DNA from: Gemmatimonadota bacterium
Lineage (GTDB): Bacteria > JAAXHH01
Direction: 5' to 3'
Assembly (NCBI GenBank): GCA_026706345.1
Contig: JAPOYX010000212.1
Coordinates: 1 to 64,000 of the forward strand
Length of the DNA stretch: 64,000 nt
This document shows positions 1 to 64,000 of the stretch, one piece after another. The position numbers and the translations under genes are program-made. A model generated the notes under the pieces. The model had not been told where the DNA came from. It did no database searches and saw nothing but the letters and a program-made list of their open reading frames with translations. Within the stretch, counting starts at the first letter, position 1, and the number at the start of each line of letters is the position of its first letter.

Positions 1-371
1 GTGGGCATGAATGGGATCCTGTCATTCCGTTTAAGAATGAATGTTATGGGATGGACTTTTGTAAAAGTAGTGACAATAACCAGGCTTCGTGGTACGCTTC
101 CGGACCTGGATCCGGAGCCAGACCTGTCGACTCGAACGGCAGGCTATTTTATTGAACGGACTGCATTTACGCTCCCGTTTTGTTTAATGGATCGACAGGA
201 AGATATGCCCAAACCCACACACCGTCAAGCGGATCATGGACCGCTCCTAAGGCGCCTTGACGCAACCTTGCAAATTGCGTTTCCCTGTGCCGTGCATCCC
301 CGCCCGTGTGTCTGTAGCGGAGCCATCGTATCGGATTTCGCCGGTCGAGCCGGCCTGGAAGGAACCACCGA
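1..371. other. Leading stretch without a recognisable gene
   Basis: The only reading frames here (for example one covering 1-375 on the plus strand) give translations with no recognisable domain and overlap frames on the other strand, so I call none. The last 15 bases hold a good ribosome site (GGAAGGAA) for the LamG gene that begins at 372, so its promoter is probably inside this stretch. I see no convincing -35/-10 pair and no repeat. Confidence 0.5.
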
Positions 372-1784
372 ATGACCAGTCGCGTTGTGTTTCTGCTGAC
401 CGCTTTTTCCCTTTTCCTGGCGAATCCGGGTGTAACCGCGGGCCAATCGCCGACAGTCGACCGGTCCAACCTGGTACTCGAACTGCTGTTCGACGGCGAC
501 GCCCGGGATACGAGCGGCGGCGGACATCACGGTGAGCTCTTCGGTCCGGTACCCGCGGACGACCGGTTCGGGCGGCCGAACGCGGCCTTTGCCTTCGACG
601 GCGAGAACGACTATATCCGCGTCGCGCCTCCGCCGCAGCTTTCCGCCGAAGCGTTTACGCTCTCGGTCTGGGTAAAATACGACGACGACGCGTTCTCCCG
701 ATACTGGACCAACGGAGTCATCACGCAGGACAACGGCGGCGCCAGCGAAAGACGGGTCTTTCAGCTCAGCGCATTCGGCCCTCTGCCCACGTGGCACATC
801 ATGGGCCGCGGCCGCGACCCCCTGATTACCCGTCCTGCCGGGACCTCCGTCTGGCGGCACCTGGCCGCTACCCACGACGGGAAGGCGCACCGGCTGTACA
901 TGGACGGTGAACTTCATGATCAAGTCGAAGCACCCTTTCCGCCGCACCCGGAAGAACCCGTTTACGTCGGACGCAAGGGGTCGGGCGAACCGAGTTTCTA
1001 TTTCAAGGGCGTGATCGACGACGTGCGTATCTACACGGAAACGCTCTCTCCGGAGGCCATCCTGACCCTGACCCGGGAGAACGGATGGCAGCCTCCGCCC
1101 CTGCCCGGACTCGAAGTGCCGGATCCGCCGGAGTCATCGCTCGAAGACGCCCTCGTCGCCCACTGGCCCATGGAGACCGCCGAAATGCGCGACACGTCGG
1201 GCAGCGGATTGAAGGCTATCGTGATGGGACAGCCGGAAGCTATAGAAGGTCGAAGGGGCGGGGCGCTTCGATTCGATGGCAGCGACGACTGGGCGGTGGT
1301 CAAAGACCCGTCGCTCGGCCTCCTCCACTACCTGACCATTACGTGCTGGATAAGGGGGTTCGACGCAGAAAGAGACTACCGCCAGGTACTCTGGTACGGC
1401 GACGGCGCCTGGGGACAGGACCCCTATTCCGTGTCGATACAGGAGGGCAGGATCGGATTCCGCGTGGACGACGTGGCGACGCAATGGGAAGTGATGACCG
1501 AATCGAAGACCGCACCCGACGCGTGGACGTTCGTGGCAGCGACCCTGAATACCCGGGCCGACGGACTCATGGATCAGAAAATCTACGTCAACGGTGTACT
1601 TTCCGTGGAACAGGTGACGCCGGCCCCCTACCGATACATTGAGCTGGAACTTATGTGGCTGACGTTCGCTTCCTATGGGAGTGGGTATGGCCTGACGCGC
1701 CTGGACCTGGACGACGTCAGACTGTATAACCGCCCGCTGAGCCACCGGGAAATCGAATCCCTCTACGAAGAAGTACAGGAGTAA
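372..1784 (+). CDS. Exported protein with two LamG / concanavalin A-like domains
   Basis: 470 residues. A Sec signal peptide is clear at residues 1-24 (hydrophobic run VFLLTAFSLFLA, then an A-G-Q cleavage region). Two LamG-like jelly-roll domains follow, about 29-235 and 257-468. Each opens with a strand plus a D-T-S-G-S/G motif (ARDTSGGGHHG, MRDTSGSGLKA) and closes with a D-D-V-R-I/L-Y motif followed by a short helix (IDDVRIYTETLS, LDDVRLYNRPLS). Such domains bind carbohydrate or protein outside the cytoplasm. No catalytic domain is present, so a binding or surface role is inferred. The start has a good ribosome site. The next gene begins 4 bases after the stop, suggesting co-transcription with the exported aminotransferase. 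Confidence 0.85.
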   Translation: MTSRVVFLLTAFSLFLANPGVTAGQSPTVDRSNLVLELLFDGDARDTSGGGHHGELFGPVPADDRFGRPNAAFAFDGENDYIRVAPPPQLSAEAFTLSVWVKYDDDAFSRYWTNGVITQDNGGASERRVFQLSAFGPLPTWHIMGRGRDPLITRPAGTSVWRHLAATHDGKAHRLYMDGELHDQVEAPFPPHPEEPVYVGRKGSGEPSFYFKGVIDDVRIYTETLSPEAILTLTRENGWQPPPLPGLEVPDPPESSLEDALVAHWPMETAEMRDTSGSGLKAIVMGQPEAIEGRRGGALRFDGSDDWAVVKDPSLGLLHYLTITCWIRGFDAERDYRQVLWYGDGAWGQDPYSVSIQEGRIGFRVDDVATQWEVMTESKTAPDAWTFVAATLNTRADGLMDQKIYVNGVLSVEQVTPAPYRYIELELMWLTFASYGSGYGLTRLDLDDVRLYNRPLSHREIESLYEEVQE

Positions 1785-1788
1785 CCGC

Positions 1789-3158
1789 ATGAATCGCGAT
1801 AAAGGCCCTGCAGACGAAGCGCCTTTGAACCGCGCAGAATCGGACGGTGCAGCGCGGGTTGAACCAGGAAGCCGGCGCCGGTTTCTCAAGGGGAGTCTCG
1901 CGGCGGCGGCCGGTGTCGCGGCGACCTCGATGTGGGACGCGACGGCGGCGTTCGCGCAGGAAAAAGAAGCGCCTCCTCCCGGTCCGCCCGGTCCGCCCGC
2001 CAGGATCGACGACGAATCCTACTGGGAGAAGGTCCGCGCGCAGTTTCATCTGAACCCCGATACCATATATCTGAACAACGGAACCCTCGGACTGTGTCCT
2101 AAACCGGTCACGCAGGCGGTCTATGACGGGTACGTGTATCTCGCGGAAACCGGCAGCGAGGGAAGGTATCAACTCTGGGACGAAGTGGAGGAAAGCCGGA
2201 AGATGGCCGCCCGGTTTCTGGGGGCGGACGAGAAAGAATCGCGCTGACCCGGAACGCTACGCAAGGGCTGAGCATCATCGCCAATGGGATCCGCATGGAG
2301 CCCGGGGACGAAATGCTCATGACCACGGATGAGCACATCGCGGGCGTCCAGCCGTGGACGCGGCGTGCCCGGCGGTTCGGCATACAGGTCAACCAGGTCC
2401 AGATACCCAGTCCGCCGGGGACCATACAGGAAGTGTTGGACCTGTTCGAACAGGCGCTTACGCCAAAAACGAAAGTGGTTTTCTTCTGCCATGTCACCCG
2501 TGGTCCCGGCCTGCTCTACCCCGTCAAAGAACTGTGCGACATGGCCCGCGAGAAGGGCTTGGTGTCGGCGGTAGACGGCGCCCAGACGCCCGGGATGACC
2601 CCCGTCGACCTGCATGAGATGGGGTGCGATCTCTTCGCCACCAGCCTCCACAAGTGGGCGCTGACCCCATCCGGCACCGGATGTCTGTACGTCCGGGAAG
2701 GATTCCAGGAGACCTTCTGGCCGAGGTCGGACGGTAACGGCCCGTGGGACGACCGGGAACAGGCGCTCTGGCACATCGGCCCTCACGGCACGTACGAAAG
2801 ACCCATCCGGGCCGCGATAAAGCCCGCGTTGGACTTTCTGACCACCATTGGAATGGACGCGATTTTCGCCCGCGACCGCATGTTGTCCGACTATCTGAAG
2901 GAACAGCTCATGGAGATGCCCGGGATCAGCCTGGGAACTTCCACGGACCCTGGGCTGTCGAGTCCCGGGATTACCTCATTCGGGGTGGAGGGATGGGACA
3001 CCGGACTCCTGCAGGGAATACTCCGTGGAAAGGCCGGAATCATCGTGAGCCGGGACTACAGACGCTATCATGATCTGGTCCGGGTATCCACGCATTTCTA
3101 CAACACCCCGGCGGAAATCGATCGCTTGATCGAGGTGTTGAAGGACATTCTGCAGTAA
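1789..3158 (+). pseudogene. Tat-exported class V aminotransferase (isopenicillin-N epimerase-like), frameshifted
   Basis: A PLP-dependent fold-type I enzyme of the aminotransferase class V family. Residues 25-30 carry a twin-arginine motif (SRRRFLK) followed by an Ala-rich hydrophobic stretch, so export by Tat is predicted. One base has been lost near 2231. The first frame stops at 2245, while the family motif continues in the next frame (IALTRNATQGLSIIANG, matching IVMTENTTIGINIVANG in the paralogue at 6253). The PLP lysine sits in SLHKWALTPSGTG near base 2652. With the frame restored the protein would be about 456 residues, a normal length. It follows the LamG gene by 4 bases with a good ribosome site (AGGAG). 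The break may be real or a sequencing error. Confidence 0.8.
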
Positions 3159-3220
3159 CGCTTCGTCCGCTCTAAACGTACTGAAGTCCAGACCTATTGG
3201 AATCCCGGTCCTGCATCCCC

Positions 3221-3250
3221 AAAGGCGACCCGACGAAAGGTGACCCGACG
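3221..3250. repeat. Two 15-bp tandem copies ending exactly at a start codon
   Basis: AAAGGCGACCCGACG (3221-3235) is followed directly by AAAGGTGACCCGACG (3236-3250), with one mismatch, and then the ATG at 3251. Each copy contains an AAAGG element, so the ribosome-binding region of the methyltransferase gene has been duplicated head to tail. Part of the gene-boundary duplication pattern seen through the window. Confidence 0.9.
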
Positions 3251-4031
3251 ATGCCGTCCGATCACCGGGCTGAAAGCTCCTCCGCATCCGAGTCAGCAAA
3301 CGATCACGAACTAGAAAAGCTCCTTCGTGATCAGTGGATTGAAAACACCGAGACGTGGATTCAGAAAGAGCAGTCGGTCCGCACGGGGTGCCTGGACGCC
3401 TGGATGCTCCGGGCCCTGGGCGATGTCGAGGGGCGGCGCGTACTGGACATTGGATGCGACGAGGGACGATTCTGCCGCCTGCTGGCCGGTCTCGGCGCGG
3501 AGGTCACCGGCATAGACCTGACCGAAAGCCTGGTGGAGCGAGCGCGGGCGGTGTCTGAGGGGGCGGGAACCTATCTGGTCGGCAACGCCCACGACCTCGC
3601 CGGCGTCGAAGACGAGTGTTTCGACCTTGCCGTTTCTTACATCGTCATGGTCGATCTGTGCAATTACCGGGAGGCCATACGGTCCGCTTTACGCGTGCTG
3701 CGACCCGCCGGCCGATTCATCGTCTGCAACATTCACCCGATGCGCATGGCGAAGACCAATGGCTGGATCCGGCAGGGCAACCGGAAACTCTTCTACGCGG
3801 TGGACGACTATACGGACGAAGGACCCCGCCTCGAAGAGATCAGCTGGACGGGGAAGGCTTTCACGAGCATGCACCCTGTCCAGCTACATCACTGCTTTCC
3901 TCGAATCCGGTTTCGTCCTGGAAGGGTTGCAGGAGCCTACGCCCTCTGCGGCGCAACTCGCCGCGCACCCCACGTTTGACGACGAATACCGCGTGCCGAA
4001 TTTCATCCTGTATGCACTGCGAAAGCCGTAA
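3251..4031 (+). pseudogene. Class I SAM-dependent methyltransferase, frameshifted near the 3' end
   Basis: The SAM-binding motif VLDIGCDEGRF lies near residue 64, followed by the acidic loop GAEVTGIDLTESLV and a C-terminal methyltransferase strand region (FIVCNIHPMRM), as in the Methyltransf_11/25 group acting on small molecules. The first frame runs to 3979, but from about 3875 its translation loses family character, while the neighbouring frame continues sensibly (LSSYITAFLESGFVLEGL) to a stop at 4031. An insertion of one base (or loss of two) is therefore inferred at 3870-3880. I prefer ATG 3251 over an upstream TTG at 3197 because of the ribosome site directly in front. The substrate is unknown. 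Confidence 0.75.
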
Positions 4032-4083
4032 GCGGGATTATAATCGAGGCTACACCGAGCGGTCCTGCTCGCTCGCCTACTCC

Positions 4084-5001
4084 TCAGAAGTGTTCCGTCT
4101 TACGATCCTGCAGGAAGGATATCGCTTCATCGAGGGTGGGGATGCCCTGCCGCCCGCCGAGCCGCGTGCAGCTCACGGCGGCGACGGCCGAGGCGAATTC
4201 GGCGGTCTTTTCCAGCGGCCATTTTTGCAGCAGGCCGAAGATGAAGGCGCCGTGGTATACATCGCCCGCGCCCGTGGTATCGACGACTTCCACGGGGAAA
4301 GCCGGCGTGTGGAACGATCGGCCGGCCGCGAGCGTGTAACTGCCTTCTTCTCCTAGAGTTACGACTGCGACGGACGATCCGTAACCCGAAAGGGCCTCCG
4401 CGGCCGCCGATGGCTCGGCAAGTCCGGTCAACGCTTCGGCGAACACCTTGGAGGCGATCAGGTAGTCCGTCGACCGCAGCAGTTCCCCGATGTCCTGCGG
4501 GCGGGACAGGCTGTCGGCGTCCAGGACCACGGGCACGCCCGCGTCGCGCGCGATCCCCGCGGCGGCCAGTGCGGCTTGGCGGGTGGTGGTGTCGAGCAGA
4601 AGGTACTTCGCTGAGGCGATCACGCCAGCGGGCACTTCCGCGGGAGACATTTCGACGGACGACCCGCCGGCCATGATGGTCCGCTGGCCGGTCGACTCAT
4701 CGACGAGGATCATGCTGACGGGGGTTGTGGCGCCCGGTGTCATGATCAGATGCGCCGAGTCGACCCCGTACAGGTCGAATTCCTCTTTCACGACCCGGCC
4801 CGCCATGTCGTTGCCGATTTTGCCCGCAAAGACGGTGGGCACACCCAGCCTGGAAAGCGTGACCAGGCCGGTGGAGACCATCCCGCCCCCCTGCTGGGTC
4901 GAGTCACTCATCCAGACCTGGTCGTCCCGGTCCGGCAGGTGGGGCACGATACCCAGGAAATCCAGGCATGCGCATCCCAGTCCGGCTACATCATGGGCCA
5001 T
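4084..5001 (-). CDS. PfkB-family carbohydrate kinase (ribokinase-like)
   Basis: 305 residues, normal for the family. The N-terminal PfkB signature region is present (GGMVSTGLVTLSRLGVPTVF, then GKIGNDMAG), and the C-terminal signature DTTGAGDVYHGAF near residue 245 supplies the anion-hole GAGD with the catalytic Asp. It should phosphorylate a sugar or nucleoside hydroxyl using ATP in the cytoplasm; the substrate cannot be told. It lies 89 bases downstream of the glycosidase-like gene on the same strand, which fits release and then phosphorylation of a sugar. The interval between the two is filled by a short repeat. Confidence 0.88.
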   Translation of the reverse strand: MAHDVAGLGCACLDFLGIVPHLPDRDDQVWMSDSTQQGGGMVSTGLVTLSRLGVPTVFAGKIGNDMAGRVVKEEFDLYGVDSAHLIMTPGATTPVSMILVDESTGQRTIMAGGSSVEMSPAEVPAGVIASAKYLLLDTTTRQAALAAAGIARDAGVPVVLDADSLSRPQDIGELLRSTDYLIASKVFAEALTGLAEPSAAAEALSGYGSSVAVVTLGEEGSYTLAAGRSFHTPAFPVEVVDTTGAGDVYHGAFIFGLLQKWPLEKTAEFASAVAAVSCTRLGGRQGIPTLDEAISFLQDRKTEHF

Positions 5002-5048
5002 CTTCCGACTCCCCGCATCAGCCGCTCTTCAGCTTCAACCGCTCTTTA

Positions 5049-5127
5049 CGTGAATACCCGTCTCGTCCTCCTGGCGCGTGAATCCTCGCATCATCCTCTT
5101 GCCGCGTGCATACCCGTCTCGTCCGCC
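5049..5127. repeat. 23-bp repeat, 56-bp period, spanning a stop codon
   Basis: The 23-base sequence at 5049-5071 recurs at 5105-5127 with two mismatches (core CATACCCGTCTCGTC versus AATACCCGTCTCGTC). The second copy encodes the last residues of the glycosidase-like protein and the stop codon at 5091-5093 lies between the copies. An 8-base element, CCGCTCTT, also recurs at 5022 and 5039. It looks like a duplicated gene 3' end that has drifted. Confidence 0.75.
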
Positions 5128-6017
5128 TCGAACGGAAGCGGGTCCGAAATGCCGCTTTCCGCGTCAAGCCCCACGGTGCCCAGCAGGTACCACCGGCCGT
5201 GCAGCTCGACCAATTGGCTGGCGTAAAAGCGGCCAGGCGGCGCTTCCGGCATGATCTCCCCCGTGCCGTGGATCCGGAACGGACCCAGCGGCGAATCGCC
5301 CACCATGGCATAGTCGGTGCTTCTGAACGGATGACCGGGAAACCGGTCTCTGAACGAAGGCGCCAGCCAGAAGTCATGGGTACAGAAAACGAGGTACCAG
5401 CGGCCTTCGATGAAGTATACCTGGGGTACCTCCATTTCTTCGGTCATCCGGTCGTGTTCCGGCGGCGGGAGAGCCTCCCAGTGGACCATATCGGTCGACT
5501 GGGCGATACCGATGCTGCCCCGTTCCGCCACATCCCCCTCGGTGCGCCGGGCGCAGACGTACTGGAGCACCCGGTCGCCGTTGTCCAGGAGAAAAGGATC
5601 ACGCCAATGCGTGAGCTGCCGCTGGCCGGTCGATTCGATCTCGTAGAACGCGGGATCGGCCACCGACGTGGGGTTTTCGGGGAGTTTACGCCAATTGATC
5701 AGGTCGTCCGACACCGCCATGCCCGCGCGCTGGACGAAGGCGGCTTCGTTCTTGTGGCCCGTGTAGGCCATCCAGTACCGCCCGTCACGCCGGATGACGC
5801 TGCCGGTCGCCAGCGACTTGCCGTCCCACGCGTCCGGCGGTCCAGGTTCAAGTGCTATACCCGCGTATTCCCAATGCTCCAAGTCGTGCGAAACGCAGTG
5901 GTCGATTCTCCATCCGGTTTTCTGGTCCAGGGGCATGGCGAGAAACCAGGCGTGGACCGTTTCGTCGTCGGCATAATACCATGCATCGCCGATGCGGTGA
6001 CCGTCGAGTCTGAACAC
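5091..6017 (-). CDS. Five-bladed beta-propeller glycosidase-like protein (GH32/GH43/GH130-like)
   Basis: 308 residues, no signal peptide. The repeated pattern of W-x-x-A/C-x-S-x-D-L-x-x-W-E segments (HCVSHDLEHWEYAG, MAVSDDLINWRKLP, IAQSTDMVHWEALP) and the motif THWRDPFLL are typical of beta-propeller glycosidases acting on fructosides, arabinosides or mannosides. The R-D-P motif corresponds to the second catalytic or transition-state region of GH32-type enzymes. The start is GTG at 6015-6017 with GGAG eight bases ahead. The exact family cannot be fixed by eye, and a non-catalytic propeller is possible. The downstream PfkB kinase suggests a sugar-use pair. Confidence 0.75.
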   Translation of the reverse strand: MFRLDGHRIGDAWYYADDETVHAWFLAMPLDQKTGWRIDHCVSHDLEHWEYAGIALEPGPPDAWDGKSLATGSVIRRDGRYWMAYTGHKNEAAFVQRAGMAVSDDLINWRKLPENPTSVADPAFYEIESTGQRQLTHWRDPFLLDNGDRVLQYVCARRTEGDVAERGSIGIAQSTDMVHWEALPPPEHDRMTEEMEVPQVYFIEGRWYLVFCTHDFWLAPSFRDRFPGHPFRSTDYAMVGDSPLGPFRIHGTGEIMPEAPPGRFYASQLVELHGRWYLLGTVGLDAESGISDPLPFEADETGMHAARG

Positions 6018-6252
6018 GTTGGGTACTCCGGTTTTTGGAATGTTCTGCCATGGATCGCCATGGTACGAGGAAGTGCGAGCAAATTAACGACCCGGACGTC
6101 GACGTCAAGTCCAAATCAATTGACAGGCCCCTCGGGCCGCGATACCATTTCACGACGGTTGGGGATGGACGCAACGATGTCCATTCACCATCCAATCCAG
6201 GGTAAGATCGCATCACAACCTTCAAACCAGACACCACAAGGAACCCTGTCCG

Positions 6253-7431
6253 ATGTCATTGACCGCAGACGTACGGGCCATGCTGCCCGATATGGACGGA
6301 TACGCGTATTTCCAGACCAGCGGCTTTTCTCCCAAACTGAACCCCGTCGTCGATGAAGTCGTCCACTGGCTGAAGTTCCAGAGCCGCGGCCCGGCCCTCC
6401 CATTTGTCGCACAGCGCATCGAGGAATTGAAGCAGGATATCCGGGGCAGGGTCGCCCGTACGATCAACGCCACGCCCGAAGAGATCGTCATGACGGAAAA
6501 CACCACGATCGGCATCAACATCGTGGCCAACGGCATCGACTGGAAACTGGGCGACAACGTACTGCTCACCACCCACGAGCACCCGGGCAACCGGCTGACC
6601 TGGTACAATCTGACCGGGCGGTACGACGTGGAACTCCGGTTCGCGCCGATGTACAACGACCTCGGCAGAACGCTTGAGGAAATGGACCATCTGATCGACG
6701 ACCGCACGCGGCTGGTCAGCGTCAGCCACGTCTCCAGACGCACCGGCCTGCGCCTGCCTGGCCGCGAAATCTGCGACCTGGCCCACGAGAAAGACACACC
6801 CGTCCTCTACGACGGCGCGCAGTCCTTCGGGGCCATACCAATCGACGTGCGGGCGCTGGACTGCGACTTCTACAGCTTCTGCGGCCACAAGTACACCATG
6901 GCGCCGCAGGGTACCGGGGGACTGTTCGTCCGAAAGGACCGGATCGAGTGGCTCAAGCCGAGCTGGATCGGGTCCCATTCGCAGAAGTCCTTCGACCAGG
7001 AAGGCCATATGGACCTGCATGACGAAGCCCGGCGTTTCGAGTTCGCCACGCGGAGCGTGCCGGACCAGGCCGGCTTCGGCAAGGCCCTGGATATATGGGA
7101 AGGGCTCGGGTGGGAGGCTGTATTCGGCGGTATAGCGGCGTACACGGACCGGATGAAGGCCGCATTGCTCGAGACTCCGGGACTGGTGCTGGAAACGCCG
7201 CCGTCCTACGACGAGTCGTCCGGAATCGTCACCTTCCACGTTCCCGGCCTGGAGGCGGGGCCCCTGTCGGAGAGCCTGCAGCAGCATGAAAAAGTGCTGG
7301 TCTCCCCGCTCGAATTCGCGGCGGAAAGCACCCGCGTTTCTACCCACGTATTCAATTCGGACGAGGACCTGGATCGCCTGACGTCGGGGATACGCAGGGT
7401 GCAGCGCGAAGGGTTGGACGCGTCGAGCTAG
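6253..7431 (+). CDS. Class V aminotransferase (PLP-dependent, isopenicillin-N epimerase/cysteine desulfurase-like)
   Basis: 392 residues, intact. Fold-type I features are visible: ATPEEIVMTENTTIGINIVAN near residue 75, the PLP Asp/Gln region VLYDGAQSFGAIPIDV, and the Schiff-base lysine in FCGHKYTMAPQGTGG at about residue 213. No Tat signal, so it is cytoplasmic, unlike its paralogue at 1789. A ribosome site (AAGGAA) precedes ATG 6253. It is the only plus-strand gene in a minus-strand catabolic block and is divergent from the glycosidase-like gene. The substrate is unknown; isopenicillin-N epimerase is only the name of the nearest named relatives. The last codons and TAG stop lie in the first unit of a 40-bp tandem repeat. 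Confidence 0.9.
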   Translation: MSLTADVRAMLPDMDGYAYFQTSGFSPKLNPVVDEVVHWLKFQSRGPALPFVAQRIEELKQDIRGRVARTINATPEEIVMTENTTIGINIVANGIDWKLGDNVLLTTHEHPGNRLTWYNLTGRYDVELRFAPMYNDLGRTLEEMDHLIDDRTRLVSVSHVSRRTGLRLPGREICDLAHEKDTPVLYDGAQSFGAIPIDVRALDCDFYSFCGHKYTMAPQGTGGLFVRKDRIEWLKPSWIGSHSQKSFDQEGHMDLHDEARRFEFATRSVPDQAGFGKALDIWEGLGWEAVFGGIAAYTDRMKAALLETPGLVLETPPSYDESSGIVTFHVPGLEAGPLSESLQQHEKVLVSPLEFAAESTRVSTHVFNSDEDLDRLTSGIRRVQREGLDASS

Positions 7432-7507
7432 GCGTGGACTCGCCATATTTAGCCTGGACGCGTCGAGCTAGGCGTGGACTCGCCATATTTGGCCTGGACG
7501 CGTCGAA
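7415..7507. repeat. 40-bp tandem repeat (2.3 copies) carrying the 3' end and stop codon of the aminotransferase gene
   Basis: Units begin at 7415, 7455 and 7495 (TGGACGCGTCGAGCTAGGCG...). The first two copies differ at one position (ATATTTAGCC versus ATATTTGGCC) and the third is cut after 13 bases. Copy one supplies the last residues (LDASS) and the TAG stop at 7429-7431; later copies are non-coding duplicates of that gene end. Confidence 0.95.
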
Positions 7508-7563
7508 TCGGATCCGCACTCGTCGAACGTCTAATCCGATAGGTCCGGCCGACTGAAATCCTC

Positions 7564-8658
7564 CTATCTGAACCAGTCGTAGTTCAGACCCAGCGAACGG
7601 TCTTCCAGGGGCAGGTCGACGCGCACGCCGCCCTTTGCCGAGGAGAGTTTCAGGGCGATTTCCACCTCCAGAGCCATCGCGACCCTGCGGCCCGAGTTCT
7701 TGGGTTCGTCCAGCCTTCCCTCCAGACAGTCCATCACGTCGTTCAGCGAATACACCCCACCGTAGGGTGGTACGAACTGTGGACCCGGCCAGGGCAACTC
7801 GACCCGGTAGGGGCGCCCCTCCACCTCCATGACCTCCCATCGCTGCCACGCCGAAAGAAAATCGAAGACCATCTCGCCCTTGTTTCCCTGGAGCCGCACG
7901 CCCGGCGCGCCTTTGCGGAAATGCACCACCAGGCCGCTTTCGGTTACCACCATGCCCTGCCCCGTGAACTCGTCGCTGCCCGACTCGCGGCGCGGTTGGT
8001 CTCCCGTCCCGATCACCCAGGCGGGCGGGCTGTCCAGGAAATAGGACCAGTTCTGATGCTGCGCGAAGGGACCATGGCCCTCGATGGACACCAGGTCGCC
8101 GATCGCGCCATCGCGTATGAGTTGAGCGGCGCGACCGAAGGACGGGTGGGTGGTGGTGATCGCGCCGCAACTCAGGGGCACTCCGGCCTCCTCGCAGGTC
8201 CGTACCATCCGGTCCGCTTCCTCGAGGGTATGGGCCATGGGTTTTTCGGTGAAAATCCCCTTTGCGCCATGATGTACGGCGAGACGCGTGAGATCGGCGC
8301 GATGTTTGGTGTTCGTCGCGACGGATACGATATCCGGCCGTTCGATGGCGAGCATGTCGCCGGCATCGTCATAGAGGGCGGCAACGCCGTACCGTTCCCT
8401 GAAGGCGCGCAACCTTTTCACGTCGCGGTCCGCCGCGGCAATCAGCGCGACCTCGGGACGGTCCGTAAGAGCTTCCGCGTAGGAGGACGGCAGGCCCTCC
8501 GTGCCGGGGTTTTCGTGGTAAAGGAAACGCCGGTGGATATTCAGTTCCGGCGTAGGACGATCGATGTCATCCACGTCCCACACGCCCGTCCTTTCCGCGA
8601 GATCATAAAGCATCCCCATCCAGCCCAGTCCGATGAGGCCTGCCCGGTACTTTGCCAC
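7564..8658 (-). CDS. Gfo/Idh/MocA-family NAD(P)-dependent oxidoreductase
   Basis: 364 residues. A Rossmann dinucleotide motif lies at the N-terminus (GLIGLGWMG, residues 7-15), and the family Lys motif in FTEKPMAHTLEEADRM corresponds to the conserved E-K-P of the C-terminal domain. Such enzymes oxidise sugars, inositols or sugar acids. I choose GTG at 8656-8658, which has an AGGAGAAT ribosome site; a longer frame would run upstream through repeated Cys-rich codons derived from the 33-bp repeat and is not believable. It lies downstream of the Ldh2-type dehydrogenase on the same strand and probably shares its pathway. Confidence 0.9.
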   Translation of the reverse strand: MAKYRAGLIGLGWMGMLYDLAERTGVWDVDDIDRPTPELNIHRRFLYHENPGTEGLPSSYAEALTDRPEVALIAAADRDVKRLRAFRERYGVAALYDDAGDMLAIERPDIVSVATNTKHRADLTRLAVHHGAKGIFTEKPMAHTLEEADRMVRTCEEAGVPLSCGAITTTHPSFGRAAQLIRDGAIGDLVSIEGHGPFAQHQNWSYFLDSPPAWVIGTGDQPRRESGSDEFTGQGMVVTESGLVVHFRKGAPGVRLQGNKGEMVFDFLSAWQRWEVMEVEGRPYRVELPWPGPQFVPPYGGVYSLNDVMDCLEGRLDEPKNSGRRVAMALEVEIALKLSSAKGGVRVDLPLEDRSLGLNYDWFR

Positions 8659-8699
8659 GGGATTCTCCTTTTTTCTGATTCCTTCTTTTTCTGATGCGT

Positions 8700-8798
8700 T
8701 AAAACGGCAGCGGCACATCCAGACGCTCGCCCTAAAACGGCAGTGGCACTTGCAGACGCTCGCCCTAAAACGGCAGTGGCACTTGCAGACGCTCACCC
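8700..8798. repeat. 33-bp tandem repeat (3 copies) including the 3' end and stop of the Ldh2-type gene
   Basis: Units begin at 8700, 8733 and 8766 (TAAAACGGCAGTGGCACTTG...). Copies two and three are almost identical, while copy one has several changes. The copy at 8766 encodes the final residues (LQVPLPF), and the gene's TAG stop is at 8765-8767. The two further copies lie downstream of the stop, between the two dehydrogenase genes. Confidence 0.95.
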
Positions 8799-9766
8799 AT
8801 TTCCCGTACGGTACGCTGTTCGATCTCGCCGAACCGGATACCCTGCTCCCTGTGCAGGGCCATGCGTCTTTCTTCTATGGCCCCGGGCAACAACGCCTCG
8901 TCGTATCCAGGCATGGGCTCATAGGTTTCTCTTACGTCCCGTACGAATCGATCGACTTCCTTTTGAAAATCGCCTTCGGGAATCACGGTTTCGATGTGTA
9001 CGGCCAAGACCATGCCGCCGTGGTTTGCGCCCTGCCAACGCGCCTCCACTTCATCGGCCTCCGGCAGCGCGGCGCCGGCCAGCGCGCATCCCATTACCGT
9101 GGCGACCGCTCCGTATCCTATGCTCTTGAAGAAGGCGGCCGGTATGCGGGACAGGAGATCGTCGAATTCAGGCGAATGCTGGTAGTCGGCCAGGATACGC
9201 GTGGCCACGTCCTGCACGATGGGCGGTTCGCCGCCCGCCGGTATTCCGAAACACAGCGGGGGATTGCCGAAATAGCCGATCTGGGGTTTCGAGTCCTGGC
9301 CGCAGGCGTCGCCCATGTTGCGGTATCCCTGGACCGAGAATCCGATGCAGCCCGACTCCATGCACATGCGGGTGTAATGGCCTGCCGACCCGTAATGCCC
9401 GATGTGACGGGCCAGTCCCATTCCCAGCCCGGTTTCACGGGCTTTGGCGATGGCCTTTTCCGTCGCTTCGACCATGGGCCAGTAACCGAGTGTGCCGTCA
9501 CCGTCCACGATGACGGAAGTGGGCGATTCGCCAATGATCCGCACATCGGGACGGGGGTTGAAGTGTCCCTCCGCGAAACCGCGCGTATAGCCCGAAGCCG
9601 CCCGAACGCCGTGGCTGCGAACGCCCCGAAGGTCGGAGTTCACCAGCAGGCGGCTGATGATCGAGGCATGGTGGTTGGACAGACCGACCTTTTCGAAACA
9701 GGCCGTCGTAAAAGTCAGCAGGGACGTTTCATCCACATGGATGTATGCTTCCGGCGGTCGATTCAT
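8765..9766 (-). CDS. Malate/L-lactate/ureidoglycolate dehydrogenase family (Ldh2) oxidoreductase
   Basis: 333 residues, full length. The N-terminal signature H-x-S/T-H-G in RGVRSHGVRAASGY, the central GLGMGLARHIGHYGSAGHY and the nucleotide region CFGIPAGGEPPIVQDVAT match the Ldh2 family, a non-Rossmann NAD(P) fold that oxidises 2-hydroxy acids. The start at 9766 has AAAGGAATACTCG ahead of it. It is followed on the same strand by the Gfo/Idh gene and preceded by the HpaI-type aldolase, so all three may degrade one sugar acid. Its last codons sit in the 33-bp tandem repeat. Confidence 0.9.
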   Translation of the reverse strand: MNRPPEAYIHVDETSLLTFTTACFEKVGLSNHHASIISRLLVNSDLRGVRSHGVRAASGYTRGFAEGHFNPRPDVRIIGESPTSVIVDGDGTLGYWPMVEATEKAIAKARETGLGMGLARHIGHYGSAGHYTRMCMESGCIGFSVQGYRNMGDACGQDSKPQIGYFGNPPLCFGIPAGGEPPIVQDVATRILADYQHSPEFDDLLSRIPAAFFKSIGYGAVATVMGCALAGAALPEADEVEARWQGANHGGMVLAVHIETVIPEGDFQKEVDRFVRDVRETYEPMPGYDEALLPGAIEERRMALHREQGIRFGEIEQRTVREMGERLQVPLPF

Positions 9767-9850
9767 CGAGTATTCCTTTGGTTTTACTTACGGAGCTCAA
9801 TCTGAGGCGATTGTGGTTGTGGTTGCGATTAGCGGCAGTCTATCACCGGA

Positions 9851-10576
9851 TCAGACCACCATGGGCGTCTGCAGCACGGTCAGTCCCATGTCGACATACT
9901 TCTCCCGTTCCGATGGATCCAGGAGCGCCAGGCTGACGGCGACCGGCGTGCCCTCCATTTCGCGGGCGACGTGGCGGACGCAGTCCTCCACGGTCCGGAA
10001 GGGCGGACGGTGGTATCGTTCAATGTCGAACATCAGGTCGTTGGGACCGAAGGTGAGGACGTCCACGCCGTCCAGGGCCAGTTTCCGGCAGTTGATGACG
10101 GCTTCGACCGACTCGAGCTGAAGCCACAGCACGCCGGTCGCATTCCACCAGGCCGCGTATTCGAGGCGATCGGAACGGTCCTCGATGCCGTGGCGCGCGC
10201 TTCCGCCCCAGCTTCTTCCTCCGAACTGCGGGTAGTAAAAGAAGTGGACCGCTTCCCGCACGGTAGCTTCCTCCTTGACCTCGGGAACGAGGATTCCCGC
10301 AGGGCCCAGATCCAGGTAATTGCCAATCAGGTAGGTGTGCCGGGTGTGTTTTATGCGCAGGACCACCGGCACGCCCAGTGCTTCGGCGGATGCGCAGAAG
10401 GAAACGATACGATCCTCACTCTGGGGGCCGTGCTGGCAATCGACATTGAAGAAATCGACCCTGCCCTGCTGAAGAACCCGCTCCAGGTCCTCCCTGCCGG
10501 ACTCCATGGATACGCCAACGCCGTTTACGATTTCGCCGTTGCGGATGCGTTCTTTCAGCGAGGTCGGCTGGACCAT
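9851..10576 (-). CDS. HpcH/HpaI-family aldolase
   Basis: 241 residues. It resembles class II pyruvate aldolases of the HpaI type (2-keto-3-deoxy-sugar-acid or 4-hydroxy-2-oxoheptanedioate aldolase): FFNVDCQHGPQS near residue 43, the substrate Arg in VVLRIKHT, the metal-binding E in ILVPEVKEEATVREAV, and FGPNDLMFDI near residue 180. It would cleave a 2-keto-3-deoxy acid into pyruvate and an aldehyde. A GGGAG site precedes ATG 10576. It is encoded just upstream of the Ldh2 gene in the same direction. The closing sequence TPMVV at 9851 is typical of the family. Confidence 0.88.
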   Translation of the reverse strand: MVQPTSLKERIRNGEIVNGVGVSMESGREDLERVLQQGRVDFFNVDCQHGPQSEDRIVSFCASAEALGVPVVLRIKHTRHTYLIGNYLDLGPAGILVPEVKEEATVREAVHFFYYPQFGGRSWGGSARHGIEDRSDRLEYAAWWNATGVLWLQLESVEAVINCRKLALDGVDVLTFGPNDLMFDIERYHRPPFRTVEDCVRHVAREMEGTPVAVSLALLDPSEREKYVDMGLTVLQTPMVV

Positions 10577-10607
10577 GGCTGGAATCTCCCTTCAATTGGA
10601 TTAGACC

Positions 10608-11357
10608 TTATCGACTACGCCTTGTCAGTACGCGGAGTTGGACCGGCGTATCGACCCTGATGGTTGCCGCGGGATGGCGACGTATGATCCGCTCCAGCCG
10701 CCGCCTGTCCGCGACGGGAATGCGCGCCTTGTCCCACCACATTGCCCTGCACTCGTCGAACAACTCCAGGCTTTCGATATAGTACCGGAAAACGAAATCC
10801 GTATGAAAGACAGCGACCAGGTTGCCATCTCTGACGGCCTCCGCCACGACCCGGTCCGCGAAATGAAAATCGACGTAGTCACGGGCCAGCGTAGCCGCCA
10901 GGGTTACTTCACCCTCTACCAGGCAGTACACCTGCTGTCTCGCTCGGCGCCGGTTCCCCAGGCTTGCCGGGAAGTACGGACGTATATCGACGACACAGCC
11001 ACCGGGTTTCACTACGCGACAGGCTTCGTAAAGGGCATGCCCCATGCCCTCTTGTTGCACTCATCACAAAGAACATGAGAACAGGGCGAGGTCGAAACTG
11101 CGGTCCTGAAACGGCAGGCGGGACGCATCGGCAACGGCGAACCGGGCGATATCATTCAGCCGCTTCCGGGCATGGGCGTGGCGCACGTCCTGCCCGGCAA
11201 GGTCGACCCCGACGATCGAGTGTATCCATCCCCTGATCCTGCTCGACAGCCGGCCGTCTCCACAGCCGATGTCGAGGACACGGGCGCCCGCGAGCGGTAC
11301 GTATCGCTTGAACAGCCGCGTTTCTCGCCGTTCCGGATCGATTCTCACACCCCTCAT
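10608..11357 (-). pseudogene. Class I SAM-dependent methyltransferase interrupted by two adjacent TGA codons
   Basis: The N-terminal part has the SAM motif VLDIGCGDGRLSS near residue 28 and SFDLALFSCSL. Codons 98 and 99 are TGA TGA (11061-11066), after which the same frame continues with family sequence (VQQEGMGHALYEACRVVKPGG) to a stop at 10608. Relatives usually read SLHHV or similar here, so the two stops replace residues and do not mark a real end. Total length would be 249 residues. No frame change is needed, so this is a double nonsense change or a small substitution error. UGA acts as a normal stop in intact genes here, so recoding is unlikely. Confidence 0.7.
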
Positions 11358-11390
11358 GCCTGCCTCCTGTTTCTAGATTACGATTCCAGA

Positions 11391-12398
11391 TTACAACTCC
11401 AGTCCGGCCGCGTCTTCGATCTCCACCCAGCCGCCGGAATCCCTCGACCGTTCAATAGCCAGTCCCGTGAGATAGAGCTGTGCAGCCATCTGACCGTCGG
11501 TACGGTTCGGCGTGCCCTTCTCGACCGCGTTCAGGAACTCGGCGACGCTTTCCGCCTCGCCGGGCCAGCCGCCCACCACCGGCATCGCAGGCTCGACGCG
11601 GATCACTTCACTTTCGGAATGGGACTGCCTGCGCAGATGTATCGTATTCCGGAAGTAGTCAACGGTCAAGTCGCCTTCGTCGCCCGTGACCTCGATCGTG
11701 GTCTCCAGCTTGTCGACCGAGTTGATGTTCAGATGCAGCGTACCCCATAGTTCCCCGTAATCGAAATGAGCCAGGCTGTGGAACTGGCGCCGGCCGGCCT
11801 GTCCATGACCGTCCATGACGAGCACGCGTTCGGGCGACCGGCCCAGAATGCTGTTCAGGCCGTCCACGTACCAGGGTCCAAGGTGATGGACAAGGCACAG
11901 GTCGGGGCCGCCGAACCCGGCCCAGTCGCTCCGTAGTTTCAGGTGAACCGCCTGCAGCGCTCCGATCACACCCTGCCGAACCAGGTCGGCGGCGCGGTGC
12001 ACGACGGTGGCGAAGCCGATCTCGAGATCACTATGGGTGACCTGGTCGGCTTCGACCAGCCGTCTCAGCATCTTTCGGATGCCGTCGGGACTGCCGGCGA
12101 GCGGAGGTTCGTAATAGGCGGCGACGCCGGCGTCGAGGACCGCGTTCATGGCCGCTTCGTGAATGGAGTCGGGTATGGCCATCATGACGGCGTCGACCTC
12201 GGGACCGTCCAACAACGCCTCGAAGCCGCCGTAAACCTGTACATCCGGACCCAGTTCCTCGCGAATACGATCCTGAGAATCCCTGCTGAACGCCGCGGCG
12301 GATACGATCCGCACCCCGTCGTGCTGCCGGAGGGCGGGCACGAACGCCAGCCGGGTCCAGCCGCCGTAACCGATCAGGCCAACTCGTATGCCGGACAT
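11391..12398 (-). CDS. Gfo/Idh/MocA-family oxidoreductase
   Basis: 335 residues from ATG 12398, which has an AAAGGTG ribosome site; an in-frame ATG at 12413 is less well placed. The Rossmann motif VGLIGYGGWTR is at residues 6-16. The usual E-K-P motif is replaced by YYEPPLAGSPDGIRKM, so the family lysine is missing, which may mean altered chemistry. It is divergent from the DUF481 barrel gene and downstream of nothing obvious, but fits the neighbouring sugar-oxidation genes. The substrate is unknown. Confidence 0.85.
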   Translation of the reverse strand: MSGIRVGLIGYGGWTRLAFVPALRQHDGVRIVSAAAFSRDSQDRIREELGPDVQVYGGFEALLDGPEVDAVMMAIPDSIHEAAMNAVLDAGVAAYYEPPLAGSPDGIRKMLRRLVEADQVTHSDLEIGFATVVHRAADLVRQGVIGALQAVHLKLRSDWAGFGGPDLCLVHHLGPWYVDGLNSILGRSPERVLVMDGHGQAGRRQFHSLAHFDYGELWGTLHLNINSVDKLETTIEVTGDEGDLTVDYFRNTIHLRRQSHSESEVIRVEPAMPVVGGWPGEAESVAEFLNAVEKGTPNRTDGQMAAQLYLTGLAIERSRDSGGWVEIEDAAGLEL

Positions 12399-12527
12399 GA
12401 TACACCTTTCCACGGGCTACATAACATTTCATTGCCGGTAAGGGTTGAGGTATATTACGACAATGAAAACCGCCGCGTATCGGTATGGCAAGAACTATGT
12501 ATTTCGATCCGTTTCAGGAGACTTGAA

Positions 12528-13298
12528 TTGATCCGCTTCAGACTGCTGGTATCCCTGGCCCTGATTCTAACAGCGGGACAGGCAGCGGCCCAGGTCAACA
12601 TCGAAGCACTGCGCCGGGACGCCGGCTCCACGGGTTTCTCCGGCGCCCTGGCCCTGAACCTGGAGATGCATACGGGCAACACGGATCTCAAGGAAATCGG
12701 ATTGGAAGGGCGATTGGACTTCAATCACCCGAATGTGAACACGTTCATCCTGGCCCGAAACGACTTCGGCTGGGAGCAGGGAGAACGGTTTGCCGATGAA
12801 GGGCTGATTCACCTGCGGCAGCACTATCCGCTGCATGGACGGATCGGCCTCGAAGCGTTCACGCAGTACAACTATGATACGACCTATCGGCTCGACGCCC
12901 GCGCACTGGCCGGCGGAGGACTGCGATTCCACCTGGTCGAGTCCGAGGCTTTCCAGCTGTGGAAAGGCGCTTCCGCGTTCCTGGAGCACGAACGCCTGGG
13001 CGATCTGTCGGAGGGCGATGCGCACCCCGGCAGGTCGACCGTTGTCCGGTGGAGCCACTACCTTTCATCCCGAATCACCGTCAACGACCGGATGGTATCC
13101 ACGTGCACGGTCTATTTCCAACCCCTGTGGAATGCGATCGGCGACACCCGCATACTCGGTGAAGTCAACATCGAGATCGACCTGGCCGGACCGCTCGTGC
13201 TGGCCCTGACCTACGTCATGCGTTACGACAGCCGCCCGCCGGAAGGGGTCAACAGGCTGGATACCGTGCTGGAGAACGGTCTGGCCGTTACGTTTTAG
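12528..13298 (+). CDS. DUF481-type outer-membrane beta-barrel protein
   Basis: 256 residues from TTG 12528, with GGAG eight bases ahead. The first 21 residues form a signal peptide (FRLLVSLALILTAGQAAAQ). The rest is alternating beta strands (MHTGNTDLKEIGLEGRLDFN, YVMRYDSRPPEGV) and ends in a C-terminal aromatic (VTF), as outer-membrane barrels do. The T-G-N-T-D motif and the closing R-x-D-x-x-P-P-x-G-V region are typical of the DUF481/YdiY family. A longer frame begins at 11943 but runs antisense through the dehydrogenase gene. Function in the envelope is unknown. Confidence 0.85.
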   Translation: MIRFRLLVSLALILTAGQAAAQVNIEALRRDAGSTGFSGALALNLEMHTGNTDLKEIGLEGRLDFNHPNVNTFILARNDFGWEQGERFADEGLIHLRQHYPLHGRIGLEAFTQYNYDTTYRLDARALAGGGLRFHLVESEAFQLWKGASAFLEHERLGDLSEGDAHPGRSTVVRWSHYLSSRITVNDRMVSTCTVYFQPLWNAIGDTRILGEVNIEIDLAGPLVLALTYVMRYDSRPPEGVNRLDTVLENGLAVTF

Positions 13299-13382
13299 GT
13301 CGAGGTTGAAATATATATCGAGCGCTTCTATATTTCCCGCATTCCACCTGCGTAGTGGAGTAACCCTGTAGCTGGCAGCCCA

Positions 13383-13442
13383 TCGAAAGCGCGTGCGGTA
13401 CTTCGAAAGCGCCTGCGATACTTTGAAAACGAGCGCGCTGGC
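13383..13442. repeat. 20-bp tandem repeat (3 copies) upstream of a PhyH gene
   Basis: TCGAAAGCGCGTGCGGTACT (13383-13402), TCGAAAGCGCCTGCGATACT (13403-13422) and a more diverged third unit (13423-13442) lie in exact 20-bp register, 59 bases before ATG 13501. They sit where promoter or operator sequences of the PhyH gene would be. Confidence 0.9.
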
Positions 13443-13500
13443 TGTATATTGAGCCATAGTTCGCTGTGCCGATATTGCTACTAAAGAGGAGTACGCGTTC

Positions 13501-14253
13501 ATGGAATTAAACGGACATATCAAAGAAGATTTCGACCGAGACGGTTTCGTGTACTTGAAAGGCTTCCTGTCATCGGAAGAAGCGGCCGAAATCAACGGCG
13601 AGATCCAGCGCTTCATCGACGAAGTGTTGCCGCAGGCGCCGGATACGACAGCCTTCTACGAGGACAGGGACGATCCTGCTTCGATCAAGCGGCTGCAGAA
13701 CATGGCCACCCTGGATCCGTACTTCGAGGCGTTTTTTAAATCCGACCGCTTTACCGAACTGTCAAAACACCTGCTTGCGGACGATGTGGTTCCCAGCAAC
13801 CCCCAGTGGTTCAACAAACCGGCCAGGGTGGGCGCGGTAACGCCCCCGCACCAGGACGGATTCTACTTCATGCTGGAACCCAACGAGGCCGTGACTTTGT
13901 GGATCGCACTGGATGACATCGACGAGGAAAACGGCTGCATGCGTTACGTGCGGGGGTCGCACAGGCGGGGCATGAGACCCCACCGCGCATCCAACGTACT
14001 CGGGTTTTCACAGGGCGTATCGGATTACTCCGCCGAGGACTCGGAACTGGAAGTAGCCATGCGCGCCCGGCCCGGGGACGTTTTCGCCCATCACAGCATG
14101 ATCATCCACCGGGCGGACCCGAACCATTCTGACCGCCGGCGTGCCGCCCTGGGCCTGGTATTTGTCGCGGCACGGGCCAAGAAAGACGAGGAAAGGGCCG
14201 CGCGCTACAAGCAGGAACTCTACGACCGGTGGGAAAAGGAAGGCAAGATCTAG
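13501..14253 (+). CDS. Phytanoyl-CoA dioxygenase (PhyH) family protein
   Basis: 250 residues. The Fe(II)/2-oxoglutarate facial triad is visible: H117-Q-D119 in PPHQDGFYF and the distal His near 203 in HHSMIIHRADPN, with the 2-oxoglutarate Arg probably in SDRRRAALG. The segment ENGCMRYVRGSHRRG is the family hallmark. It hydroxylates an unidentified small molecule in the cytoplasm. AAGAGGAG precedes the ATG. It is convergent with the permease gene, only 4 bases apart. Confidence 0.93.
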   Translation: MELNGHIKEDFDRDGFVYLKGFLSSEEAAEINGEIQRFIDEVLPQAPDTTAFYEDRDDPASIKRLQNMATLDPYFEAFFKSDRFTELSKHLLADDVVPSNPQWFNKPARVGAVTPPHQDGFYFMLEPNEAVTLWIALDDIDEENGCMRYVRGSHRRGMRPHRASNVLGFSQGVSDYSAEDSELEVAMRARPGDVFAHHSMIIHRADPNHSDRRRAALGLVFVAARAKKDEERAARYKQELYDRWEKEGKI

Positions 14254-14257
14254 TACC

Positions 14258-16669
14258 TCATTCTGACCGCAGGGACTCCACCGGGTTCACTAACGCAGTT
14301 GTAACCGCTTTTGCACTGACGGTAACCAGTGCGATGGCCAATGCCAGGAAAGCGGCGACCAGGAACCACCCCGGGCCGATATCGACCCGATAGGCGAAGT
14401 TCTGCAACCAGTTGCTCATAGTCCAGTAGGCCAGGACCCAGGCGACCGGCACAGCGATTGCCACCAGCTTGAGGAAGTCTTTTGAAAGCATAAGGACGAT
14501 TCGAGCCACCGAAGCCCCCATTGCTTTGTGAATCCCGACCTCCTTTGTTCGCTGGCGCGTGGTGAATGCAGCCAGACCGAACAGACCAAGACACGCGATA
14601 AAGATGGCCAGAAAGCTGAAGGCGCCGAGCAGATTGCCGGTGCGTCGTTCCGCCAGATACAGTCGGTCGAAGTCTTCATCCAGAAACGAATACGACAAGG
14701 GGTAATGAGGGAATACGGAAGCCCATGTTTCTTCAACCGCTTCAATCCCATCCGGTATGTTCTGCGCCTGCAGTCGTATCGCCGCCTGTCCACCGCCGCC
14801 GCGTCTCAATAACCTCAACTGAATGGGGCCCACTGTGTTGTGCAAGCTCTGCATGTGGAAATCCTCTACGACGCCTATAATCCGGATAGGAGGGCCCTTG
14901 TAACGTCCCGGATGTATACGACGTCCTACGATTTCTTCCGGAGTGGTCAGGCCCAATCGTTCAACCGCGGACCGGGTCATGATTACCGCGTTGAGCGAGT
15001 CATTGGTCAGCACACTGGAAAATGGACGTCCGGCAATCAAATCGAGGCCAAGGGTTTCTTCGAAGTCGGCAGATACAAACAAGGTTGGGATTCTGATCAT
15101 GTCATCTTCCGACTGATCCGCCAAACGCGTCGGAAAGGCAGGCATTACATTGGCGCTGGCCAACCGCCCCGGCATCAGCACGGATCGCGTAACACGCCGT
15201 ATATGCGGGCTCTGGGAAAGCCGTGCCTTGAAGGTGTCGAACTCCCGGTCCGCCCCTCCGATAAGTGGAATAACGACGACCAGGTCCTTATCGAATCCCA
15301 GTCGTTTACTTTGCGTGTAATCCAGCTGTTGATATACAATAGCGGTACTGATGATCAGCAGAATCGATAGGGTAAACTGCATTACTACAAGGCTCTTACG
15401 AAGTTTGGAACCCGAAATGCCGTACGCCAGTTCACCCTTGAAGATTGCTGCCGGATGTAATCTGGACATACTCAGTGCGGGATAACTGCCGGACAGCAGT
15501 CCCGCAAACAACGTGATGCCTATCAGCCAGAGCAACACCTCCGGGTTGTCCAGGTAGCTGACCTGAATCGTTTTTCCTACCAGCGTGTTGAACCAGGGCA
15601 GGATGGTCATCAGGAACCCCATGGCCACCACCAAGGCCAACCCGGCCGACAACATGGATTCGCCTATGTATTGCATCATCAGTTGGCCCCGGAGGGCGCC
15701 GACTGTTTTCCGGATGGCCACTTCTTTGGCCCGGATGGTGGACCGCGCCGTGGCCAGATTCATGAAGTTGATACAGGCGATCAGCACGATAGAAAACGCC
15801 ACTATCGAGAAAACATAGATATAGCTGATATCACTGTTGCTGGCCATATCCTGTTCCAGATGCGACCGCAGGTGGATGTCGGTCAGCGGCTGTAGCCGGA
15901 GATTGAAGATCAGGCCCTGTGCACTGAGCGACATCAGCGGTTGATAGGCATCTGCCCACCTGGCGATCTTGTCCTCCAATTCAACGGGATCTGTTCCCTC
16001 TGCCAGCAGAACATAGGTGAAATGCCGCGCATAAAACCAGTTCGTTGCGAAGAGCTCACGCCGGTTTGCAACATCAAGATTCTCACAGACAAGATAGTCG
16101 GCAGCGAAGTGGGAATTGGACGGTATGACTTTCATAATACCGGTCACACGAAGGTTTTCCTCATCATCGGCGCGGATCATCTTGTCCATGGGATCTTCAT
16201 TGCCGAAGAGTTTAGACGCCATGGATTCGCTGATGACAACCGTTTGTTCCGTGTACGCATAGTCGTCCAGTGCAGTTTGCGGATTGCCCCGTACAAGCGG
16301 AAAAGAAAAGACCTTGAAAAAGTCTGTACTTACCCTGTACACATCGCTTTCATAAAACGTGTTATCCTGGTAGTTCATCATCCAGATATTGATTGTGCCC
16401 CGCATCCGGGCATATTCCTCTACCTCCGGGAACAGTTCTTTGAGCGCCGGTCCCACAGCTGTTGGCGTGCGGGCGGAGTTGCCGTTAACCACGCGGTATA
16501 TCCTGTCGGCTTGCTTATGGAAACGGTCGTAGCTCAGTTCGTTCTGGATATACAGCAGAATCAGCATGCAGCAGGTGATACCGATCGCCAGTCCGAGGAT
16601 GTTTATGCCACTGTAGCCAGGCTGCCGGATCAAGTTGCGTAGCGCGATTCTGAGGCAATGGTATATCAC
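14258..16669 (-). CDS. MacB/FtsX-type ABC transporter permease
   Basis: 803 residues. The family pattern is an N-terminal transmembrane helix (GINILGLAIGITCCMLILLYI), a MacB periplasmic core (SYDRFHKQADRIYRVV), an FtsX domain with three helices (IACINFMNLATARSTIRAKEV), a second core, and a closing FtsX domain (LGLFGLAAFTTRQRTKEVGIHKAMGAS). Such large permeases move no obvious substrate across the inner membrane but couple ATP hydrolysis to periplasmic events, such as efflux or lipoprotein release. No ATP-binding subunit is adjacent, so a partner encoded elsewhere is inferred. It is one of four paralogues in the window and the most diverged of the three in this cluster. Confidence 0.92.
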   Translation of the reverse strand: MIYHCLRIALRNLIRQPGYSGINILGLAIGITCCMLILLYIQNELSYDRFHKQADRIYRVVNGNSARTPTAVGPALKELFPEVEEYARMRGTINIWMMNYQDNTFYESDVYRVSTDFFKVFSFPLVRGNPQTALDDYAYTEQTVVISESMASKLFGNEDPMDKMIRADDEENLRVTGIMKVIPSNSHFAADYLVCENLDVANRRELFATNWFYARHFTYVLLAEGTDPVELEDKIARWADAYQPLMSLSAQGLIFNLRLQPLTDIHLRSHLEQDMASNSDISYIYVFSIVAFSIVLIACINFMNLATARSTIRAKEVAIRKTVGALRGQLMMQYIGESMLSAGLALVVAMGFLMTILPWFNTLVGKTIQVSYLDNPEVLLWLIGITLFAGLLSGSYPALSMSRLHPAAIFKGELAYGISGSKLRKSLVVMQFTLSILLIISTAIVYQQLDYTQSKRLGFDKDLVVVIPLIGGADREFDTFKARLSQSPHIRRVTRSVLMPGRLASANVMPAFPTRLADQSEDDMIRIPTLFVSADFEETLGLDLIAGRPFSSVLTNDSLNAVIMTRSAVERLGLTTPEEIVGRRIHPGRYKGPPIRIIGVVEDFHMQSLHNTVGPIQLRLLRRGGGGQAAIRLQAQNIPDGIEAVEETWASVFPHYPLSYSFLDEDFDRLYLAERRTGNLLGAFSFLAIFIACLGLFGLAAFTTRQRTKEVGIHKAMGASVARIVLMLSKDFLKLVAIAVPVAWVLAYWTMSNWLQNFAYRVDIGPGWFLVAAFLALAIALVTVSAKAVTTALVNPVESLRSE

Positions 16670-16798
16670 GGGTACCTCGGATTGAGTGCACCTTCGGGGG
16701 GGAGGCGTTTTTCTGGTTTGTCGATCTGCGCCAGGTTAGATATTAGCCGGATTTCATTGTTTTGCCGGCTTTTCAAGGTATGGATTCGTGCTGAGCTT

Positions 16799-19201
16799 TC
16801 ACCCCTGCCTCAGCGCGTTCACCGGATTCCTCCGCGACGCCGCTACCGCATGCGCCCCGATCGTCAGCCAGGCAATAACCAGGGCCACGACGCCGCCAAC
16901 CGCAAACCAGGCGTAATTCAGTGACGCCGCATAGGCGTAATTCTGCAGCCAGCGCGTCATGACGAAGTATGCCAGCGGCCAGGCGATCAGGTTGCCCAGC
17001 AATACAAACTTCATGAAGTCCTTCGACAGCAGCACGACAACGCTGGAGATCGATGAGCCGAGTACCTTGCGGATCCCGATCTCCCGGGTGCGTTGCTGAA
17101 TCGAAAAGGAAGCCAGTCCCAGGAGTCCCAGGCAGGCCACGAAGACGCCCAGCACCGCGAAGATAGCGAAGACCTCGCCAAGCCGCCGGTCATCCTGGTA
17201 CAGCCGGTCGAAATCCTCGTCCAGGAAGGTGTATTCCAGGGGGAAGCTGGCATCGACGTCCCGCCATGTCTCTCCGATACGCGAAATGATCTCGGGAATC
17301 CCGTCGGGTTCGAGCCGGATAAGTACGTACTGGTGATAAAGGTGAGACAACATGACGACCGGTTCGATCTCATCATGAATCGTGCGCAGGTGGAAGTCCT
17401 TTACGACACCGATCACGCGGCCCTTTGCGCCACCGAAGGGAATCCACTCGAATTGCCGGTCTATCGCGTCGAGCGGTGTACCCCAACCCAGGTAGTGGAC
17501 GGCCGTCTCGTTGAGCAGAAAGCCCGTAGTCGAGTCCGTCCCCCAGTCCGGTGAGAAGTTTCAGCCGGCGACGAGTTCGATTTCCAACACGTCCAGGAAA
17601 TGTTCATCCACCTCGAGCGTGGCCATCATCAGGTGGTCTTCTGGTGGCATGCCATCGGGCCGGACAGCCATGATTGGAATCACCCGCATGCCCGGCACCC
17701 CGTTTGTCGTGGCTACGCCCAACACGCCGGGCAATTGGGACAATCGCGCTTTTAGTACGGGCGTATTCCGCCGCTGCAGGGATCCCGTGATGGGAAGTAC
17801 CATCACCTGTTCCTTGTTGAACCCCAGCCGCTTGGTGCTGATGTATTCGAGCTGGTCGTAAATCACCGCCGTACTGACCAACAGGAAAATAGACATGGCG
17901 AACTGTACAACGACCAGGATCTTCCGCAGACCCAGGCCTCGCCTACCTGATTCCAGATTGCCCTTAACTACCTCGGTGGGCACAACCCCGGAGAGATAGA
18001 CCGCCGGGTAGCCGCCTGCCGCCAGCCCTACTACGATCGCACCAGAAACAATTGCCGCCAGTACCGGTCCACTCGACAGGGGAAATGCAAGTTGCTTGCC
18101 GGCTATCGTGTTTACCAAGGGCAGAGCGAGTTCCACCATGATTACTGAAATGACCATGGCGACCGCCGCCATGACGAGGGCTTCTCCCAGGAACTGCCCC
18201 AGCAGCTGGGTCCGGTTGGCGCCCATTACCTTCCGAACGCCCACTTCACGGGCGCGCATGGCCGAACGGGCCGTTGCCAGGTTGACGAAATTGATGCAAG
18301 CGATCAGCGGAATCAGAAACGCGATGAGCGTGTAGAGGACCACGAAGCGGATGTCGCCGTTGGGCTCGAGTTCGCTTTCCCGGTGCGAATACAGATGAAT
18401 ATCGACGAGGGGTTGTAGTGAAGGATTCAGCACGATGCCCGATTCACGGTACTTGTCCCCGGCGTAAAGTTCGAGAAAGTCCGGGAACCGCGCTTCGAGA
18501 TCGTCCGGATTCGCGTTTTCACGCAACAGGATGTAGGTATACAAGTTGTCATGGACCTCCCAGTTTTCCCGGTAGAAACTGCCGAAGGAAGGCAGGGAGG
18601 AATAAGATGTGAACATGTCAGGGCGCACATGAGTATTGGCGGGTAGGTCCCGCATTATCCCGGTGACCCTGAATTCGAGTGTATTGTCCACCCCCATGAT
18701 TTGTCCCATGGCCTCTTCCCGGCCAAAGTACTTGGCCGCCATCGTTTCCGAAATGACGATCGTGAATGGGTCGGCCAGCGCGGTTTTCGGATCACCGGCG
18801 ATAAGGGGGATGTCGAACAGGTCGAACAGGCCGTCTTCCGCCCAAACGACCTTTTTCTCATAGAAGTGAGACTCGCCCACTTTGAAAAGCCACGTGGTTC
18901 CCGTGCCCCGCATTCGCACAAATTTTTCGACCTCGGGATAGTCCCGCTTCAAAGCCGGCGCCCAACTCAAGGGCGATCCCGCCGTCTGGATGGTCTGCCC
19001 GCCGCTTTCGATATCATCGACGATCCGGTAAATCCGCTCCGCGTTCGGATGATGCCGGTCGTAACTGAGCTCGTCCTGGATGTACAGCACGATCAGCATG
19101 CACGCCGCCATGCCGATCGCAAGTCCGACGATATTGATGAGGGAATAGACGGGTTGCCTGAGGAGGTTTCGAATGGCTACCGTGAGGTAATTTCGGATCA
19201 T
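16799..19201 (-). pseudogene. MacB/FtsX-type permease with an in-frame TGA
   Basis: Would be 800 residues with the same domain order as its neighbours. Codon 547 is TGA (17561-17563) inside VAG-stop-NFSPDWGTD. The tandem paralogue reads VAGRNFSPDWGTD there, so a single change from an Arg codon (CGA to TGA) explains it. The frame is open on both sides and the C-terminal FtsX domain is intact (LASFSIQQRTREIGIRKVLGSS), so the lesion is recent or a sequencing error. Truncation would remove the last two membrane helices and abolish function. Confidence 0.85.
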
Positions 19202-19296
19202 TGGTGTCTCTTCAAGACTGTAGTTATCTATCCTCTATACGATTGTGAGCAAGTTCCGGTACAACGATACCAGGTTAGTTTGCACTGGCAGATCCA

Positions 19297-21702
19297 TCAC
19301 CCCTGCCTAAGTGCATTCACCGGATTTCGCCGCGACGCCGCAACCGCGTGTACACCTATCGTCAGCCAGGCAATGACCAGCGCGAGTATGCCCGCGGCCA
19401 GAAACCATGTGAAATCAAGAGCCGCGGCGTAGGCGTAGTTCTGCAGCCAGTTGCCCATGACGAAGTATGCCAGCGGCCAGGCGATCAGGTTCGCAAGGAG
19501 CACGTACTTCATGAAATCCTTGGACAGGAGAATCACGATGCTGGACACCGACGAGCCGACGACTTTACGAATTCCGATCTCCCGGGTTCGCTGCTGGATC
19601 GAAAACGAGGCGAGACCCAGCAGACCCAGGCAGGCGACAAAGATCGCGAGAAACGCGAAAACCGCGAAGATCTCGCCGAGCTGATGGTCGGTCCGATACA
19701 GCGCGTCGAAATCCTCGTCCAGGAACGTATAGTCGAGCGGGAACCGGGGATCCACGTCCCTCCACACTTCCTCGATGCGGCCGATGGTTTCGGAGATTCC
19801 CTCGGGCTCGATGCGAATCAAGACAAAAGTGTGATAGGTGCTGGTCATGATCGCCGCGGGCTCGATCTCTTCGTGTATCGTCCGCAGGTGGAAATCCCGA
19901 ACCACGCCAATTACGCGCCCTGGAACCACCCTTTCAGAGGACAACCGCTCGAACTGCCTGCCGATGGCGTCGGCGGGCGCTCCCCATCCCAGGTTCCGGA
20001 CGGCCGTCTCGTTCAGCAGGACCCCTCTGGTCGTATCCGTGCCCCAGTCCGGCGAAAAGTTCCGGCCCGCTACAACACCAATATCCATGACATCCAGGAA
20101 GTTCTCGTCCACGTGCAGCGTGGCCATCATCAGGTGGTCCTCCGGCGGCATCCCTTCGGGCCGCACGTCCCAGATCGGCAGCACCCGCATGCCCGGCAGG
20201 CCGGTAGTCGTTGCGATACCCACCACACCGGGCATTCCCGACAGCCGCTGCTTCAGCACGGGAGTATTTGGGATTTGCGGGGAGCCTGTTATGGGGACGA
20301 CCATGACGTGCTCTTTGTTGAAACCCAGCCGCTTGGTCTGGATGTATTCGAGTTGATCATGGATGACGGCCGTGCTGACCAGCAGGAAGATGGACATGGA
20401 GAACTGGGCCACCACCAGTACCTGCCGCAACCCCAGGCCTTTCTTTCCCGTTTCCGGATTGCCTTTCATTACCACGGCGGGAAGGAATCCTGAAAGATAC
20501 GCCGCCGGATAGCTACCTGCGGCCAATCCGATCAGGGCCGTACCGAGGACCAGTACGGCCAGCACCATCCAGTCGGTAAGTGGCAGCGCGAGTTGCTTCC
20601 CGGCGATTTCGTTCACGGCGGTCAGGGCCAGTTGAACCAGCAGAACCGCCACGATCGCGGCGAGGCCCGCCATGAGGACCGATTCTCCCAGGAACTGCCG
20701 GATCAACTGAATCCGATTCGCCCCGAGTACCTTTCTCACGCCCACCTCCCTGGCGCGCATCTCGGAACGGGCCGTGGCCAGGTTGATGAAGTTGATGCCT
20801 GCGATGATCAGGATCAGGAACGCGATGACCATGAAGAGCGCCACGTACCGGATATCACCGTTGGGTTCGTGCTCGCTCTCCCGGTTCGAATAGAGATGTA
20901 TGTCCGCGAGGGGCTGCAGCGACGGCCGCAGGCTGATGCCCGCCTCCCGGTACTGATCTCCCGCGTGGCGCTCCAGAAAGGCCGGCAGCTTCGCTTCGAA
21001 ATCACTCGGTGATACATTCTCACGTAGCCGGATGTAGGTATACAGGTTCCGGTGATACTCCCAGTCGCCCAGGTCCCAGGACCGAATCACATTCATCGTG
21101 GTATAGGAGACGAACATGTCCGGCCGCATGTGGGAGTTGGTCGGGATATTTTTCATGACGCCCGTCACCGTGAAGTCCCAACGATTGTCGAGATTGACGA
21201 CTCTCCCCACGGGATCTTCAGCGCCGAAGTACTTGAACGCCAGATCCTCCGAGATCACCATCGAGTACGGCTCGACCAGCGCGGTGCTTTGGTCCCCAGA
21301 GACCAGCGGAATGCTGAACATTTCAAACAGGTCCGGCTCGGCCCAGATGACCTTGCGTTCGTAGTAGATGGTGTTTCCGAGGTCGACCAGCCAGGCGGAA
21401 CCGGTGCCTCGCATGCGAACGAGGAGCTCGATCTCCGGGAAGTCGCGCTTCAGGGCGGGTCCCCAGGCGGTAGGCGTCCCTGCGGTTCGAACGGTCTGGC
21501 CCCCGCTTTCGATGTCGTCAACGATCCGGTACACGCGATCGGCATGGGGATGATACCGGTCGTAGCTGAGCTCATCCTGGATGTACAGGAGTATCAGGAT
21601 GCAGGTGGCCATGCCGATGGCGAGCCCGGCGATGTTGATGAGCGAGTAGGCGGGATGCCTGCGGAGGTTGCGTATGGCTACACTGAGGTAATTCTGGAAC
21701 AT
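19297..21702 (-). CDS. MacB/FtsX-type ABC transporter permease, intact tandem paralogue
   Basis: 801 residues. It has the same architecture as the gene at 16799-19201 and is very similar to it through most of its length (SYDRYHPHADRIYRIVDD-like start, FSIQQRTREIGIRKVVGSS near the end), so the pair arose by tandem duplication. N-terminal and three C-terminal membrane segments are evident. The ATG at 21702 overlaps the TAA of the upstream PhyH gene by one base (TAATG), which implies translational coupling. No ATPase gene is nearby. Confidence 0.92.
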   Translation of the reverse strand: MFQNYLSVAIRNLRRHPAYSLINIAGLAIGMATCILILLYIQDELSYDRYHPHADRVYRIVDDIESGGQTVRTAGTPTAWGPALKRDFPEIELLVRMRGTGSAWLVDLGNTIYYERKVIWAEPDLFEMFSIPLVSGDQSTALVEPYSMVISEDLAFKYFGAEDPVGRVVNLDNRWDFTVTGVMKNIPTNSHMRPDMFVSYTTMNVIRSWDLGDWEYHRNLYTYIRLRENVSPSDFEAKLPAFLERHAGDQYREAGISLRPSLQPLADIHLYSNRESEHEPNGDIRYVALFMVIAFLILIIAGINFINLATARSEMRAREVGVRKVLGANRIQLIRQFLGESVLMAGLAAIVAVLLVQLALTAVNEIAGKQLALPLTDWMVLAVLVLGTALIGLAAGSYPAAYLSGFLPAVVMKGNPETGKKGLGLRQVLVVAQFSMSIFLLVSTAVIHDQLEYIQTKRLGFNKEHVMVVPITGSPQIPNTPVLKQRLSGMPGVVGIATTTGLPGMRVLPIWDVRPEGMPPEDHLMMATLHVDENFLDVMDIGVVAGRNFSPDWGTDTTRGVLLNETAVRNLGWGAPADAIGRQFERLSSERVVPGRVIGVVRDFHLRTIHEEIEPAAIMTSTYHTFVLIRIEPEGISETIGRIEEVWRDVDPRFPLDYTFLDEDFDALYRTDHQLGEIFAVFAFLAIFVACLGLLGLASFSIQQRTREIGIRKVVGSSVSSIVILLSKDFMKYVLLANLIAWPLAYFVMGNWLQNYAYAAALDFTWFLAAGILALVIAWLTIGVHAVAASRRNPVNALRQG

Positions 21703-22521
21703 TATGCCTTTTCTGGTCCGGTGGTGTTGCGATCGTCGTCTTTATTCTGCCTGTAGACCCGTTGCGTAATCACGATGCGAGGCCTGTTGCCGCAGTTTGG
21801 GGATGCTGCATGGATGATCCAGGGGTGCATGAATATCATCGCCGGGATTACCGGTAAATTCGACGGCCTGCACCGGGATACCGAAGACATCGACGGGATT
21901 CACGAGGTAGCGATTCTCGCGGTCTACACCAGGGGCGCGAGACCACAGATCCCGGAGACTCGGGGCAGCCCGCTTGACCGCCTTAGTGACGTCTTTGGAC
22001 CGGCCCTCGCCAATCATCTCCGGTTGTTGAGCCAGGTGGCGGACTATCCGGTGAGAACCTGCGAGGACGATCGTCGCACCACCCTGGGCGGCTAGCGGTT
22101 CCAACACGGCGAAAACCTGTACGCCGGGATTTTCGTCAGCCTCGGGTTGTACGCTGGCCTGCAGGTCCAGGTGCCATGAGTTATCGGGCAGAAACCATGG
22201 TCCCTTCGAGGGGAAGGTGAGGAGAAGCGCTCCCCACGGATTCGGTATCTCCCACTTGTTCGGCCCGAGGAAATCGTTTATCACGTCGCGAACCACCTGA
22301 CTGCAAGTCGGTTCGAAGGCGCCGGACCGGGTCAACGTATTGAATCCCTTGGGCCTTACTTCCGGCCAGCGCTCCGGCTCGTCCCGAGGAATCCCGCACC
22401 TATGCTCCAAGTCGTCCCAAACGCGATCAAGAACGGATTGAACGTCGTCTTCTGGAATCGCGCACGGAAGGCGCAGCCAGCCATGTTCATCGAGTTCGGA
22501 TCTCTGCGCGATCGTCAACAT
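21702..22521 (-). pseudogene. PhyH-family dioxygenase, frameshifted before the distal histidine
   Basis: About 273 residues if repaired. The first triad half is present (NSWHLDLQASV), as is GGATIVLAGSHRIVRHL. Near 21843 the frame changes by one base: the open frame reads FTGNPGDDIHAPLDHPC, while the adjacent frame gives the family ending (MIFMHPWIIHAASPNCGNRPR) through a stop at 21702. As written, the protein loses the iron-binding distal His and the Arg for 2-oxoglutarate. The restored stop overlaps the next permease start, so the real end is 21702 and not 21742. Confidence 0.8.
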
Positions 22522-22949
22522 GACTGTCCTTCCCCCAACCGCCTGAGTCGTTCTAGACGTTCGCGTTCGTTCTCTTTCAGCCAGCGGCCTTTCGACAGTT
22601 CCTGGTAGACGCGATCAAAGTATGGCCGGGCTTCGTTCGGCCTTTCCAGCGTCAGCAGGCACCTGGCGATTTCTTCGAAAACGTAGCCGGCAGGCGCTTC
22701 CACGACTTCCATCGCCCTGTTATTCCACATGACGGATGCATCTGCCGACTTGCAGATGCCGGGCATATGGGCTGCGTCGACGGCGTGATAGTCCTCGCGG
22801 GCGTTGCGGGCCAGTTCCCAGGCCGCTAGGAAGAGTGGGCGCGCTTCTTCGACCTGACCGGTTGTAGTCCCACAGATTGCCGAAGTTGGGAAGGTCTTCT
22901 CATTTGGACAAATCCTAGTCAGCGTCTTGTATTGTCCTTGTATCAACAC
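22515..22949 (-). pseudogene. Decayed tetratricopeptide-repeat protein
   Basis: Two recognisable TPR-like segments remain: TGQVEEARPLFLAAWELARN near residue 30 and ARCLLTLERPNEARPYFDRVYQEL near 95. The linker between them is too short for a repeat array; intact relatives have roughly 60-70 more residues at about residue 80, so an internal deletion is inferred from family memory. Around 22875 the neighbouring frame (NFGNLWDYN) matches TPR sequence better, suggesting a frameshift at the 5' end as well. No convincing start codon is seen. Its 3' end overlaps the start of the PhyH gene. Confidence 0.5.
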
Positions 22950-22960
22950 CGATCAATCCA

Positions 22961-24508
22961 TCACATCTGCCCGCCCACAGGCACCCGGGGTTCATCGTAA
23001 TCCACGATCAGCTCGACCTGGTGCAATACGCGGGTCCCGCCCATCCCGGCAAATCGCCGTTCCAGAAGGACTTCTACTTCGTTCTGTCCTTCGTGAGCCT
23101 GATCGCCTGAGAGATTGAACGTGAACCAGAAATGAGTCAGGATGCGGTCCGGGAGACCGCTCCTGGCCGCCGTGTACGAGACAATACCGCCGTAGTAATG
23201 GGTACTTTCCTCCGGCGTAACGCGCTCGCCGTTGAACCGAAACGAAATTCCGTCCTCCGGGCAACAGTGCCCGATTCGCACGCCCAGCATCACGCCTTTG
23301 AATTCGCCGTCGTTCCGGGCGTCATCCAACCTGTCCCCCACCAGGAACGGTACCCGTGCGGGTACGCCTTCTTCGAGGTCCACCGGGAGATACCGCTCGG
23401 GTGTGTGAGGTTCCGCGTTGGGTTCCCTGTGCGCGGGGAAATAGTGCTTCTTCTTCCGGAGATGGATATCCGGATCGGCCATTTCACGAAAGATCTGGTA
23501 TTCGCGTTCCGTATGCGGCCAGGGCAGGTCCGAAAGGTACAGACCGTCCGTTCCCATGTTACAGTAGTTGGCCGCCGCGGCCCGATACATCTCGATCGTC
23601 GGCAGGTGGTACCGGTCGTCGTACGGCGACCGGCCCAGCATGGGGTAAACCGGTGTCTTCGATCCTGCTGCCGCATCGACCAGCCACCCGATGGGCATCT
23701 CCTGGTCGAACAGGAAGCTCTCGGTCCAGGGGATGACGATATCCAGGAGGCCCTCCGACAGCCAACCCCGCACGTCCATGCCCAGGGCGAGGTTTGCTTC
23801 CTCGGTACAGCGAACCCGCACTGCCAGGCATAACGGTTCCCCCCGCGCCTCGCCGAGGCGATCGAGCAGCCGCCTGACCTCGCGGACGAAATCTGTAAGC
23901 ACAGGCGTTTCCTCCCGCGCTTCCGACGGCTTGAAGAACACGCCCACGTACGGATCGAACTCCAGCCCGTCCATGCCGTACCGGCCGCACACCTCCTCGA
24001 TGACACCCAGCCGCTCCGCGCGCACCTCCTCGCGGGTGTAGTCCGCGCAACCGGCCGCCCGCGGATAGTCGGGATGACTCTCGCCGATCATGACTTCCGG
24101 ATGTTCCCGCTTGAGGCGGCCCAGCATGTAAGGGTTGTCGGCGTCCGGCGAAGTGGGTTCGGTCATCCGCAGGCTGCCAAGGATGCACCGTCCCTTCTCG
24201 TGCGCCCGCTCCACCGCCACGGCAAGCGGATCGATACCCGCCTCGAGCGCCAGGTTCAGGTTCTTCGTCGCCCGCCACCACATCATGCTCATGTTATGCT
24301 CTTCGACGCCTTCTCCCCACTTCAATCCAACTTGTGTGCCGTGGAGGAAGGTTTCGCCCGATCCGAGTCCATAGACCAGGGTATCCACGTCGGTTCCCAG
24401 GATCTCGTCCACGGGCTGCCGCCACTGGTGCAGGCTCATCGGGGGTTCGTAGCGGTAGATGCTGTAGTGGCGTGCATCGTTGTAGTGGATCAGTTTTGGT
24501 TTTTGCAT
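22961..24508 (-). CDS. Large TIM-barrel protein resembling glycoside hydrolases
   Basis: 515 residues, no signal peptide. A repeated beta/alpha pattern with acidic strand ends (GLEFDPYVGVFF, LDIVIPWTESF, GTDGLYLSDLPW) and aromatic residues suits a (beta/alpha)8 barrel of glycosidase type, followed after about residue 370 by a beta-rich tail (PARVPFLVGDRL, HFWFTFNLSGDQ). A similar arrangement occurs in uncharacterised glycosidase-like proteins of planctomycetes and related groups. The catalytic pair is not certain. It follows the enolase-superfamily gene on the same strand (99-base gap), so a shared carbohydrate pathway is plausible. Confidence 0.6.
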   Translation of the reverse strand: MQKPKLIHYNDARHYSIYRYEPPMSLHQWRQPVDEILGTDVDTLVYGLGSGETFLHGTQVGLKWGEGVEEHNMSMMWWRATKNLNLALEAGIDPLAVAVERAHEKGRCILGSLRMTEPTSPDADNPYMLGRLKREHPEVMIGESHPDYPRAAGCADYTREEVRAERLGVIEEVCGRYGMDGLEFDPYVGVFFKPSEAREETPVLTDFVREVRRLLDRLGEARGEPLCLAVRVRCTEEANLALGMDVRGWLSEGLLDIVIPWTESFLFDQEMPIGWLVDAAAGSKTPVYPMLGRSPYDDRYHLPTIEMYRAAAANYCNMGTDGLYLSDLPWPHTEREYQIFREMADPDIHLRKKKHYFPAHREPNAEPHTPERYLPVDLEEGVPARVPFLVGDRLDDARNDGEFKGVMLGVRIGHCCPEDGISFRFNGERVTPEESTHYYGGIVSYTAARSGLPDRILTHFWFTFNLSGDQAHEGQNEVEVLLERRFAGMGGTRVLHQVELIVDYDEPRVPVGGQM

Positions 24509-24607
24509 GTTTAGCTCTTCAGTGTCGAGGTCTTGATCGCATGTGCGATTTATTGGAAGTTACTTGAGGCGTCGGCACCGCCTGGCAGAACCGCTGGCCG
24601 AGTACAG

Positions 24608-25846
24608 TTACTGTTCGAGCACAACACCTTCCCGTTCTATCCGGACGAACATCTCCCGGTATTCGGCGGAACCGTCGTCATCCCAGTATTCGGTGGTAAC
24701 CGGTGCGTCGTAGCTCATGGGGACCATGCCGCGCCGCCTGTCGGGCCGCACCATGAAAATTGAATCCTCCGGATCGGCGATGTTGTACATCCGGGTGCCG
24801 TTCTCGAAGCGCGAACGGATGATCCACTTATCCTGCGGCGGGAGCTTCAGGTGTTTGAGGCGCCCGAGTTCGTCGCGGTCCAGCGTGACGCCCAGCCCCG
24901 GCGATTCTGGAACCCGCACGAACCCGTTGACCGGTTCCAGGCGCTCCACGGTCACGTCGCTCTTCCAGGTCTCGGTCGCGCTGATGAAGTGAAAGTTCGC
25001 CGAGGGAAAGGCCGCCATCATGTGGGTGGTCATGGCCCGGGTGATGTTCCCGCCCACGTTCTGAAGCATGAAAGGGCTGTTGTCCGCCGCGAACAACCCC
25101 GCGCGGCTGATGGCGGTTCCGATCATTGAGTGCCCCAGCATGTACGCATCAGCAGGTTTCGTGAACACTTCGTACGTCGCTTCCGTGGGGAAATGGTGCA
25201 GCACGACGGGCAGTGTGGAGCGCTTGCGCAGTTCGATATAGCCCTGGACATCCCCCGGAGGGAGGGGATCCTCGAAACAGCCGGCAATCCGGAACTTCTC
25301 CAGTTTGTCCAGGAGTTCGGGCATGTGGTCGTCGGTGCCGTGCATGGTGAAATCGTAATGGATCCTGAACCCTTTCGGTGCCACCGCCTGCATGGCCTCG
25401 GTCTGATCCATGACGTTTTCGAAGGGCGATAGATGATATTTCATCCAAGTATAGCCGCGCGCCGCGTACTCGCGCACGGCTTCGGCCATGCGATCCGGAT
25501 GGGTCGAAACCGTCCAGCTTCCCACCGGCACCCAGGACCGGTGCTTCTGACCAATCAGCTTGTAGACTGGCACGCCCGCGGCCTTGCCCATCAGGTCGTA
25601 CATCGCCGTGCCCAGTGCCAGGGAGGTCTCGTCACCGATCCAGTCAAAGGGGCTCGTTCCGATGTATTGGCCGATCACCTCTTCCGGTTCCGTGCCGTGT
25701 CCTTCACCCAGTCCGACGAGTCCATCGTCGGTGTGCGCGACGTAAACCGTCCGCTTCACCGGACCGTAGAAATGGTTGAGCTGGTATGCGATCCAATCCT
25801 CGTACTCGAGGTTGATCTCGTGTACTTCTATCTCGGTGATCTTCAT
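24608..25846 (-). CDS. Enolase-superfamily enzyme (mandelate racemase / muconate lactonizing-like)
   Basis: 412 residues from ATG 25846, which overlaps the upstream alpha/beta hydrolase stop by 4 bases (ATGA). An N-terminal capping domain (MKITEIEVHEINLEYED, DDGLVGLGEGHG) is followed by a barrel with metal-binding acids in FRIHYDFTMHG and AGCFEDPLPPGD. It is probably a sugar-acid dehydratase or racemase needing Mg2+. The third expected acidic ligand is replaced by a region reading PVVLHHFPTEA, so the metal site may be unusual and activity should not be assumed. Confidence 0.82.
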   Translation of the reverse strand: MKITEIEVHEINLEYEDWIAYQLNHFYGPVKRTVYVAHTDDGLVGLGEGHGTEPEEVIGQYIGTSPFDWIGDETSLALGTAMYDLMGKAAGVPVYKLIGQKHRSWVPVGSWTVSTHPDRMAEAVREYAARGYTWMKYHLSPFENVMDQTEAMQAVAPKGFRIHYDFTMHGTDDHMPELLDKLEKFRIAGCFEDPLPPGDVQGYIELRKRSTLPVVLHHFPTEATYEVFTKPADAYMLGHSMIGTAISRAGLFAADNSPFMLQNVGGNITRAMTTHMMAAFPSANFHFISATETWKSDVTVERLEPVNGFVRVPESPGLGVTLDRDELGRLKHLKLPPQDKWIIRSRFENGTRMYNIADPEDSIFMVRPDRRRGMVPMSYDAPVTTEYWDDDGSAEYREMFVRIEREGVVLEQ

Positions 25847-26721
25847 GGGGTGGTCCCATTCTGCTGGTAAAACGAGATGATATCCTTCCGAACCACGCCG
25901 CATCGGTGGACGAGGCTGTGGGATTCATCCGAATACATCCTGAACGTCGCATCTGGAATCTTCGCCGCAAGATCTCTGCCCCAATCTACGGGCACTTCCC
26001 GGTCTTTGGAACCGTGAACCACGAGTGTGGGAACCGGTATTCGCGCGCATTCCTCCGTCAGGTCCCTGTCCAGGTACGCGGCGATAGCTCGTAACTGGAT
26101 CTCATACCAGAGTACGCGATCCTGCAGGCCGCACCTCGTCAGGAACTGTGCTATGCGATCCTCGTATTCTGTCAGGACACCTCGTTCCTTCATCTCCTCC
26201 CGTTCCCAGAGTATGTCCAGACTCAGTTCGACACCCTCGGGCCGGCTGTCCCAGGCCGCCGCTGCTCCCTGTGCTTCAAGGGTTTTCAACTGTCCTCTGA
26301 CAATCCGGGTTATCGGGTCTTCCGCGGGCCAGAGATTCGCGGCGGTACCGGCCAATACGAGTGTCTTGACTCTTTCCGGGTACATGGTTGTGAAGAGTAT
26401 GGCAATGGGTCCTCCCGCGGACGAACCAATCACATGGGCTTCTTCCATGCCAAGGTGATCCAGCAACTCCGACAGATCCCGTGCCTGATTCTCCAGGTCA
26501 TACCCGGTCTCCGGGCGGAAAGACCGCCAACAGCCCCGGCGATCGTACGCTATGAAACGGTAACTCGAAGTGAAATCCGTCTCCCAGGTCCACTTGCCGC
26601 TCGATTGCGCACGAAGATGCATGTCAATGGAAGGGAATCCGCCGTGTATGAAGACGACGGCCTCACCCTCTCCTTGAACATCGTAGAACAATTTGAAGCC
26701 GTTAATGGATGCGTACGGCAT
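25843..26721 (-). CDS. Alpha/beta hydrolase
   Basis: 292 residues. The oxyanion region VVFIHGGFPS (residues 23-32), the nucleophile elbow G-S-S-A-G (VIGSSAGGPIAILF, Ser near 100), the acid in LVVHGSKDREVP and the His in DESHSLVHR complete the triad. Cytoplasmic, no signal peptide. An AGGAAG site precedes the ATG. It heads an overlapping operon with the enolase-superfamily gene. The substrate is unknown; a lactone or ester would suit the pathway. Confidence 0.88.
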   Translation of the reverse strand: MPYASINGFKLFYDVQGEGEAVVFIHGGFPSIDMHLRAQSSGKWTWETDFTSSYRFIAYDRRGCWRSFRPETGYDLENQARDLSELLDHLGMEEAHVIGSSAGGPIAILFTTMYPERVKTLVLAGTAANLWPAEDPITRIVRGQLKTLEAQGAAAAWDSRPEGVELSLDILWEREEMKERGVLTEYEDRIAQFLTRCGLQDRVLWYEIQLRAIAAYLDRDLTEECARIPVPTLVVHGSKDREVPVDWGRDLAAKIPDATFRMYSDESHSLVHRCGVVRKDIISFYQQNGTTP

Positions 26722-26781
26722 AGTAACTTCCTAGTGGTCCTAGATCCAACTCAAGTTGGTGCCGGACAGATACTTGACCTG

Positions 26782-27255
26782 CTACTCTGCATCTTCCTCG
26801 AGCGCTTCTATCAAAGGTCCTGAAATGCGCTTCAGAGACTGCAACGCGTATTCTTGACGCGCACGGCCGACCAGATCCCTGGGATAGACGACGAGATGGC
26901 CATCGTCCGTATATCGCGGGAAAACATGCCAGTGAACATGCGGCACTTCCTGAAACGCCGCGGGACCATTTGACTGCCAGATCGACAGTCCTTCCGGCGC
27001 ATAAACCCGGCGAACCGCCCGGGCGACTCTACAGACCGTGCCGGCGAGGGAGGAGGCCGTGTCCTCGTCAAGGTCGTAGATCTGTTCGATATGATTCCTA
27101 GGGACGACCAGGACGTGCCCTTCGTTGCTCTGGCGAAGATCCAGGAACGCCAGGGTAGATTCATCCTCGTATACAGTCGCGGAATCCAACTCGCCTCGTA
27201 TGATGCGACAAAAGACGCAGTCGATGTCATGTGGCGTCACGGATCTGTCCCGCAT
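26782..27255 (-). CDS. HIT-family nucleotide hydrolase or transferase
   Basis: 157 residues. The histidine-triad motif H-V-H-W-H (106-110) in VPHVHWHVFPR is unmistakable, and C13-x-x-C16 with the H of HVLVVPRNHIEQ complete the zinc-type HIT pattern of the Hint/FHIT-like branch. It hydrolyses a nucleoside phosphoramidate or dinucleotide. Its start lies inside the 3' end of the zinc-ribbon gene (29-base overlap), so it is translated from the same message. Confidence 0.9.
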   Translation of the reverse strand: MRDRSVTPHDIDCVFCRIIRGELDSATVYEDESTLAFLDLRQSNEGHVLVVPRNHIEQIYDLDEDTASSLAGTVCRVARAVRRVYAPEGLSIWQSNGPAAFQEVPHVHWHVFPRYTDDGHLVVYPRDLVGRARQEYALQSLKRISGPLIEALEEDAE

Positions 27256-28006
27256 CGTTTTGCCCGGCGACCCTCGCTCGGCGCGCTTTCGTTTTCAAGA
27301 TACTCCGCCTTTTCTTCTCCTCCGCCTTTTGTCTTTTCTCCTCCGCTTTCCGTTCTCGCTCCGTAACCGCCGACGCATACTGTGCCTGACTCCTCCGCAC
27401 CTTGTCCAACCACTCCTGGCGGGTAGAGAGGATCTCCGAACTGCTTTGGGCGCCATAGCTCAGATGGTTCAGAAAATCGATGATTTCGCTGGTCTTCCCG
27501 CCGATAAGATCGCGTGCTCCCGGTCCGGTCAGACCACCTTCCAGTTCCCAGTGGTACCTGTGAATCAGCGTGTCGATCAGGATCATCTTTTCCTGGGGTG
27601 ACCTCGCGACCCTGTATTGCTCCACGTATTCCTTCAGATATGGATCCATGCCGGACGCAATGAGGTGCTTGCCCCGTATCGACTTATGGTATTCCTCCCA
27701 CGATAGCTCCCAGTTACAGGACTCGCAGCAAAGCAGAAACGCCGGGTCGAAGTCGTGTGCGATCTCCCCGTGGCACAGGGCACAACTCGCAAGACCGCTG
27801 TTCGCAGCCCGTGCGCGGAATATGTTTTCTATCCTCACCAGCAGGCCGATACCCACATCGTCGATCAGTACTTCGTCACAGATCCCGAGTGCGTCTTTCT
27901 TGTATAACTCGGCGATCTTGTGGCGCGGAATCCGTCCCGCCCAGGTCGGTCTGTCGTGTCTGACTTGAGTCAAAGCCCTTTTCCATTCCAAATCCGTCGG
28001 ATTCAA
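27227..28006 (-). CDS. Uncharacterised zinc-ribbon protein with a charged C-terminal helix
   Basis: 259 residues from TTG 28004-28006, chosen because TTGA overlaps the stop of the upstream methyltransferase by four bases. Longer starts run antisense into that gene. Two CxxC pairs, CALC and CESC, about 23 residues apart, form a zinc ribbon near residues 75-105. The last 45 residues are a Lys/Glu/Arg-rich helix (ERKAEEKRQKAEEKKRR). I do not recognise the family; HNH-like or nucleic-acid-binding roles are only possible. The overlap on both sides implies a functional unit with the methyltransferase and HIT protein. Confidence 0.7.
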   Translation of the reverse strand: MNPTDLEWKRALTQVRHDRPTWAGRIPRHKIAELYKKDALGICDEVLIDDVGIGLLVRIENIFRARAANSGLASCALCHGEIAHDFDPAFLLCCESCNWELSWEEYHKSIRGKHLIASGMDPYLKEYVEQYRVARSPQEKMILIDTLIHRYHWELEGGLTGPGARDLIGGKTSEIIDFLNHLSYGAQSSSEILSTRQEWLDKVRRSQAQYASAVTERERKAEEKRQKAEEKKRRSILKTKARRARVAGQNDAGQIRDAT

Positions 28007-28725
28007 GATTTTGATAACACGCCAATGTAACTGGCACCATCGGAGTCCAGGAATTCCGCAACGCGCCAACCCGTGTCATTGAGCATCTGCGCCATCTCCT
28101 CCTTCGACACGAAGAGATAGTCAAGCCATGGTGTCTTAAGATTCTTGAAACGAACTCGAATGCGTACCTGCCCGGACATCCTTCCTCTTCTTCTGTTTCC
28201 CTTATGATACTCCCTGTGAACCGACTCCGACGTTAGATAGGGATCCCTGGACTCTGCAATGATTCGTGCCGTTGGTGTAGTCATTCTGTGGAATCGTTTG
28301 AGTAGCCTATTCGCTCGTTTACTGTTTCCCAAAGTGCCGAAATTGCCTCCCAGCATCATAATCGTATCAAAAACGCCAAATGAGGGACCTACCTGTGTAA
28401 CCGACATTACCTTACCGTGTCGCAACCCCCTGTGTCGTGAGACCTGGATCGCGCCTGGCGAGATGTCTATTCCCAAGACACGGCAACCTTGCTCCTGACA
28501 GAATATCGAGTGTGTACCCGCACCGCAGCCTACGTCAAGAACCCGGCCGCTTACATACTTCATCGCCATCACGTGATGCGACGGCCAATCTTCGTATGAG
28601 ATGAAGTACCGGTTTCCGTAGCCGGCTTCAATGAAACCGTCATCACGTTCGATGATCTCCAATGAATCGTTGCCTTGAAAGCAGCTTAGCAGAAGCTGTC
28701 CGAATGCATCCTGGGACTTGTTCAT
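28003..28725 (-). CDS. Class I SAM-dependent methyltransferase
   Basis: 240 residues from ATG 28725. A longer frame begins at 28764, but the extra residues (MPGAGYPAPVGYA) look non-homologous. The SAM motif VLDVGCGAGTHSIF is near residue 60, followed by GIDISPGAIQVSRHRG and the acidic VFDTIMMLGGN. The protein ends in SYIGVLSKS and overlaps the next gene by 4 bases. It probably works with the HIT and zinc-ribbon proteins. The substrate is unknown. Confidence 0.85.
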   Translation of the reverse strand: MNKSQDAFGQLLLSCFQGNDSLEIIERDDGFIEAGYGNRYFISYEDWPSHHVMAMKYVSGRVLDVGCGAGTHSIFCQEQGCRVLGIDISPGAIQVSRHRGLRHGKVMSVTQVGPSFGVFDTIMMLGGNFGTLGNSKRANRLLKRFHRMTTPTARIIAESRDPYLTSESVHREYHKGNRRRGRMSGQVRIRVRFKNLKTPWLDYLFVSKEEMAQMLNDTGWRVAEFLDSDGASYIGVLSKS

Positions 28726-28851
28726 CGCATAACCAACAGGAGCCGGATATCCGGCACCGGGCAATGTGTCAGGTAGTCAGAGCGTCTTACCAGATCAGGC
28801 CCCATTCTTGAAAGAGGCGATGCCATGAAGTCGTCCGGGTTTCTAGTCATA

Positions 28852-29583
28852 TCAAACATCCCGGGACTGTGTCCACTCGAGTCGTTCCAAGATGGGCATT
28901 ACATCGAATAATGTTCGGATCACGGGCACGGAACTCACATCGGCGTGCTTGTTTCGGTCAATGAGTATCGGTGCTATATTCGCACGCCTCGCACCATAAA
29001 TGTCCCACCGTGGGTTGTCTCCGATAAAAATACAATCCCGCGGTTTGCATCCGAAGAAACTCAAGGCTTTGCGGAACATCGGTTGGGCGGGCTTTCGCCA
29101 ACCCACATCAGAACAGAAGATCGCTATTTCACATCGCTTCAAAAGGCCGTGCCGGCGGAGTTCATCGATCCAAGGCTCACGGGGAGCTCCCCACGGGCAA
29201 TTTGAAAGTATCCCCATTCGGAAACCGTTGGCCTTGAGGGAATCAATAGCGGGAAGAGTGTCATTGTAAAGCTTGGCAATTGAAAAGATAGGATTGAGGA
29301 AAGTACGGCAAAATGGAAGCCACTCGGTTTTTGAAACACAATCCGGGACGTTAAAAATCCGTGCCAGCCTTCTGTATAGCGGTCGAACCCGACCGTTTCT
29401 CGCTTCGTAGTTCTCTTGTTCGACGCGTTGTTTGATCGTTGAATCTGAAGGAATCCTATGCCCGGAACGCTCAAGTTCCGCGCTGACAGATTGAATCCCA
29501 TCCCAAAGCAACGCGGGGAACTCGTCCCGGTTATAGTAGCGGACCAGAGTTTCCCCAAGATCAAACAACAGAATTGGTCGCAA
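28852..29583 (-). CDS. HAD-family hydrolase
   Basis: 243 residues. Motif I is LFDLGETLV (residues 5-13), with D-x-G-E-T in place of the common D-x-D-G-T, so the second Asp is missing. This is typical of a subset of HAD phosphatases and dehalogenases. Motif II is ILSNCPWG and motif IV is FIGDNPRWDIYGAR. The start is TTG 29581-29583. It is the last gene of the HIT block on the minus strand. It should remove phosphate from a small metabolite. Confidence 0.82.
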   Translation of the reverse strand: MRPILLFDLGETLVRYYNRDEFPALLWDGIQSVSAELERSGHRIPSDSTIKQRVEQENYEARNGRVRPLYRRLARIFNVPDCVSKTEWLPFCRTFLNPIFSIAKLYNDTLPAIDSLKANGFRMGILSNCPWGAPREPWIDELRRHGLLKRCEIAIFCSDVGWRKPAQPMFRKALSFFGCKPRDCIFIGDNPRWDIYGARRANIAPILIDRNKHADVSSVPVIRTLFDVMPILERLEWTQSRDV

Positions 29584-29630
29584 GTGAGCATGCCCTGTTA
29601 GTGGTTATTGAGTGCTAGCTATAGCTATCT

Positions 29631-30743
29631 TCACTCCGGCATGTACAGATACAGATTGTCAACCAGTTGCGGCCGTGGCGCGGTGTCCTGGAGCCAGCGG
29701 TAGGGTTTGCTGATGATCCCGACCTTCTCGTCCAATTCGATGACCTGGGCTTCGTGCGTACCGATGCCGGTGTCGATGACGTGCTGTTCCATCCCGTCGT
29801 CGCGGCTCAAAAAGAGCAGTTGCTGCGGTGGGTGAGGTTTCGTCCAGTCCCCGCGGCCCATCTCTCCCACGTAAATGTCGGGTCGCCCGTCGCCGTCGAA
29901 GTCGGCCACCTGCAGGGTATGCGCGTCGAGCAGCCGGTCGTGGAGCACTTCGGCTTCCCAGAGTTCCCCGGCGTCCGCGCCCGGTCTGAACAGCGCGAGG
30001 CGTCCGTAGGTCTGGCCGATGTCCAGGGCCACCTCGCAGACAGCGATTTCTACGCGGCCGTCCCCGTCGAAATCCGCCGCACGAACCCGCACGCCGCCAT
30101 AGCCTTCGGCGAATACATGCCGTTCCCATTCACCGTTTGACCGGAACCTGTACCACGAAGTCCCGGCGATGAGTTCCAATCGGCCGTCGCCGTCCACGTC
30201 GGCGGCCGCGAAGTCCTGTTCGTTCACACCCGTGGCTACCTTACTGACCCTCGGCCACGGGGTCACGAATGGATCATCGGGCACCGGAACCGTGAATATC
30301 GTTTCGGCGTCGGGGTTCCATACGTACAATTCGTCTCGGCCGTCGCCGTCGATATCCGCCACCAGCAGGTCGTGGATCCGGCTATCGGGAAGCTCGAACA
30401 CCACGCGGCGCGTCCATCGCTGGGAGGGATCGTCGGGGCAGGCCCACCAGAATACGTGGTTGCCGCGATCGCTGGTGCCTGAAATCAGGTCGAGCTTGCC
30501 GTTGCCGGTGAGGTCGACAAGGGCGGTGCCGACACTGATGCTTGGGAACGAGTCATCAATGAGGTGGGGTTTCCAGGCCCCGCCGTCCGTTCTGCCGAAC
30601 CAGTGGAGTCCGTCCGGATTGCGGGTGGCGATGACGAACTCCTGCACGCCGTCGCCATCGAGATCCCCTACAACGCAGTCCATGCGTTCGGCGGGACCGC
30701 CTTCGTAGATGGTGTGACGGCGGAATATGGGTAGATCGGGCAT
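29631..30743 (-). CDS. FG-GAP / VCBS-repeat beta-propeller protein
   Basis: 370 residues with at least five calcium-binding D-x-D-G-D-G-x-x-E/D loops (DLDGDGVQEFVI, DIDGDGRDELYV, DVDGDGRLELIA, DFDGDGRVEIAV, DFDGDGRPDIYV) at 40-70 residue spacing, which builds a seven-bladed propeller. No signal peptide is seen at the chosen start, so it may be cytoplasmic or exported by another route. Such proteins bind ligands or other proteins. It sits 37 bases from the dipeptidase gene on the same strand. Confidence 0.85.
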   Translation of the reverse strand: MPDLPIFRRHTIYEGGPAERMDCVVGDLDGDGVQEFVIATRNPDGLHWFGRTDGGAWKPHLIDDSFPSISVGTALVDLTGNGKLDLISGTSDRGNHVFWWACPDDPSQRWTRRVVFELPDSRIHDLLVADIDGDGRDELYVWNPDAETIFTVPVPDDPFVTPWPRVSKVATGVNEQDFAAADVDGDGRLELIAGTSWYRFRSNGEWERHVFAEGYGGVRVRAADFDGDGRVEIAVCEVALDIGQTYGRLALFRPGADAGELWEAEVLHDRLLDAHTLQVADFDGDGRPDIYVGEMGRGDWTKPHPPQQLLFLSRDDGMEQHVIDTGIGTHEAQVIELDEKVGIISKPYRWLQDTAPRPQLVDNLYLYMPE

Positions 30744-30779
30744 GAATCCGGCCTTTGTCCAGGATGACGCTCGCCTGCA

Positions 30780-31835
30780 TCAACTCCACGTCGTGCGCAG
30801 CGTCCGAACCCAGTTGCCGTGCATGATATCGGCAATATCGGTCTCCGAATAGCCGCGGCGTTCGAGGATGGCGGGAATCTTCCGCAGGTCGGCGATGGTT
30901 TCGAGATCGGACGGGCACTGCTCTTTACCGTAGCCGCCGTCCGTGTCGGTGCCGATGGCGGCGTGGCGCGCGCTCCCGGTCAGCTGGCAGACATGGTCGA
31001 TGTGGTCGACCACGGTCTCCAGCGTGATGCCCGAGTTGTCCATGGCGACCGGGTCCCACAGAGGGGAGATCATCCAGACGTCCAGGGCCGTGCCGATGAC
31101 ACCGCCACGCTCGGCCAGGGCCTTGATCTGTTGGTCGTCGAGCTGGCGGTCGTGGTCGCAAAGGGCCCGGCAGCAGTTGTGGGTGGCCAGTACGGGACCA
31201 GTAAATATGTCAAGCGCTTCCCAGAATGCCTGCTCGGCCAGGTGGCTCACATCCAGGATGATCCCGGCCGCCTGCAGGGCTTCGAGCATCGGGCTTCCCC
31301 GTGGCGTAAGGCCGCCGGGTGCCTGGGTTCCGTGGGCGTAGGAGCTGACCCCGTAGTGACACAGACTCACGACCCGCAGGCCTTCATCCCACCACTCGGC
31401 CACCTGTTCGGGACCTACGATGCCGTCCGCGCCTTCCATGCTGAGGACGAACCCCAGCGGGGTTGCCTGGGGATCGGCGTCCCACTCGGCGAGGTGGGCG
31501 TCGAGCTCGGTCCGGTTGCGTATCTGTCGAAAGACGCCTTTGGATTCCATCAGGCGGTAGTAGGCCAACTCGCCCATGCACCTGGCGTAGGCGATGTCCT
31601 GGGTGCGCACCCCGGAAAAACGCTTTCCCATCGAAGCGATCCGGCAGTTCACCGTGACGAAAAAGAGGCCGATCCCGCCGCGCCGAAGCTCCTCGAAATT
31701 CACCACGCCCAGGCCGCGCCCCTTCTGCGCCATGCCGGCTTCGGCCTCGCGGATCTTGGCGATGGGCTGGAACAGATCCCGATCCCATTCGAGGGCGTTG
31801 TAGGCGATATCCAGGTGGGAATCGACGATCAGCAT
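30780..31835 (-). CDS. Membrane (renal)-type dipeptidase, peptidase family M19
   Basis: 351 residues, full length. The zinc-site motif DSHLDIAYN (His7, Asp9), the bridging Glu in LSMEGADGIV, and His residues in LATHNCCRAL and CDHDRQLDDQQ match M19 dipeptidases. The C-terminal HAAIGTDTDGGYG is also typical. It hydrolyses dipeptides or related amides. No signal peptide. A GGGAG site precedes ATG 31835. Confidence 0.92.
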   Translation of the reverse strand: MLIVDSHLDIAYNALEWDRDLFQPIAKIREAEAGMAQKGRGLGVVNFEELRRGGIGLFFVTVNCRIASMGKRFSGVRTQDIAYARCMGELAYYRLMESKGVFRQIRNRTELDAHLAEWDADPQATPLGFVLSMEGADGIVGPEQVAEWWDEGLRVVSLCHYGVSSYAHGTQAPGGLTPRGSPMLEALQAAGIILDVSHLAEQAFWEALDIFTGPVLATHNCCRALCDHDRQLDDQQIKALAERGGVIGTALDVWMISPLWDPVAMDNSGITLETVVDHIDHVCQLTGSARHAAIGTDTDGGYGKEQCPSDLETIADLRKIPAILERRGYSETDIADIMHGNWVRTLRTTWS

Positions 31836-32000
31836 GAGGGTTCTCCCAAATTCAAACAGGAAATTTCAAATAGTTCAGTTACGGCTGTACCACCGCTTCG
31901 CAGCTACGCTGTACCACTTTACAAACACCTTGATGGACTGCTGATTTAGTTACAACATATCCCTACTGTTTGCCTGCATGCACATGAAAGGAGATCGGGG

Positions 32001-32672
32001 ATGGCGGCCGGATTATTCGCAGCGCTGGTGGTCACGCTGCTGGCGCTGCTCGGCATTTGTACTCGTTATCACTTCGTCGGGGATATCAACCTCATCCACT
32101 GCCTGATGAGTCTGTTCTTTTCGACGAATCTGCTGGTTTGCTACTGGGAGGTGTGCCTGTTCCTCAAACGGGACTACATCGAGACGCGCACCGAGTACTG
32201 GCGAAGGCGGCAACAGGAGACCGGCCGAACGCCGGCGGTCGAGTTTCTTACCACCAGGGTGCCGTTGAGAAGAATCCTGTCCCCGACGATCTGGGCCGAT
32301 GTCTGGGCGACGTACTCCCTTTTCGATGGGTCTTTCTCAGACCGCCGTACATGGGGCTTCAATGTCGACGTCGCCAACGGGTTCTTTACCCCGATCCCGA
32401 CCGTGATCCTCTACGGGACCTTTACCGTCGAGTTCATGCCCGCGGTCCTGGCCGGCATCCTCGGTCTCATGCTTTCCTGGCAGTGGACCTACATGACGTC
32501 TGTCTATTGGGTCAGTTTCTTCGTGGCCAGGAGGCAACGCTTGATCACCAGGGGCGAAATGTACCTGTACATTGGCGCCCTGAACGCTCCCTGGGTGCTC
32601 TTCGCGCTACTGGGATTGTACGTGTCGGCACGCCTGATCCTGGACGGCGACTACGGCGTTCTGGGTTTCTGA
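32001..32672 (+). CDS. Integral membrane protein of unknown family
   Basis: 223 residues with about five hydrophobic segments (AALVVTLLALLGI near the N-terminus, LMSLFFSTNLLVCYWEV, ILYGTFTVEFMPAVLAGILGLM, YIGALNAPWVLFALLGLYVSARL). AAAGGAGATCGGGG precedes ATG 32001. I do not recognise it. The length and the aromatic, acidic membrane segments allow a comparison with EXPERA-type sterol-isomerase proteins, but no diagnostic residues were confirmed, so this is a weak guess. It stands alone before an AT-rich stretch. Confidence 0.6.
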   Translation: MAAGLFAALVVTLLALLGICTRYHFVGDINLIHCLMSLFFSTNLLVCYWEVCLFLKRDYIETRTEYWRRRQQETGRTPAVEFLTTRVPLRRILSPTIWADVWATYSLFDGSFSDRRTWGFNVDVANGFFTPIPTVILYGTFTVEFMPAVLAGILGLMLSWQWTYMTSVYWVSFFVARRQRLITRGEMYLYIGALNAPWVLFALLGLYVSARLILDGDYGVLGF

Positions 32673-33228
32673 CGGACAGATACACTTCATGGTAGTTCAT
32701 CAGGTCAGGTCGAATATGGAACCTAACTTAATTAAACACTTTTCTTAATTACCTATTAGATGATAACCGAATAGGATTCGATCTGAAAGCCGTATCGGTA
32801 ACAGGTTGTTTATACAGGCAGGAAAGGTAATGGCCCCATTGAATCTTTGCTGAATCACAACAAGTTATCTCGAGAGTATAAAACGTACTAGCGACCAATT
32901 AATGTCGAATGGTGTAACCCCAAAGGGCTAAATTGCCCCAATTTAAGGAACCTGCGGTTTAGTTTAAACGTTAAAATTCATTAGCAATTGGTTTTGGCGA
33001 TTCTGTGCTTGGATGAAGGGTCCCCGCGTTAAGTACTGCGAACCTTGCACGACAACAAACCACCCGTTTATGTATTCAGACACTGCCACCTAGACTCACA
33101 AGCGTACAAACCGTATGTAACATTAGGTACCTGCTTTGTCGTTTGTTTTTTTGTATACTGTAATCTTGACTTGGAGCATCCCATCAGTATCTTTAGCTAT
33201 GTCCTCCACCTAGCGCAAAATACATACC
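32673..33228 (+). other. Gene-free AT-rich stretch before the TIGR04255 cassette
   Basis: Clearly poorer in G+C than its surroundings, with many stops in all frames. It contains runs such as TTTAGTTTAAACGTTAAAATTCATTAG. The base-composition change begins just after 32673 and continues into the three genes that follow, which suggests that they entered as a unit. A promoter candidate lies near its end (see 33166). Confidence 0.6.
33166..33193 (+). promoter_or_regulatory. Candidate sigma70-type promoter for the TIGR04255 cassette
   Basis: TTGACT (33166-33171), a 16-base spacer, and TATCTT (33188-33193), followed 36 bases later by ATG 33229. It is the only -35/-10-like pair I saw in the 556-base AT-rich stretch, but AT-rich DNA produces such matches easily. 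Confidence 0.4.
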
Positions 33229-34014
33229 ATGGTACGATCTTCATCTCGTGTAGGCAAAGTGAAAAACTTCCCAAAAGCTCCAGTGTCCGAGGTTATCTTT
33301 GGCGTAACTTTTTCGGAGAAGTGGTTGTCAATTGAGGACCAGTTTGACGCCCAGCGAGCCTTATCGGACGCATACCCCCGAGTGGAGATCCTTCCTCCTA
33401 TTGCTGACGAATGGATGGATGGATTTCAGCTAACACAAGACTTGAATCCCGACAGAATGGGAGTTGTCCTCGTACGTTTGCGCAGCAATGATGGTAATTG
33501 GATGTGTCAAATTCAGGCAAACAAGTTTTACTTCAACTGGATTCGTCCAGACCTTGAGCCGGTCGGTAGCTACCCAGGCTACGAAGCAATTTATCGGAGA
33601 TTTTGTGAGGCATTCCAAGCCCTAAGCCAGCGTTTCCCAAAAATCACTTCTAATCCGGTCAAGTACTACGATCTTGGCTATCATGATCGTCTCGAGTGGC
33701 AAGATTACATCGATAGCCTAAGTGATGCACACAAAATCATGCGGTTCAACCCTCCAGAGATCGAGACGCCAGAAGGACTCAACAACTCATTTTCACGATA
33801 TACATATAGCTATGGTCCTTTGGGCGGATATGGTGTTTTCGCCATGAATACGGCCACAGCTGCCACGGGCAAACAGGTACTTCAGCTCGAGAGCACTCTT
33901 CGTGGGATACTCCCAAATCAGTCCAGAGAAGACTGGTTCAACGCCGCCCACATGATTCAGTACGATCATTTTGAGAGGATTTTCACACCGGAGGTCCTAA
34001 AGCGATGGAGTTGA
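33229..34014 (+). CDS. TIGR04255-like protein, first gene of a three-gene cassette
   Basis: 261 residues. The N-terminal FPKAPVSEVIFGVTF matches the P-x-x-x-V-x-F-G-V opening of TIGR04255 proteins, a sporadically distributed family without a known function, and the length agrees. The rest is a mixed alpha/beta fold with no catalytic motif visible. It overlaps the next gene by 10 bases. Codons are AT-rich compared with the rest of the window, suggesting horizontal acquisition. The family name is recalled from memory; a profile search would settle it. Confidence 0.65.
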   Translation: MVRSSSRVGKVKNFPKAPVSEVIFGVTFSEKWLSIEDQFDAQRALSDAYPRVEILPPIADEWMDGFQLTQDLNPDRMGVVLVRLRSNDGNWMCQIQANKFYFNWIRPDLEPVGSYPGYEAIYRRFCEAFQALSQRFPKITSNPVKYYDLGYHDRLEWQDYIDSLSDAHKIMRFNPPEIETPEGLNNSFSRYTYSYGPLGGYGVFAMNTATAATGKQVLQLESTLRGILPNQSREDWFNAAHMIQYDHFERIFTPEVLKRWS

Positions 34015-34601
34015 AAACGCTTGAATATTCTAACGCAATGGATTCACCCTCAGTATTCATCGATGACAAAGTAGAGGTGTTTGATGTATTCGAGGCGACT
34101 ACTGTATCGGGTTTCGGCGACAGTGTAACGATCCTTGGTACTTCGGTTGTTTCCAGTTTTGGCAATGTAAATTTCCAAAGTTCCGGCCAGCCTGACGACT
34201 GGAATTCGACCGGACTTCAGAATTTCGCATCGCTGGTTTCTAGCCGGTGTAACTATCTCGAGGGATTGATTGAACTTGAACCAGATTGGGTTTCTGGAGG
34301 TTCTGTCAAACCTTCAACGTCTGCGATTTACCTTTCCCAAGCGTTGCTTCGTTACATAAGGACAAAGGTTGTTCGTAAAGAGCTCAATGTTATTCCAAAA
34401 ATTGTAATGGGTCCTATCCCTAGCGGAGGGATAATCGTTGAACTTCATGCGGATGATGATAACGCAATCAATGTAACAATTCCAAACGATGATCGAGTAG
34501 AGGTGGAGGTGCAGTACGCCGGCTACTACTTCGATGTCAACTTATCGGAGAATGAGTTGATTGGCACGGTAACATCTCAATATGCCTCCATCTCCCGGTA
34601 G
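34005..34601 (+). CDS. Uncharacterised protein, second gene of the TIGR04255 cassette
   Basis: 198 residues. ATG 34005 lies inside the first gene (10-base overlap). An N-terminal acidic beta segment (VFIDDKVEVFDVFE) is followed by a C-terminal domain with PSTSAIYLSQALLRYIRTK, GPIPSGGIIVEL and VEVEVQYAGYYFDVNLS. I recognise no named domain. Genes with a P-x-P-x-G-G-I-x-V/L-E-x motif after a TIGR04255 gene seem to recur in other genomes, but that is a recollection and not a search result. It overlaps the third gene by 20 bases. Confidence 0.6.
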   Translation: MELKTLEYSNAMDSPSVFIDDKVEVFDVFEATTVSGFGDSVTILGTSVVSSFGNVNFQSSGQPDDWNSTGLQNFASLVSSRCNYLEGLIELEPDWVSGGSVKPSTSAIYLSQALLRYIRTKVVRKELNVIPKIVMGPIPSGGIIVELHADDDNAINVTIPNDDRVEVEVQYAGYYFDVNLSENELIGTVTSQYASISR

Positions 34602-34989
34602 TGAAATTCAAAATGGAGAGGTGTTGTTCAGGTGGTGTCGTAGAGAAGCCTTTCCTGACGGCCAAGTGGATATACCGGTCTCACTATTTAATGACAGAGA
34701 ATTGTCTTGCGATTGGGCGAAGTTTCGTCCTGATCCAACTACTTCCCGTCACGTAACGGAAGGCAAGACTAGGATAATCGCAATCACGGTATGTGACGAA
34801 ATCAAGAATCCTCGAAATCCTAAACGAGAAGGACAAATCGAGCCAGCCTGGAAGCAGGAAGTGATATACAATCCGATTGCGGACCCTACCCATGGTCCAA
34901 ACGAGGCTCATTCCCTGATCAAGGGGAGTAAGAAGATGGCAGTCACCACCGCAATTGCAGCAAATTCTACTTGGTGGGATGTCGAATGA
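34582..34989 (+). CDS. Uncharacterised protein, third gene of the TIGR04255 cassette
   Basis: 135 residues. Starts at ATG 34582 inside the second gene. Sequence highlights are the FRWCRREAFP opening, DCEL-like LSCDWAKFRPD, and the His/Asn-rich DPTHGPNEAHSLIKG. No membrane segment or signal peptide. Together with the two genes before it, it forms a compact overlapping unit. The role is unknown; small basic or Cys-containing effectors are common in such units, but nothing here proves one. Confidence 0.6.
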   Translation: MPPSPGSEIQNGEVLFRWCRREAFPDGQVDIPVSLFNDRELSCDWAKFRPDPTTSRHVTEGKTRIIAITVCDEIKNPRNPKREGQIEPAWKQEVIYNPIADPTHGPNEAHSLIKGSKKMAVTTAIAANSTWWDVE

Positions 34990-35217
34990 GTGAGCCTGGT
35001 GCTCTTTAGGTTTTAATAAATGATGCCTATTCGTTGCCATATAGAATTCTCAACAAGCCACTCTCAACTCCTATCTGTTGTATGACGTCGGTTGGTCCAG
35101 ATCTCATTCGCTTACCATTGTAACCGAGCAATATTCTCCCTCACTACGATTTGTGGAAAACGCTCACACCTAAATCCTTCGTAGTTCCAACAGCTCCAAT
35201 ACAACCGCCATAAAGAA
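34990..35217. other. Intergenic stretch after the cassette
   Basis: 228 bases, AT-rich at first and returning to the window's normal composition by about 35200. I see no gene, no direct repeat flanking the cassette and no tRNA-like sequence that would mark an attachment site. Confidence 0.5.
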
Positions 35218-37362
<2,145 letters not shown>

Positions 37363-37587
37363 TTAATGTGTTCTGAAGTATGACACAAACTTAAAGTCTC
37401 GGTGTATATCTGACATATGACCGTTCGGCTATAAAAAATACCGATCTTACCCGTGCCCAGGCAAGAGGAATATGGGGAATCTGCACGCGTTCGGAGAACC
37501 ACCCCGCGTTAAAATCGTCTTGATGCTTAGATGGAAGTTTTGCAAGATGAAATATGGTTCACGCTGTCCCATCCGAGGTACACTAGC

Positions 37588-38457
37588 ATGCCATCTCAAC
37601 TCAATTCAACATATCGCCGCCCGACCATCGTTCCCTTTCTGCTGTGGGTTCTGATATTTGCCGGCTGTGACGGCTCCGAGGATCCGGTAGGGCCTGACCC
37701 GATCGAGCCCGGACCGGACGGGCAGGAGTACATCGAAGTACGGGTCGTTACCGTCGGCCCCACCCTGGCCAAGTGCTATGGCGTAGGCCTGCGGACGTGC
37801 ATGGTGGTTGACGGTCTTTTGTTCTATGATGCAATCGAAGGTTTCGAGTACGAGGCCGGCTATACCTACCGCCTCCGGATCGGCAAATTCGATCCGTGGG
37901 GTGGGAATGAGCCGCCGCAGGATGCGAGCCGGTACGCGTACCGGCTGCTGGAGCAACTGGAGAAGACCGCGGCGCCGTCCACGGCGGTAACCCTGTCAAT
38001 AGGTCCCGCGCGCGTCGTATGCGCTGGCAGTGACGACTTCTGTCCGGTGGTGGACGGCGCGCCGTACGACGACACAATCAATGGCTTCGATTACGAGGCC
38101 GGCCATTACTAGACCATCGAGGCCAACCGGTACGGCGATGGACGGTACGTTTTGACAAACGTGGTCTCGAAAACCCGGGCGGAAGGAACGGAAGAGGAGA
38201 TCACCGTCGATTGGGGCAGAGTCGAGTGCGGCGACGGCTATCCCGGGCACTGCAAGGTCTACAACGGCGTCCCCTATCGTGGCGAGATCGTGGGTTTCCA
38301 GCCCAAGCACGAATACAACTATCGGCTGCGCGTCGAAAAGTTCAGCATGCTTCCCGAAGGGATGCCCGGATCAAACGACGTCATGACCGGGTCACCAGTT
38401 GTGCCGGACTACGGTTATCGCTGGCTGGAGACGCTTGAGGAAACGCAGGGCGGATGA
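37588..38457 (+). pseudogene. Lipoprotein with three tandem DUF4377 units, interrupted by an in-frame TAG
   Basis: Start at ATG 37588 after a GAGG site. A lipobox F-A-G-C ends the signal peptide (PFLLWVLIFAGC). Three repeated units of about 80-90 residues follow, each with a C-x(6-10)-C pair, a GFEYEAGYTYRLRIGKF-like strand and a closing L-E/V-S-K-T-like turn. Codon 175 (38110-38112) is TAG in unit two, where units one and three have an aromatic (GYTYRLRI, EYNYRLRV), so Tyr to stop is inferred. The frame is open beyond to 38457. The repair would give 289 residues. Function unknown; DUF4377 proteins are secreted or lipid-anchored. Confidence 0.75.
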
Positions 38458-38593
38458 TTCCGGGGTTCATTACATTATGCCGGAGCGCTCGAGCGTGCTT
38501 CAAATCGAATGATCCCGCCGCTTCTGCCAATAGCCGAAACGCGAGTTGGTGAAGGCGCGCGTAGCTGAACGCCGCCGATCCGAAGAGGTTCAT

Positions 38594-39331
38594 ATGTTGA
38601 CCGACGAACAGATACGGCAGTATCGGGAAGACGGCTATCTCTTCTTTGAAGCCCTGATTCAAGGCGAGCGATTAGCCCGTTACAAACAGGTGTTTGATGA
38701 ACTGGTCGCGGAGGGGCGCAAACTGACCGAGCAGGAACCACACTGGGCGCTCGAGCTGGACGAGCACGGTGAACCCCGGGCGGGTTTGCTCCACAAAGTC
38801 CAGGGGGTTTGCGTGGTCGACGCCCGTGTGTTGGAACTCGTGCGTGAACCGGCGATCGTAGACCGCGTGGCCGTACTGATTGGCGAAAACATCGATGTAT
38901 TCGGCACCAAGTTCTTCCCGAAGTTGCCCGATGGCGGCACGTCAACGGGCTGGCACCAGGACAATTTCTATTTCGGGACCGATACGGATCGCATTATCAG
39001 TTGCGGGATTTATCTGGAAGATTCGGACGTGGAGAATGGCTGTCTGCGGGTGGTGCCCGGCAGCCACCGGATCGGTGAGATTGTTGAGCACCGCAGGGAG
39101 TTGAGCAGGCATGGCAGTTGGACGAAGGTCGATGAAGCGCAGGCCGTGGACCTGGTCATTCCCGCGGGGACGGTCGTGCTATTTTCCGCCAATCTCCTGC
39201 ACGGCGCATACGATAACCACAGCAATCGCACACGCTATAGCACGGCATGGCATTACTTGCCCGAAGAACTCAATCCGAAGCAGTTTCTAAAGGGAATTTA
39301 CGAAGACCGGCACGTGGCGCGGAAGATTTGA
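38594..39331 (+). CDS. Phytanoyl-CoA dioxygenase (PhyH) family protein
   Basis: 245 residues from ATG 38594; a longer frame from 38546 adds charged non-homologous residues. Iron ligands H121-Q-D123 in GWHQDNFYF, the distal His in SANLLHGAYDNHSNRTR and the hallmark VENGCLRVVPGSHRIG are present. The nearest named relatives hydroxylate phytanoyl-CoA or small metabolites. It follows the DUF4377 gene on the same strand by 136 bases, without an obvious shared task. Confidence 0.92.
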   Translation: MLTDEQIRQYREDGYLFFEALIQGERLARYKQVFDELVAEGRKLTEQEPHWALELDEHGEPRAGLLHKVQGVCVVDARVLELVREPAIVDRVAVLIGENIDVFGTKFFPKLPDGGTSTGWHQDNFYFGTDTDRIISCGIYLEDSDVENGCLRVVPGSHRIGEIVEHRRELSRHGSWTKVDEAQAVDLVIPAGTVVLFSANLLHGAYDNHSNRTRYSTAWHYLPEELNPKQFLKGIYEDRHVARKI

Positions 39332-39363
39332 GAAGCACGCTGATGCGTATAACCGCCAACAAC

Positions 39364-40071
39364 TTATGTATTTTGCTTCCGTAAAACACATTTAAAATCA
39401 CCCTTCTTCAAAACTGAACTGACCATCTGAAACGGAGAAGCCTCCAGTTCCGCCTTGAGGTCTTCACCGAAGAAAAAGTGCAAATAGTGTGGCGCTCCCA
39501 GGACGAATCCGTCTCCTTCTTCCAGGGTCTCGTAGTCGGGAGCGAATTTACGATGGTTGGCATCGTAGATGTCTTCGTAACCTTCCAGTACGGAATCCAG
39601 GACAGTCTGCGAAAGAAAAACCTCGCCATTGGGATCAAGCACACGCGCGACCTCTTCCAGAAAAGCGATACGGGACGCGCGGTGCGGGACGTAGCAATAG
39701 ACGTTTCCCATAAACGCAGCGGCAAATGAGGCGTCGGGAAAAGGCAGAGTCGGCATTTCGTACTGTAGAAACGTCACATTGACGCGTTCCGCTTCTGCGG
39801 TTTGCTTTGCCTGCTCAATCTGTTTTTTGGCAACATCGATACCGGTGACGTCGTATCCCTGCCGTGCAAGTGCGAAGCATAATCGTCCTGTCGCGCATCC
39901 AATGTCTAAGAGGCGACTGTCTAGCGGGTACTTTCCTACAAACGCCTGTTCCGCCTCCCGGATACCGTCTTTCAGCTCTTCTTTTCGGATATCGAGTTCT
40001 TCAGGGCCATTGTACTTGTCCTTTACGGAGTGCAGCAATCTCCGGGATTCCTGTGCGCTATTGGCAGCCAT
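39364..40071 (-). CDS. Class I SAM-dependent methyltransferase
   Basis: 235 residues from ATG 40071 (AAGG 11 bases ahead; a longer frame from 40149 adds no homology). The SAM motif LLDIGCATGRLCF is near residue 65, followed by GYDVTGIDVAKKQIEQAK and MPTLPFPDASFAAAF. The C-terminal part YLHFFFGEDLKAELEASPF is typical of small-molecule methyltransferases. It is downstream of the 5-alpha-reductase remnant on the same strand, so a lipid or sterol substrate is conceivable but unproven. Confidence 0.85.
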   Translation of the reverse strand: MAANSAQESRRLLHSVKDKYNGPEELDIRKEELKDGIREAEQAFVGKYPLDSRLLDIGCATGRLCFALARQGYDVTGIDVAKKQIEQAKQTAEAERVNVTFLQYEMPTLPFPDASFAAAFMGNVYCYVPHRASRIAFLEEVARVLDPNGEVFLSQTVLDSVLEGYEDIYDANHRKFAPDYETLEEGDGFVLGAPHYLHFFFGEDLKAELEASPFQMVSSVLKKGDFKCVLRKQNT

Positions 40072-40173
40072 TGGTCGTGTCGCCTTGATTTTTGATGTAA
40101 CGAGCAGTGCCTGGATACAAATGCCCCGCCCCGCGCGCCGGTATGCCATCCAGGGATCTGAGCCCCTACCCGA

Positions 40174-40765
40174 TCAGAACACGCCCGGGATGAGGGCGCG
40201 GCGGTTCGGTGGGTAGTCCGGGAACTCTTTTCGGTACCATTGGTGGTTGCTGCGGGCCCTGGGGACCAGATTGGCGATCGTAAAGGCACAGAACGCCAGT
40301 CCGCCGAGCGACCAGGTCGCGATCGCCCAACCCGTCCATTCCATGATTTCGCCCAGGTAGTTCGGGCAGGAGACGTACCGGAAGGCGCCGCGGCCGGGGA
40401 TGGCGTATCCCGTCCTTCCCTGTTTCCGCAGGCTCAGCAGAATGTTGTCGCTGTGCACGTTCAGAAACATGCCGGCGGCGAAAACCGCCAGTCCGATCAG
40501 GAAACACGGTTCGGTCAACCATGAAACGCCGTACTCCCCGAAGTGCGAGACGAACCGAGCGTTTACGTAAGCGTTCAGCACATTGAAGAAGAACCCCGCT
40601 CCAGCGGCAATCAGCGGCATGCTTCGCCCGGTGCGGATCCGAAACGGGTAGATGAGCGTCCGGTTGACGTAGTGTATCTGCCACATCGCCAGGAACACCA
40701 GCGGGGCCATGTTCAGGGCCGAATATGGTCCACACGAGCAGGCGATAGATCTCGGGCTCTGACAT
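40174..40765 (-). pseudogene. 3-oxo-5-alpha-steroid 4-dehydrogenase (SRD5A)-like, with internal deletion and frameshift
   Basis: The C-terminal two thirds closely match steroid 5-alpha-reductases: HYVNRTLIYPFR, FLNVHSDNILLSLRK, YVSCPNYLGEIMEWTGWA and the ending ALIPGVF. The first 17 residues (MSEPEIYRLLVWTIFG) also fit, but they are joined directly to ALNMAPLVFLAMWQIHY in another frame near 40718. Compared with human SRD5A1 about 55-60 residues, roughly residues 20-78 and covering the second membrane helix, are missing. This is a deletion too large for a sequencing error. The start codon is in the first unit of a 16-bp tandem repeat. Lies 112 bases from the sterol reductase gene, same strand. 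Confidence 0.8.
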
Positions 40766-40824
40766 TTCAACCGTCCGCAATCTCGACCGTCCGCAATCTC
40801 AACCGTCCGGCATTTCAAACGACC
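40761..40824. repeat. 16-bp tandem repeat (4 exact-register copies) over the start of the 5-alpha-reductase gene
   Basis: GACATTTCAACCGTCC (40761-40776), GCAATCTCGACCGTCC (40777-40792), GCAATCTCAACCGTCC (40793-40808) and GGCATTTCAAACGACC (40809-40824). The minus-strand ATG start (40763-40765) lies in the first unit, so the 5' untranslated region and start codon have been multiplied. Confidence 0.95.
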
Positions 40825-40877
40825 AACATACCTGATTCGTCGAATCAGCTACCTGGATCGTTGACCGCGACCAACTT

Positions 40878-42017
40878 TTAGTAAATCCACGGGACGATCC
40901 GGTACTTCACCTGTGCCTGGTACTCCGCCCATTTTTCGGCGCCGTATTTCCCGGCGCAGTGCCTTTCGTCATCCCGTTGACGGTAGGTGAACAGCGAGAC
41001 GATGAAGAGAAAATAGGTCCAGGCCCAGAAATTCGTGAAGTAGCCGAATACCAGGGCGATGGACAGGGCAAGAAACCCTTCGCCCATGTAGTTTAAGTGT
41101 CGGGCGACGCCCCAGAGGCCGCTGCACAGGATCCTGCGGTCGCCGGCCTGAATGTATTTCGGCTCGATGAGGCCGAGGAACTTGCGTTCGGGCCATCGCT
41201 TGAACGTGTACTTCTGCAGGTTGGCGCCGCGGGAGATGCCCCAGCCGAACAGGAACAGCGCGGACGTGCCGATGAGCCAGACATTCGTCCAGACCGGCGA
41301 GAATCCGGGGTTCGGGTACGCGGCCAAACCCCACAGTGGGAGGATGAACAGCCATCCGTAGACCACGAGACAGCCCCAGATCAGCTTGAAGCCCACATTC
41401 TCGTGGATCAGGTCGTAGGTATAGAGCTGTACGCGCTCGAAGACCATGTAGTCCATGATGTAGAAGGTGAAGAACGCCGCATACAGGATAACACCCGGAT
41501 TGGTATTCTCGCCGAAAAGCTCGTAATGGTACACGGCCCCGGACAGGGCGTTGAGCGACAGCATCGTTCCGCCTACGACGTACATGTACATCTTCACGTC
41601 GATACGTTCCTTGAAGAACGAAATCTCCTGCGCCCGGCCGAACCACCATGCCAGGAAACGGTTCTTCACCTTGCCCTGCGGCTGGCTGAACACGGCAATC
41701 AGGGTGAAGATTATGCTGAAGACCGTTCCGCCGGCCACGGCATAGATCGAGGACCGGTAGAACCAGTCGTGGGGAAGCCCGGTGAGTTCGAGCGCCCACA
41801 CGACGATCGCGATCAAGAACACGAGCAGGCCGTTGAGCCGGTAATTGCGATGCTCACCGGTCTCCAGGTTGACGACGTAGCCGGGGACCCACCTGCCGGG
41901 CAGCAATAGCTGGACCAGGAAGAACACGGCGTAGATCACCAGCGGGGTGAAGAACCCCAATATCGCTTCCGTCCGGGACAGTTCGAAAAGGTGTTCGATG
42001 CCCAGCCATTCTATCAT
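40878..42017 (-). CDS. Delta14-type sterol reductase (ERG4/ERG24 family)
   Basis: 379 residues from ATG 42017 (GGGGAA eight bases ahead), about ten membrane segments. The C-terminal signature is very strong: WGVARHLNYMGEGFLAL, YRQRDDERHCAGKYG and the ending YRIVPWIY, as in eukaryotic C-14 and C-24 sterol reductases and 7-dehydrocholesterol reductase. It would reduce a sterol ring double bond with NADPH in the membrane. It is on the same strand as, and 112 bases upstream of, the 5-alpha-reductase remnant. No cyclase or squalene enzyme is in the window, so the sterol may come from the cell or its surroundings. Confidence 0.9.
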   Translation of the reverse strand: MIEWLGIEHLFELSRTEAILGFFTPLVIYAVFFLVQLLLPGRWVPGYVVNLETGEHRNYRLNGLLVFLIAIVVWALELTGLPHDWFYRSSIYAVAGGTVFSIIFTLIAVFSQPQGKVKNRFLAWWFGRAQEISFFKERIDVKMYMYVVGGTMLSLNALSGAVYHYELFGENTNPGVILYAAFFTFYIMDYMVFERVQLYTYDLIHENVGFKLIWGCLVVYGWLFILPLWGLAAYPNPGFSPVWTNVWLIGTSALFLFGWGISRGANLQKYTFKRWPERKFLGLIEPKYIQAGDRRILCSGLWGVARHLNYMGEGFLALSIALVFGYFTNFWAWTYFLFIVSLFTYRQRDDERHCAGKYGAEKWAEYQAQVKYRIVPWIY

Positions 42018-42120
42018 GATCGAATTCCCCTTTCTCAAATGGTGTGTGGATGCTTTATGTTAGTCTGTATCATCCGGCTGCGAAAGGAAAACGACGTAAG
42101 GAAACAGTGAAAGGCAAACC

Positions 42121-43536
42121 ATGAACACGTCTAACCAGCTAAGCGCCGGTGCGGCGACGATCGACATATCCCCGCCGCTCGGGACGCACCTGGCGGGCAG
42201 CGGAGCAGGTGACCATCGTCCGACCCGGGCCGTATTGGATCCGCTCTATGCCAAGTCCATCGTCTTCGAGGCAGGCGGGCGGCGCGTCTGCCTGGTGATC
42301 CTGGATCTCACCATTGTCACCGGCGAATACACGGACAGGATCCGTGCAGCCATCAGCGAGCAAACGGGTATTGAACGGGACGCGATCATGGTCCAGGCGA
42401 CTCAGACGCATTCCGCTCCGAGCCTCGGTTACTTTATGCTGGATCCGGATTTTCCATTGGAGACCAACGAGGAAACGGAGTATCTGCGCGGGGCCGAGCG
42501 GGCCTATGGCGACCGGGCCGCAGCCGCTGCGGTAGAGGCGGCGGTCGAAGCGGCGGGTCGGCTGCAACCCGTGCGCGTCGGCCTGGGCCGCGGTGTGCTG
42601 GGCGACCTGGCTTTCAACAGGCGCGGCATTCGCAGGGACGGCACCATATTCATGCCCAGGCCGCTGGGCCGGGAGCGGCAGCCCTTCGGGATCTCGGATG
42701 TATGCTACCTGGAAGGTCCTATCGATCCGGAGGTAGGCGTGTGCTGCGTCCAGGATATGGATGGGAAACCGCTGGCCTTTCTCCTGCACTACACCTGCCA
42801 TCCGGTCAATGCTTACGGAAACAGCGAGACCTTCCTGGCCGCGTCGGCGGATTGGCCCGGTGCCTGGGCCTGGGAGATGCAGCGGGAGTTCGGTCCCGAT
42901 ACCGTGCCGCTGGTCGTCAACGGATGTTGCGGCAACATCAACCCCTGGCACCCCTACGACCCGGATTTCCGGCCGGACCACCAGCGGATGGGCCGCGGAT
43001 TGTCCAGCCTGAGCGAACGTATCGTGCATGCCATGACGTTCGAAGACGAAGCCACGCTGGATACCAGGATCATAAAGATCGGCCTGCCCTTTCGCGAGAT
43101 ACCTGAAGCACGCCTGCGCGAAGTCGATGCGATTCTCGCCGAGCATCCAGAACCGCCGCGCGAAGCGGCCGGCCAGGTGGACCCGCGCTGGTTCCGGGCG
43201 GCGTCGACCCGCAGCGTCGAACTGTGCAGGCAGCGGGACGGCGAGTTCAGCTATGAGATCCAGGCCTTTCGCATCGGCGATCTTTGTATCGTCGGCCTTC
43301 CCGGGGAACCTTTCGTGGAAGGGCAACTGGCGCTCAAACTAAACTCGCCGGCCTCCTATCTATGTCCGGCACACCTCACGACGCACTATGTCGGTTACCT
43401 GCCGACGCGGGGGGCTTATCCCCGTGGTGGACACGAAGCCAACGAAGACGTTACCTACTGGGCCAAGCTGGCCCCCGGCTGCATGGAAACCGTGATCGAG
43501 CGGGCGCGGGAACTGGTGCAGGAGCTGTTTGGATAA
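42121..43536 (+). CDS. Neutral/alkaline non-lysosomal ceramidase-like hydrolase
   Basis: 471 residues. The N-terminal region GAATIDISPPLGTHLAG and the metal-site motifs ATQTHSAPSLGYF and LHYTCHPVNAYG match the family's N-terminal domain, with the zinc His in QTHSAP. Unlike true ceramidases there is no signal peptide and the C-terminal immunoglobulin-like domain is short or absent, so amide or ester substrates other than ceramide are likely. AAAGG precedes ATG 42121. Divergent from the sterol reductase by 103 bases. Confidence 0.85.
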   Translation: MNTSNQLSAGAATIDISPPLGTHLAGSGAGDHRPTRAVLDPLYAKSIVFEAGGRRVCLVILDLTIVTGEYTDRIRAAISEQTGIERDAIMVQATQTHSAPSLGYFMLDPDFPLETNEETEYLRGAERAYGDRAAAAAVEAAVEAAGRLQPVRVGLGRGVLGDLAFNRRGIRRDGTIFMPRPLGRERQPFGISDVCYLEGPIDPEVGVCCVQDMDGKPLAFLLHYTCHPVNAYGNSETFLAASADWPGAWAWEMQREFGPDTVPLVVNGCCGNINPWHPYDPDFRPDHQRMGRGLSSLSERIVHAMTFEDEATLDTRIIKIGLPFREIPEARLREVDAILAEHPEPPREAAGQVDPRWFRAASTRSVELCRQRDGEFSYEIQAFRIGDLCIVGLPGEPFVEGQLALKLNSPASYLCPAHLTTHYVGYLPTRGAYPRGGHEANEDVTYWAKLAPGCMETVIERARELVQELFG

Positions 43537-43557
43537 CAGGCGCTGTTTGGATCGCTA
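43522..43557. repeat. 18-bp tandem duplication over the ceramidase-like stop codon
   Basis: GAGCTGTTTGGATAACAG (43522-43539) and GCGCTGTTTGGATCGCTA (43540-43557). The TAA stop (43534-43536) is in the first unit. The second unit lies between the stop and the convergent PhyH gene. Confidence 0.8.
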
Positions 43558-43561
43558 TGAG

Positions 43562-44332
43562 TTACCGTGGGACGTCCTCGACGTCCAGGATGTAGCGCGC
43601 CAGCTGGGACAGGCGTTGGGCAGTCGCGGACTGCAGGCATTCCCGCTGATTGGTCTGTTGCGGGTGTTCACGGGCTATAAAGGCACAGTGCAGGGCTCGC
43701 CGGGGGGCATCGCTGCGGTTCACGTACGAGCTGTGCCAGAGGCTGCCGTTGAATACGGCCACCGAACCCGCGCGGCCCGTCAGATGCGCCTGGTCGGGGT
43801 GGTCCGCCAGGCGATCCGCCACGTGGTCGGTAATCCTGCCGGGTATCAGGTGGCTGCCGGGCACGCAGCGCGTCGCGCCGTTCACCTCGGTGAAGTCGTC
43901 GAGCATCCACAAGGAATTGACGACGTGGTACGGCCCGCCGGGCTCGGCAGGTTGGCCCCAATCGGCGTGCAGTATCTGTAACCCGCTTCCGGGCAGGGGG
44001 TCGTGTCCGTTGAGCGAGTGTAGCTTGAACGGCCGCTGCAGGATATGGAAGACTGCCGTCAAGAGCTCGGGCTGCAGGTAGACCGCATCGAATGCCGATC
44101 CCTTGTTGACCAGGTCGGCAAGCCGGCGCACGCCTTCCATCTGAGCGACTTCCACGCCAGCTTTTTCACCCTCGCGATCATATGTCGTATCAAATGCATG
44201 GCGCAACTCGGCGAGCCAGTCCGGCGGGATGATCTCCTCCAACACGATGAAACCATCGGTGTCCAGCGCGCCGCGTTGGGCGTCCGTCAGCGGCCGGGGT
44301 TCGAATCCCCGGTCAAGCAATTCGTGGTCCAA
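43562..44332 (-). CDS. Phytanoyl-CoA dioxygenase (PhyH) family protein
   Basis: 256 residues. I choose TTG 44330-44332 because an AGGA site lies eight bases ahead; the longer frame to 44548 adds 72 low-complexity residues antisense to nothing convincing. Iron ligands H-A-D in LQILHADWGQP and the distal His in FNGSLWHSSYVNRSD are present, with the Arg cluster DAPRRALH and TRCVPGSHLIPG. It is next to the SDR gene on the same strand; both suit lipid or sterol modification, but the substrate is unknown. Confidence 0.85.
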   Translation of the reverse strand: MDHELLDRGFEPRPLTDAQRGALDTDGFIVLEEIIPPDWLAELRHAFDTTYDREGEKAGVEVAQMEGVRRLADLVNKGSAFDAVYLQPELLTAVFHILQRPFKLHSLNGHDPLPGSGLQILHADWGQPAEPGGPYHVVNSLWMLDDFTEVNGATRCVPGSHLIPGRITDHVADRLADHPDQAHLTGRAGSVAVFNGSLWHSSYVNRSDAPRRALHCAFIAREHPQQTNQRECLQSATAQRLSQLARYILDVEDVPR

Positions 44333-44405
44333 ATTGGTTTTCCTGTAGATTGATGCCGGTTTATGGTGGATGCCGCGAGGTGTGCTGCGCGCGCGGCGTG
44401 TCGTA

Positions 44406-45428
44406 TTATGCAGGTCCCGGGCGTGCACCCGGTTTCGCGAGCGTCCCGACCCACTGTACAGACAGGTCCCACAGGCGTTTTGCCGCGTGGTCGTCCTGGC
44501 TGTCCGCGCTCGGTTCGGCGATGGCGCAACGCTCGTAGTATTCCCCACCTTGCAGCGGCCGTTGGCTCGCGCACATCACGATGGTCTGCGCCCCGGCATT
44601 CGGGGACAGCAGGACCAGCGAGGTCAGCGCGGAGCTGATTCGATGCGCCATCCTGCCGATCCTGCCTCGAAATGCCTGCGGCAGGGTCAGGTTGGTCATT
44701 ACGACGCCCGGATGTACGGCCACCGCGTGCAGGTTGTGTGATTCGGCGAATCGTCTTTCGATTTCAAATGCCATGTGAATCATCGCCAACTTCGATTTTC
44801 CGTATGCGTCCCATGAGTGGTAGCGCGGCGTATCGCGGTGCGGCGCCTCATCAAAAAGCTCCTCGTTCCCGACCCGCTCATGCAGACCGGAGGACACGTT
44901 GACGACCCGCGCGTCGCCGCTTTCGATCCCGGTCCGTTGCAGGAGGGGAAGTAGCGCCCAGGTCAGGTGATAGGCACCAAGGTAGTTGGTCCGCCAGTGT
45001 ACCTCGAAGCCATCTTCGGTCAGAGGCGCTTTCTCTCGTGGAGCGAGGGTCTTCGTGTGTATGCCCGCGTTGTTGACCAGTACATGGAGTTGTCCCTGGT
45101 GTCTGTCACGATACCACGTGGCGAAGCCGTTGACGCTGTCAGGTTCGCTGAGATCCAGTCTGTGCGCCGTGATGTTGTCCGCGTCGACGCCGCACCTGCG
45201 CAGGTCGTCTTTCAGCGACGACTCCATCAGGGGCACATTGCGCACGCAGGTCGCCACGACCCTCGCGCCCCAGCTGGCGAGGATCCTGGCGGTTTCGTAC
45301 CCGAGCGAACCGGGTGATGCCCCGGTCACAATCACGTGACGCCCCGACATATCAACCGGGGCCGCCTTCGGCTTGGGGAGGAACAATCGCACCAGATGCC
45401 TGGCGGTTTTAGAAAGGGAATTGGGCAT
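44406..45428 (-). CDS. Short-chain dehydrogenase/reductase (retinol-dehydrogenase-like)
   Basis: 340 residues. Cofactor motif T-G-A-S-P-G-S-L-G near residue 34, NNAG near 108, and the catalytic Y-x-x-x-K in WDAYGKSKLA near residue 213 with Ser in VVNVSSGLHE. A hydrophobic basic N-terminus (LVRLFLPKPK) may associate it with membranes, as in retinol and sterol dehydrogenases. It lies between two PhyH genes on the same strand; a role in oxidising or reducing a lipid alcohol is inferred. Confidence 0.85.
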   Translation of the reverse strand: MPNSLSKTARHLVRLFLPKPKAAPVDMSGRHVIVTGASPGSLGYETARILASWGARVVATCVRNVPLMESSLKDDLRRCGVDADNITAHRLDLSEPDSVNGFATWYRDRHQGQLHVLVNNAGIHTKTLAPREKAPLTEDGFEVHWRTNYLGAYHLTWALLPLLQRTGIESGDARVVNVSSGLHERVGNEELFDEAPHRDTPRYHSWDAYGKSKLAMIHMAFEIERRFAESHNLHAVAVHPGVVMTNLTLPQAFRGRIGRMAHRISSALTSLVLLSPNAGAQTIVMCASQRPLQGGEYYERCAIAEPSADSQDDHAAKRLWDLSVQWVGTLAKPGARPGPA

Positions 45429-45548
45429 GTTTACTTTGTAGGTAAGTGCGGCTACCGCTTGATTACTGCGATGCTTCCAAGATGCCGATGCCCACTGCGA
45501 GCGGCGCTACCGCGGTTTCGGCCTCGCCTACAAAGGCTCAGGCGCCGT

Positions 45549-46439
45549 CTAACGCGGCTCCCGCTTGACCACGTCCAGGTCCCAATCCCTCCAGTAGAAC
45601 TTCACCGGATCGTCCTCATCCCAATGTTCGTATATCTGGTCCCACGTCAGCCAGTTCATGTGGGGCTGAAGGGAATCCTCGCGAACCGGGTGGCTTCTCG
45701 GCTGATAGCGGTAGTCGGACGACAGCCGTAGACGGTCCGCCGTCAGGTTATCCCGGCCCTGGTGAATCGTCAGGCTGTGGAGGATGATGACGTCCCCGCA
45801 GGTATAGTCGCCGCCGACCCAGGCGGAATCGTCCTCTACGGGAACCTGTCGTCCGCCCGGCCCCACGCCTTCGGTCGTCTCCAGCATGCCGCTGCGGTGG
45901 GATCCCCGGTTGACGGCGAGTCCGCCGAGTTCCTCAGGGCAGTCGCCCAGCGGGATCCAGGCCGTCCACGTCTCGTCCGAACCGCCGATGAAGTAGTTGT
46001 CCTGGTGAGGCGGGGTCGAGTGGGTGTTCGTGTCCGGGAATACGAGCCGGCAGATGTTCCGGCTGTGGGCCAGGGCGGGTTCTCCGAACAGCACTTCGAG
46101 CATGTGGGTTATTGCGGGGTCGAGGGCCAATGCGTGGAAGTCGCGGATTCGCTGGACATCGTTGTAGAAAGCCTGCCAGCGCGGATCGTCGCCTTCGAAC
46201 ACGCTTGTACCGGAATTCGCGAAACCGTCGATAAGGTTCGAGCCGGGGGCAAGCCAGCCATGTTCCCGGCACACACCGAGTACCTGGCGCCGGACCTCCA
46301 CCACGCGCGCCGGATCAAGCAGACGCCGAAAGAACAGGCAGCCGTGCTCCGCGGCACGTTGCCGCAGTTCGCGGGGACGCGCCAGCAGTTCCGTCGCGTC
46401 TTCCAGGGCGTGGATCCGCTTCATGTCGACCATCGCCAT
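45549..46439 (-). CDS. Phytanoyl-CoA dioxygenase (PhyH) family protein
   Basis: 296 residues from ATG 46439, which has AGGAACAG seven bases ahead; the ATG at 46511 gives extra non-homologous residues. Iron ligands in TPPHQDNYFIGG and the distal His in HSLTIHQGRDNLTADRLR, with the hallmark GGLAVNRGSHRSGML. It is the fourth of six PhyH members in the window and stands downstream of nothing obvious. Confidence 0.92.
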   Translation of the reverse strand: MAMVDMKRIHALEDATELLARPRELRQRAAEHGCLFFRRLLDPARVVEVRRQVLGVCREHGWLAPGSNLIDGFANSGTSVFEGDDPRWQAFYNDVQRIRDFHALALDPAITHMLEVLFGEPALAHSRNICRLVFPDTNTHSTPPHQDNYFIGGSDETWTAWIPLGDCPEELGGLAVNRGSHRSGMLETTEGVGPGGRQVPVEDDSAWVGGDYTCGDVIILHSLTIHQGRDNLTADRLRLSSDYRYQPRSHPVREDSLQPHMNWLTWDQIYEHWDEDDPVKFYWRDWDLDVVKREPR

Positions 46440-46562
46440 AGACTGTTCCTTTCTCAGTATGACCCGGGTGATCATTTCGAAATAATGTCGATAATCGCAT
46501 CGATGTCTCAAGGTGGTATTATGCGGGATTCGGACGTGTTACGCCAGCGTTAAGTCGATGAG

Positions 46563-46697
46563 TACCCGTGGCAATTGTTACCTGTAACAAAGCTAATCGC
46601 GACAATGCGCGACCTGTGGAAACGCGCTACCTGTGCCCATGCGACACCTGTGGCAATGCGCTACTCGCGGTAATACGCCACCCGTGCCCATGCGCTA
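46563..46697. repeat. 17-bp degenerate tandem repeat (8 units) beginning at the stop codon of a citrate synthase gene
   Basis: Consensus TACCTGTGGCAATGCGC in 17-base register (six units of 17, one of 16, one of 15) from 46563 to 46695. The stop codon of the minus-strand citrate synthase gene (46695-46697) lies at the junction of the last unit with the gene. The units differ by about a third of their bases, so the array is old or was built by slippage of a changing unit. Not a CRISPR: no distinct spacers. Confidence 0.9.
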
Positions 46698-47801
46698 CCG
46701 TTCGTCTCGGGGCGTCCACCGCCTGGTCTTGTCGCCCGAATAAAGGGACTCGGGACGGAAGATGCGGTCTACGGCCCGCTGCTCGATGCAATGGGCGGTC
46801 CAGCCGGCGACGCGTCCCACCGCGAACATGGGGGTGAAGAGGTCCGGGTGGAGGCCCAGCCCCTTGAGGAGCAGGGCGGTGTAGAATTCGACGTTGGTCT
46901 GCAGGCGCCGGCCGGGCTTGTACTCTTCGAGGAGCTCGAGGGCAACTTTCTCGACATGCAGGGCCAGGGCGTACAGGTCGTGATCATGGTCGAAGAAGGA
47001 ACGTGCGGCGCGTGCAAGAACGTCGGCTCTGGGGTCGCGAACGCGATATACGGCGTGTCCGAAACCCATGAGCCGTTCCCCCGATCCGAGTTTTTCGCGA
47101 AGGTAGGATTCGGCGCTATCGGCGGCGCCGATCGCTTCGAGCATGGAAATAACCGGTCCCGGCGCCCCGCCGTGCAACGGGCCTTTGAGCGCGCCGATCG
47201 CTCCCGTAACGGCGGAAACGAAGTCGGAGCGCGTGGAAACGATGACCCGCGCCGTGAACGTGGAGGCGTTCATGCCGTGGTCGACTACCGTGTTGAGATA
47301 GGTCGTAAGTGCCCGTACACGGTCGTCTTCGGGGCTTTCACCGGTCAGCATGTACAGCAGATTGGCCACATGGCCGAGGCCGGGGTCCGGTTCTACCGGT
47401 TCTTCCCCGTGAAGAAGACGCCAGTAGGCCGCCACGACGGTCGGCAGGCCGGCCACCAGGGACCGGGCGACCGAGGCGTCGTCCCTGGAGGGAAGGGAGG
47501 CAGTTGCCATGCGAACCGCGTCAATGACGGGACGGCGTTCCGCAGCGGCGGATCCAAGCGAATCGATTATGGCACCGGATAGCGGGCGGCACGCGCCCAG
47601 CTCACCAGCGAATCGATCCAGTGCAGCCGCCGTGGGCAGCCTCCCGTGCCACAGGAGGTGTACCATCTCTTCGTAGGTCGCTCTTTCCGCGATCTCTTCG
47701 AGGGGATATCCCCCGATGACCAGTTCGCCGGCCTCTCCGTCTACATGGCTCAGCCGGGTTTCCGCCGCTACGACATCCTTGAGTCCGGGTGAGTATGACA
47801 T
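46695..47801 (-). CDS. Citrate synthase (or methylcitrate synthase), type II-like short form
   Basis: 368 residues. Catalytic His175 in VVDHGMNASTFTAR and His249 in GFGHAVYRVRDPRA are present. The usual catalytic Asp is replaced by Glu305 (TNVEFYTALLL), a conservative change seen in some relatives. It would condense acetyl-CoA with oxaloacetate, or propionyl-CoA in the methylcitrate branch. AAAGGGAG precedes ATG 47801. It lies downstream of leuB on the same strand; a 17-bp repeat array follows its stop. Confidence 0.88.
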   Translation of the reverse strand: MSYSPGLKDVVAAETRLSHVDGEAGELVIGGYPLEEIAERATYEEMVHLLWHGRLPTAAALDRFAGELGACRPLSGAIIDSLGSAAAERRPVIDAVRMATASLPSRDDASVARSLVAGLPTVVAAYWRLLHGEEPVEPDPGLGHVANLLYMLTGESPEDDRVRALTTYLNTVVDHGMNASTFTARVIVSTRSDFVSAVTGAIGALKGPLHGGAPGPVISMLEAIGAADSAESYLREKLGSGERLMGFGHAVYRVRDPRADVLARAARSFFDHDHDLYALALHVEKVALELLEEYKPGRRLQTNVEFYTALLLKGLGLHPDLFTPMFAVGRVAGWTAHCIEQRAVDRIFRPESLYSGDKTRRWTPRDER

Positions 47802-47853
47802 GATGTGCTCCCTTTGGAAATATGCGTAATCCCGGTAGGGATCATTGTAGTGA

Positions 47854-48933
47854 TCATTGGCTCAACATTTCAACCACCAGATCGCCCATTTCCGTGGTGG
47901 AAACCCGCTGTTTGTCTTCGGACGTCCAGATGTCCGCCGTCCTGTATCCGCCTTCGATGACTTTGCCGACAGCGCGGTCGATTTCGTCAGCGCCGGCCGG
48001 ACAGTTCAGGCTGTACCTGAGAAGCAGTGCGGCGCTCAGGATCATAGCCAACGGATTGGCCACGTTTTTGCCTTCAATATCATTGGCGCTTCCGTGGATG
48101 GGCTCGTACAGCGACGTGCTGTCCAGGGACATCTCCGCGGAGGGGATCATTCCGATAGAACCGGCCAGGACCGCCGCTTCATCACCCAGTATATCGCCGA
48201 ACATGTTGGGCATGACGATAACGTCGTATTCAGCGGGCCGCTGGATCAGATTCATGGCGCCCGCGTCGACGATTTCATGCCGCGTCTCGACATCCGGGTA
48301 ATCCCGGGCTACTTCCTCGACGACATCGCGCCAGAGCCTGGAGGATTCCAGGGCGTTCCACTTCGACATCGAGGTCAGTTTGCCACGCCTCTGTCGCGCC
48401 AGTTCGAATCCGTAGCGCGCCAGCCGTTCGACCTGGAAGTCATAGTACTCGATGGTGTCGACGGCTCTTCTTCCCCGGGGCGTGTCTTCGCTGAATTTCG
48501 GCTGCCCATAATACGCGCCGCTCGAGAGCTCGCGCAGTATGATGAAATCAACGCCCCCGGCTATGAGATCGGCTTTAACGGCGGACGCGTCTTCCAGCCC
48601 AGCGTACAACCTGAATTGCCGCAGATTCGCATATACGGACAGTGCCTGCCGCAATCGAATCAGGGCATGGTCCGCCCGGTCTTGCATGTCCAGGCGATCC
48701 CATTTCGGACCACCCACCGCGCCGAACAGGACCGCGTCGCTGCGCCTGCAGTTTTCGACGACCTCATCGGACAACGCTACGCCCTGCGCATCGAGCAGCG
48801 CTCCGCCGACCAGATGGTGAGAGAAGGCCAGATCCAGTCGATGCTTCGCCCCCTCGGCCTCCAGTACCTTAACGGCTTCACGGGTGATTTCGGGTCCGAT
48901 CCCGTCTCCGGGCAGTACGGCGATGTGATACAT
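47854..48933 (-). CDS. leuB: 3-isopropylmalate dehydrogenase LeuB
   Basis: 359 residues. The dinucleotide motif LPGDGIGPEI is at residues 7-16, the Arg/Lys substrate region in LRELSSGAYYGQPKFSED and DVETRHEIVDAGAMNL are present, and the closing EPIHGSANDIEGKNVANPLAM is characteristic. It oxidises 3-isopropylmalate in leucine biosynthesis, in the cytoplasm. GAAGGAGGAG precedes ATG 48933. It is paired with a citrate synthase, which could supply or compete for 2-oxo-acid-type chemistry, but no leuA or leuCD is in the window. Confidence 0.93.
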   Translation of the reverse strand: MYHIAVLPGDGIGPEITREAVKVLEAEGAKHRLDLAFSHHLVGGALLDAQGVALSDEVVENCRRSDAVLFGAVGGPKWDRLDMQDRADHALIRLRQALSVYANLRQFRLYAGLEDASAVKADLIAGGVDFIILRELSSGAYYGQPKFSEDTPRGRRAVDTIEYYDFQVERLARYGFELARQRRGKLTSMSKWNALESSRLWRDVVEEVARDYPDVETRHEIVDAGAMNLIQRPAEYDVIVMPNMFGDILGDEAAVLAGSIGMIPSAEMSLDSTSLYEPIHGSANDIEGKNVANPLAMILSAALLLRYSLNCPAGADEIDRAVGKVIEGGYRTADIWTSEDKQRVSTTEMGDLVVEMLSQ

Positions 48934-48959
48934 GGTGCGTCTCCTCCTTCAGTCCAGTT

Positions 48960-49048
48960 CGTTTGTCGCTTCTGTCGCGGTCGTTTCTCATTTCTGACGT
49001 TTCTGACGAGGTCGTTCGTCGTTTCTGTCGCGATCGCTCGTCGTGACC
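48960..49048. repeat. Imperfect 22-bp repeat upstream of leuB
   Basis: CGTTTGTCGCTTCTGTCGCGGT (48960-48981) and CGTTCGTCGTTTCTGTCGCGAT (49013-49034), with a partial unit at 49035-49048 and a diverged middle (48982-49012) containing a 9-base TTTCTGACG duplication. It begins 27 bases from the leuB start codon, so it may be in the leader or promoter of leuB. Confidence 0.75.
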
Positions 49049-49138
49049 ACGACGTCATCACACTGTTCCGCTTGAACTTTCCATCGGCAGAATCCAAATC
49101 TATACATGTAAATCAAAAACAGGGTTGACATATCGTCA

Positions 49139-49160
49139 ATATTGATTAATAAATCAATAT
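49139..49160. promoter_or_regulatory. Perfect inverted repeat next to a -35 element, candidate operator
   Basis: ATATTGATT - AATA - AATCAATAT: a 9-bp perfect palindrome with a 4-base centre, just downstream of TTGACA (49125-49130). The palindrome would overlap the -10 region of a plus-strand promoter for the HTH-citrate synthase, a classical place for an operator. It lies 150 bases before ATG 49310. Confidence 0.55.
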
Positions 49161-49309
49161 ATTTGCGTGTATACAACACGGATCGGCGTGGATTGACACA
49201 ACACGGGTCTGCGCAGATCGAGGCGGACCGGCGGCGCTTAAGACCGCGCAACCAGATGATCTGATCGTATCGTGGTCGTGACCGGGATTCAAACCGAGGA
49301 GAAACGCAT

Positions 49310-50533
49310 ATGCACTACAGGCGCTACATGACATCCAGCGAGGCGGCCGGAGCCTTGAATGTCAGTCCGTCCACGCTCTATTCCTACGTAAGCCGTGGTC
49401 TGATCCGGTCCGAGGCCAGTGGCACGGGCAAGAGAAGGCGGATGTACCATGGCGAGGACATAGAGCGGCTGAAGGCTAGGAAGAAGGCCCGACGGAATCC
49501 GGGATGGGCGGCCAGGCGCGCCCTGCAAACCGGAGATCCGGTGCTGGAATCGGCCATTACCATGATTACCGATGAAAGGCTCTTCTACCGGGGGCGCGAC
49601 GCGCTGGTGCTGGCCACGACCGAATCGTTCGAGCGCGTCGCGGCCCTGATCTGGACGGGAGATCCGAAGTTCTCCTTCCCGATCCTCACCAATGGGTTCG
49701 AGAATCACCCGGAAGCCCGGGCGCATTTCCAGGCACTCAGGCCCGTGGACAGGTTTCAAGCCTTGCTGCCCCTGGCGGAGGCGGAAGATCCGGCCGCGCT
49801 GGACCTGAGGCCGGCGGCCGTGGCCGCGACAGGAATGCGGATCCTATGGTTCATGACGGGAGTAGTCACGGGAGAAGATCCGGTCGGCGGGATCGCCAGG
49901 GCGGTACGCAGGGCCTGGGCGGCGGACATCGAAGGCGCCGTGGAACTGATCAATACGACCCTGGTATTGTTCGCGGATCACGAGTTGAACGTGTCGACGT
50001 TCACGGCTCGTTGCGCGGCCTCGGCCGGCGCGACGCCTTACAGCGCGGTATGCGCGGGTCTGGCGGCGTTGCGCGGCTACAAACATGGCGCGGCCAATGA
50101 GCGCGTCGAGCTGCTTTTCAAAGAGGCGGAGGCCACCGGTGACGTGGAACGGACCGTCGTCGGCCGCCTGCGGCGGGGTGAAGGCATTCCGGGTTTCGGG
50201 CACGCCGTATACCGGGACGTGGACCCGAGAGCGAGACTGTTGCTGGATATGCTGGAGGACCGGTTCCCGGGCTCGAAGGACCTGCATCTCGCGCGGGAAA
50301 TCATCGACACGACCCATAGGCTCATATCGGACCGGTATAATATCGACGTGGCGTTGACGGCCCTCGTGCGCGTGCTGAACATGCCCGAAGGAAGCGGCAT
50401 GGCCCTGTTCGCGCTGGGACGCACGGCCGGTTGGATTGGACACGCGATAGAGCAATACGAAAGGGACCAGTTGATCCGGCCCAGGGCGAAATACATCGGG
50501 CCGCAACCTGTCGGTATTGCACGCAACGAATAG
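49310..50533 (+). CDS. Citrate synthase with N-terminal MerR-like helix-turn-helix domain
   Basis: 407 residues. Residues 7-60 form a MerR/excisionase-like HTH (MTSSEAAGALNVSPSTLYSYV, then GKRRRMYHGEDIERLKARK, a basic wing). A citrate synthase domain follows, with His about 224 (DHELNVSTFTAR), His about 297 (IPGFGHAVYRDVDPRA) and Asp about 345 (NIDVALTAL). All three catalytic residues are present, so it is probably active. GAGGAG precedes ATG 49310. The fusion suggests that the enzyme also regulates DNA, for example its own promoter with the palindrome at 49139; this is inference. Such HTH fusions are known in some genomes but are uncommon. Confidence 0.85.
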   Translation: MHYRRYMTSSEAAGALNVSPSTLYSYVSRGLIRSEASGTGKRRRMYHGEDIERLKARKKARRNPGWAARRALQTGDPVLESAITMITDERLFYRGRDALVLATTESFERVAALIWTGDPKFSFPILTNGFENHPEARAHFQALRPVDRFQALLPLAEAEDPAALDLRPAAVAATGMRILWFMTGVVTGEDPVGGIARAVRRAWAADIEGAVELINTTLVLFADHELNVSTFTARCAASAGATPYSAVCAGLAALRGYKHGAANERVELLFKEAEATGDVERTVVGRLRRGEGIPGFGHAVYRDVDPRARLLLDMLEDRFPGSKDLHLAREIIDTTHRLISDRYNIDVALTALVRVLNMPEGSGMALFALGRTAGWIGHAIEQYERDQLIRPRAKYIGPQPVGIARNE

Positions 50534-50534
50534 A

Positions 50535-51356
50535 TCAGGTATTCATAACGGCAACAGACGGAACTAGCGTCCTCTGAATCGACATCCACATTTCCCCGTT
50601 CGTAGCACACAGCAGTCCCTTGCGGTCATCCACCGGAGAGTATCCCGTCCCATCCAGCCTTCGAACGAAGCCTCCCGCCTCTTCCACGATCAGGATACCC
50701 GGCGCGTGATCCCAGACCAGGGTGCGGTAGAAGAACAGAAACTGTAGTTCGTTTTTTGCAAAGGAAGGATAGTTGTAGCCGGCACATCTGGCACTTTCAA
50801 GTGACATGAAGGCACCGGATGCCGCTTCAGCCGTGGGCCTTAGGGAATCCGGCAGGTACGTCGTCCTCACTACGCCGCGAATTCGGTCCAGGGGAAGGCT
50901 GGATGATTCCACGACCAGACGCTCATTTCCCTCAAAGGCCCCGCAACCCTTTTCCGCACTTGTCAATATGCCTTCCAGAGGGTTGAATATCCATGCCCCA
51001 ATGGTAGTGCCCGAGTGCAGGAGACAAACCATAATGGCAAAATGCCGATCGCCCGATACGAAGTGCCTGGTTCCATCCAAAGGATCGATAACCCAGACGG
51101 GCGCCTCTGAGTGCAGGGTTGATAACAGTCTTGGATCATCATGGACGCTCTCTTCTCCGAGTACCACTGAGCCGTCGATCAACCCGGGCAGGTGAGAGGC
51201 CAGAAACCTCTCGCACCGGGTATCCGCAGTTGTCGCCAGGTCGCCGTCGCTTTTCTCTTTAACATCATCCTGTCCGAGGTTCCTCCAAAGTGGCACGATG
51301 ATCCGTTCGGCCGCCTCGCGAAGGAGGGCCTCGACCTGGGTGTGGGGGATATTCAT
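50535..51356 (-). CDS. Inositol-monophosphatase-like phosphatase
   Basis: 273 residues. The metal-site motifs are GEESVHDDP near residue 70, WVIDPLDGTRHF near 92 and WDHAPGILIVEEAGG near 217, as in IMPase/fructose-1,6-bisphosphatase-like lithium-sensitive phosphatases. It needs Mg2+ and could act on inositol phosphate, histidinol phosphate or 3'-phosphoadenylate. It is convergent with the HTH-citrate synthase (1-base gap) and lies 18 bases downstream of the methyltransferase, same strand. Confidence 0.88.
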   Translation of the reverse strand: MNIPHTQVEALLREAAERIIVPLWRNLGQDDVKEKSDGDLATTADTRCERFLASHLPGLIDGSVVLGEESVHDDPRLLSTLHSEAPVWVIDPLDGTRHFVSGDRHFAIMVCLLHSGTTIGAWIFNPLEGILTSAEKGCGAFEGNERLVVESSSLPLDRIRGVVRTTYLPDSLRPTAEAASGAFMSLESARCAGYNYPSFAKNELQFLFFYRTLVWDHAPGILIVEEAGGFVRRLDGTGYSPVDDRKGLLCATNGEMWMSIQRTLVPSVAVMNT

Positions 51357-51374
51357 AGAGAGCCCTTCATCTTC

Positions 51375-52187
51375 CTATGCCAACGGCCTTCCCCAGACAA
51401 CTCTCGTCTGCAGCTGGAAATGAAGCGACCCTTCGTCATCCGCGAAATCCGCCAGGAGCCGGGACAGCTCGGTGTCGAAGGCCCTGACGTTGCTGTCACC
51501 CATGTGCTCCCTGGACATACTCTCCCTCGAATGAAAGGACTCAACGTAAGCTTCCACCGTCTGGGAGAAACTAACCGGGGCCGTTCTCATGTCTCCGACA
51601 GGGAGCAGATGGTCTCGATCCACCAGCTCTTTGATCAGGTCGATCTGTTTGTAGTGGCGATTGGTGGAATACTGTCGGATGAGTTCGCGCTCCGCTTCAC
51701 CCCAGGGCGCATTGAAGGGACGGTCTCCTTCAACGATCGCGACGTTCCCGTCCGGCTTCAGTATCTCATGAAACTTCGGGAACACCACGCTCCAGTCCAT
51801 CCAATGGATGCTCGCTCCGGCGGTCACCAACGAGTAACCCGGGTTCAGTTCAACTTCTTCGACGCGGCCCAGGATCCAGTTGAGGTTCGGATGGCCGCCC
51901 TTGTCCAGCGATTTGCCCACGCGGATCATCTCGCGGGAGAAGTCGACCGCGTCGACGCCGGCCACGTGATCGACGAGTGATCTTGCTATTCTCCCCGTAC
52001 CGCACCCGGCGTCCAGGACCCGGCCGCTCGACGCTCCGGGCAAACCCAGCAGAATCCGGAAAGTCTCATCCGGATAAGGAGGCCGGAGTTCATACGATTC
52101 CGCCAGGTTTCGATGCTTGAAGCGAGCGGCGTATTCATCCTGATATTGCGGCGGTCTGGGCGTGTTGCGGTTCAATACCGGCTCCAT
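51375..52187 (-). CDS. Class I SAM-dependent methyltransferase
   Basis: 270 residues. The SAM motif VLDAGCGTGRIARSL lies near residue 58, followed by VAGVDAVDFSREMIRVG and SLVTAGASIHWMDW, as in ubiquinone/tocopherol-type methyltransferases. ATG 52187 is inside a 29-bp duplicated block. It is encoded just before the IMPase-like gene, same strand. The substrate is unknown. Confidence 0.85.
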   Translation of the reverse strand: MEPVLNRNTPRPPQYQDEYAARFKHRNLAESYELRPPYPDETFRILLGLPGASSGRVLDAGCGTGRIARSLVDHVAGVDAVDFSREMIRVGKSLDKGGHPNLNWILGRVEEVELNPGYSLVTAGASIHWMDWSVVFPKFHEILKPDGNVAIVEGDRPFNAPWGEAERELIRQYSTNRHYKQIDLIKELVDRDHLLPVGDMRTAPVSFSQTVEAYVESFHSRESMSREHMGDSNVRAFDTELSRLLADFADDEGSLHFQLQTRVVWGRPLA

Positions 52188-52218
52188 GGCAGATTACGGT
52201 TCAATACCGGCTCCGTGG
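52168..52218. repeat. 22-bp duplication (29-bp period) over the methyltransferase start
   Basis: CGGTTCAATACCGGCTCCATGG (52168-52189) and CGGTTCAATACCGGCTCCGTGG (52197-52218) differ at one base. The minus-strand start codon (CAT, 52185-52187) lies in the first copy; in the second it is CAC, so GTG. The gene's first codons and leader have been duplicated. Confidence 0.9.
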
Positions 52219-52273
52219 TGGTTACAGGCTTCTGGCTAATTCAGCGGCAAACCTGTCGGCAAATCGGCCGAGG

Positions 52274-53071
52274 CTACCAGAACCCCAGGTCATGCACTTT
52301 TTGATACGCTTGCAGTTTTTCCGGGTCCGGCTCCTCGAGGCCATATGCCTTGAAAAACGGGGCAATCCATGCGTCGCCCAGGTTCCGGCGGATCGTTCCG
52401 CGAGCCGCCACGAGATCCAGGTACCGGTCGCCGACCCCGGCGTAGCCCAGGTCGATATAACCGCTCAGCCTGCCTTCCCTGAACATGACGTTGGGCAGGC
52501 AGTAATCGCCGTGGGTAAAAACCAGATCTTCCTCCCCGGGCACGGTCTCCTTTATATCAGATAGCTTTTCAACAAGAAAGGTTCGGTTCCCGCCTTCGGG
52601 GATAGCCTCGTCCAACGCGCCGCTTTCGATCAACCCCTCCGCCCAGGGGATGAACCGCGACATGCGCCAGTCCAGGGTGCAGGATTCGGTGCCCAGGGCG
52701 TGAACTTCGCGCAGCCCGCGTGCAAACTCCCGCACGAGATTCGCTGGATCGTCAGTCACCGACGGATGAATCCCCGTGACGCCTTCCATCCGCGTCATCA
52801 GCACGTACTGCGTATCGCCTTCGACGTGGAAACACCGGTATTCGGGTACCGGGAGCTTGCCCTGCAACCACGTCAGGGCTATGGTCTCCGCAAGCAGGTC
52901 CGATTCCTGCGGGCGCAACCGGACGTCCCGCGTCTTCAGGATCAGGCCACGCTTCAGGGGGTGCGTGAAGAGAGACACGTCTGAGCAGGACTCGGTCCTC
53001 AGATTACGGCCGTCGGATCGGTATCCCCTCAGGCGGGTACGGATTGGATCGGGAAGATCATCGACTGTCAC
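52274..53071 (-). CDS. Aminoglycoside-phosphotransferase (APH)-family kinase
   Basis: 265 residues. The kinase motifs HGDYCLPN (Brenner motif, catalytic Asp) and IDLGYAGVGDRYLDL (metal Asp) are clear, with a DFG-like position filled by I-D-L-G. It transfers phosphate to a small-molecule hydroxyl, and the sequence is closest to APH(3')-type enzymes, but resistance is not implied; many such genes act on other metabolites. The stop of the upstream metallophosphoesterase gene overlaps its start by 4 bases (ATGA). Confidence 0.85.
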   Translation of the reverse strand: MTVDDLPDPIRTRLRGYRSDGRNLRTESCSDVSLFTHPLKRGLILKTRDVRLRPQESDLLAETIALTWLQGKLPVPEYRCFHVEGDTQYVLMTRMEGVTGIHPSVTDDPANLVREFARGLREVHALGTESCTLDWRMSRFIPWAEGLIESGALDEAIPEGGNRTFLVEKLSDIKETVPGEEDLVFTHGDYCLPNVMFREGRLSGYIDLGYAGVGDRYLDLVAARGTIRRNLGDAWIAPFFKAYGLEEPDPEKLQAYQKVHDLGFW

Positions 53072-53802
53072 TGGTCATTCACCAACGGATTCCTGCCACC
53101 GAAGAAGGCGCGATAGATGAATTCCCGCTCGGGAACATTGCGTTTCTCGAATTCTCTAAACAAAATGCCGTCATCATACGAAACGCCACGGACTTCCAAG
53201 TTATACCGCTTCTCTCGACACTCGAGAACTGCAAATCGTGCCGTTGGCCTGGTATGGCAACCCAGCGATCCCGGGTTTATATATCTGGCCTTACTCACCA
53301 TGTCTGAACTTGGATGATGATGGCCATAGAACACGATATCTGAATCCAGATTGCCGAACAAGTCATCCAGTTCGGCGGGTGCAGGATCCCTGATGATTTG
53401 CACGAAGTTTCGTCGGGATTCAGTGAGGCCGTAGTGGAGGAATGACACGCGAACGCCTTCGAATATGTCCTGAATAAGGTAGGGCCATGCTCCGACCACG
53501 GTTCGTAGCGAGGGGTCGATGCAGGAGTGAGTCCATTGCTGATGTTTCACTTCGCCATCACTCATCCACGGAGGTTGAGGATCGGGAAGGCCATAGGCGA
53601 ACCAGGCGTCATGGTTGCCCATGATGGGAACCATGCGTGGCGTATTCAGAATTAAATCCAGGCACTCCGCAGGGTACGGACCAATTCCGATGGAATCACC
53701 GGTATGGAAAATCGCATCGCAGTCCTCTCGCCTGATGGCTCGCAGGGCTGCTTGAAGCGCCGGCAGGTTGCCGTGAACATCAGTCAAAATCGCAATCTTC
53801 AT
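53068..53802 (-). CDS. Metallophosphoesterase (calcineurin-like)
   Basis: 244 residues. The motifs DVHGN (residues 8-12), FHTGDSIGIGP, GNHDAWF and FYGHHHPSSD supply the dinuclear metal site of YfcE-like phosphoesterases. It hydrolyses a phosphodiester or nucleotide. It overlaps the APH-type kinase by four bases, so the two are translated together and may act on one phosphorylated compound. Confidence 0.9.
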   Translation of the reverse strand: MKIAILTDVHGNLPALQAALRAIRREDCDAIFHTGDSIGIGPYPAECLDLILNTPRMVPIMGNHDAWFAYGLPDPQPPWMSDGEVKHQQWTHSCIDPSLRTVVGAWPYLIQDIFEGVRVSFLHYGLTESRRNFVQIIRDPAPAELDDLFGNLDSDIVFYGHHHPSSDMVSKARYINPGSLGCHTRPTARFAVLECREKRYNLEVRGVSYDDGILFREFEKRNVPEREFIYRAFFGGRNPLVNDQ

Positions 53803-53968
53803 TTCCTGAGAGTCCGCTATCCTATCGTTCCTTCAGTATCCTGAACCCGAGTCGCGAGATTCGGGGGCGACAAGTGCGACAAGAGGAATCGCACGCTGAG
53901 TGAGCCGGTGGTTTCTGAGCTTATGATCGGGAGATTCGGCAGCGAGGTTTCGAGCGGGAACACGAAAA

Positions 53969-54424
53969 TCACACGTATGTCTCCTGGCATACCGTGAACG
54001 GGGGCATCGTATATGAAAGAAACAGGACGCGTCCATCGAATTCCAATAACTGCTGCATTCTCCGGTGATAAGCGGGATGCTCGACCATCCTCATGGCTTC
54101 GGACTTCGCAACCCAGGCAACGTCGGTCGTTTCAAAACCCTTACGCGCTTCGCCGGACAACCAGGTGCCCTGGAAGTCGAAGATCACACGTCCCGCGCTG
54201 AGGTTGGTATACACGCCGACCAGCCGGTCGAGCGAGGCCGCGATGTTTGCTTCTTCTCTCAGTTCACGTAGAACGCCATCGACAATGGTCTCGCCCTCCT
54301 CGATCCGGCCGCCTGGAAACTCCCATCCTCGCCGCGGCGTTTCAACCAGAAGTACCTCGTTTCCGCGCTCCACGAGGATCCCTGCGGCGACTGAGAATTC
54401 AGGAGGAACACCAAGCATCGACAT
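53969..54424 (-). CDS. Nudix hydrolase
   Basis: 151 residues from ATG 54424. A longer frame to 54481 adds non-homologous residues. The Nudix box GRIEEGETIVDGVLRELREEAN is complete (G-x5-E-x7-R-E-x-x-E-E), followed by the substrate-loop FQGTWLSGEA. It hydrolyses a nucleoside diphosphate linked to another group. It lies 166 bases upstream of the metallophosphoesterase gene, same strand. Confidence 0.9.
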   Translation of the reverse strand: MSMLGVPPEFSVAAGILVERGNEVLLVETPRRGWEFPGGRIEEGETIVDGVLRELREEANIAASLDRLVGVYTNLSAGRVIFDFQGTWLSGEARKGFETTDVAWVAKSEAMRMVEHPAYHRRMQQLLEFDGRVLFLSYTMPPFTVCQETYV

Positions 54425-54504
54425 TCCACACCAGGTTTCTGCTGCACGAAGGCTTCGGCGTTCCCACGCCCGACAACGCACCGGCGTGTCTCATGCGTTC
54501 GACG

Positions 54505-54548
54505 GTCAATGTCCCGGCCGCACCGTGATAGTCAATGTCCCGGCCGCA
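54505..54548. repeat. 18-bp duplication (26-bp period) over a permease stop codon
   Basis: GTCAATGTCCCGGCCGCA occurs exactly at 54505-54522 and 54531-54548. The second copy encodes the permease C-terminus (LRPGH) and its TGA stop (54532-54534 on the minus strand). It repeats the pattern of duplicated gene ends. Confidence 0.92.
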
Positions 54549-56937
54549 ATGATACTACGGGGTTCATGCTTGCTGCCCGAAAGGTCTGTGAACTGACGGT
54601 AAGGCAGGCAATCAACACACCGGCGAGACCCGCAACGAGAAATATGCTAAAGCCGACTTCCGCATGGTATGCGAAATTCTGCAACCACCGGTTCATGGCC
54701 ATGTAGGCAACCGGCCATGCGATTACATTGGCGATCAACACCAGAAAAGCGAACTCTTTTGTAAGCAACATCACGAGTTGACTCACCGAGGCGCCCAGTA
54801 CCTTCCGCACACCGATCTCATTCGTACGCTGACGGGCAGTATAGACAGACAGCCCGTACAGTCCCAGGCATGCCGTGAACACGGCCAGCGCCGCGAAGAA
54901 AGTAACTAACTGCCCCAGGAGCCGATCGGACCGGTACATCCGGCCTACGTCGTCTTCGAGAAACGAATAGGTGAAGGGTATGTTCGGGGTCGACGCGCTC
55001 CACAACGACTCCAGGTCACGCAGCGTAGCCGCGGGATCGCCCGGTAAGACCCTTATGGCGAAGATAGCTCCCCGGCCGAGCGTTACGAGTAAGGGTTCGA
55101 TCTTATCGTGCAGCGTATTCATGTGAAAGTCCCTGATGACGCCGGCCACTCGAATCTGCTGATCACCCATCCTGACGAACTGGTTTAACGCTTCATCCGC
55201 GGACGCCCAACCCAGGCGCCGGACCGCTTCCTCGTTGAGATGGCCCCCGGTTGCAACGAAATCCGAGTCTCCGTCCGGTCGCGGCACCCTTTTGCTGTCT
55301 CTTTCGAACGTCAGATCACGGCCATTGACCAGTTCCAGGCCAAGGGCGGGGACGTAGTTGCCCCAGTTCGTCACGACCTGCATCGTGGCCTCCGGGTGTC
55401 CCGGCGCGTCGTCGCGCCTGACGGGCAGCAAAGGCAGGATTCCCCGCCCGGCGGCGCGTCCCGGCAGGTAATTCGCGTAGGTTACGCTTACCACACCCGC
55501 CTGGTTGGGAAACTGATCATAAATGAGTCCCCTGTCCATGCCATCGACAAAGGGAAAGATCACGACATGTTCTTTTTCGAATCCGAGATGCCTGCCGCTG
55601 ATGTAATCGAGTTGCTGATAGACGACGCCGGTTGAGATCATGAGGATGATGGCGATGTCGAATTGGGCAATAACCAGGGTCTTGCGAAGCATGGCCACGC
55701 CGGCTTTCGGCGTACCGCCCATGAAGACGGTCACCGGCCTGGTGCGGGAAAGCACCCAGGCGGGGTAACCGCCCGCTACGATGCTGACGACGAACACGAT
55801 ACCGATCCCTCCGATGATCGACCATGGTTCCAGGGAGGGCATGGACAACGCGTAACCGGTAACGGCCCTGAAGACGGGCAAAACCGCCGCCGACACGCCG
55901 AGAGCGACGAGAAACGCGATCCCGCAGAACAGCAAGGTCTCCCCCAGGGAGTGGGCGATAATCTGCCCCCGTGTGGCGCCGGCTACTTTGCGAACGCCGA
56001 TTTCCCGGGCGCGTATCAGGGACTGGACGACGGCCAGGTTCGTGAAATTCATGCAGGCGATCAGCAGGATGAGTACCGCGATGGCCATCAGCATCCATAT
56101 GAACGATACATCACCATTCGACTCCAACTCATGCTCCAGATTGGAGTAGAGATGGATATCGAAGAGAGGCTGCAATGAATAGGTGCGGGTGAAGGCCAGC
56201 GAACGGGTTTCCGCGTCCAGATGCTCCCCGAGCATGTCCTGTAACGCCCTGTCTACCTCGGCTGCGGAGTGCTCTTCGGGAAGCAGCAGGTAGGTATGTA
56301 CCTGGCTGATCGACCAGCTGGAAAGTACCTGGGTAGGGTCTTCGAAGACATGTACCGTCGCGAGCGAAACATAGAAATCCGCATGATAATGCGCATAGGC
56401 GGGCGGGTCTTTCATAATGCCCGTAACAGTAAAAGGAAAGATGCTGTCTCCGGTGATCACCTGTCCCATGGGATCCGATGCTCCGAAGTACTTACGGGCC
56501 ATGGATTCGCTGATCACCATGGAGTGCGGGGCGGTGAGGGCGTTGGACGGGCTTCCGCGAACAAGGGGAACGTCGAATACATCGAACAGATTACCATCCG
56601 CCCAGTACACCTGTTGTTCGTAGTACCGCCTGTTTCCTGCTTCAAAAAGCCACGTGCCGACTGTACCGCGCAATCGGAGTACTTCTTCTACTCCGGGAAG
56701 CTGCGATTTGATCAGGGGGGCCAGTGGGCCGGGCGTCCGGGCCGCCCGGTCCGTCACGATCCGGTAGATTCGATCTCCCCTGGCATGGTGTCGGTCGTAG
56801 CTCAGTTCGTCGCGGACATACAGCAGGATGACCAGGCAGCATGCCATCCCGATAGAAAACCCGATGACATTGATGACCGTATGAGATCGGGATTTGACGA
56901 TATGTCGCCAGGCGACTAAAAAGGCGTGTCGGATCAT
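54532..56937 (-). CDS. MacB/FtsX-type ABC transporter permease
   Basis: 801 residues, full length. The N-terminal membrane segment (VIGFSIGMACCLVILLYV), MacB core SYDRHHARGDRIYRIVTD, central FtsX segment (IACMNFTNLAVVQSLIRAREIGVRK) and C-terminal FtsX segment (LYGLSVYTARQRTNEIGVRKVLGAS) are present. It is the fourth family member in the window and stands apart from the three at 14-22 kb. No ATPase or HlyD-type partner is adjacent. Confidence 0.92.
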   Translation of the reverse strand: MIRHAFLVAWRHIVKSRSHTVINVIGFSIGMACCLVILLYVRDELSYDRHHARGDRIYRIVTDRAARTPGPLAPLIKSQLPGVEEVLRLRGTVGTWLFEAGNRRYYEQQVYWADGNLFDVFDVPLVRGSPSNALTAPHSMVISESMARKYFGASDPMGQVITGDSIFPFTVTGIMKDPPAYAHYHADFYVSLATVHVFEDPTQVLSSWSISQVHTYLLLPEEHSAAEVDRALQDMLGEHLDAETRSLAFTRTYSLQPLFDIHLYSNLEHELESNGDVSFIWMLMAIAVLILLIACMNFTNLAVVQSLIRAREIGVRKVAGATRGQIIAHSLGETLLFCGIAFLVALGVSAAVLPVFRAVTGYALSMPSLEPWSIIGGIGIVFVVSIVAGGYPAWVLSRTRPVTVFMGGTPKAGVAMLRKTLVIAQFDIAIILMISTGVVYQQLDYISGRHLGFEKEHVVIFPFVDGMDRGLIYDQFPNQAGVVSVTYANYLPGRAAGRGILPLLPVRRDDAPGHPEATMQVVTNWGNYVPALGLELVNGRDLTFERDSKRVPRPDGDSDFVATGGHLNEEAVRRLGWASADEALNQFVRMGDQQIRVAGVIRDFHMNTLHDKIEPLLVTLGRGAIFAIRVLPGDPAATLRDLESLWSASTPNIPFTYSFLEDDVGRMYRSDRLLGQLVTFFAALAVFTACLGLYGLSVYTARQRTNEIGVRKVLGASVSQLVMLLTKEFAFLVLIANVIAWPVAYMAMNRWLQNFAYHAEVGFSIFLVAGLAGVLIACLTVSSQTFRAASMNPVVSLRPGH

Positions 56938-57074
56938 AGTTGATACGCGCCAGTGGGAACGGATGTTACGGAAAGGGATCGAAACAAATGTGATCTCATT
57001 CCAGCCCTGCAGCTTGACTTGACTGGCTGTCCTGTTATGGAACCTGCCATGGGATGCACCTCAATGTGCTTCGG

Positions 57075-57323
57075 TTACTTAACAGCGTGCATCGTGCTGG
57101 GGACGAACGACCGGATCTTCCCCCGGTCCAGCCGCCTGTATTCGTTCCGCGTCAACGAAAAACCGAAGTCGCCCAGCACCTTTCGGTGCACCTCCGCCAA
57201 TGCGTCCTGCTGCGCTTGCGCGTTCAGGATGGTCTCTCCGATGTCGAAGAAGAGCGTTGTGATCAACGTGATCCAACCCTGAACCGCGACCCGCGCACAT
57301 TCGGTGTTAGGACATCCCGACAC
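57075..57323 (-). pseudogene. 5' remnant of a HAD-family hydrolase gene
   Basis: The translation opens with the HAD motif I LFFDIGETIL and continues with a cap-like helix (LAEVHRKVLGDFGFSLTRNEYRRLDR), then ends after about 65 residues with no motif II-IV. Intact relatives have about 220 residues, so the 3' part is missing. The flanking DNA holds no other piece of it. No clear start codon. Confidence 0.6.
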
Positions 57324-57456
57324 CGATAGTCAGCGTTCTATGGATGTAAATCTGGTAATGGAAAGGAATGCACAAGGTAAAGAAAGTAGATATCTGCAGA
57401 AAGGCTGCGTCCGATGTACGACTCGATCGAGGCTATGAGGTAGGGGCCGTTTGTTC

Positions 57457-57669
57457 CTATCCCTTGTTCCTATGCGGTGACTCCTCCATTAACGACCGAA
57501 GAGCCCTGTTTACGGAATCGTCGGTCGAAAACACCCTGGCGACATCGGGTTGAAGCAAGATCAAATTGGTGCCTGATTTGAAGGTCTCGAGGTACTTGCC
57601 CCTGACCCCCGTACCGAGATCTTCACGGCAGTATTCCGGACGCATCTGATCGGAATCAGCCTTCTTCAT
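57457..57669 (-). CDS. Antitoxin-like partner of BrnT
   Basis: 70 residues from ATG 57669 (AAAGG eight bases ahead); a longer frame from 57747 adds Cys-rich non-homologous residues. It contains the family core MRPEYCREDLGTGVRGKYLE and NLILLQPDVARVFSTDDSVNRALRSLM, which matches a common small partner of BrnT toxins different from the ribbon-helix-helix BrnA. It overlaps the toxin gene by 14 bases, so the two are co-translated and the antitoxin is second in the message. Confidence 0.75.
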   Translation of the reverse strand: MKKADSDQMRPEYCREDLGTGVRGKYLETFKSGTNLILLQPDVARVFSTDDSVNRALRSLMEESPHRNKG

Positions 57670-57928
57670 AGATATACCTTTCTTTGCGAGACATAATACG
57701 CACGTGTATGATTCTTGTCCTCTCAAATCGGTGGGTATGTGAGACAACTAACAACCGACCAAACGTTGACCTCCCGAAAGTGAGAAACCGTTCCTCATGT
57801 TCCGAGTGATCCGGATCGGGGAACGTAATAGCCAAAGGGTCGCCAAATACGGTAGCACCTTCATGAAACGTGACGTGGTGTTTCCGCTCGTTTTCCTCTG
57901 CTTTCGCGGGATCCCATTCAAATTCCAC
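57656..57928 (-). CDS. brnT: BrnT-family toxin
   Basis: 90 residues, normal length. The opening EFEWDPAKAEENERKHHVTFHEG, the central FGDPLAITFPDPDHSEHEERF and the ending RIMSRKERYIYEEG are characteristic of BrnT ribonuclease-like toxins. The start is GTG 57926-57928. It sits in an AT-richer stretch of 57300-58040, and with its partner forms a type II toxin-antitoxin unit. No mutations of key residues were noticed. Confidence 0.85.
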   Translation of the reverse strand: MEFEWDPAKAEENERKHHVTFHEGATVFGDPLAITFPDPDHSEHEERFLTFGRSTFGRLLVVSHTHRFERTRIIHVRIMSRKERYIYEEG

Positions 57929-58131
57929 TTACCGGAGGCCTTCATGTTAAAAATAGCAATACAAGTCCCGATTACAAATACCAAAACAAACACCTCTTTC
58001 TGTTTATGTATGAGAACCAACGATTATCTCGTATAGCCCGACGAACTACTTCAGCTTCCAAGATGACTTTCCGGCATTCCAAAACTTTGAAGCCACCAGG
58101 AGGTTTCCTCTCACATGACTAACAGACCCGG

Positions 58132-58971
58132 CTACTCCGCCTTCCACGCCCCGTCGAAACCCGTGTAACCCTCGGCGTAGTGCTTGAGGCGGTCGGGAAG
58201 TCGCTCGGCCAGGGCCGTCGCCGAAGCGGGCAACGGCCACGGCGCGTCGATGCGCCAGGTTTTTGGACGGAACCCGATGCCGCAGGAGTAGCGGCGCTCC
58301 CGGGTGGCCATATTGGCGTGCCAGGTGAGTGCGGCGAAGCAGATCAGGTCGCCTGGGTCAGCCACAACCGGAACGCAGCCGGGCACGGACATCCCGTCGT
58401 ACGGGGTTTCCGGGGTACCGCCTTCCGGGTATAATCCACCGCGGCTCGGGGCCATGATGTAACCCTGGGGGCCATCCCATTCCGGATAGTGGGACTTCTC
58501 GATGACCGCGATACCGCTTCGATCCGGATGGCTTCCGTTGAGATAGAACCAGGCGCCGCTGGGGATAGGGAACCGGTTAAGGACGTCGTTGGCGGTCTGC
58601 GGTTCGGCAATGTGACCCCGGTGGTCCTGGTGCCAGCGGCCCATGCCCTCGCCCGGCGTGCGGAGGATGGCCGCGGACCGGTGCAGACACAGGTCTTCGG
58701 TGTCATGCACGGTCCGAATGAAACGCATGTAGGCCGGATTGTCGACAAGGTCCCAGACGGGCTCGCTGTCTTCGGCGAAGGCCATGTGATACCGGTTGGC
58801 AGCCGGTCCCAGATCGTTTTCCAGATCCAGGTGCCGGTCGATGGACTCCTTCAGTGCGGCCACCATGTCCTGGTCGATCATCTGCTGAATGACGCAGAAG
58901 CCGTATTCATTCAGGCAGGCAATCGCCGCCTCGAGATCATCGCGATGGAAATTATAGTTGTAATCCGGCAT
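58132..58971 (-). CDS. Phytanoyl-CoA dioxygenase (PhyH) family protein
   Basis: 279 residues from ATG 58971 (a longer frame to 59160 adds unrelated residues). Iron ligands H-Q-D in GRWHQDHRGH and the distal His in FAALTWHANMATRERRYS are present, with ASGAWFYLNGSHPDRSG as the hallmark. A motif CLNEYGFCVIQQMIDQDMV opens the domain. It begins inside the 3' end of the truncated HAD gene, same strand (20-base overlap), and may have been brought next to it by the deletion that truncated that gene. Confidence 0.92.
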   Translation of the reverse strand: MPDYNYNFHRDDLEAAIACLNEYGFCVIQQMIDQDMVAALKESIDRHLDLENDLGPAANRYHMAFAEDSEPVWDLVDNPAYMRFIRTVHDTEDLCLHRSAAILRTPGEGMGRWHQDHRGHIAEPQTANDVLNRFPIPSGAWFYLNGSHPDRSGIAVIEKSHYPEWDGPQGYIMAPSRGGLYPEGGTPETPYDGMSVPGCVPVVADPGDLICFAALTWHANMATRERRYSCGIGFRPKTWRIDAPWPLPASATALAERLPDRLKHYAEGYTGFDGAWKAE

Positions 58972-59326
58972 GTGAACGGGTGATCTCCCAGGCGCCCCGG
59001 CTTTTGCCGGTAACGATGCCCATCTTGACGCTGCTTCTTCGAAGTGATGCCAGCAGTTCCTGGATTCCCGGATAGACCCCGTCGAAGTATTCCTCGTGAA
59101 GCAGGCAATAGTTTGCCAGGAATCGGCGATGGGCGGCCTCCACCGCGCCGGATGGGACAAAATACCCTAAAAGCCGCGGTTCGGAGTTCAGCCGAAGCGT
59201 CGCAAGACGCGCAGTGGGCACTTCCTCGAAAATGGTGTCTTTCAGGGTACGCTTCACGGCCTGAATGTACAGCTCCAACGAGTCAATCAGCGTACCATCC
59301 AGATCGAAGAGCACACATCGAATCAT
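58952..59326 (-). pseudogene. HAD-family hydrolase, truncated at the 3' end
   Basis: 124 residues from ATG 59326. Motif I is LFDLDGTLIDS at residues 6-16, a cap domain follows, and motif II is MGIVTGKSRGAWE. The motifs III and IV that complete the active site are missing, since the frame ends 20 bases inside the PhyH gene. Relatives have about 215 residues. It overlaps the Nudix gene by 4 bases at its start. The protein is probably inactive. Confidence 0.7.
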
Positions 59327-59766
59327 TTCCCGTTCGAACTCCGCCTTTCCATAAGCGCTTCGATAGCCTTGACCGTGTACTGGTCGATTGGAAGTGTCAG
59401 CGCTTCTTCCGGCGTCGACCACACGTAGTCCTGGGCTTCTTCATTAATCCGCACATCAGTACAGTCGGTCCTGCAGGCAAAATCCAGGAAAATAAAATGC
59501 TTTTTCTTCCAGAAGGAGTCGTCGAAAACGAAATCCTGGTAGAGCAGAAACTCCACGTCATGGATTTCGAGCCCGGTTTCTTCCCGGATCTCTCTTCGCA
59601 GCGCCTCCTCCGCCGTCTCCCCGAGTTCGATATGGCCACCGGGTATGGTGTACAGGTCATTGAACTTGTGGGACTTGATCAACAGTATCCTGCCCTCGGG
59701 GTCCTGAATAAACGCGCCGGCCGTCGGTTCGGGGTATCCGGATTTACTCAAGTGGACAGGCTCCAA
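59323..59766 (-). CDS. Nudix hydrolase
   Basis: 147 residues. The Nudix box is complete: GGHIELGETAEEALRREIRE, then E-E-T-G. The N-terminal LLIKSHKFNDLYTIPG and the acidic substrate region follow the usual MutT-like plan. It overlaps the HAD gene by four bases (ATGA), so the phosphatase and pyrophosphatase were once a coupled pair. Cytoplasmic. Confidence 0.92.
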   Translation of the reverse strand: MEPVHLSKSGYPEPTAGAFIQDPEGRILLIKSHKFNDLYTIPGGHIELGETAEEALRREIREETGLEIHDVEFLLYQDFVFDDSFWKKKHFIFLDFACRTDCTDVRINEEAQDYVWSTPEEALTLPIDQYTVKAIEALMERRSSNGK

Positions 59767-59783
59767 TGGGAAAAGAATACACT

Positions 59784-61259
59784 TTATCGCACCGTGGGCG
59801 AGGGCCTTCCCGCGATATCTTCCGACTTCACCCGTTCCAGCATCTGCGACATCTCCCGGACGAGATCGGGATGGTCGCAGTACCGGTTTACCCGCTCCGA
59901 AATGTCGACGCCGAGATCGAAGAGTTCACCGGGGAAATCGTGGGCGGTGTAGCCCCGCTCCTCCTTGAACCAGTCGGGTTCGCGGTTGTCGTCTCCGTCC
60001 GGCGCATCGATGAAGACCCAGTTGCCCTTGCGTATGGCGAAGGTGCCGTGGCAACTGTGGTGTATGGCGAAGTCCCGCACCGGATCATCGGTCTCTCCCT
60101 GCAACAGCGGCAGCATGCTCACGCTGTCCTCCCCTTCGCCCTCCTGCAGATCGACGCCGGTCAGCTCGGCGCAGGTCGCCATGAAATCGCCCAGGATGGT
60201 AAGCTGGTCGCATACCGCGCCGGCGGGCGTGACGCCCGGCCAACGTGCGAGGAAGGGGACGCGATGTCCGCCCTCCCAGGTGTCGCGCTTGACGCCGCGC
60301 AGGTTCCCCATGCTGTAGTGGCCGTGAGTCCGCGCGTGTTCGTAGCTTCCGCCGTCCGCGGCCGGGGCGCACTCCGGGCCGTTGTCGCTCGTGAAGATCA
60401 GCAGGGTGTCGTCGGCGATTCCGCGGCGCTCCAGGGCCGCCATCACCTGACCCACCACCCAGTCCACCTCGCACACGAAGTCGCCGTAGAGCCCTGAGCC
60501 GCTCCGGCCGATGAACGGCGCGTTGGGCACGATGGGCGTGTGGGGCGACGTGAGCGGGAAGTAGAGGAAGAACGGTTCGGGGCCGGACGATTGGATGTAG
60601 TTGACCACGCGGCGCACGAAAGCAGGGATCATCTCCTCAAGCGTCCAGCCGGGTTTCATGACGCCGGGCCATCCGAACATCTCGCCGGGCTTCGATACCG
60701 ACGGCTCCCCGGCGAGGCGGTCCTGCTCGAACCAGGTGTAGGGCGGAAAATTCGGCACGTCCACGCCGAAATAGGTGTCGAAACCGCAGTCGACCGGTCC
60801 CCCGCGCATGGGCTGGCCAAAATCGACCTGCCGTTCCCGCTCCTCCCGGAGTTCCCGGTCCAGCCTGCCCACCGCCGTGCCCTCGTGGGCCGGTTTGCCG
60901 TCGAAGGTGGACCATTTCCATCCCAGGTGCCATTTCCCGATACATGCGGTGCGGTATCCCTGTCGGCGAAGCAACTCCGGGGCTGTGAGGCAACCGGCCT
61001 CGATCAGGGGCGGATCGTAGGGCCACAGGACGCTGTTCTTAAGGGGCGTGCGCCAGGCGTAACGGCCGGTCAGCAGGGCGTACCGGCTCGGCGTGCAGAC
61101 GCTCGAAGGGGCATGGGCATCGGTAAAACGCATGCCTTCTCCCGCGAGTAGGTCCAGGTGGGGCGTAGGTATCTTCGAATCAGGGTTGTTGCACCCCATG
61201 TCGCCGTATCCCATGTCGTCGGCGAGGATGTAGATGATATTGGGCGTTGAATTGGGCAT
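59784..61259 (-). CDS. Sulfatase (arylsulfatase type I)
   Basis: 491 residues from ATG 61259; the longer frame to 61295 adds 12 unlikely residues. Metal Asp14/Asp15 in IYILADDMGYGD, and the modification motif C55-T-P-S-R in CTPSRYALLTGR, give the formylglycine sulfatase site. The usual downstream residues (YRTACIGKWHLGWKW, LLIFTSDNGPECAP) are present. No signal peptide is seen. It removes sulfate from a carbohydrate or aromatic ester. No maturase gene is in the window. Confidence 0.93.
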   Translation of the reverse strand: MPNSTPNIIYILADDMGYGDMGCNNPDSKIPTPHLDLLAGEGMRFTDAHAPSSVCTPSRYALLTGRYAWRTPLKNSVLWPYDPPLIEAGCLTAPELLRRQGYRTACIGKWHLGWKWSTFDGKPAHEGTAVGRLDRELREERERQVDFGQPMRGGPVDCGFDTYFGVDVPNFPPYTWFEQDRLAGEPSVSKPGEMFGWPGVMKPGWTLEEMIPAFVRRVVNYIQSSGPEPFFLYFPLTSPHTPIVPNAPFIGRSGSGLYGDFVCEVDWVVGQVMAALERRGIADDTLLIFTSDNGPECAPAADGGSYEHARTHGHYSMGNLRGVKRDTWEGGHRVPFLARWPGVTPAGAVCDQLTILGDFMATCAELTGVDLQEGEGEDSVSMLPLLQGETDDPVRDFAIHHSCHGTFAIRKGNWVFIDAPDGDDNREPDWFKEERGYTAHDFPGELFDLGVDISERVNRYCDHPDLVREMSQMLERVKSEDIAGRPSPTVR

Positions 61260-61384
61260 GGCTAAGTTGCGGCGGTCAGGATAACGGCCCCGCACCTTTC
61301 GGTTGCGGTTGATTTGGGCGTAGTAGACGTTGGCGATTTCATCCTGTACCTAATATGGCAGGTCTATAAGTTAATGACAAGAAC

Positions 61385-62161
61385 ATGGTCACGAATCGTG
61401 TCGCTGGGGGCCTGGATTTGCAACTCAAACACGAGGACGGCTGGAACATACCGGCGTCCAACCCCTTCTATCCGCCCCTGCCGGCGGTCTATCGAAACGT
61501 TCGTTTCCAGTTCGTCTTCTTCCACGCGGCACCTGACGCCGTTCAGGGCTTTCTCCCGGAGCCACTGGAAGCAGCGGAGGACGGGCTGTGCGTGGCCTCG
61601 GGTCTGGAGGTGCCCTGTTGTGAGAACTACGGCTCCTTCGAAGAGTCCTTTATCGTAATGAAATGCCATCTCGGGAATCAGACCGGGTTCTACTGCTCCC
61701 ATGTTTTTCACAACGGGCCCGCAGGCATCGCCGCGGGCAGGGAGATTTACGGGACGCCGAAGGTATACGCGGACTTAAAGGTGATGCAAGCCGATCGGCG
61801 CATGGTGACGGAAACCTCGTACGGCGGTACGCGGGTGTTGCATATCAGTACAAGGATGGAAACCGACGCTCCCCACGATGCGATGCCTTCCCTCACTCCG
61901 GCCTGGCGGCTGAAGATCATCCCCCGGGCCGACGGTCCGGGACCGGCGATAAAACAGCTGATCGACTGCACCGAAACAGCCCAGGACGTCGACGTGCACG
62001 CCTTCTCGAAGGGAAAGGGCACTGTCGGCCTCGGTGCCGCTCCGCGGTGTGATCTCACTTCGCTGGCGCCCCTGGAATACGGCGACGCCTTCCACATGGA
62101 GAGCAGCTATTCCGAAGGATTTGCTCGGGTCGTCTATGACTATCTGAGCGAGGAGCTGTAA
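61385..62161 (+). CDS. Acetoacetate-decarboxylase-family protein
   Basis: 258 residues. The fold motifs GLDLQLKHEDGW, FLPEPLEAAEDG and the Schiff-base region GREIYGTPKVYADLKV match acetoacetate decarboxylases; the Lys in TPK corresponds to the catalytic one. Family members also include cyclases and aldolase-like enzymes that keep the Lys, so the reaction is uncertain. It starts a plus-strand run followed by the maleate-isomerase-like and DUF3830 genes. Confidence 0.85.
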   Translation: MVTNRVAGGLDLQLKHEDGWNIPASNPFYPPLPAVYRNVRFQFVFFHAAPDAVQGFLPEPLEAAEDGLCVASGLEVPCCENYGSFEESFIVMKCHLGNQTGFYCSHVFHNGPAGIAAGREIYGTPKVYADLKVMQADRRMVTETSYGGTRVLHISTRMETDAPHDAMPSLTPAWRLKIIPRADGPGPAIKQLIDCTETAQDVDVHAFSKGKGTVGLGAAPRCDLTSLAPLEYGDAFHMESSYSEGFARVVYDYLSEEL

Positions 62162-62244
62162 TGACCCACGTGACGGTTCTTCCGATGATCCACACGATGG
62201 TCCTATGATGGACCGCAACGGTTCGGGCAAAAACTCATAACCGC

Positions 62245-62970
62245 ATGGAAAAAAGGCTGAAGATCGGCATCCTCTACCCCGCATTTTCCGCGGAAGACGA
62301 CTACCCGCGCCTCGCCGCCGCGTTGAAGCCCGCGGTGGACGTCCGGGTGGTTCATACCGACAGTCCGAACCTGCATCGTATCGACGAGACCCAGATCACC
62401 GGCAGCCGGGAATACATGTTGGCGGGCGCGGAGGAACTGCGTCCTCACCACGTTGCCGTCTGCATGTGGGCCTGTACCAGCGCGAGCTTTGCCTTCGGCG
62501 TGGAAGGCGCGCGCCGTCAGGCACAGAATCTGGCCGATGCGCTCGGCGTTCCGTCATCGAGCACGTCGCTGGCGTTCTTGCGTGCCTGCAAAGCACTCGG
62601 CCTGAAACGCGTTGCCGTGGCCGCGACATACCCCGAAGAACTGTCCACGCTCTTTCGCGATTTTCTCGAGACTGGCGGCCTCGAGGTGGTTCGCATGGGA
62701 AGTCTCGGGGTTTGGTCGGGGGACGAATCCGCGCTTATCGATCGCGACGAGGTGCTGCGCTTTGCCCGGGCCAACCATCATCCCGATGCGGAAGCCTTGC
62801 TGATCCCCGACACCGCGCTGCACACCGCAGGATTTATTCCCGAACTCGAAGCGGCGGTCGGCAAGACGGTGCTGACGGCGAACCAGGTGACGATGTGGGA
62901 GGCATTGCGGCTCGCGAACCGGTTGACGCCGCAGTCTGATTTGGGACGGTTGATGGAAGTCGATTCCTGA
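62245..62970 (+). CDS. Maleate isomerase / Asp-Glu racemase-family protein
   Basis: 241 residues. The first catalytic Cys is in MWACTSASF (Cys77), and the domain resembles maleate cis-trans isomerase and arylmalonate decarboxylase. At the place of the second Cys the sequence reads LLIPDTALHT, with Asp189 instead, so a two-Cys racemase or isomerase mechanism is not expected. A decarboxylase or a single-Cys isomerase is more likely. It is 83 bases after the ADC gene and 95 before DUF3830, same strand. Confidence 0.82.
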   Translation: MEKRLKIGILYPAFSAEDDYPRLAAALKPAVDVRVVHTDSPNLHRIDETQITGSREYMLAGAEELRPHHVAVCMWACTSASFAFGVEGARRQAQNLADALGVPSSSTSLAFLRACKALGLKRVAVAATYPEELSTLFRDFLETGGLEVVRMGSLGVWSGDESALIDRDEVLRFARANHHPDAEALLIPDTALHTAGFIPELEAAVGKTVLTANQVTMWEALRLANRLTPQSDLGRLMEVDS

Positions 62971-63065
62971 GGCTGAATTCGACAGATTCTGGCGGAACGG
63001 ATATGTTCAAAAAGAACAATCTAACCTGGAACCTGGATGTTTGAGAGACAAAGAAGGAGACCGGC

Positions 63066-63551
63066 ATGGATCGATTTATCGAAGTGACCTTGAGGAAACG
63101 TGGCGTGCGTTGCGTAGCGCGGTTGCTCGACGGCCTTGCGCCCAAGACGTGCGAGGCGGTGTGGAACGCTCTGCCCCAGGAGGGCGATGCCTATCACGCC
63201 AAGTACGCGAGTAACGAGGTCTACGCCCTGGTCCCACCATTCGCGCCGAGCGAGCCAGGCATGGAGAACCCGACGGTTACGCCGATCACCGGCGACCTGC
63301 TCTACTTCTACTTCCCGCCCGGCGCGGTCAACGTACCGTCGTTGCGCGAGGCCGCCTTCAGCACGGGCCTGGTCGATCTGGCGATCTTCTACGGACGGGA
63401 CAATCTGATCCTGTCACCCAACATGGGCCTGGTCCCCGGCAATCGTTTCGGCGAGGTCACGGAAAATCTCGAGGAGATGGTGGAGGCGTGTTCGAACATC
63501 TGGCGCGAGGGATTCGCCGGAGAGCGGCTGACGTTCAGCCGGTTGGAGTAG
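63066..63551 (+). CDS. DUF3830-family protein
   Basis: 161 residues. The opening IEVTLRKRGVRCVARLLD and the core TCEAVWNALPQEGDAYHAKYAS and LLYFYFPPGAVNVP match DUF3830, a cyclophilin-like-fold family often coded beside Asp/Glu racemase genes. AAGAAGGAG precedes ATG 63066. It is the last gene of the run and is convergent with the HAD gene. Function unknown. Confidence 0.85.
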   Translation: MDRFIEVTLRKRGVRCVARLLDGLAPKTCEAVWNALPQEGDAYHAKYASNEVYALVPPFAPSEPGMENPTVTPITGDLLYFYFPPGAVNVPSLREAAFSTGLVDLAIFYGRDNLILSPNMGLVPGNRFGEVTENLEEMVEACSNIWREGFAGERLTFSRLE

Positions 63552-63612
63552 ATCGGGAACAGGCCAGGGTCGTACCAATCCTGCTTTTGACATTTTATCG
63601 ACGCGTTATGGA

Positions 63613-63627
63613 CGGGTAGATTACCCG
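63613..63627. terminator. Weak hairpin between convergent genes
   Basis: CGGGTA - GAT - TACCCG, a 6-bp perfect stem with a 3-base loop. It lies 62 bases after the DUF3830 stop and 28 bases from the HAD gene's stop. There is no T tract after it, so a bidirectional terminator is only a possibility. Confidence 0.3.
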
Positions 63628-63655
63628 AGTGCCAGGTCAAGCGGCTCCGGCTGAT

Positions 63656-64000
63656 TCATCTTGTGTCCAGTATCGCGTGCAGTTCCGCCAGCGACTTGAT
63701 TTCATGATCAGGTACGATGCCCGTATCGTTCAATATTTCGTCACGATTCAGCCACACCACGCGTATTCCGACGGCCTGCGCACCTTCGACGTCGGTTTCG
63801 AGCGAATCTCCCACGTGCAGCAACTGATCCAGCCCACAGCCTGCCCTTTTCGCCGCGATCTGGAAAGTCCTGGGATCCGGTTTCTCGATCCCGATATCCT
63901 GCGCGTAGACGACGAACTCAAAGCGTCCTTCAAGTCCGAAGTACACCGGGTAGTTGTTGCCGTTCGATAACAGACCCAGCTTGAAGCTCGGACCAAGGAC
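63656..64000 (-). CDS. HAD-family hydrolase, 5' end beyond the window
   Basis: The frame is open to the right-hand edge. It shows motif II LGLLSNGNNYP, then the region IEKPDPRTFQIAA with the Lys of motif III and motif IV HVGDSLETDVEGAQAVGIRVVWLN, as in phosphoglycolate-phosphatase-like enzymes. Motif I lies outside the window. 114 residues are visible. The codon register is set so that base 64000 begins a codon. Confidence 0.88.
   Translation of the reverse strand, partial: VLGPSFKLGLLSNGNNYPVYFGLEGRFEFVVYAQDIGIEKPDPRTFQIAAKRAGCGLDQLLHVGDSLETDVEGAQAVGIRVVWLNRDEILNDTGIVPDHEIKSLAELHAILDTR

Follow-up and report, generated by a model that had tools for sequence, protein, structure and literature searches.

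An orphan sterol-reductase-like enzyme of sponge-associated bacteria and the broken steroid 5-alpha-reductase gene beside it in a Gemmatimonadota genome

In the fossil record, sponge sterols serve as markers of early animals; whether bacteria shape them is disputed. To date, attention has been given to symbionts that hold whole sterol clusters. Such clusters, encoding TM7SF2/ERG24, CYP51 and LSS, have been described in Ircinia symbionts of ten phyla, where they show both transfer and purifying selection (Kelly et al., 2022; PMC9531527). The closest structurally characterized enzyme is MaSR1 (PDB 4QUV), the delta14-sterol reductase of Methylotuvimicrobium alcaliphilum, for which Tyr241 and Asp363 have been proposed as the predicted catalytic pair (PMC12489058). 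In LBR, the equivalents of MaSR1 N359 and R395 have been shown to be needed for NADPH binding (PMC4951196). Reductases for host sterols have also been reported in intracellular bacteria, namely a delta24 reductase in Coxiella (as cited in a passage of PMC9666466) and enzymes of Legionella drancourtii (PMC2667531) and of sponge Chlamydiae (PMC9666466). The NTF2-type 8,14-reductase of methanotrophs (PMC13277303) was considered as a further counterpart and rejected, as its fold is unrelated.

The window analysed here, a stretch of 64,000 nucleotides, is part of a 97.7-kb contig in a MAG of 4.49 Mb (completeness 97.9%, contamination 4.6%) from a Gemmatimonadota bacterium that lives in marine sponges. 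It encodes an intact reductase of the sterol-reductase family and, downstream of it, the remains of an SRD5A-like gene (Table 1).

Table 1. Position, strand and basis of assignment of the features discussed in the text.
Feature	Position	Strand	Basis or remark
SAM methyltransferase	39364..40149	(-)	conserved neighbour, context only; persists in G004 despite loss of the reductase
SRD5A-like 3' part (Steroid_dh domain), out of frame with its own start	40174..40721	(-)	PF02544, 7C83
Deletion junction, 167 bp missing	40717..40721	(-)	in the intact relative, both ends carry CGGCC (microhomology)
SRD5A 5' fragment with the original start codon (MSEPEIYRLLVWTIF..)	40722..40765	(-)	alignment to the intact G008 gene
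Short tandem repeat, ~16-bp unit, directly before the SRD5A start	40766..40808	(-)	one unit more than G008 (alignment)
Sterol-reductase-like membrane protein, ERG4/ERG24 fold, orphan, intact, 379 aa	40878..42017	(-)	Pfam, 4QUV match, AF2 model
Neutral-ceramidase-like protein	42121..43536	(+)	conserved divergent neighbour, context only

The reductase reading frame runs from ATG to stop, and its product matches Pfam ERG4_ERG24 (PF01222) with 130.6 bits (cut-off 27), covering positions 76-432 of the 432 of the profile. The DUF1295 profile is also above its cut-off (31 bits), and no match was obtained with PEMT or with any NCBIfam model. Among solved structures, MaSR1 is the closest and the sole strong match (E = 1.7e-36). 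An AF2 model of the protein (pLDDT 76) aligns with 4QUV over 351 residues with a TM score of 0.76 and a Z score of 31.7, compared to 11.1 for ICMT and 11.0 for SRD5A. An earlier note on this DNA, made from the sequence alone, had named a placement with ICMT/PEMT-like proteins as what would speak against its reading; the enzyme belongs to the sterol-reductase family. The same note described it as complete with the family signature, which is correct for its completeness but does not strictly hold for the signature. The strict C-terminal signature of the ERG4/ERG24 family, with its R-D pair, is a loose criterion: it is found in 0 of 104 members of the clade described below and is absent too in one cluster-type ERG24 tested. 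Within it, the Asp is retained and the Arg before it is variable; this Arg (MaSR1 R398) is replaced by D349 in the window protein and is conserved in none of the 104 members. Profile and fold still place the enzyme in the ERG4/ERG24 family despite this mismatch.

Alignment of the clade further showed that MaSR1 residues Y241, K319, W352, N359, Y360, R395 and D399 are conserved in 103-104 of 104 members, the Tyr241 position being a Tyr in 103 of 103, and that the window protein retains R395, D399, C403 and the KYG motif of MaSR1. At the position of D363, the predicted catalytic Asp, all 104 members have a Glu (Glu313 in the window protein), as do the cluster-type, CYP51-linked delta-14 reductases. 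The window protein is likely a working NADPH reductase, in which NADPH bound in the conserved C-terminal pocket would donate a hydride and Tyr186 (MaSR1 Tyr241), together with Glu313, would provide the proton; such a Tyr-Glu pair is proposed by analogy with MaSR1. The window protein and MaSR1 share their fold, NADPH-site residues and predicted catalytic Tyr. The two enzymes differ in sequence (28-31% identity), by the Glu for Asp363, by the unconserved R398 and by the shorter N-terminus of the window protein, which, unlike MaSR1, is encoded by an orphan gene in a bacterium devoid of sterol synthesis.

The earlier note envisaged an endogenous sterol or one taken from a eukaryotic host, and suggested a genome search for sterol-synthesis genes. 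In the window MAG, the only pieces of squalene epoxidase (SE) and cyclase are on a 3.5-kb contig, C185, which carries ERG24, a P450, SE and the start of a cyclase. This contig would favor a function of the window enzyme as C-14 reductase of the bacterium's own sterol pathway. However, C185 is 99.07% identical over 752 bp to a locus (L136) of the sponge symbiont Binatota MAG CO36406bin_18, and its GC content is 0.63 versus 0.59 for the window. In addition, a survey of 12 genomes of the genus (the window species and eleven relatives) revealed no squalene epoxidase in the eleven relatives and no cyclase apart from one sub-threshold match in G010. C185 was therefore rejected as a source of the genus' own sterol genes and attributed to contamination. 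Considering also that the window reductase is only ~41% identical to cluster-type ERG24 and falls in a different clade, a role in an endogenous pathway is extremely improbable. The genus makes no sterols; since it has neither cyclase nor epoxidase, the substrate, if a sterol, must come from elsewhere, and the earlier assignment of the enzyme as delta14-type is not supported. Another contig of the MAG, C195 (3.2 kb, GC 0.63), contains a cluster-type ERG24 with split frames adjoining a gamma-glutamyltransferase-like gene and is probably misbinned too.

A scan of ~85,000 species genomes for relatives of the reductase yielded 217 confirmed loci. The best 80 of these 217 are 70-93% identical over their full length and originate from MAGs labelled with 11 NCBI phyla. 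In a quick tree with long outgroup branches, these 80 loci form a single clade (SH-aLRT 99) and the reductases of CYP51 clusters a separate group (SH-aLRT 100). Across phyla, identity to the reductase of genome G099 is 70.7-79.9%, versus 51-60% for UvrA of the same genomes (means of 75.6% and 57.0%), the reductase being more conserved in 23 out of 23 comparisons; within the phylum, both proteins are ~78-84% identical in the two nearest genomes. Because reductase identity exceeds UvrA identity across phyla, these sequence comparisons provide strong evidence that the gene moved between phyla by horizontal transfer. The traceable sources of the carrier MAGs are marine sponges: the jk18x MAGs are the Ircinia MAGs of Kelly et al. 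(PMC9531527), and sponge hosts are evident from names such as Spongia_Bin9 and Palauibacter rhopaloidicola. In a sample of 149 Acidobacteriota genomes, the tight clade was found in one, the centre of the sample, and relatives with 44-46% identity in four. A search for phage carriage returned a single distant match (45%) on viral contigs.

Across the 80 loci, no conserved neighbor names a pathway, and only antisense ORFs and within-phylum neighbors recur. The nearest outgroups (41-46% identical) are not located beside sterol genes, and in two of them (L182 and L183) the reductase follows an SDR gene. In the four Acidobacteriota genomes with 44-46% relatives (L177-L180), the reductase gene comes third after boxC and boxB, which belong to the benzoyl-CoA pathway. 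In six Chloroflexota symbionts (L068, L075, L076, L077, L081 and L093), the window-type reductase is present as a tandem pair, whose members share 73% and 69% identity with the window enzyme and are old paralogues in all six.

The TM7SF2/ERG24 of the published clusters (PMC9531527) resembles the window type in its occurrence in sponge symbionts of many phyla, its horizontal transfer, its PF01222 domain and the Glu at position 363. In contrast, it is encoded beside CYP51 and a cyclase and is nearer to MaSR1 (38-40% identity, compared to 28-31%), whereas the window type forms a separate clade and stands alone. Among 48 carriers of the window type, 11 also hold a fusion-length SE-cyclase frame and 37 do not, with 28 carriers having no cyclase match above 50 bits; for carriers outside the genus, these counts come without completeness values. 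As 37 of 48 carriers lack the cluster cyclase, the window-type reductase comes on top of the published clusters and mostly occurs independently of them. With the reductases of Coxiella, L. drancourtii and sponge Chlamydiae, likened here by description, it shares an orphan status, the absence of sterol synthesis and a sterol-making host. While these are single acquisitions in intracellular lineages, the window type is one conserved clade across sponge-symbiont phyla. In the papers searched, we found no description of a conserved orphan reductase that differs from the sterol-cluster enzyme and is common to sponge symbionts of many phyla.

In the sponge-symbiont sterol clusters that were read, SE and the (oxido)squalene cyclase are encoded together in a single frame of 1136-1156 aa, in which the SE domain precedes the N and C domains of the cyclase (L185:8193-11660, L186:8556-11963, G000:C185:3-1838); no published description of this fusion was found in the literature searched. 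These clusters also carry a 3-beta-HSD-like and a Rieske protein: at their 5' end (L186:3831-6085, L185:14120-16383), genes annotated as "DFR" and "hypothetical protein" seem, from a scan of L186, to encode a dehydrogenase of the 3-beta-HSD type and an oxygenase of the Rieske/VanA type. This pair is reminiscent of the C-4 demethylase pair SdmB/SdmA.

The absence of sterol synthesis in the genus, together with a near-identical enzyme across sponge bacteria, suggests an action on sterols made by the sponge or its microbiome. The protein has the fold of sterol C=C reductases and is likely an NADPH-dependent integral-membrane enzyme, which most likely saturates a double bond of the sterol ring, on sterols that the bacterium does not make and would take from the sponge or from sterol-making co-symbionts. 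Horizontal transfer has carried its gene into sponge symbionts of about eleven phyla, where selection keeps it. The same fold could also serve a non-sterol substrate, such as an activated C=C bond in some other membrane lipid (a polyprenoid, a carotenoid or a lipid particular to the symbionts), "sterol reductase" being then merely a family name. The SDR and boxBC neighbors of the deep relatives, the match to DUF1295, a broader membrane-reductase family, the absence of sterol genes in the genus and the loss of the signature Arg are in line with such a substrate. Conversely, the Z score of 31.7 over 351 residues is to a bona fide delta14-sterol reductase, Tyr241 and the entire cofactor site are kept, and carriers live with sterol-rich sponges, some of them also holding sterol clusters. 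Points against a sterol substrate are the clade-wide replacement of Asp363 by Glu and loss of the signature Arg, the lack of a pathway-naming neighbor and outgroups away from sterol genes. Because of the outgroup neighbors, the unkept strict signature and the absence of a neighbor naming a pathway, we give about an even chance to the view that the enzyme is an orphan, NADPH-dependent sterol reductase working on exogenous sterols, and consider another lipid a possible but rather doubtful substrate.

If the substrate is a sterol, the orphan reductase that symbionts from about eleven phyla share through horizontal transfer might modify sponge- or symbiont-made sterols, and the sponge sterol profile might partly be the work of bacteria that make no sterols, a proposal that we regard as tentative. 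Sponge biomarkers, as well as the sterol profile, would then be partly shaped by bacteria unable to make sterols, and a conserved orphan reductase in cluster-free symbionts would mean that bacteria influence sponge sterols by a second and wider route.

Within the genus genomes that were read, the gene order PhyH-SDR-PhyH-ceramidase-like-[reductase]-[SRD5A]-methyltransferase-PhyH-katG holds. An intact syntenic reductase is present in 7 of the 12 genomes, while SRD5A is found at the locus only in G008 and the window species. The reductase has a dN/dS of 0.11-0.12 against three relatives, and the SRD5A remnant a value of 0.33, based on few changes. These ratios indicate strong purifying selection on the reductase, which is not decaying. 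The earlier note saw in the pair a sterol-modifying function partly lost; since the reductase is strongly constrained and SRD5A is late-inserted and decayed, this description fits SRD5A alone. The conserved gene order might suggest that the three PhyH genes, the SDR, methyltransferase, ceramidase-like protein and reductases constitute one island modifying steroids or sphingolipids. Yet in G004 all the neighbors are present with the reductase reduced to a 23-residue remnant and no SRD5A at the locus, the reductase stands alone with no common neighbor in ~80 other loci, and PhyH genes also occur often in other parts of the window, making such an island very unlikely. As the neighboring PhyH, SDR, ceramidase and methyltransferase genes persist without the reductase, nothing ties them to it, and the idea that the SDR and PhyH enzymes work on the same molecules finds no support. 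Several genes of PhyH-family dioxygenases lie in a ~20-kb part of the window, three assigned by Pfam (38546-39331, 43562-44548 and 45549-46511) and one by eye (58132-59160).

The SRD5A-like gene had been recognized by its C-terminal half, and rightly so: the frame 40174-40818 matches Steroid_dh (PF02544) with 182 bits over positions 2-150 of the 150 of the profile, and PbSRD5A (7C83) with E = 1e-56. PbSRD5A and human SRD5A2 (7C83, 7BW1) are its closest known relatives. The sister species G008 (L021, Plut_88884) possesses an intact 252-aa SRD5A at the same place, 89% identical to the remnant. Compared to this gene, the window copy is short by exactly 167 bp (55.7 codons), in agreement with the earlier estimate of 55-60 residues and the frame lost, with CGGCC microhomology and a junction near 40721. 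As a result, the C-terminal domain is read in a different frame from the true N-terminus, MSEPEIYRLLVWTIFG, whose ATG lies at 40765. The deleted segment contained the first transmembrane segments, the Glu matching E57 of human SRD5A2 (GMECPAV in G008) and the loop that in PbSRD5A carries Y32/R34. This Glu and the Y32/R34 residues are required for activity or cofactor binding (PMC7815742). Thus, unlike PbSRD5A and human SRD5A2, the window copy has neither the region of the catalytic Glu nor the first NADPH-binding loops and, although it retains the Tyr equivalent to Y91 of HsSRD5A2 (in HYVNRT), it cannot be a working 5-alpha-reductase.

As the source is a MAG, known from assembly alone, the deletion might be an assembly or binning artefact, with the gene intact in living cells. 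This is highly improbable given the 97.7-kb contig, the even identity to G008 on both sides of the deletion and the microhomology at the ends, which at 5 bp could not have made an assembly collapse and is a plausible mark of a deletion. Identity to G008 is even along the whole region; the SRD5A insertion is therefore older than the split of the two species and the deletion younger, and a recent SRD5A transfer between them was rejected on the same ground, as the region has been inherited vertically since the split. This SRD5A, of the 3-oxo-delta4-steroid 5-alpha-reductase type, is a late gain: it entered the locus only in the common ancestor of G008 and the window species, was inactivated in the latter by the 167-bp deletion, and is a freshly broken, dispensable add-on. 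SRD5A genes at other sites in G001, G004 and G006 (with 61% identity to the G008 protein, or 63-64% when only the C-terminal part is compared) exclude a replacement and hence the possibility that ERG and SRD5A are alternatives at one site.

Finally, UvrA of the window MAG occurs as two copies in a single 1938-aa frame (G000:C14:76-5730), and such double-UvrA frames recur in two relatives from the genus (G003 and G008), in G077 and in the Binatota genomes G063/G064.
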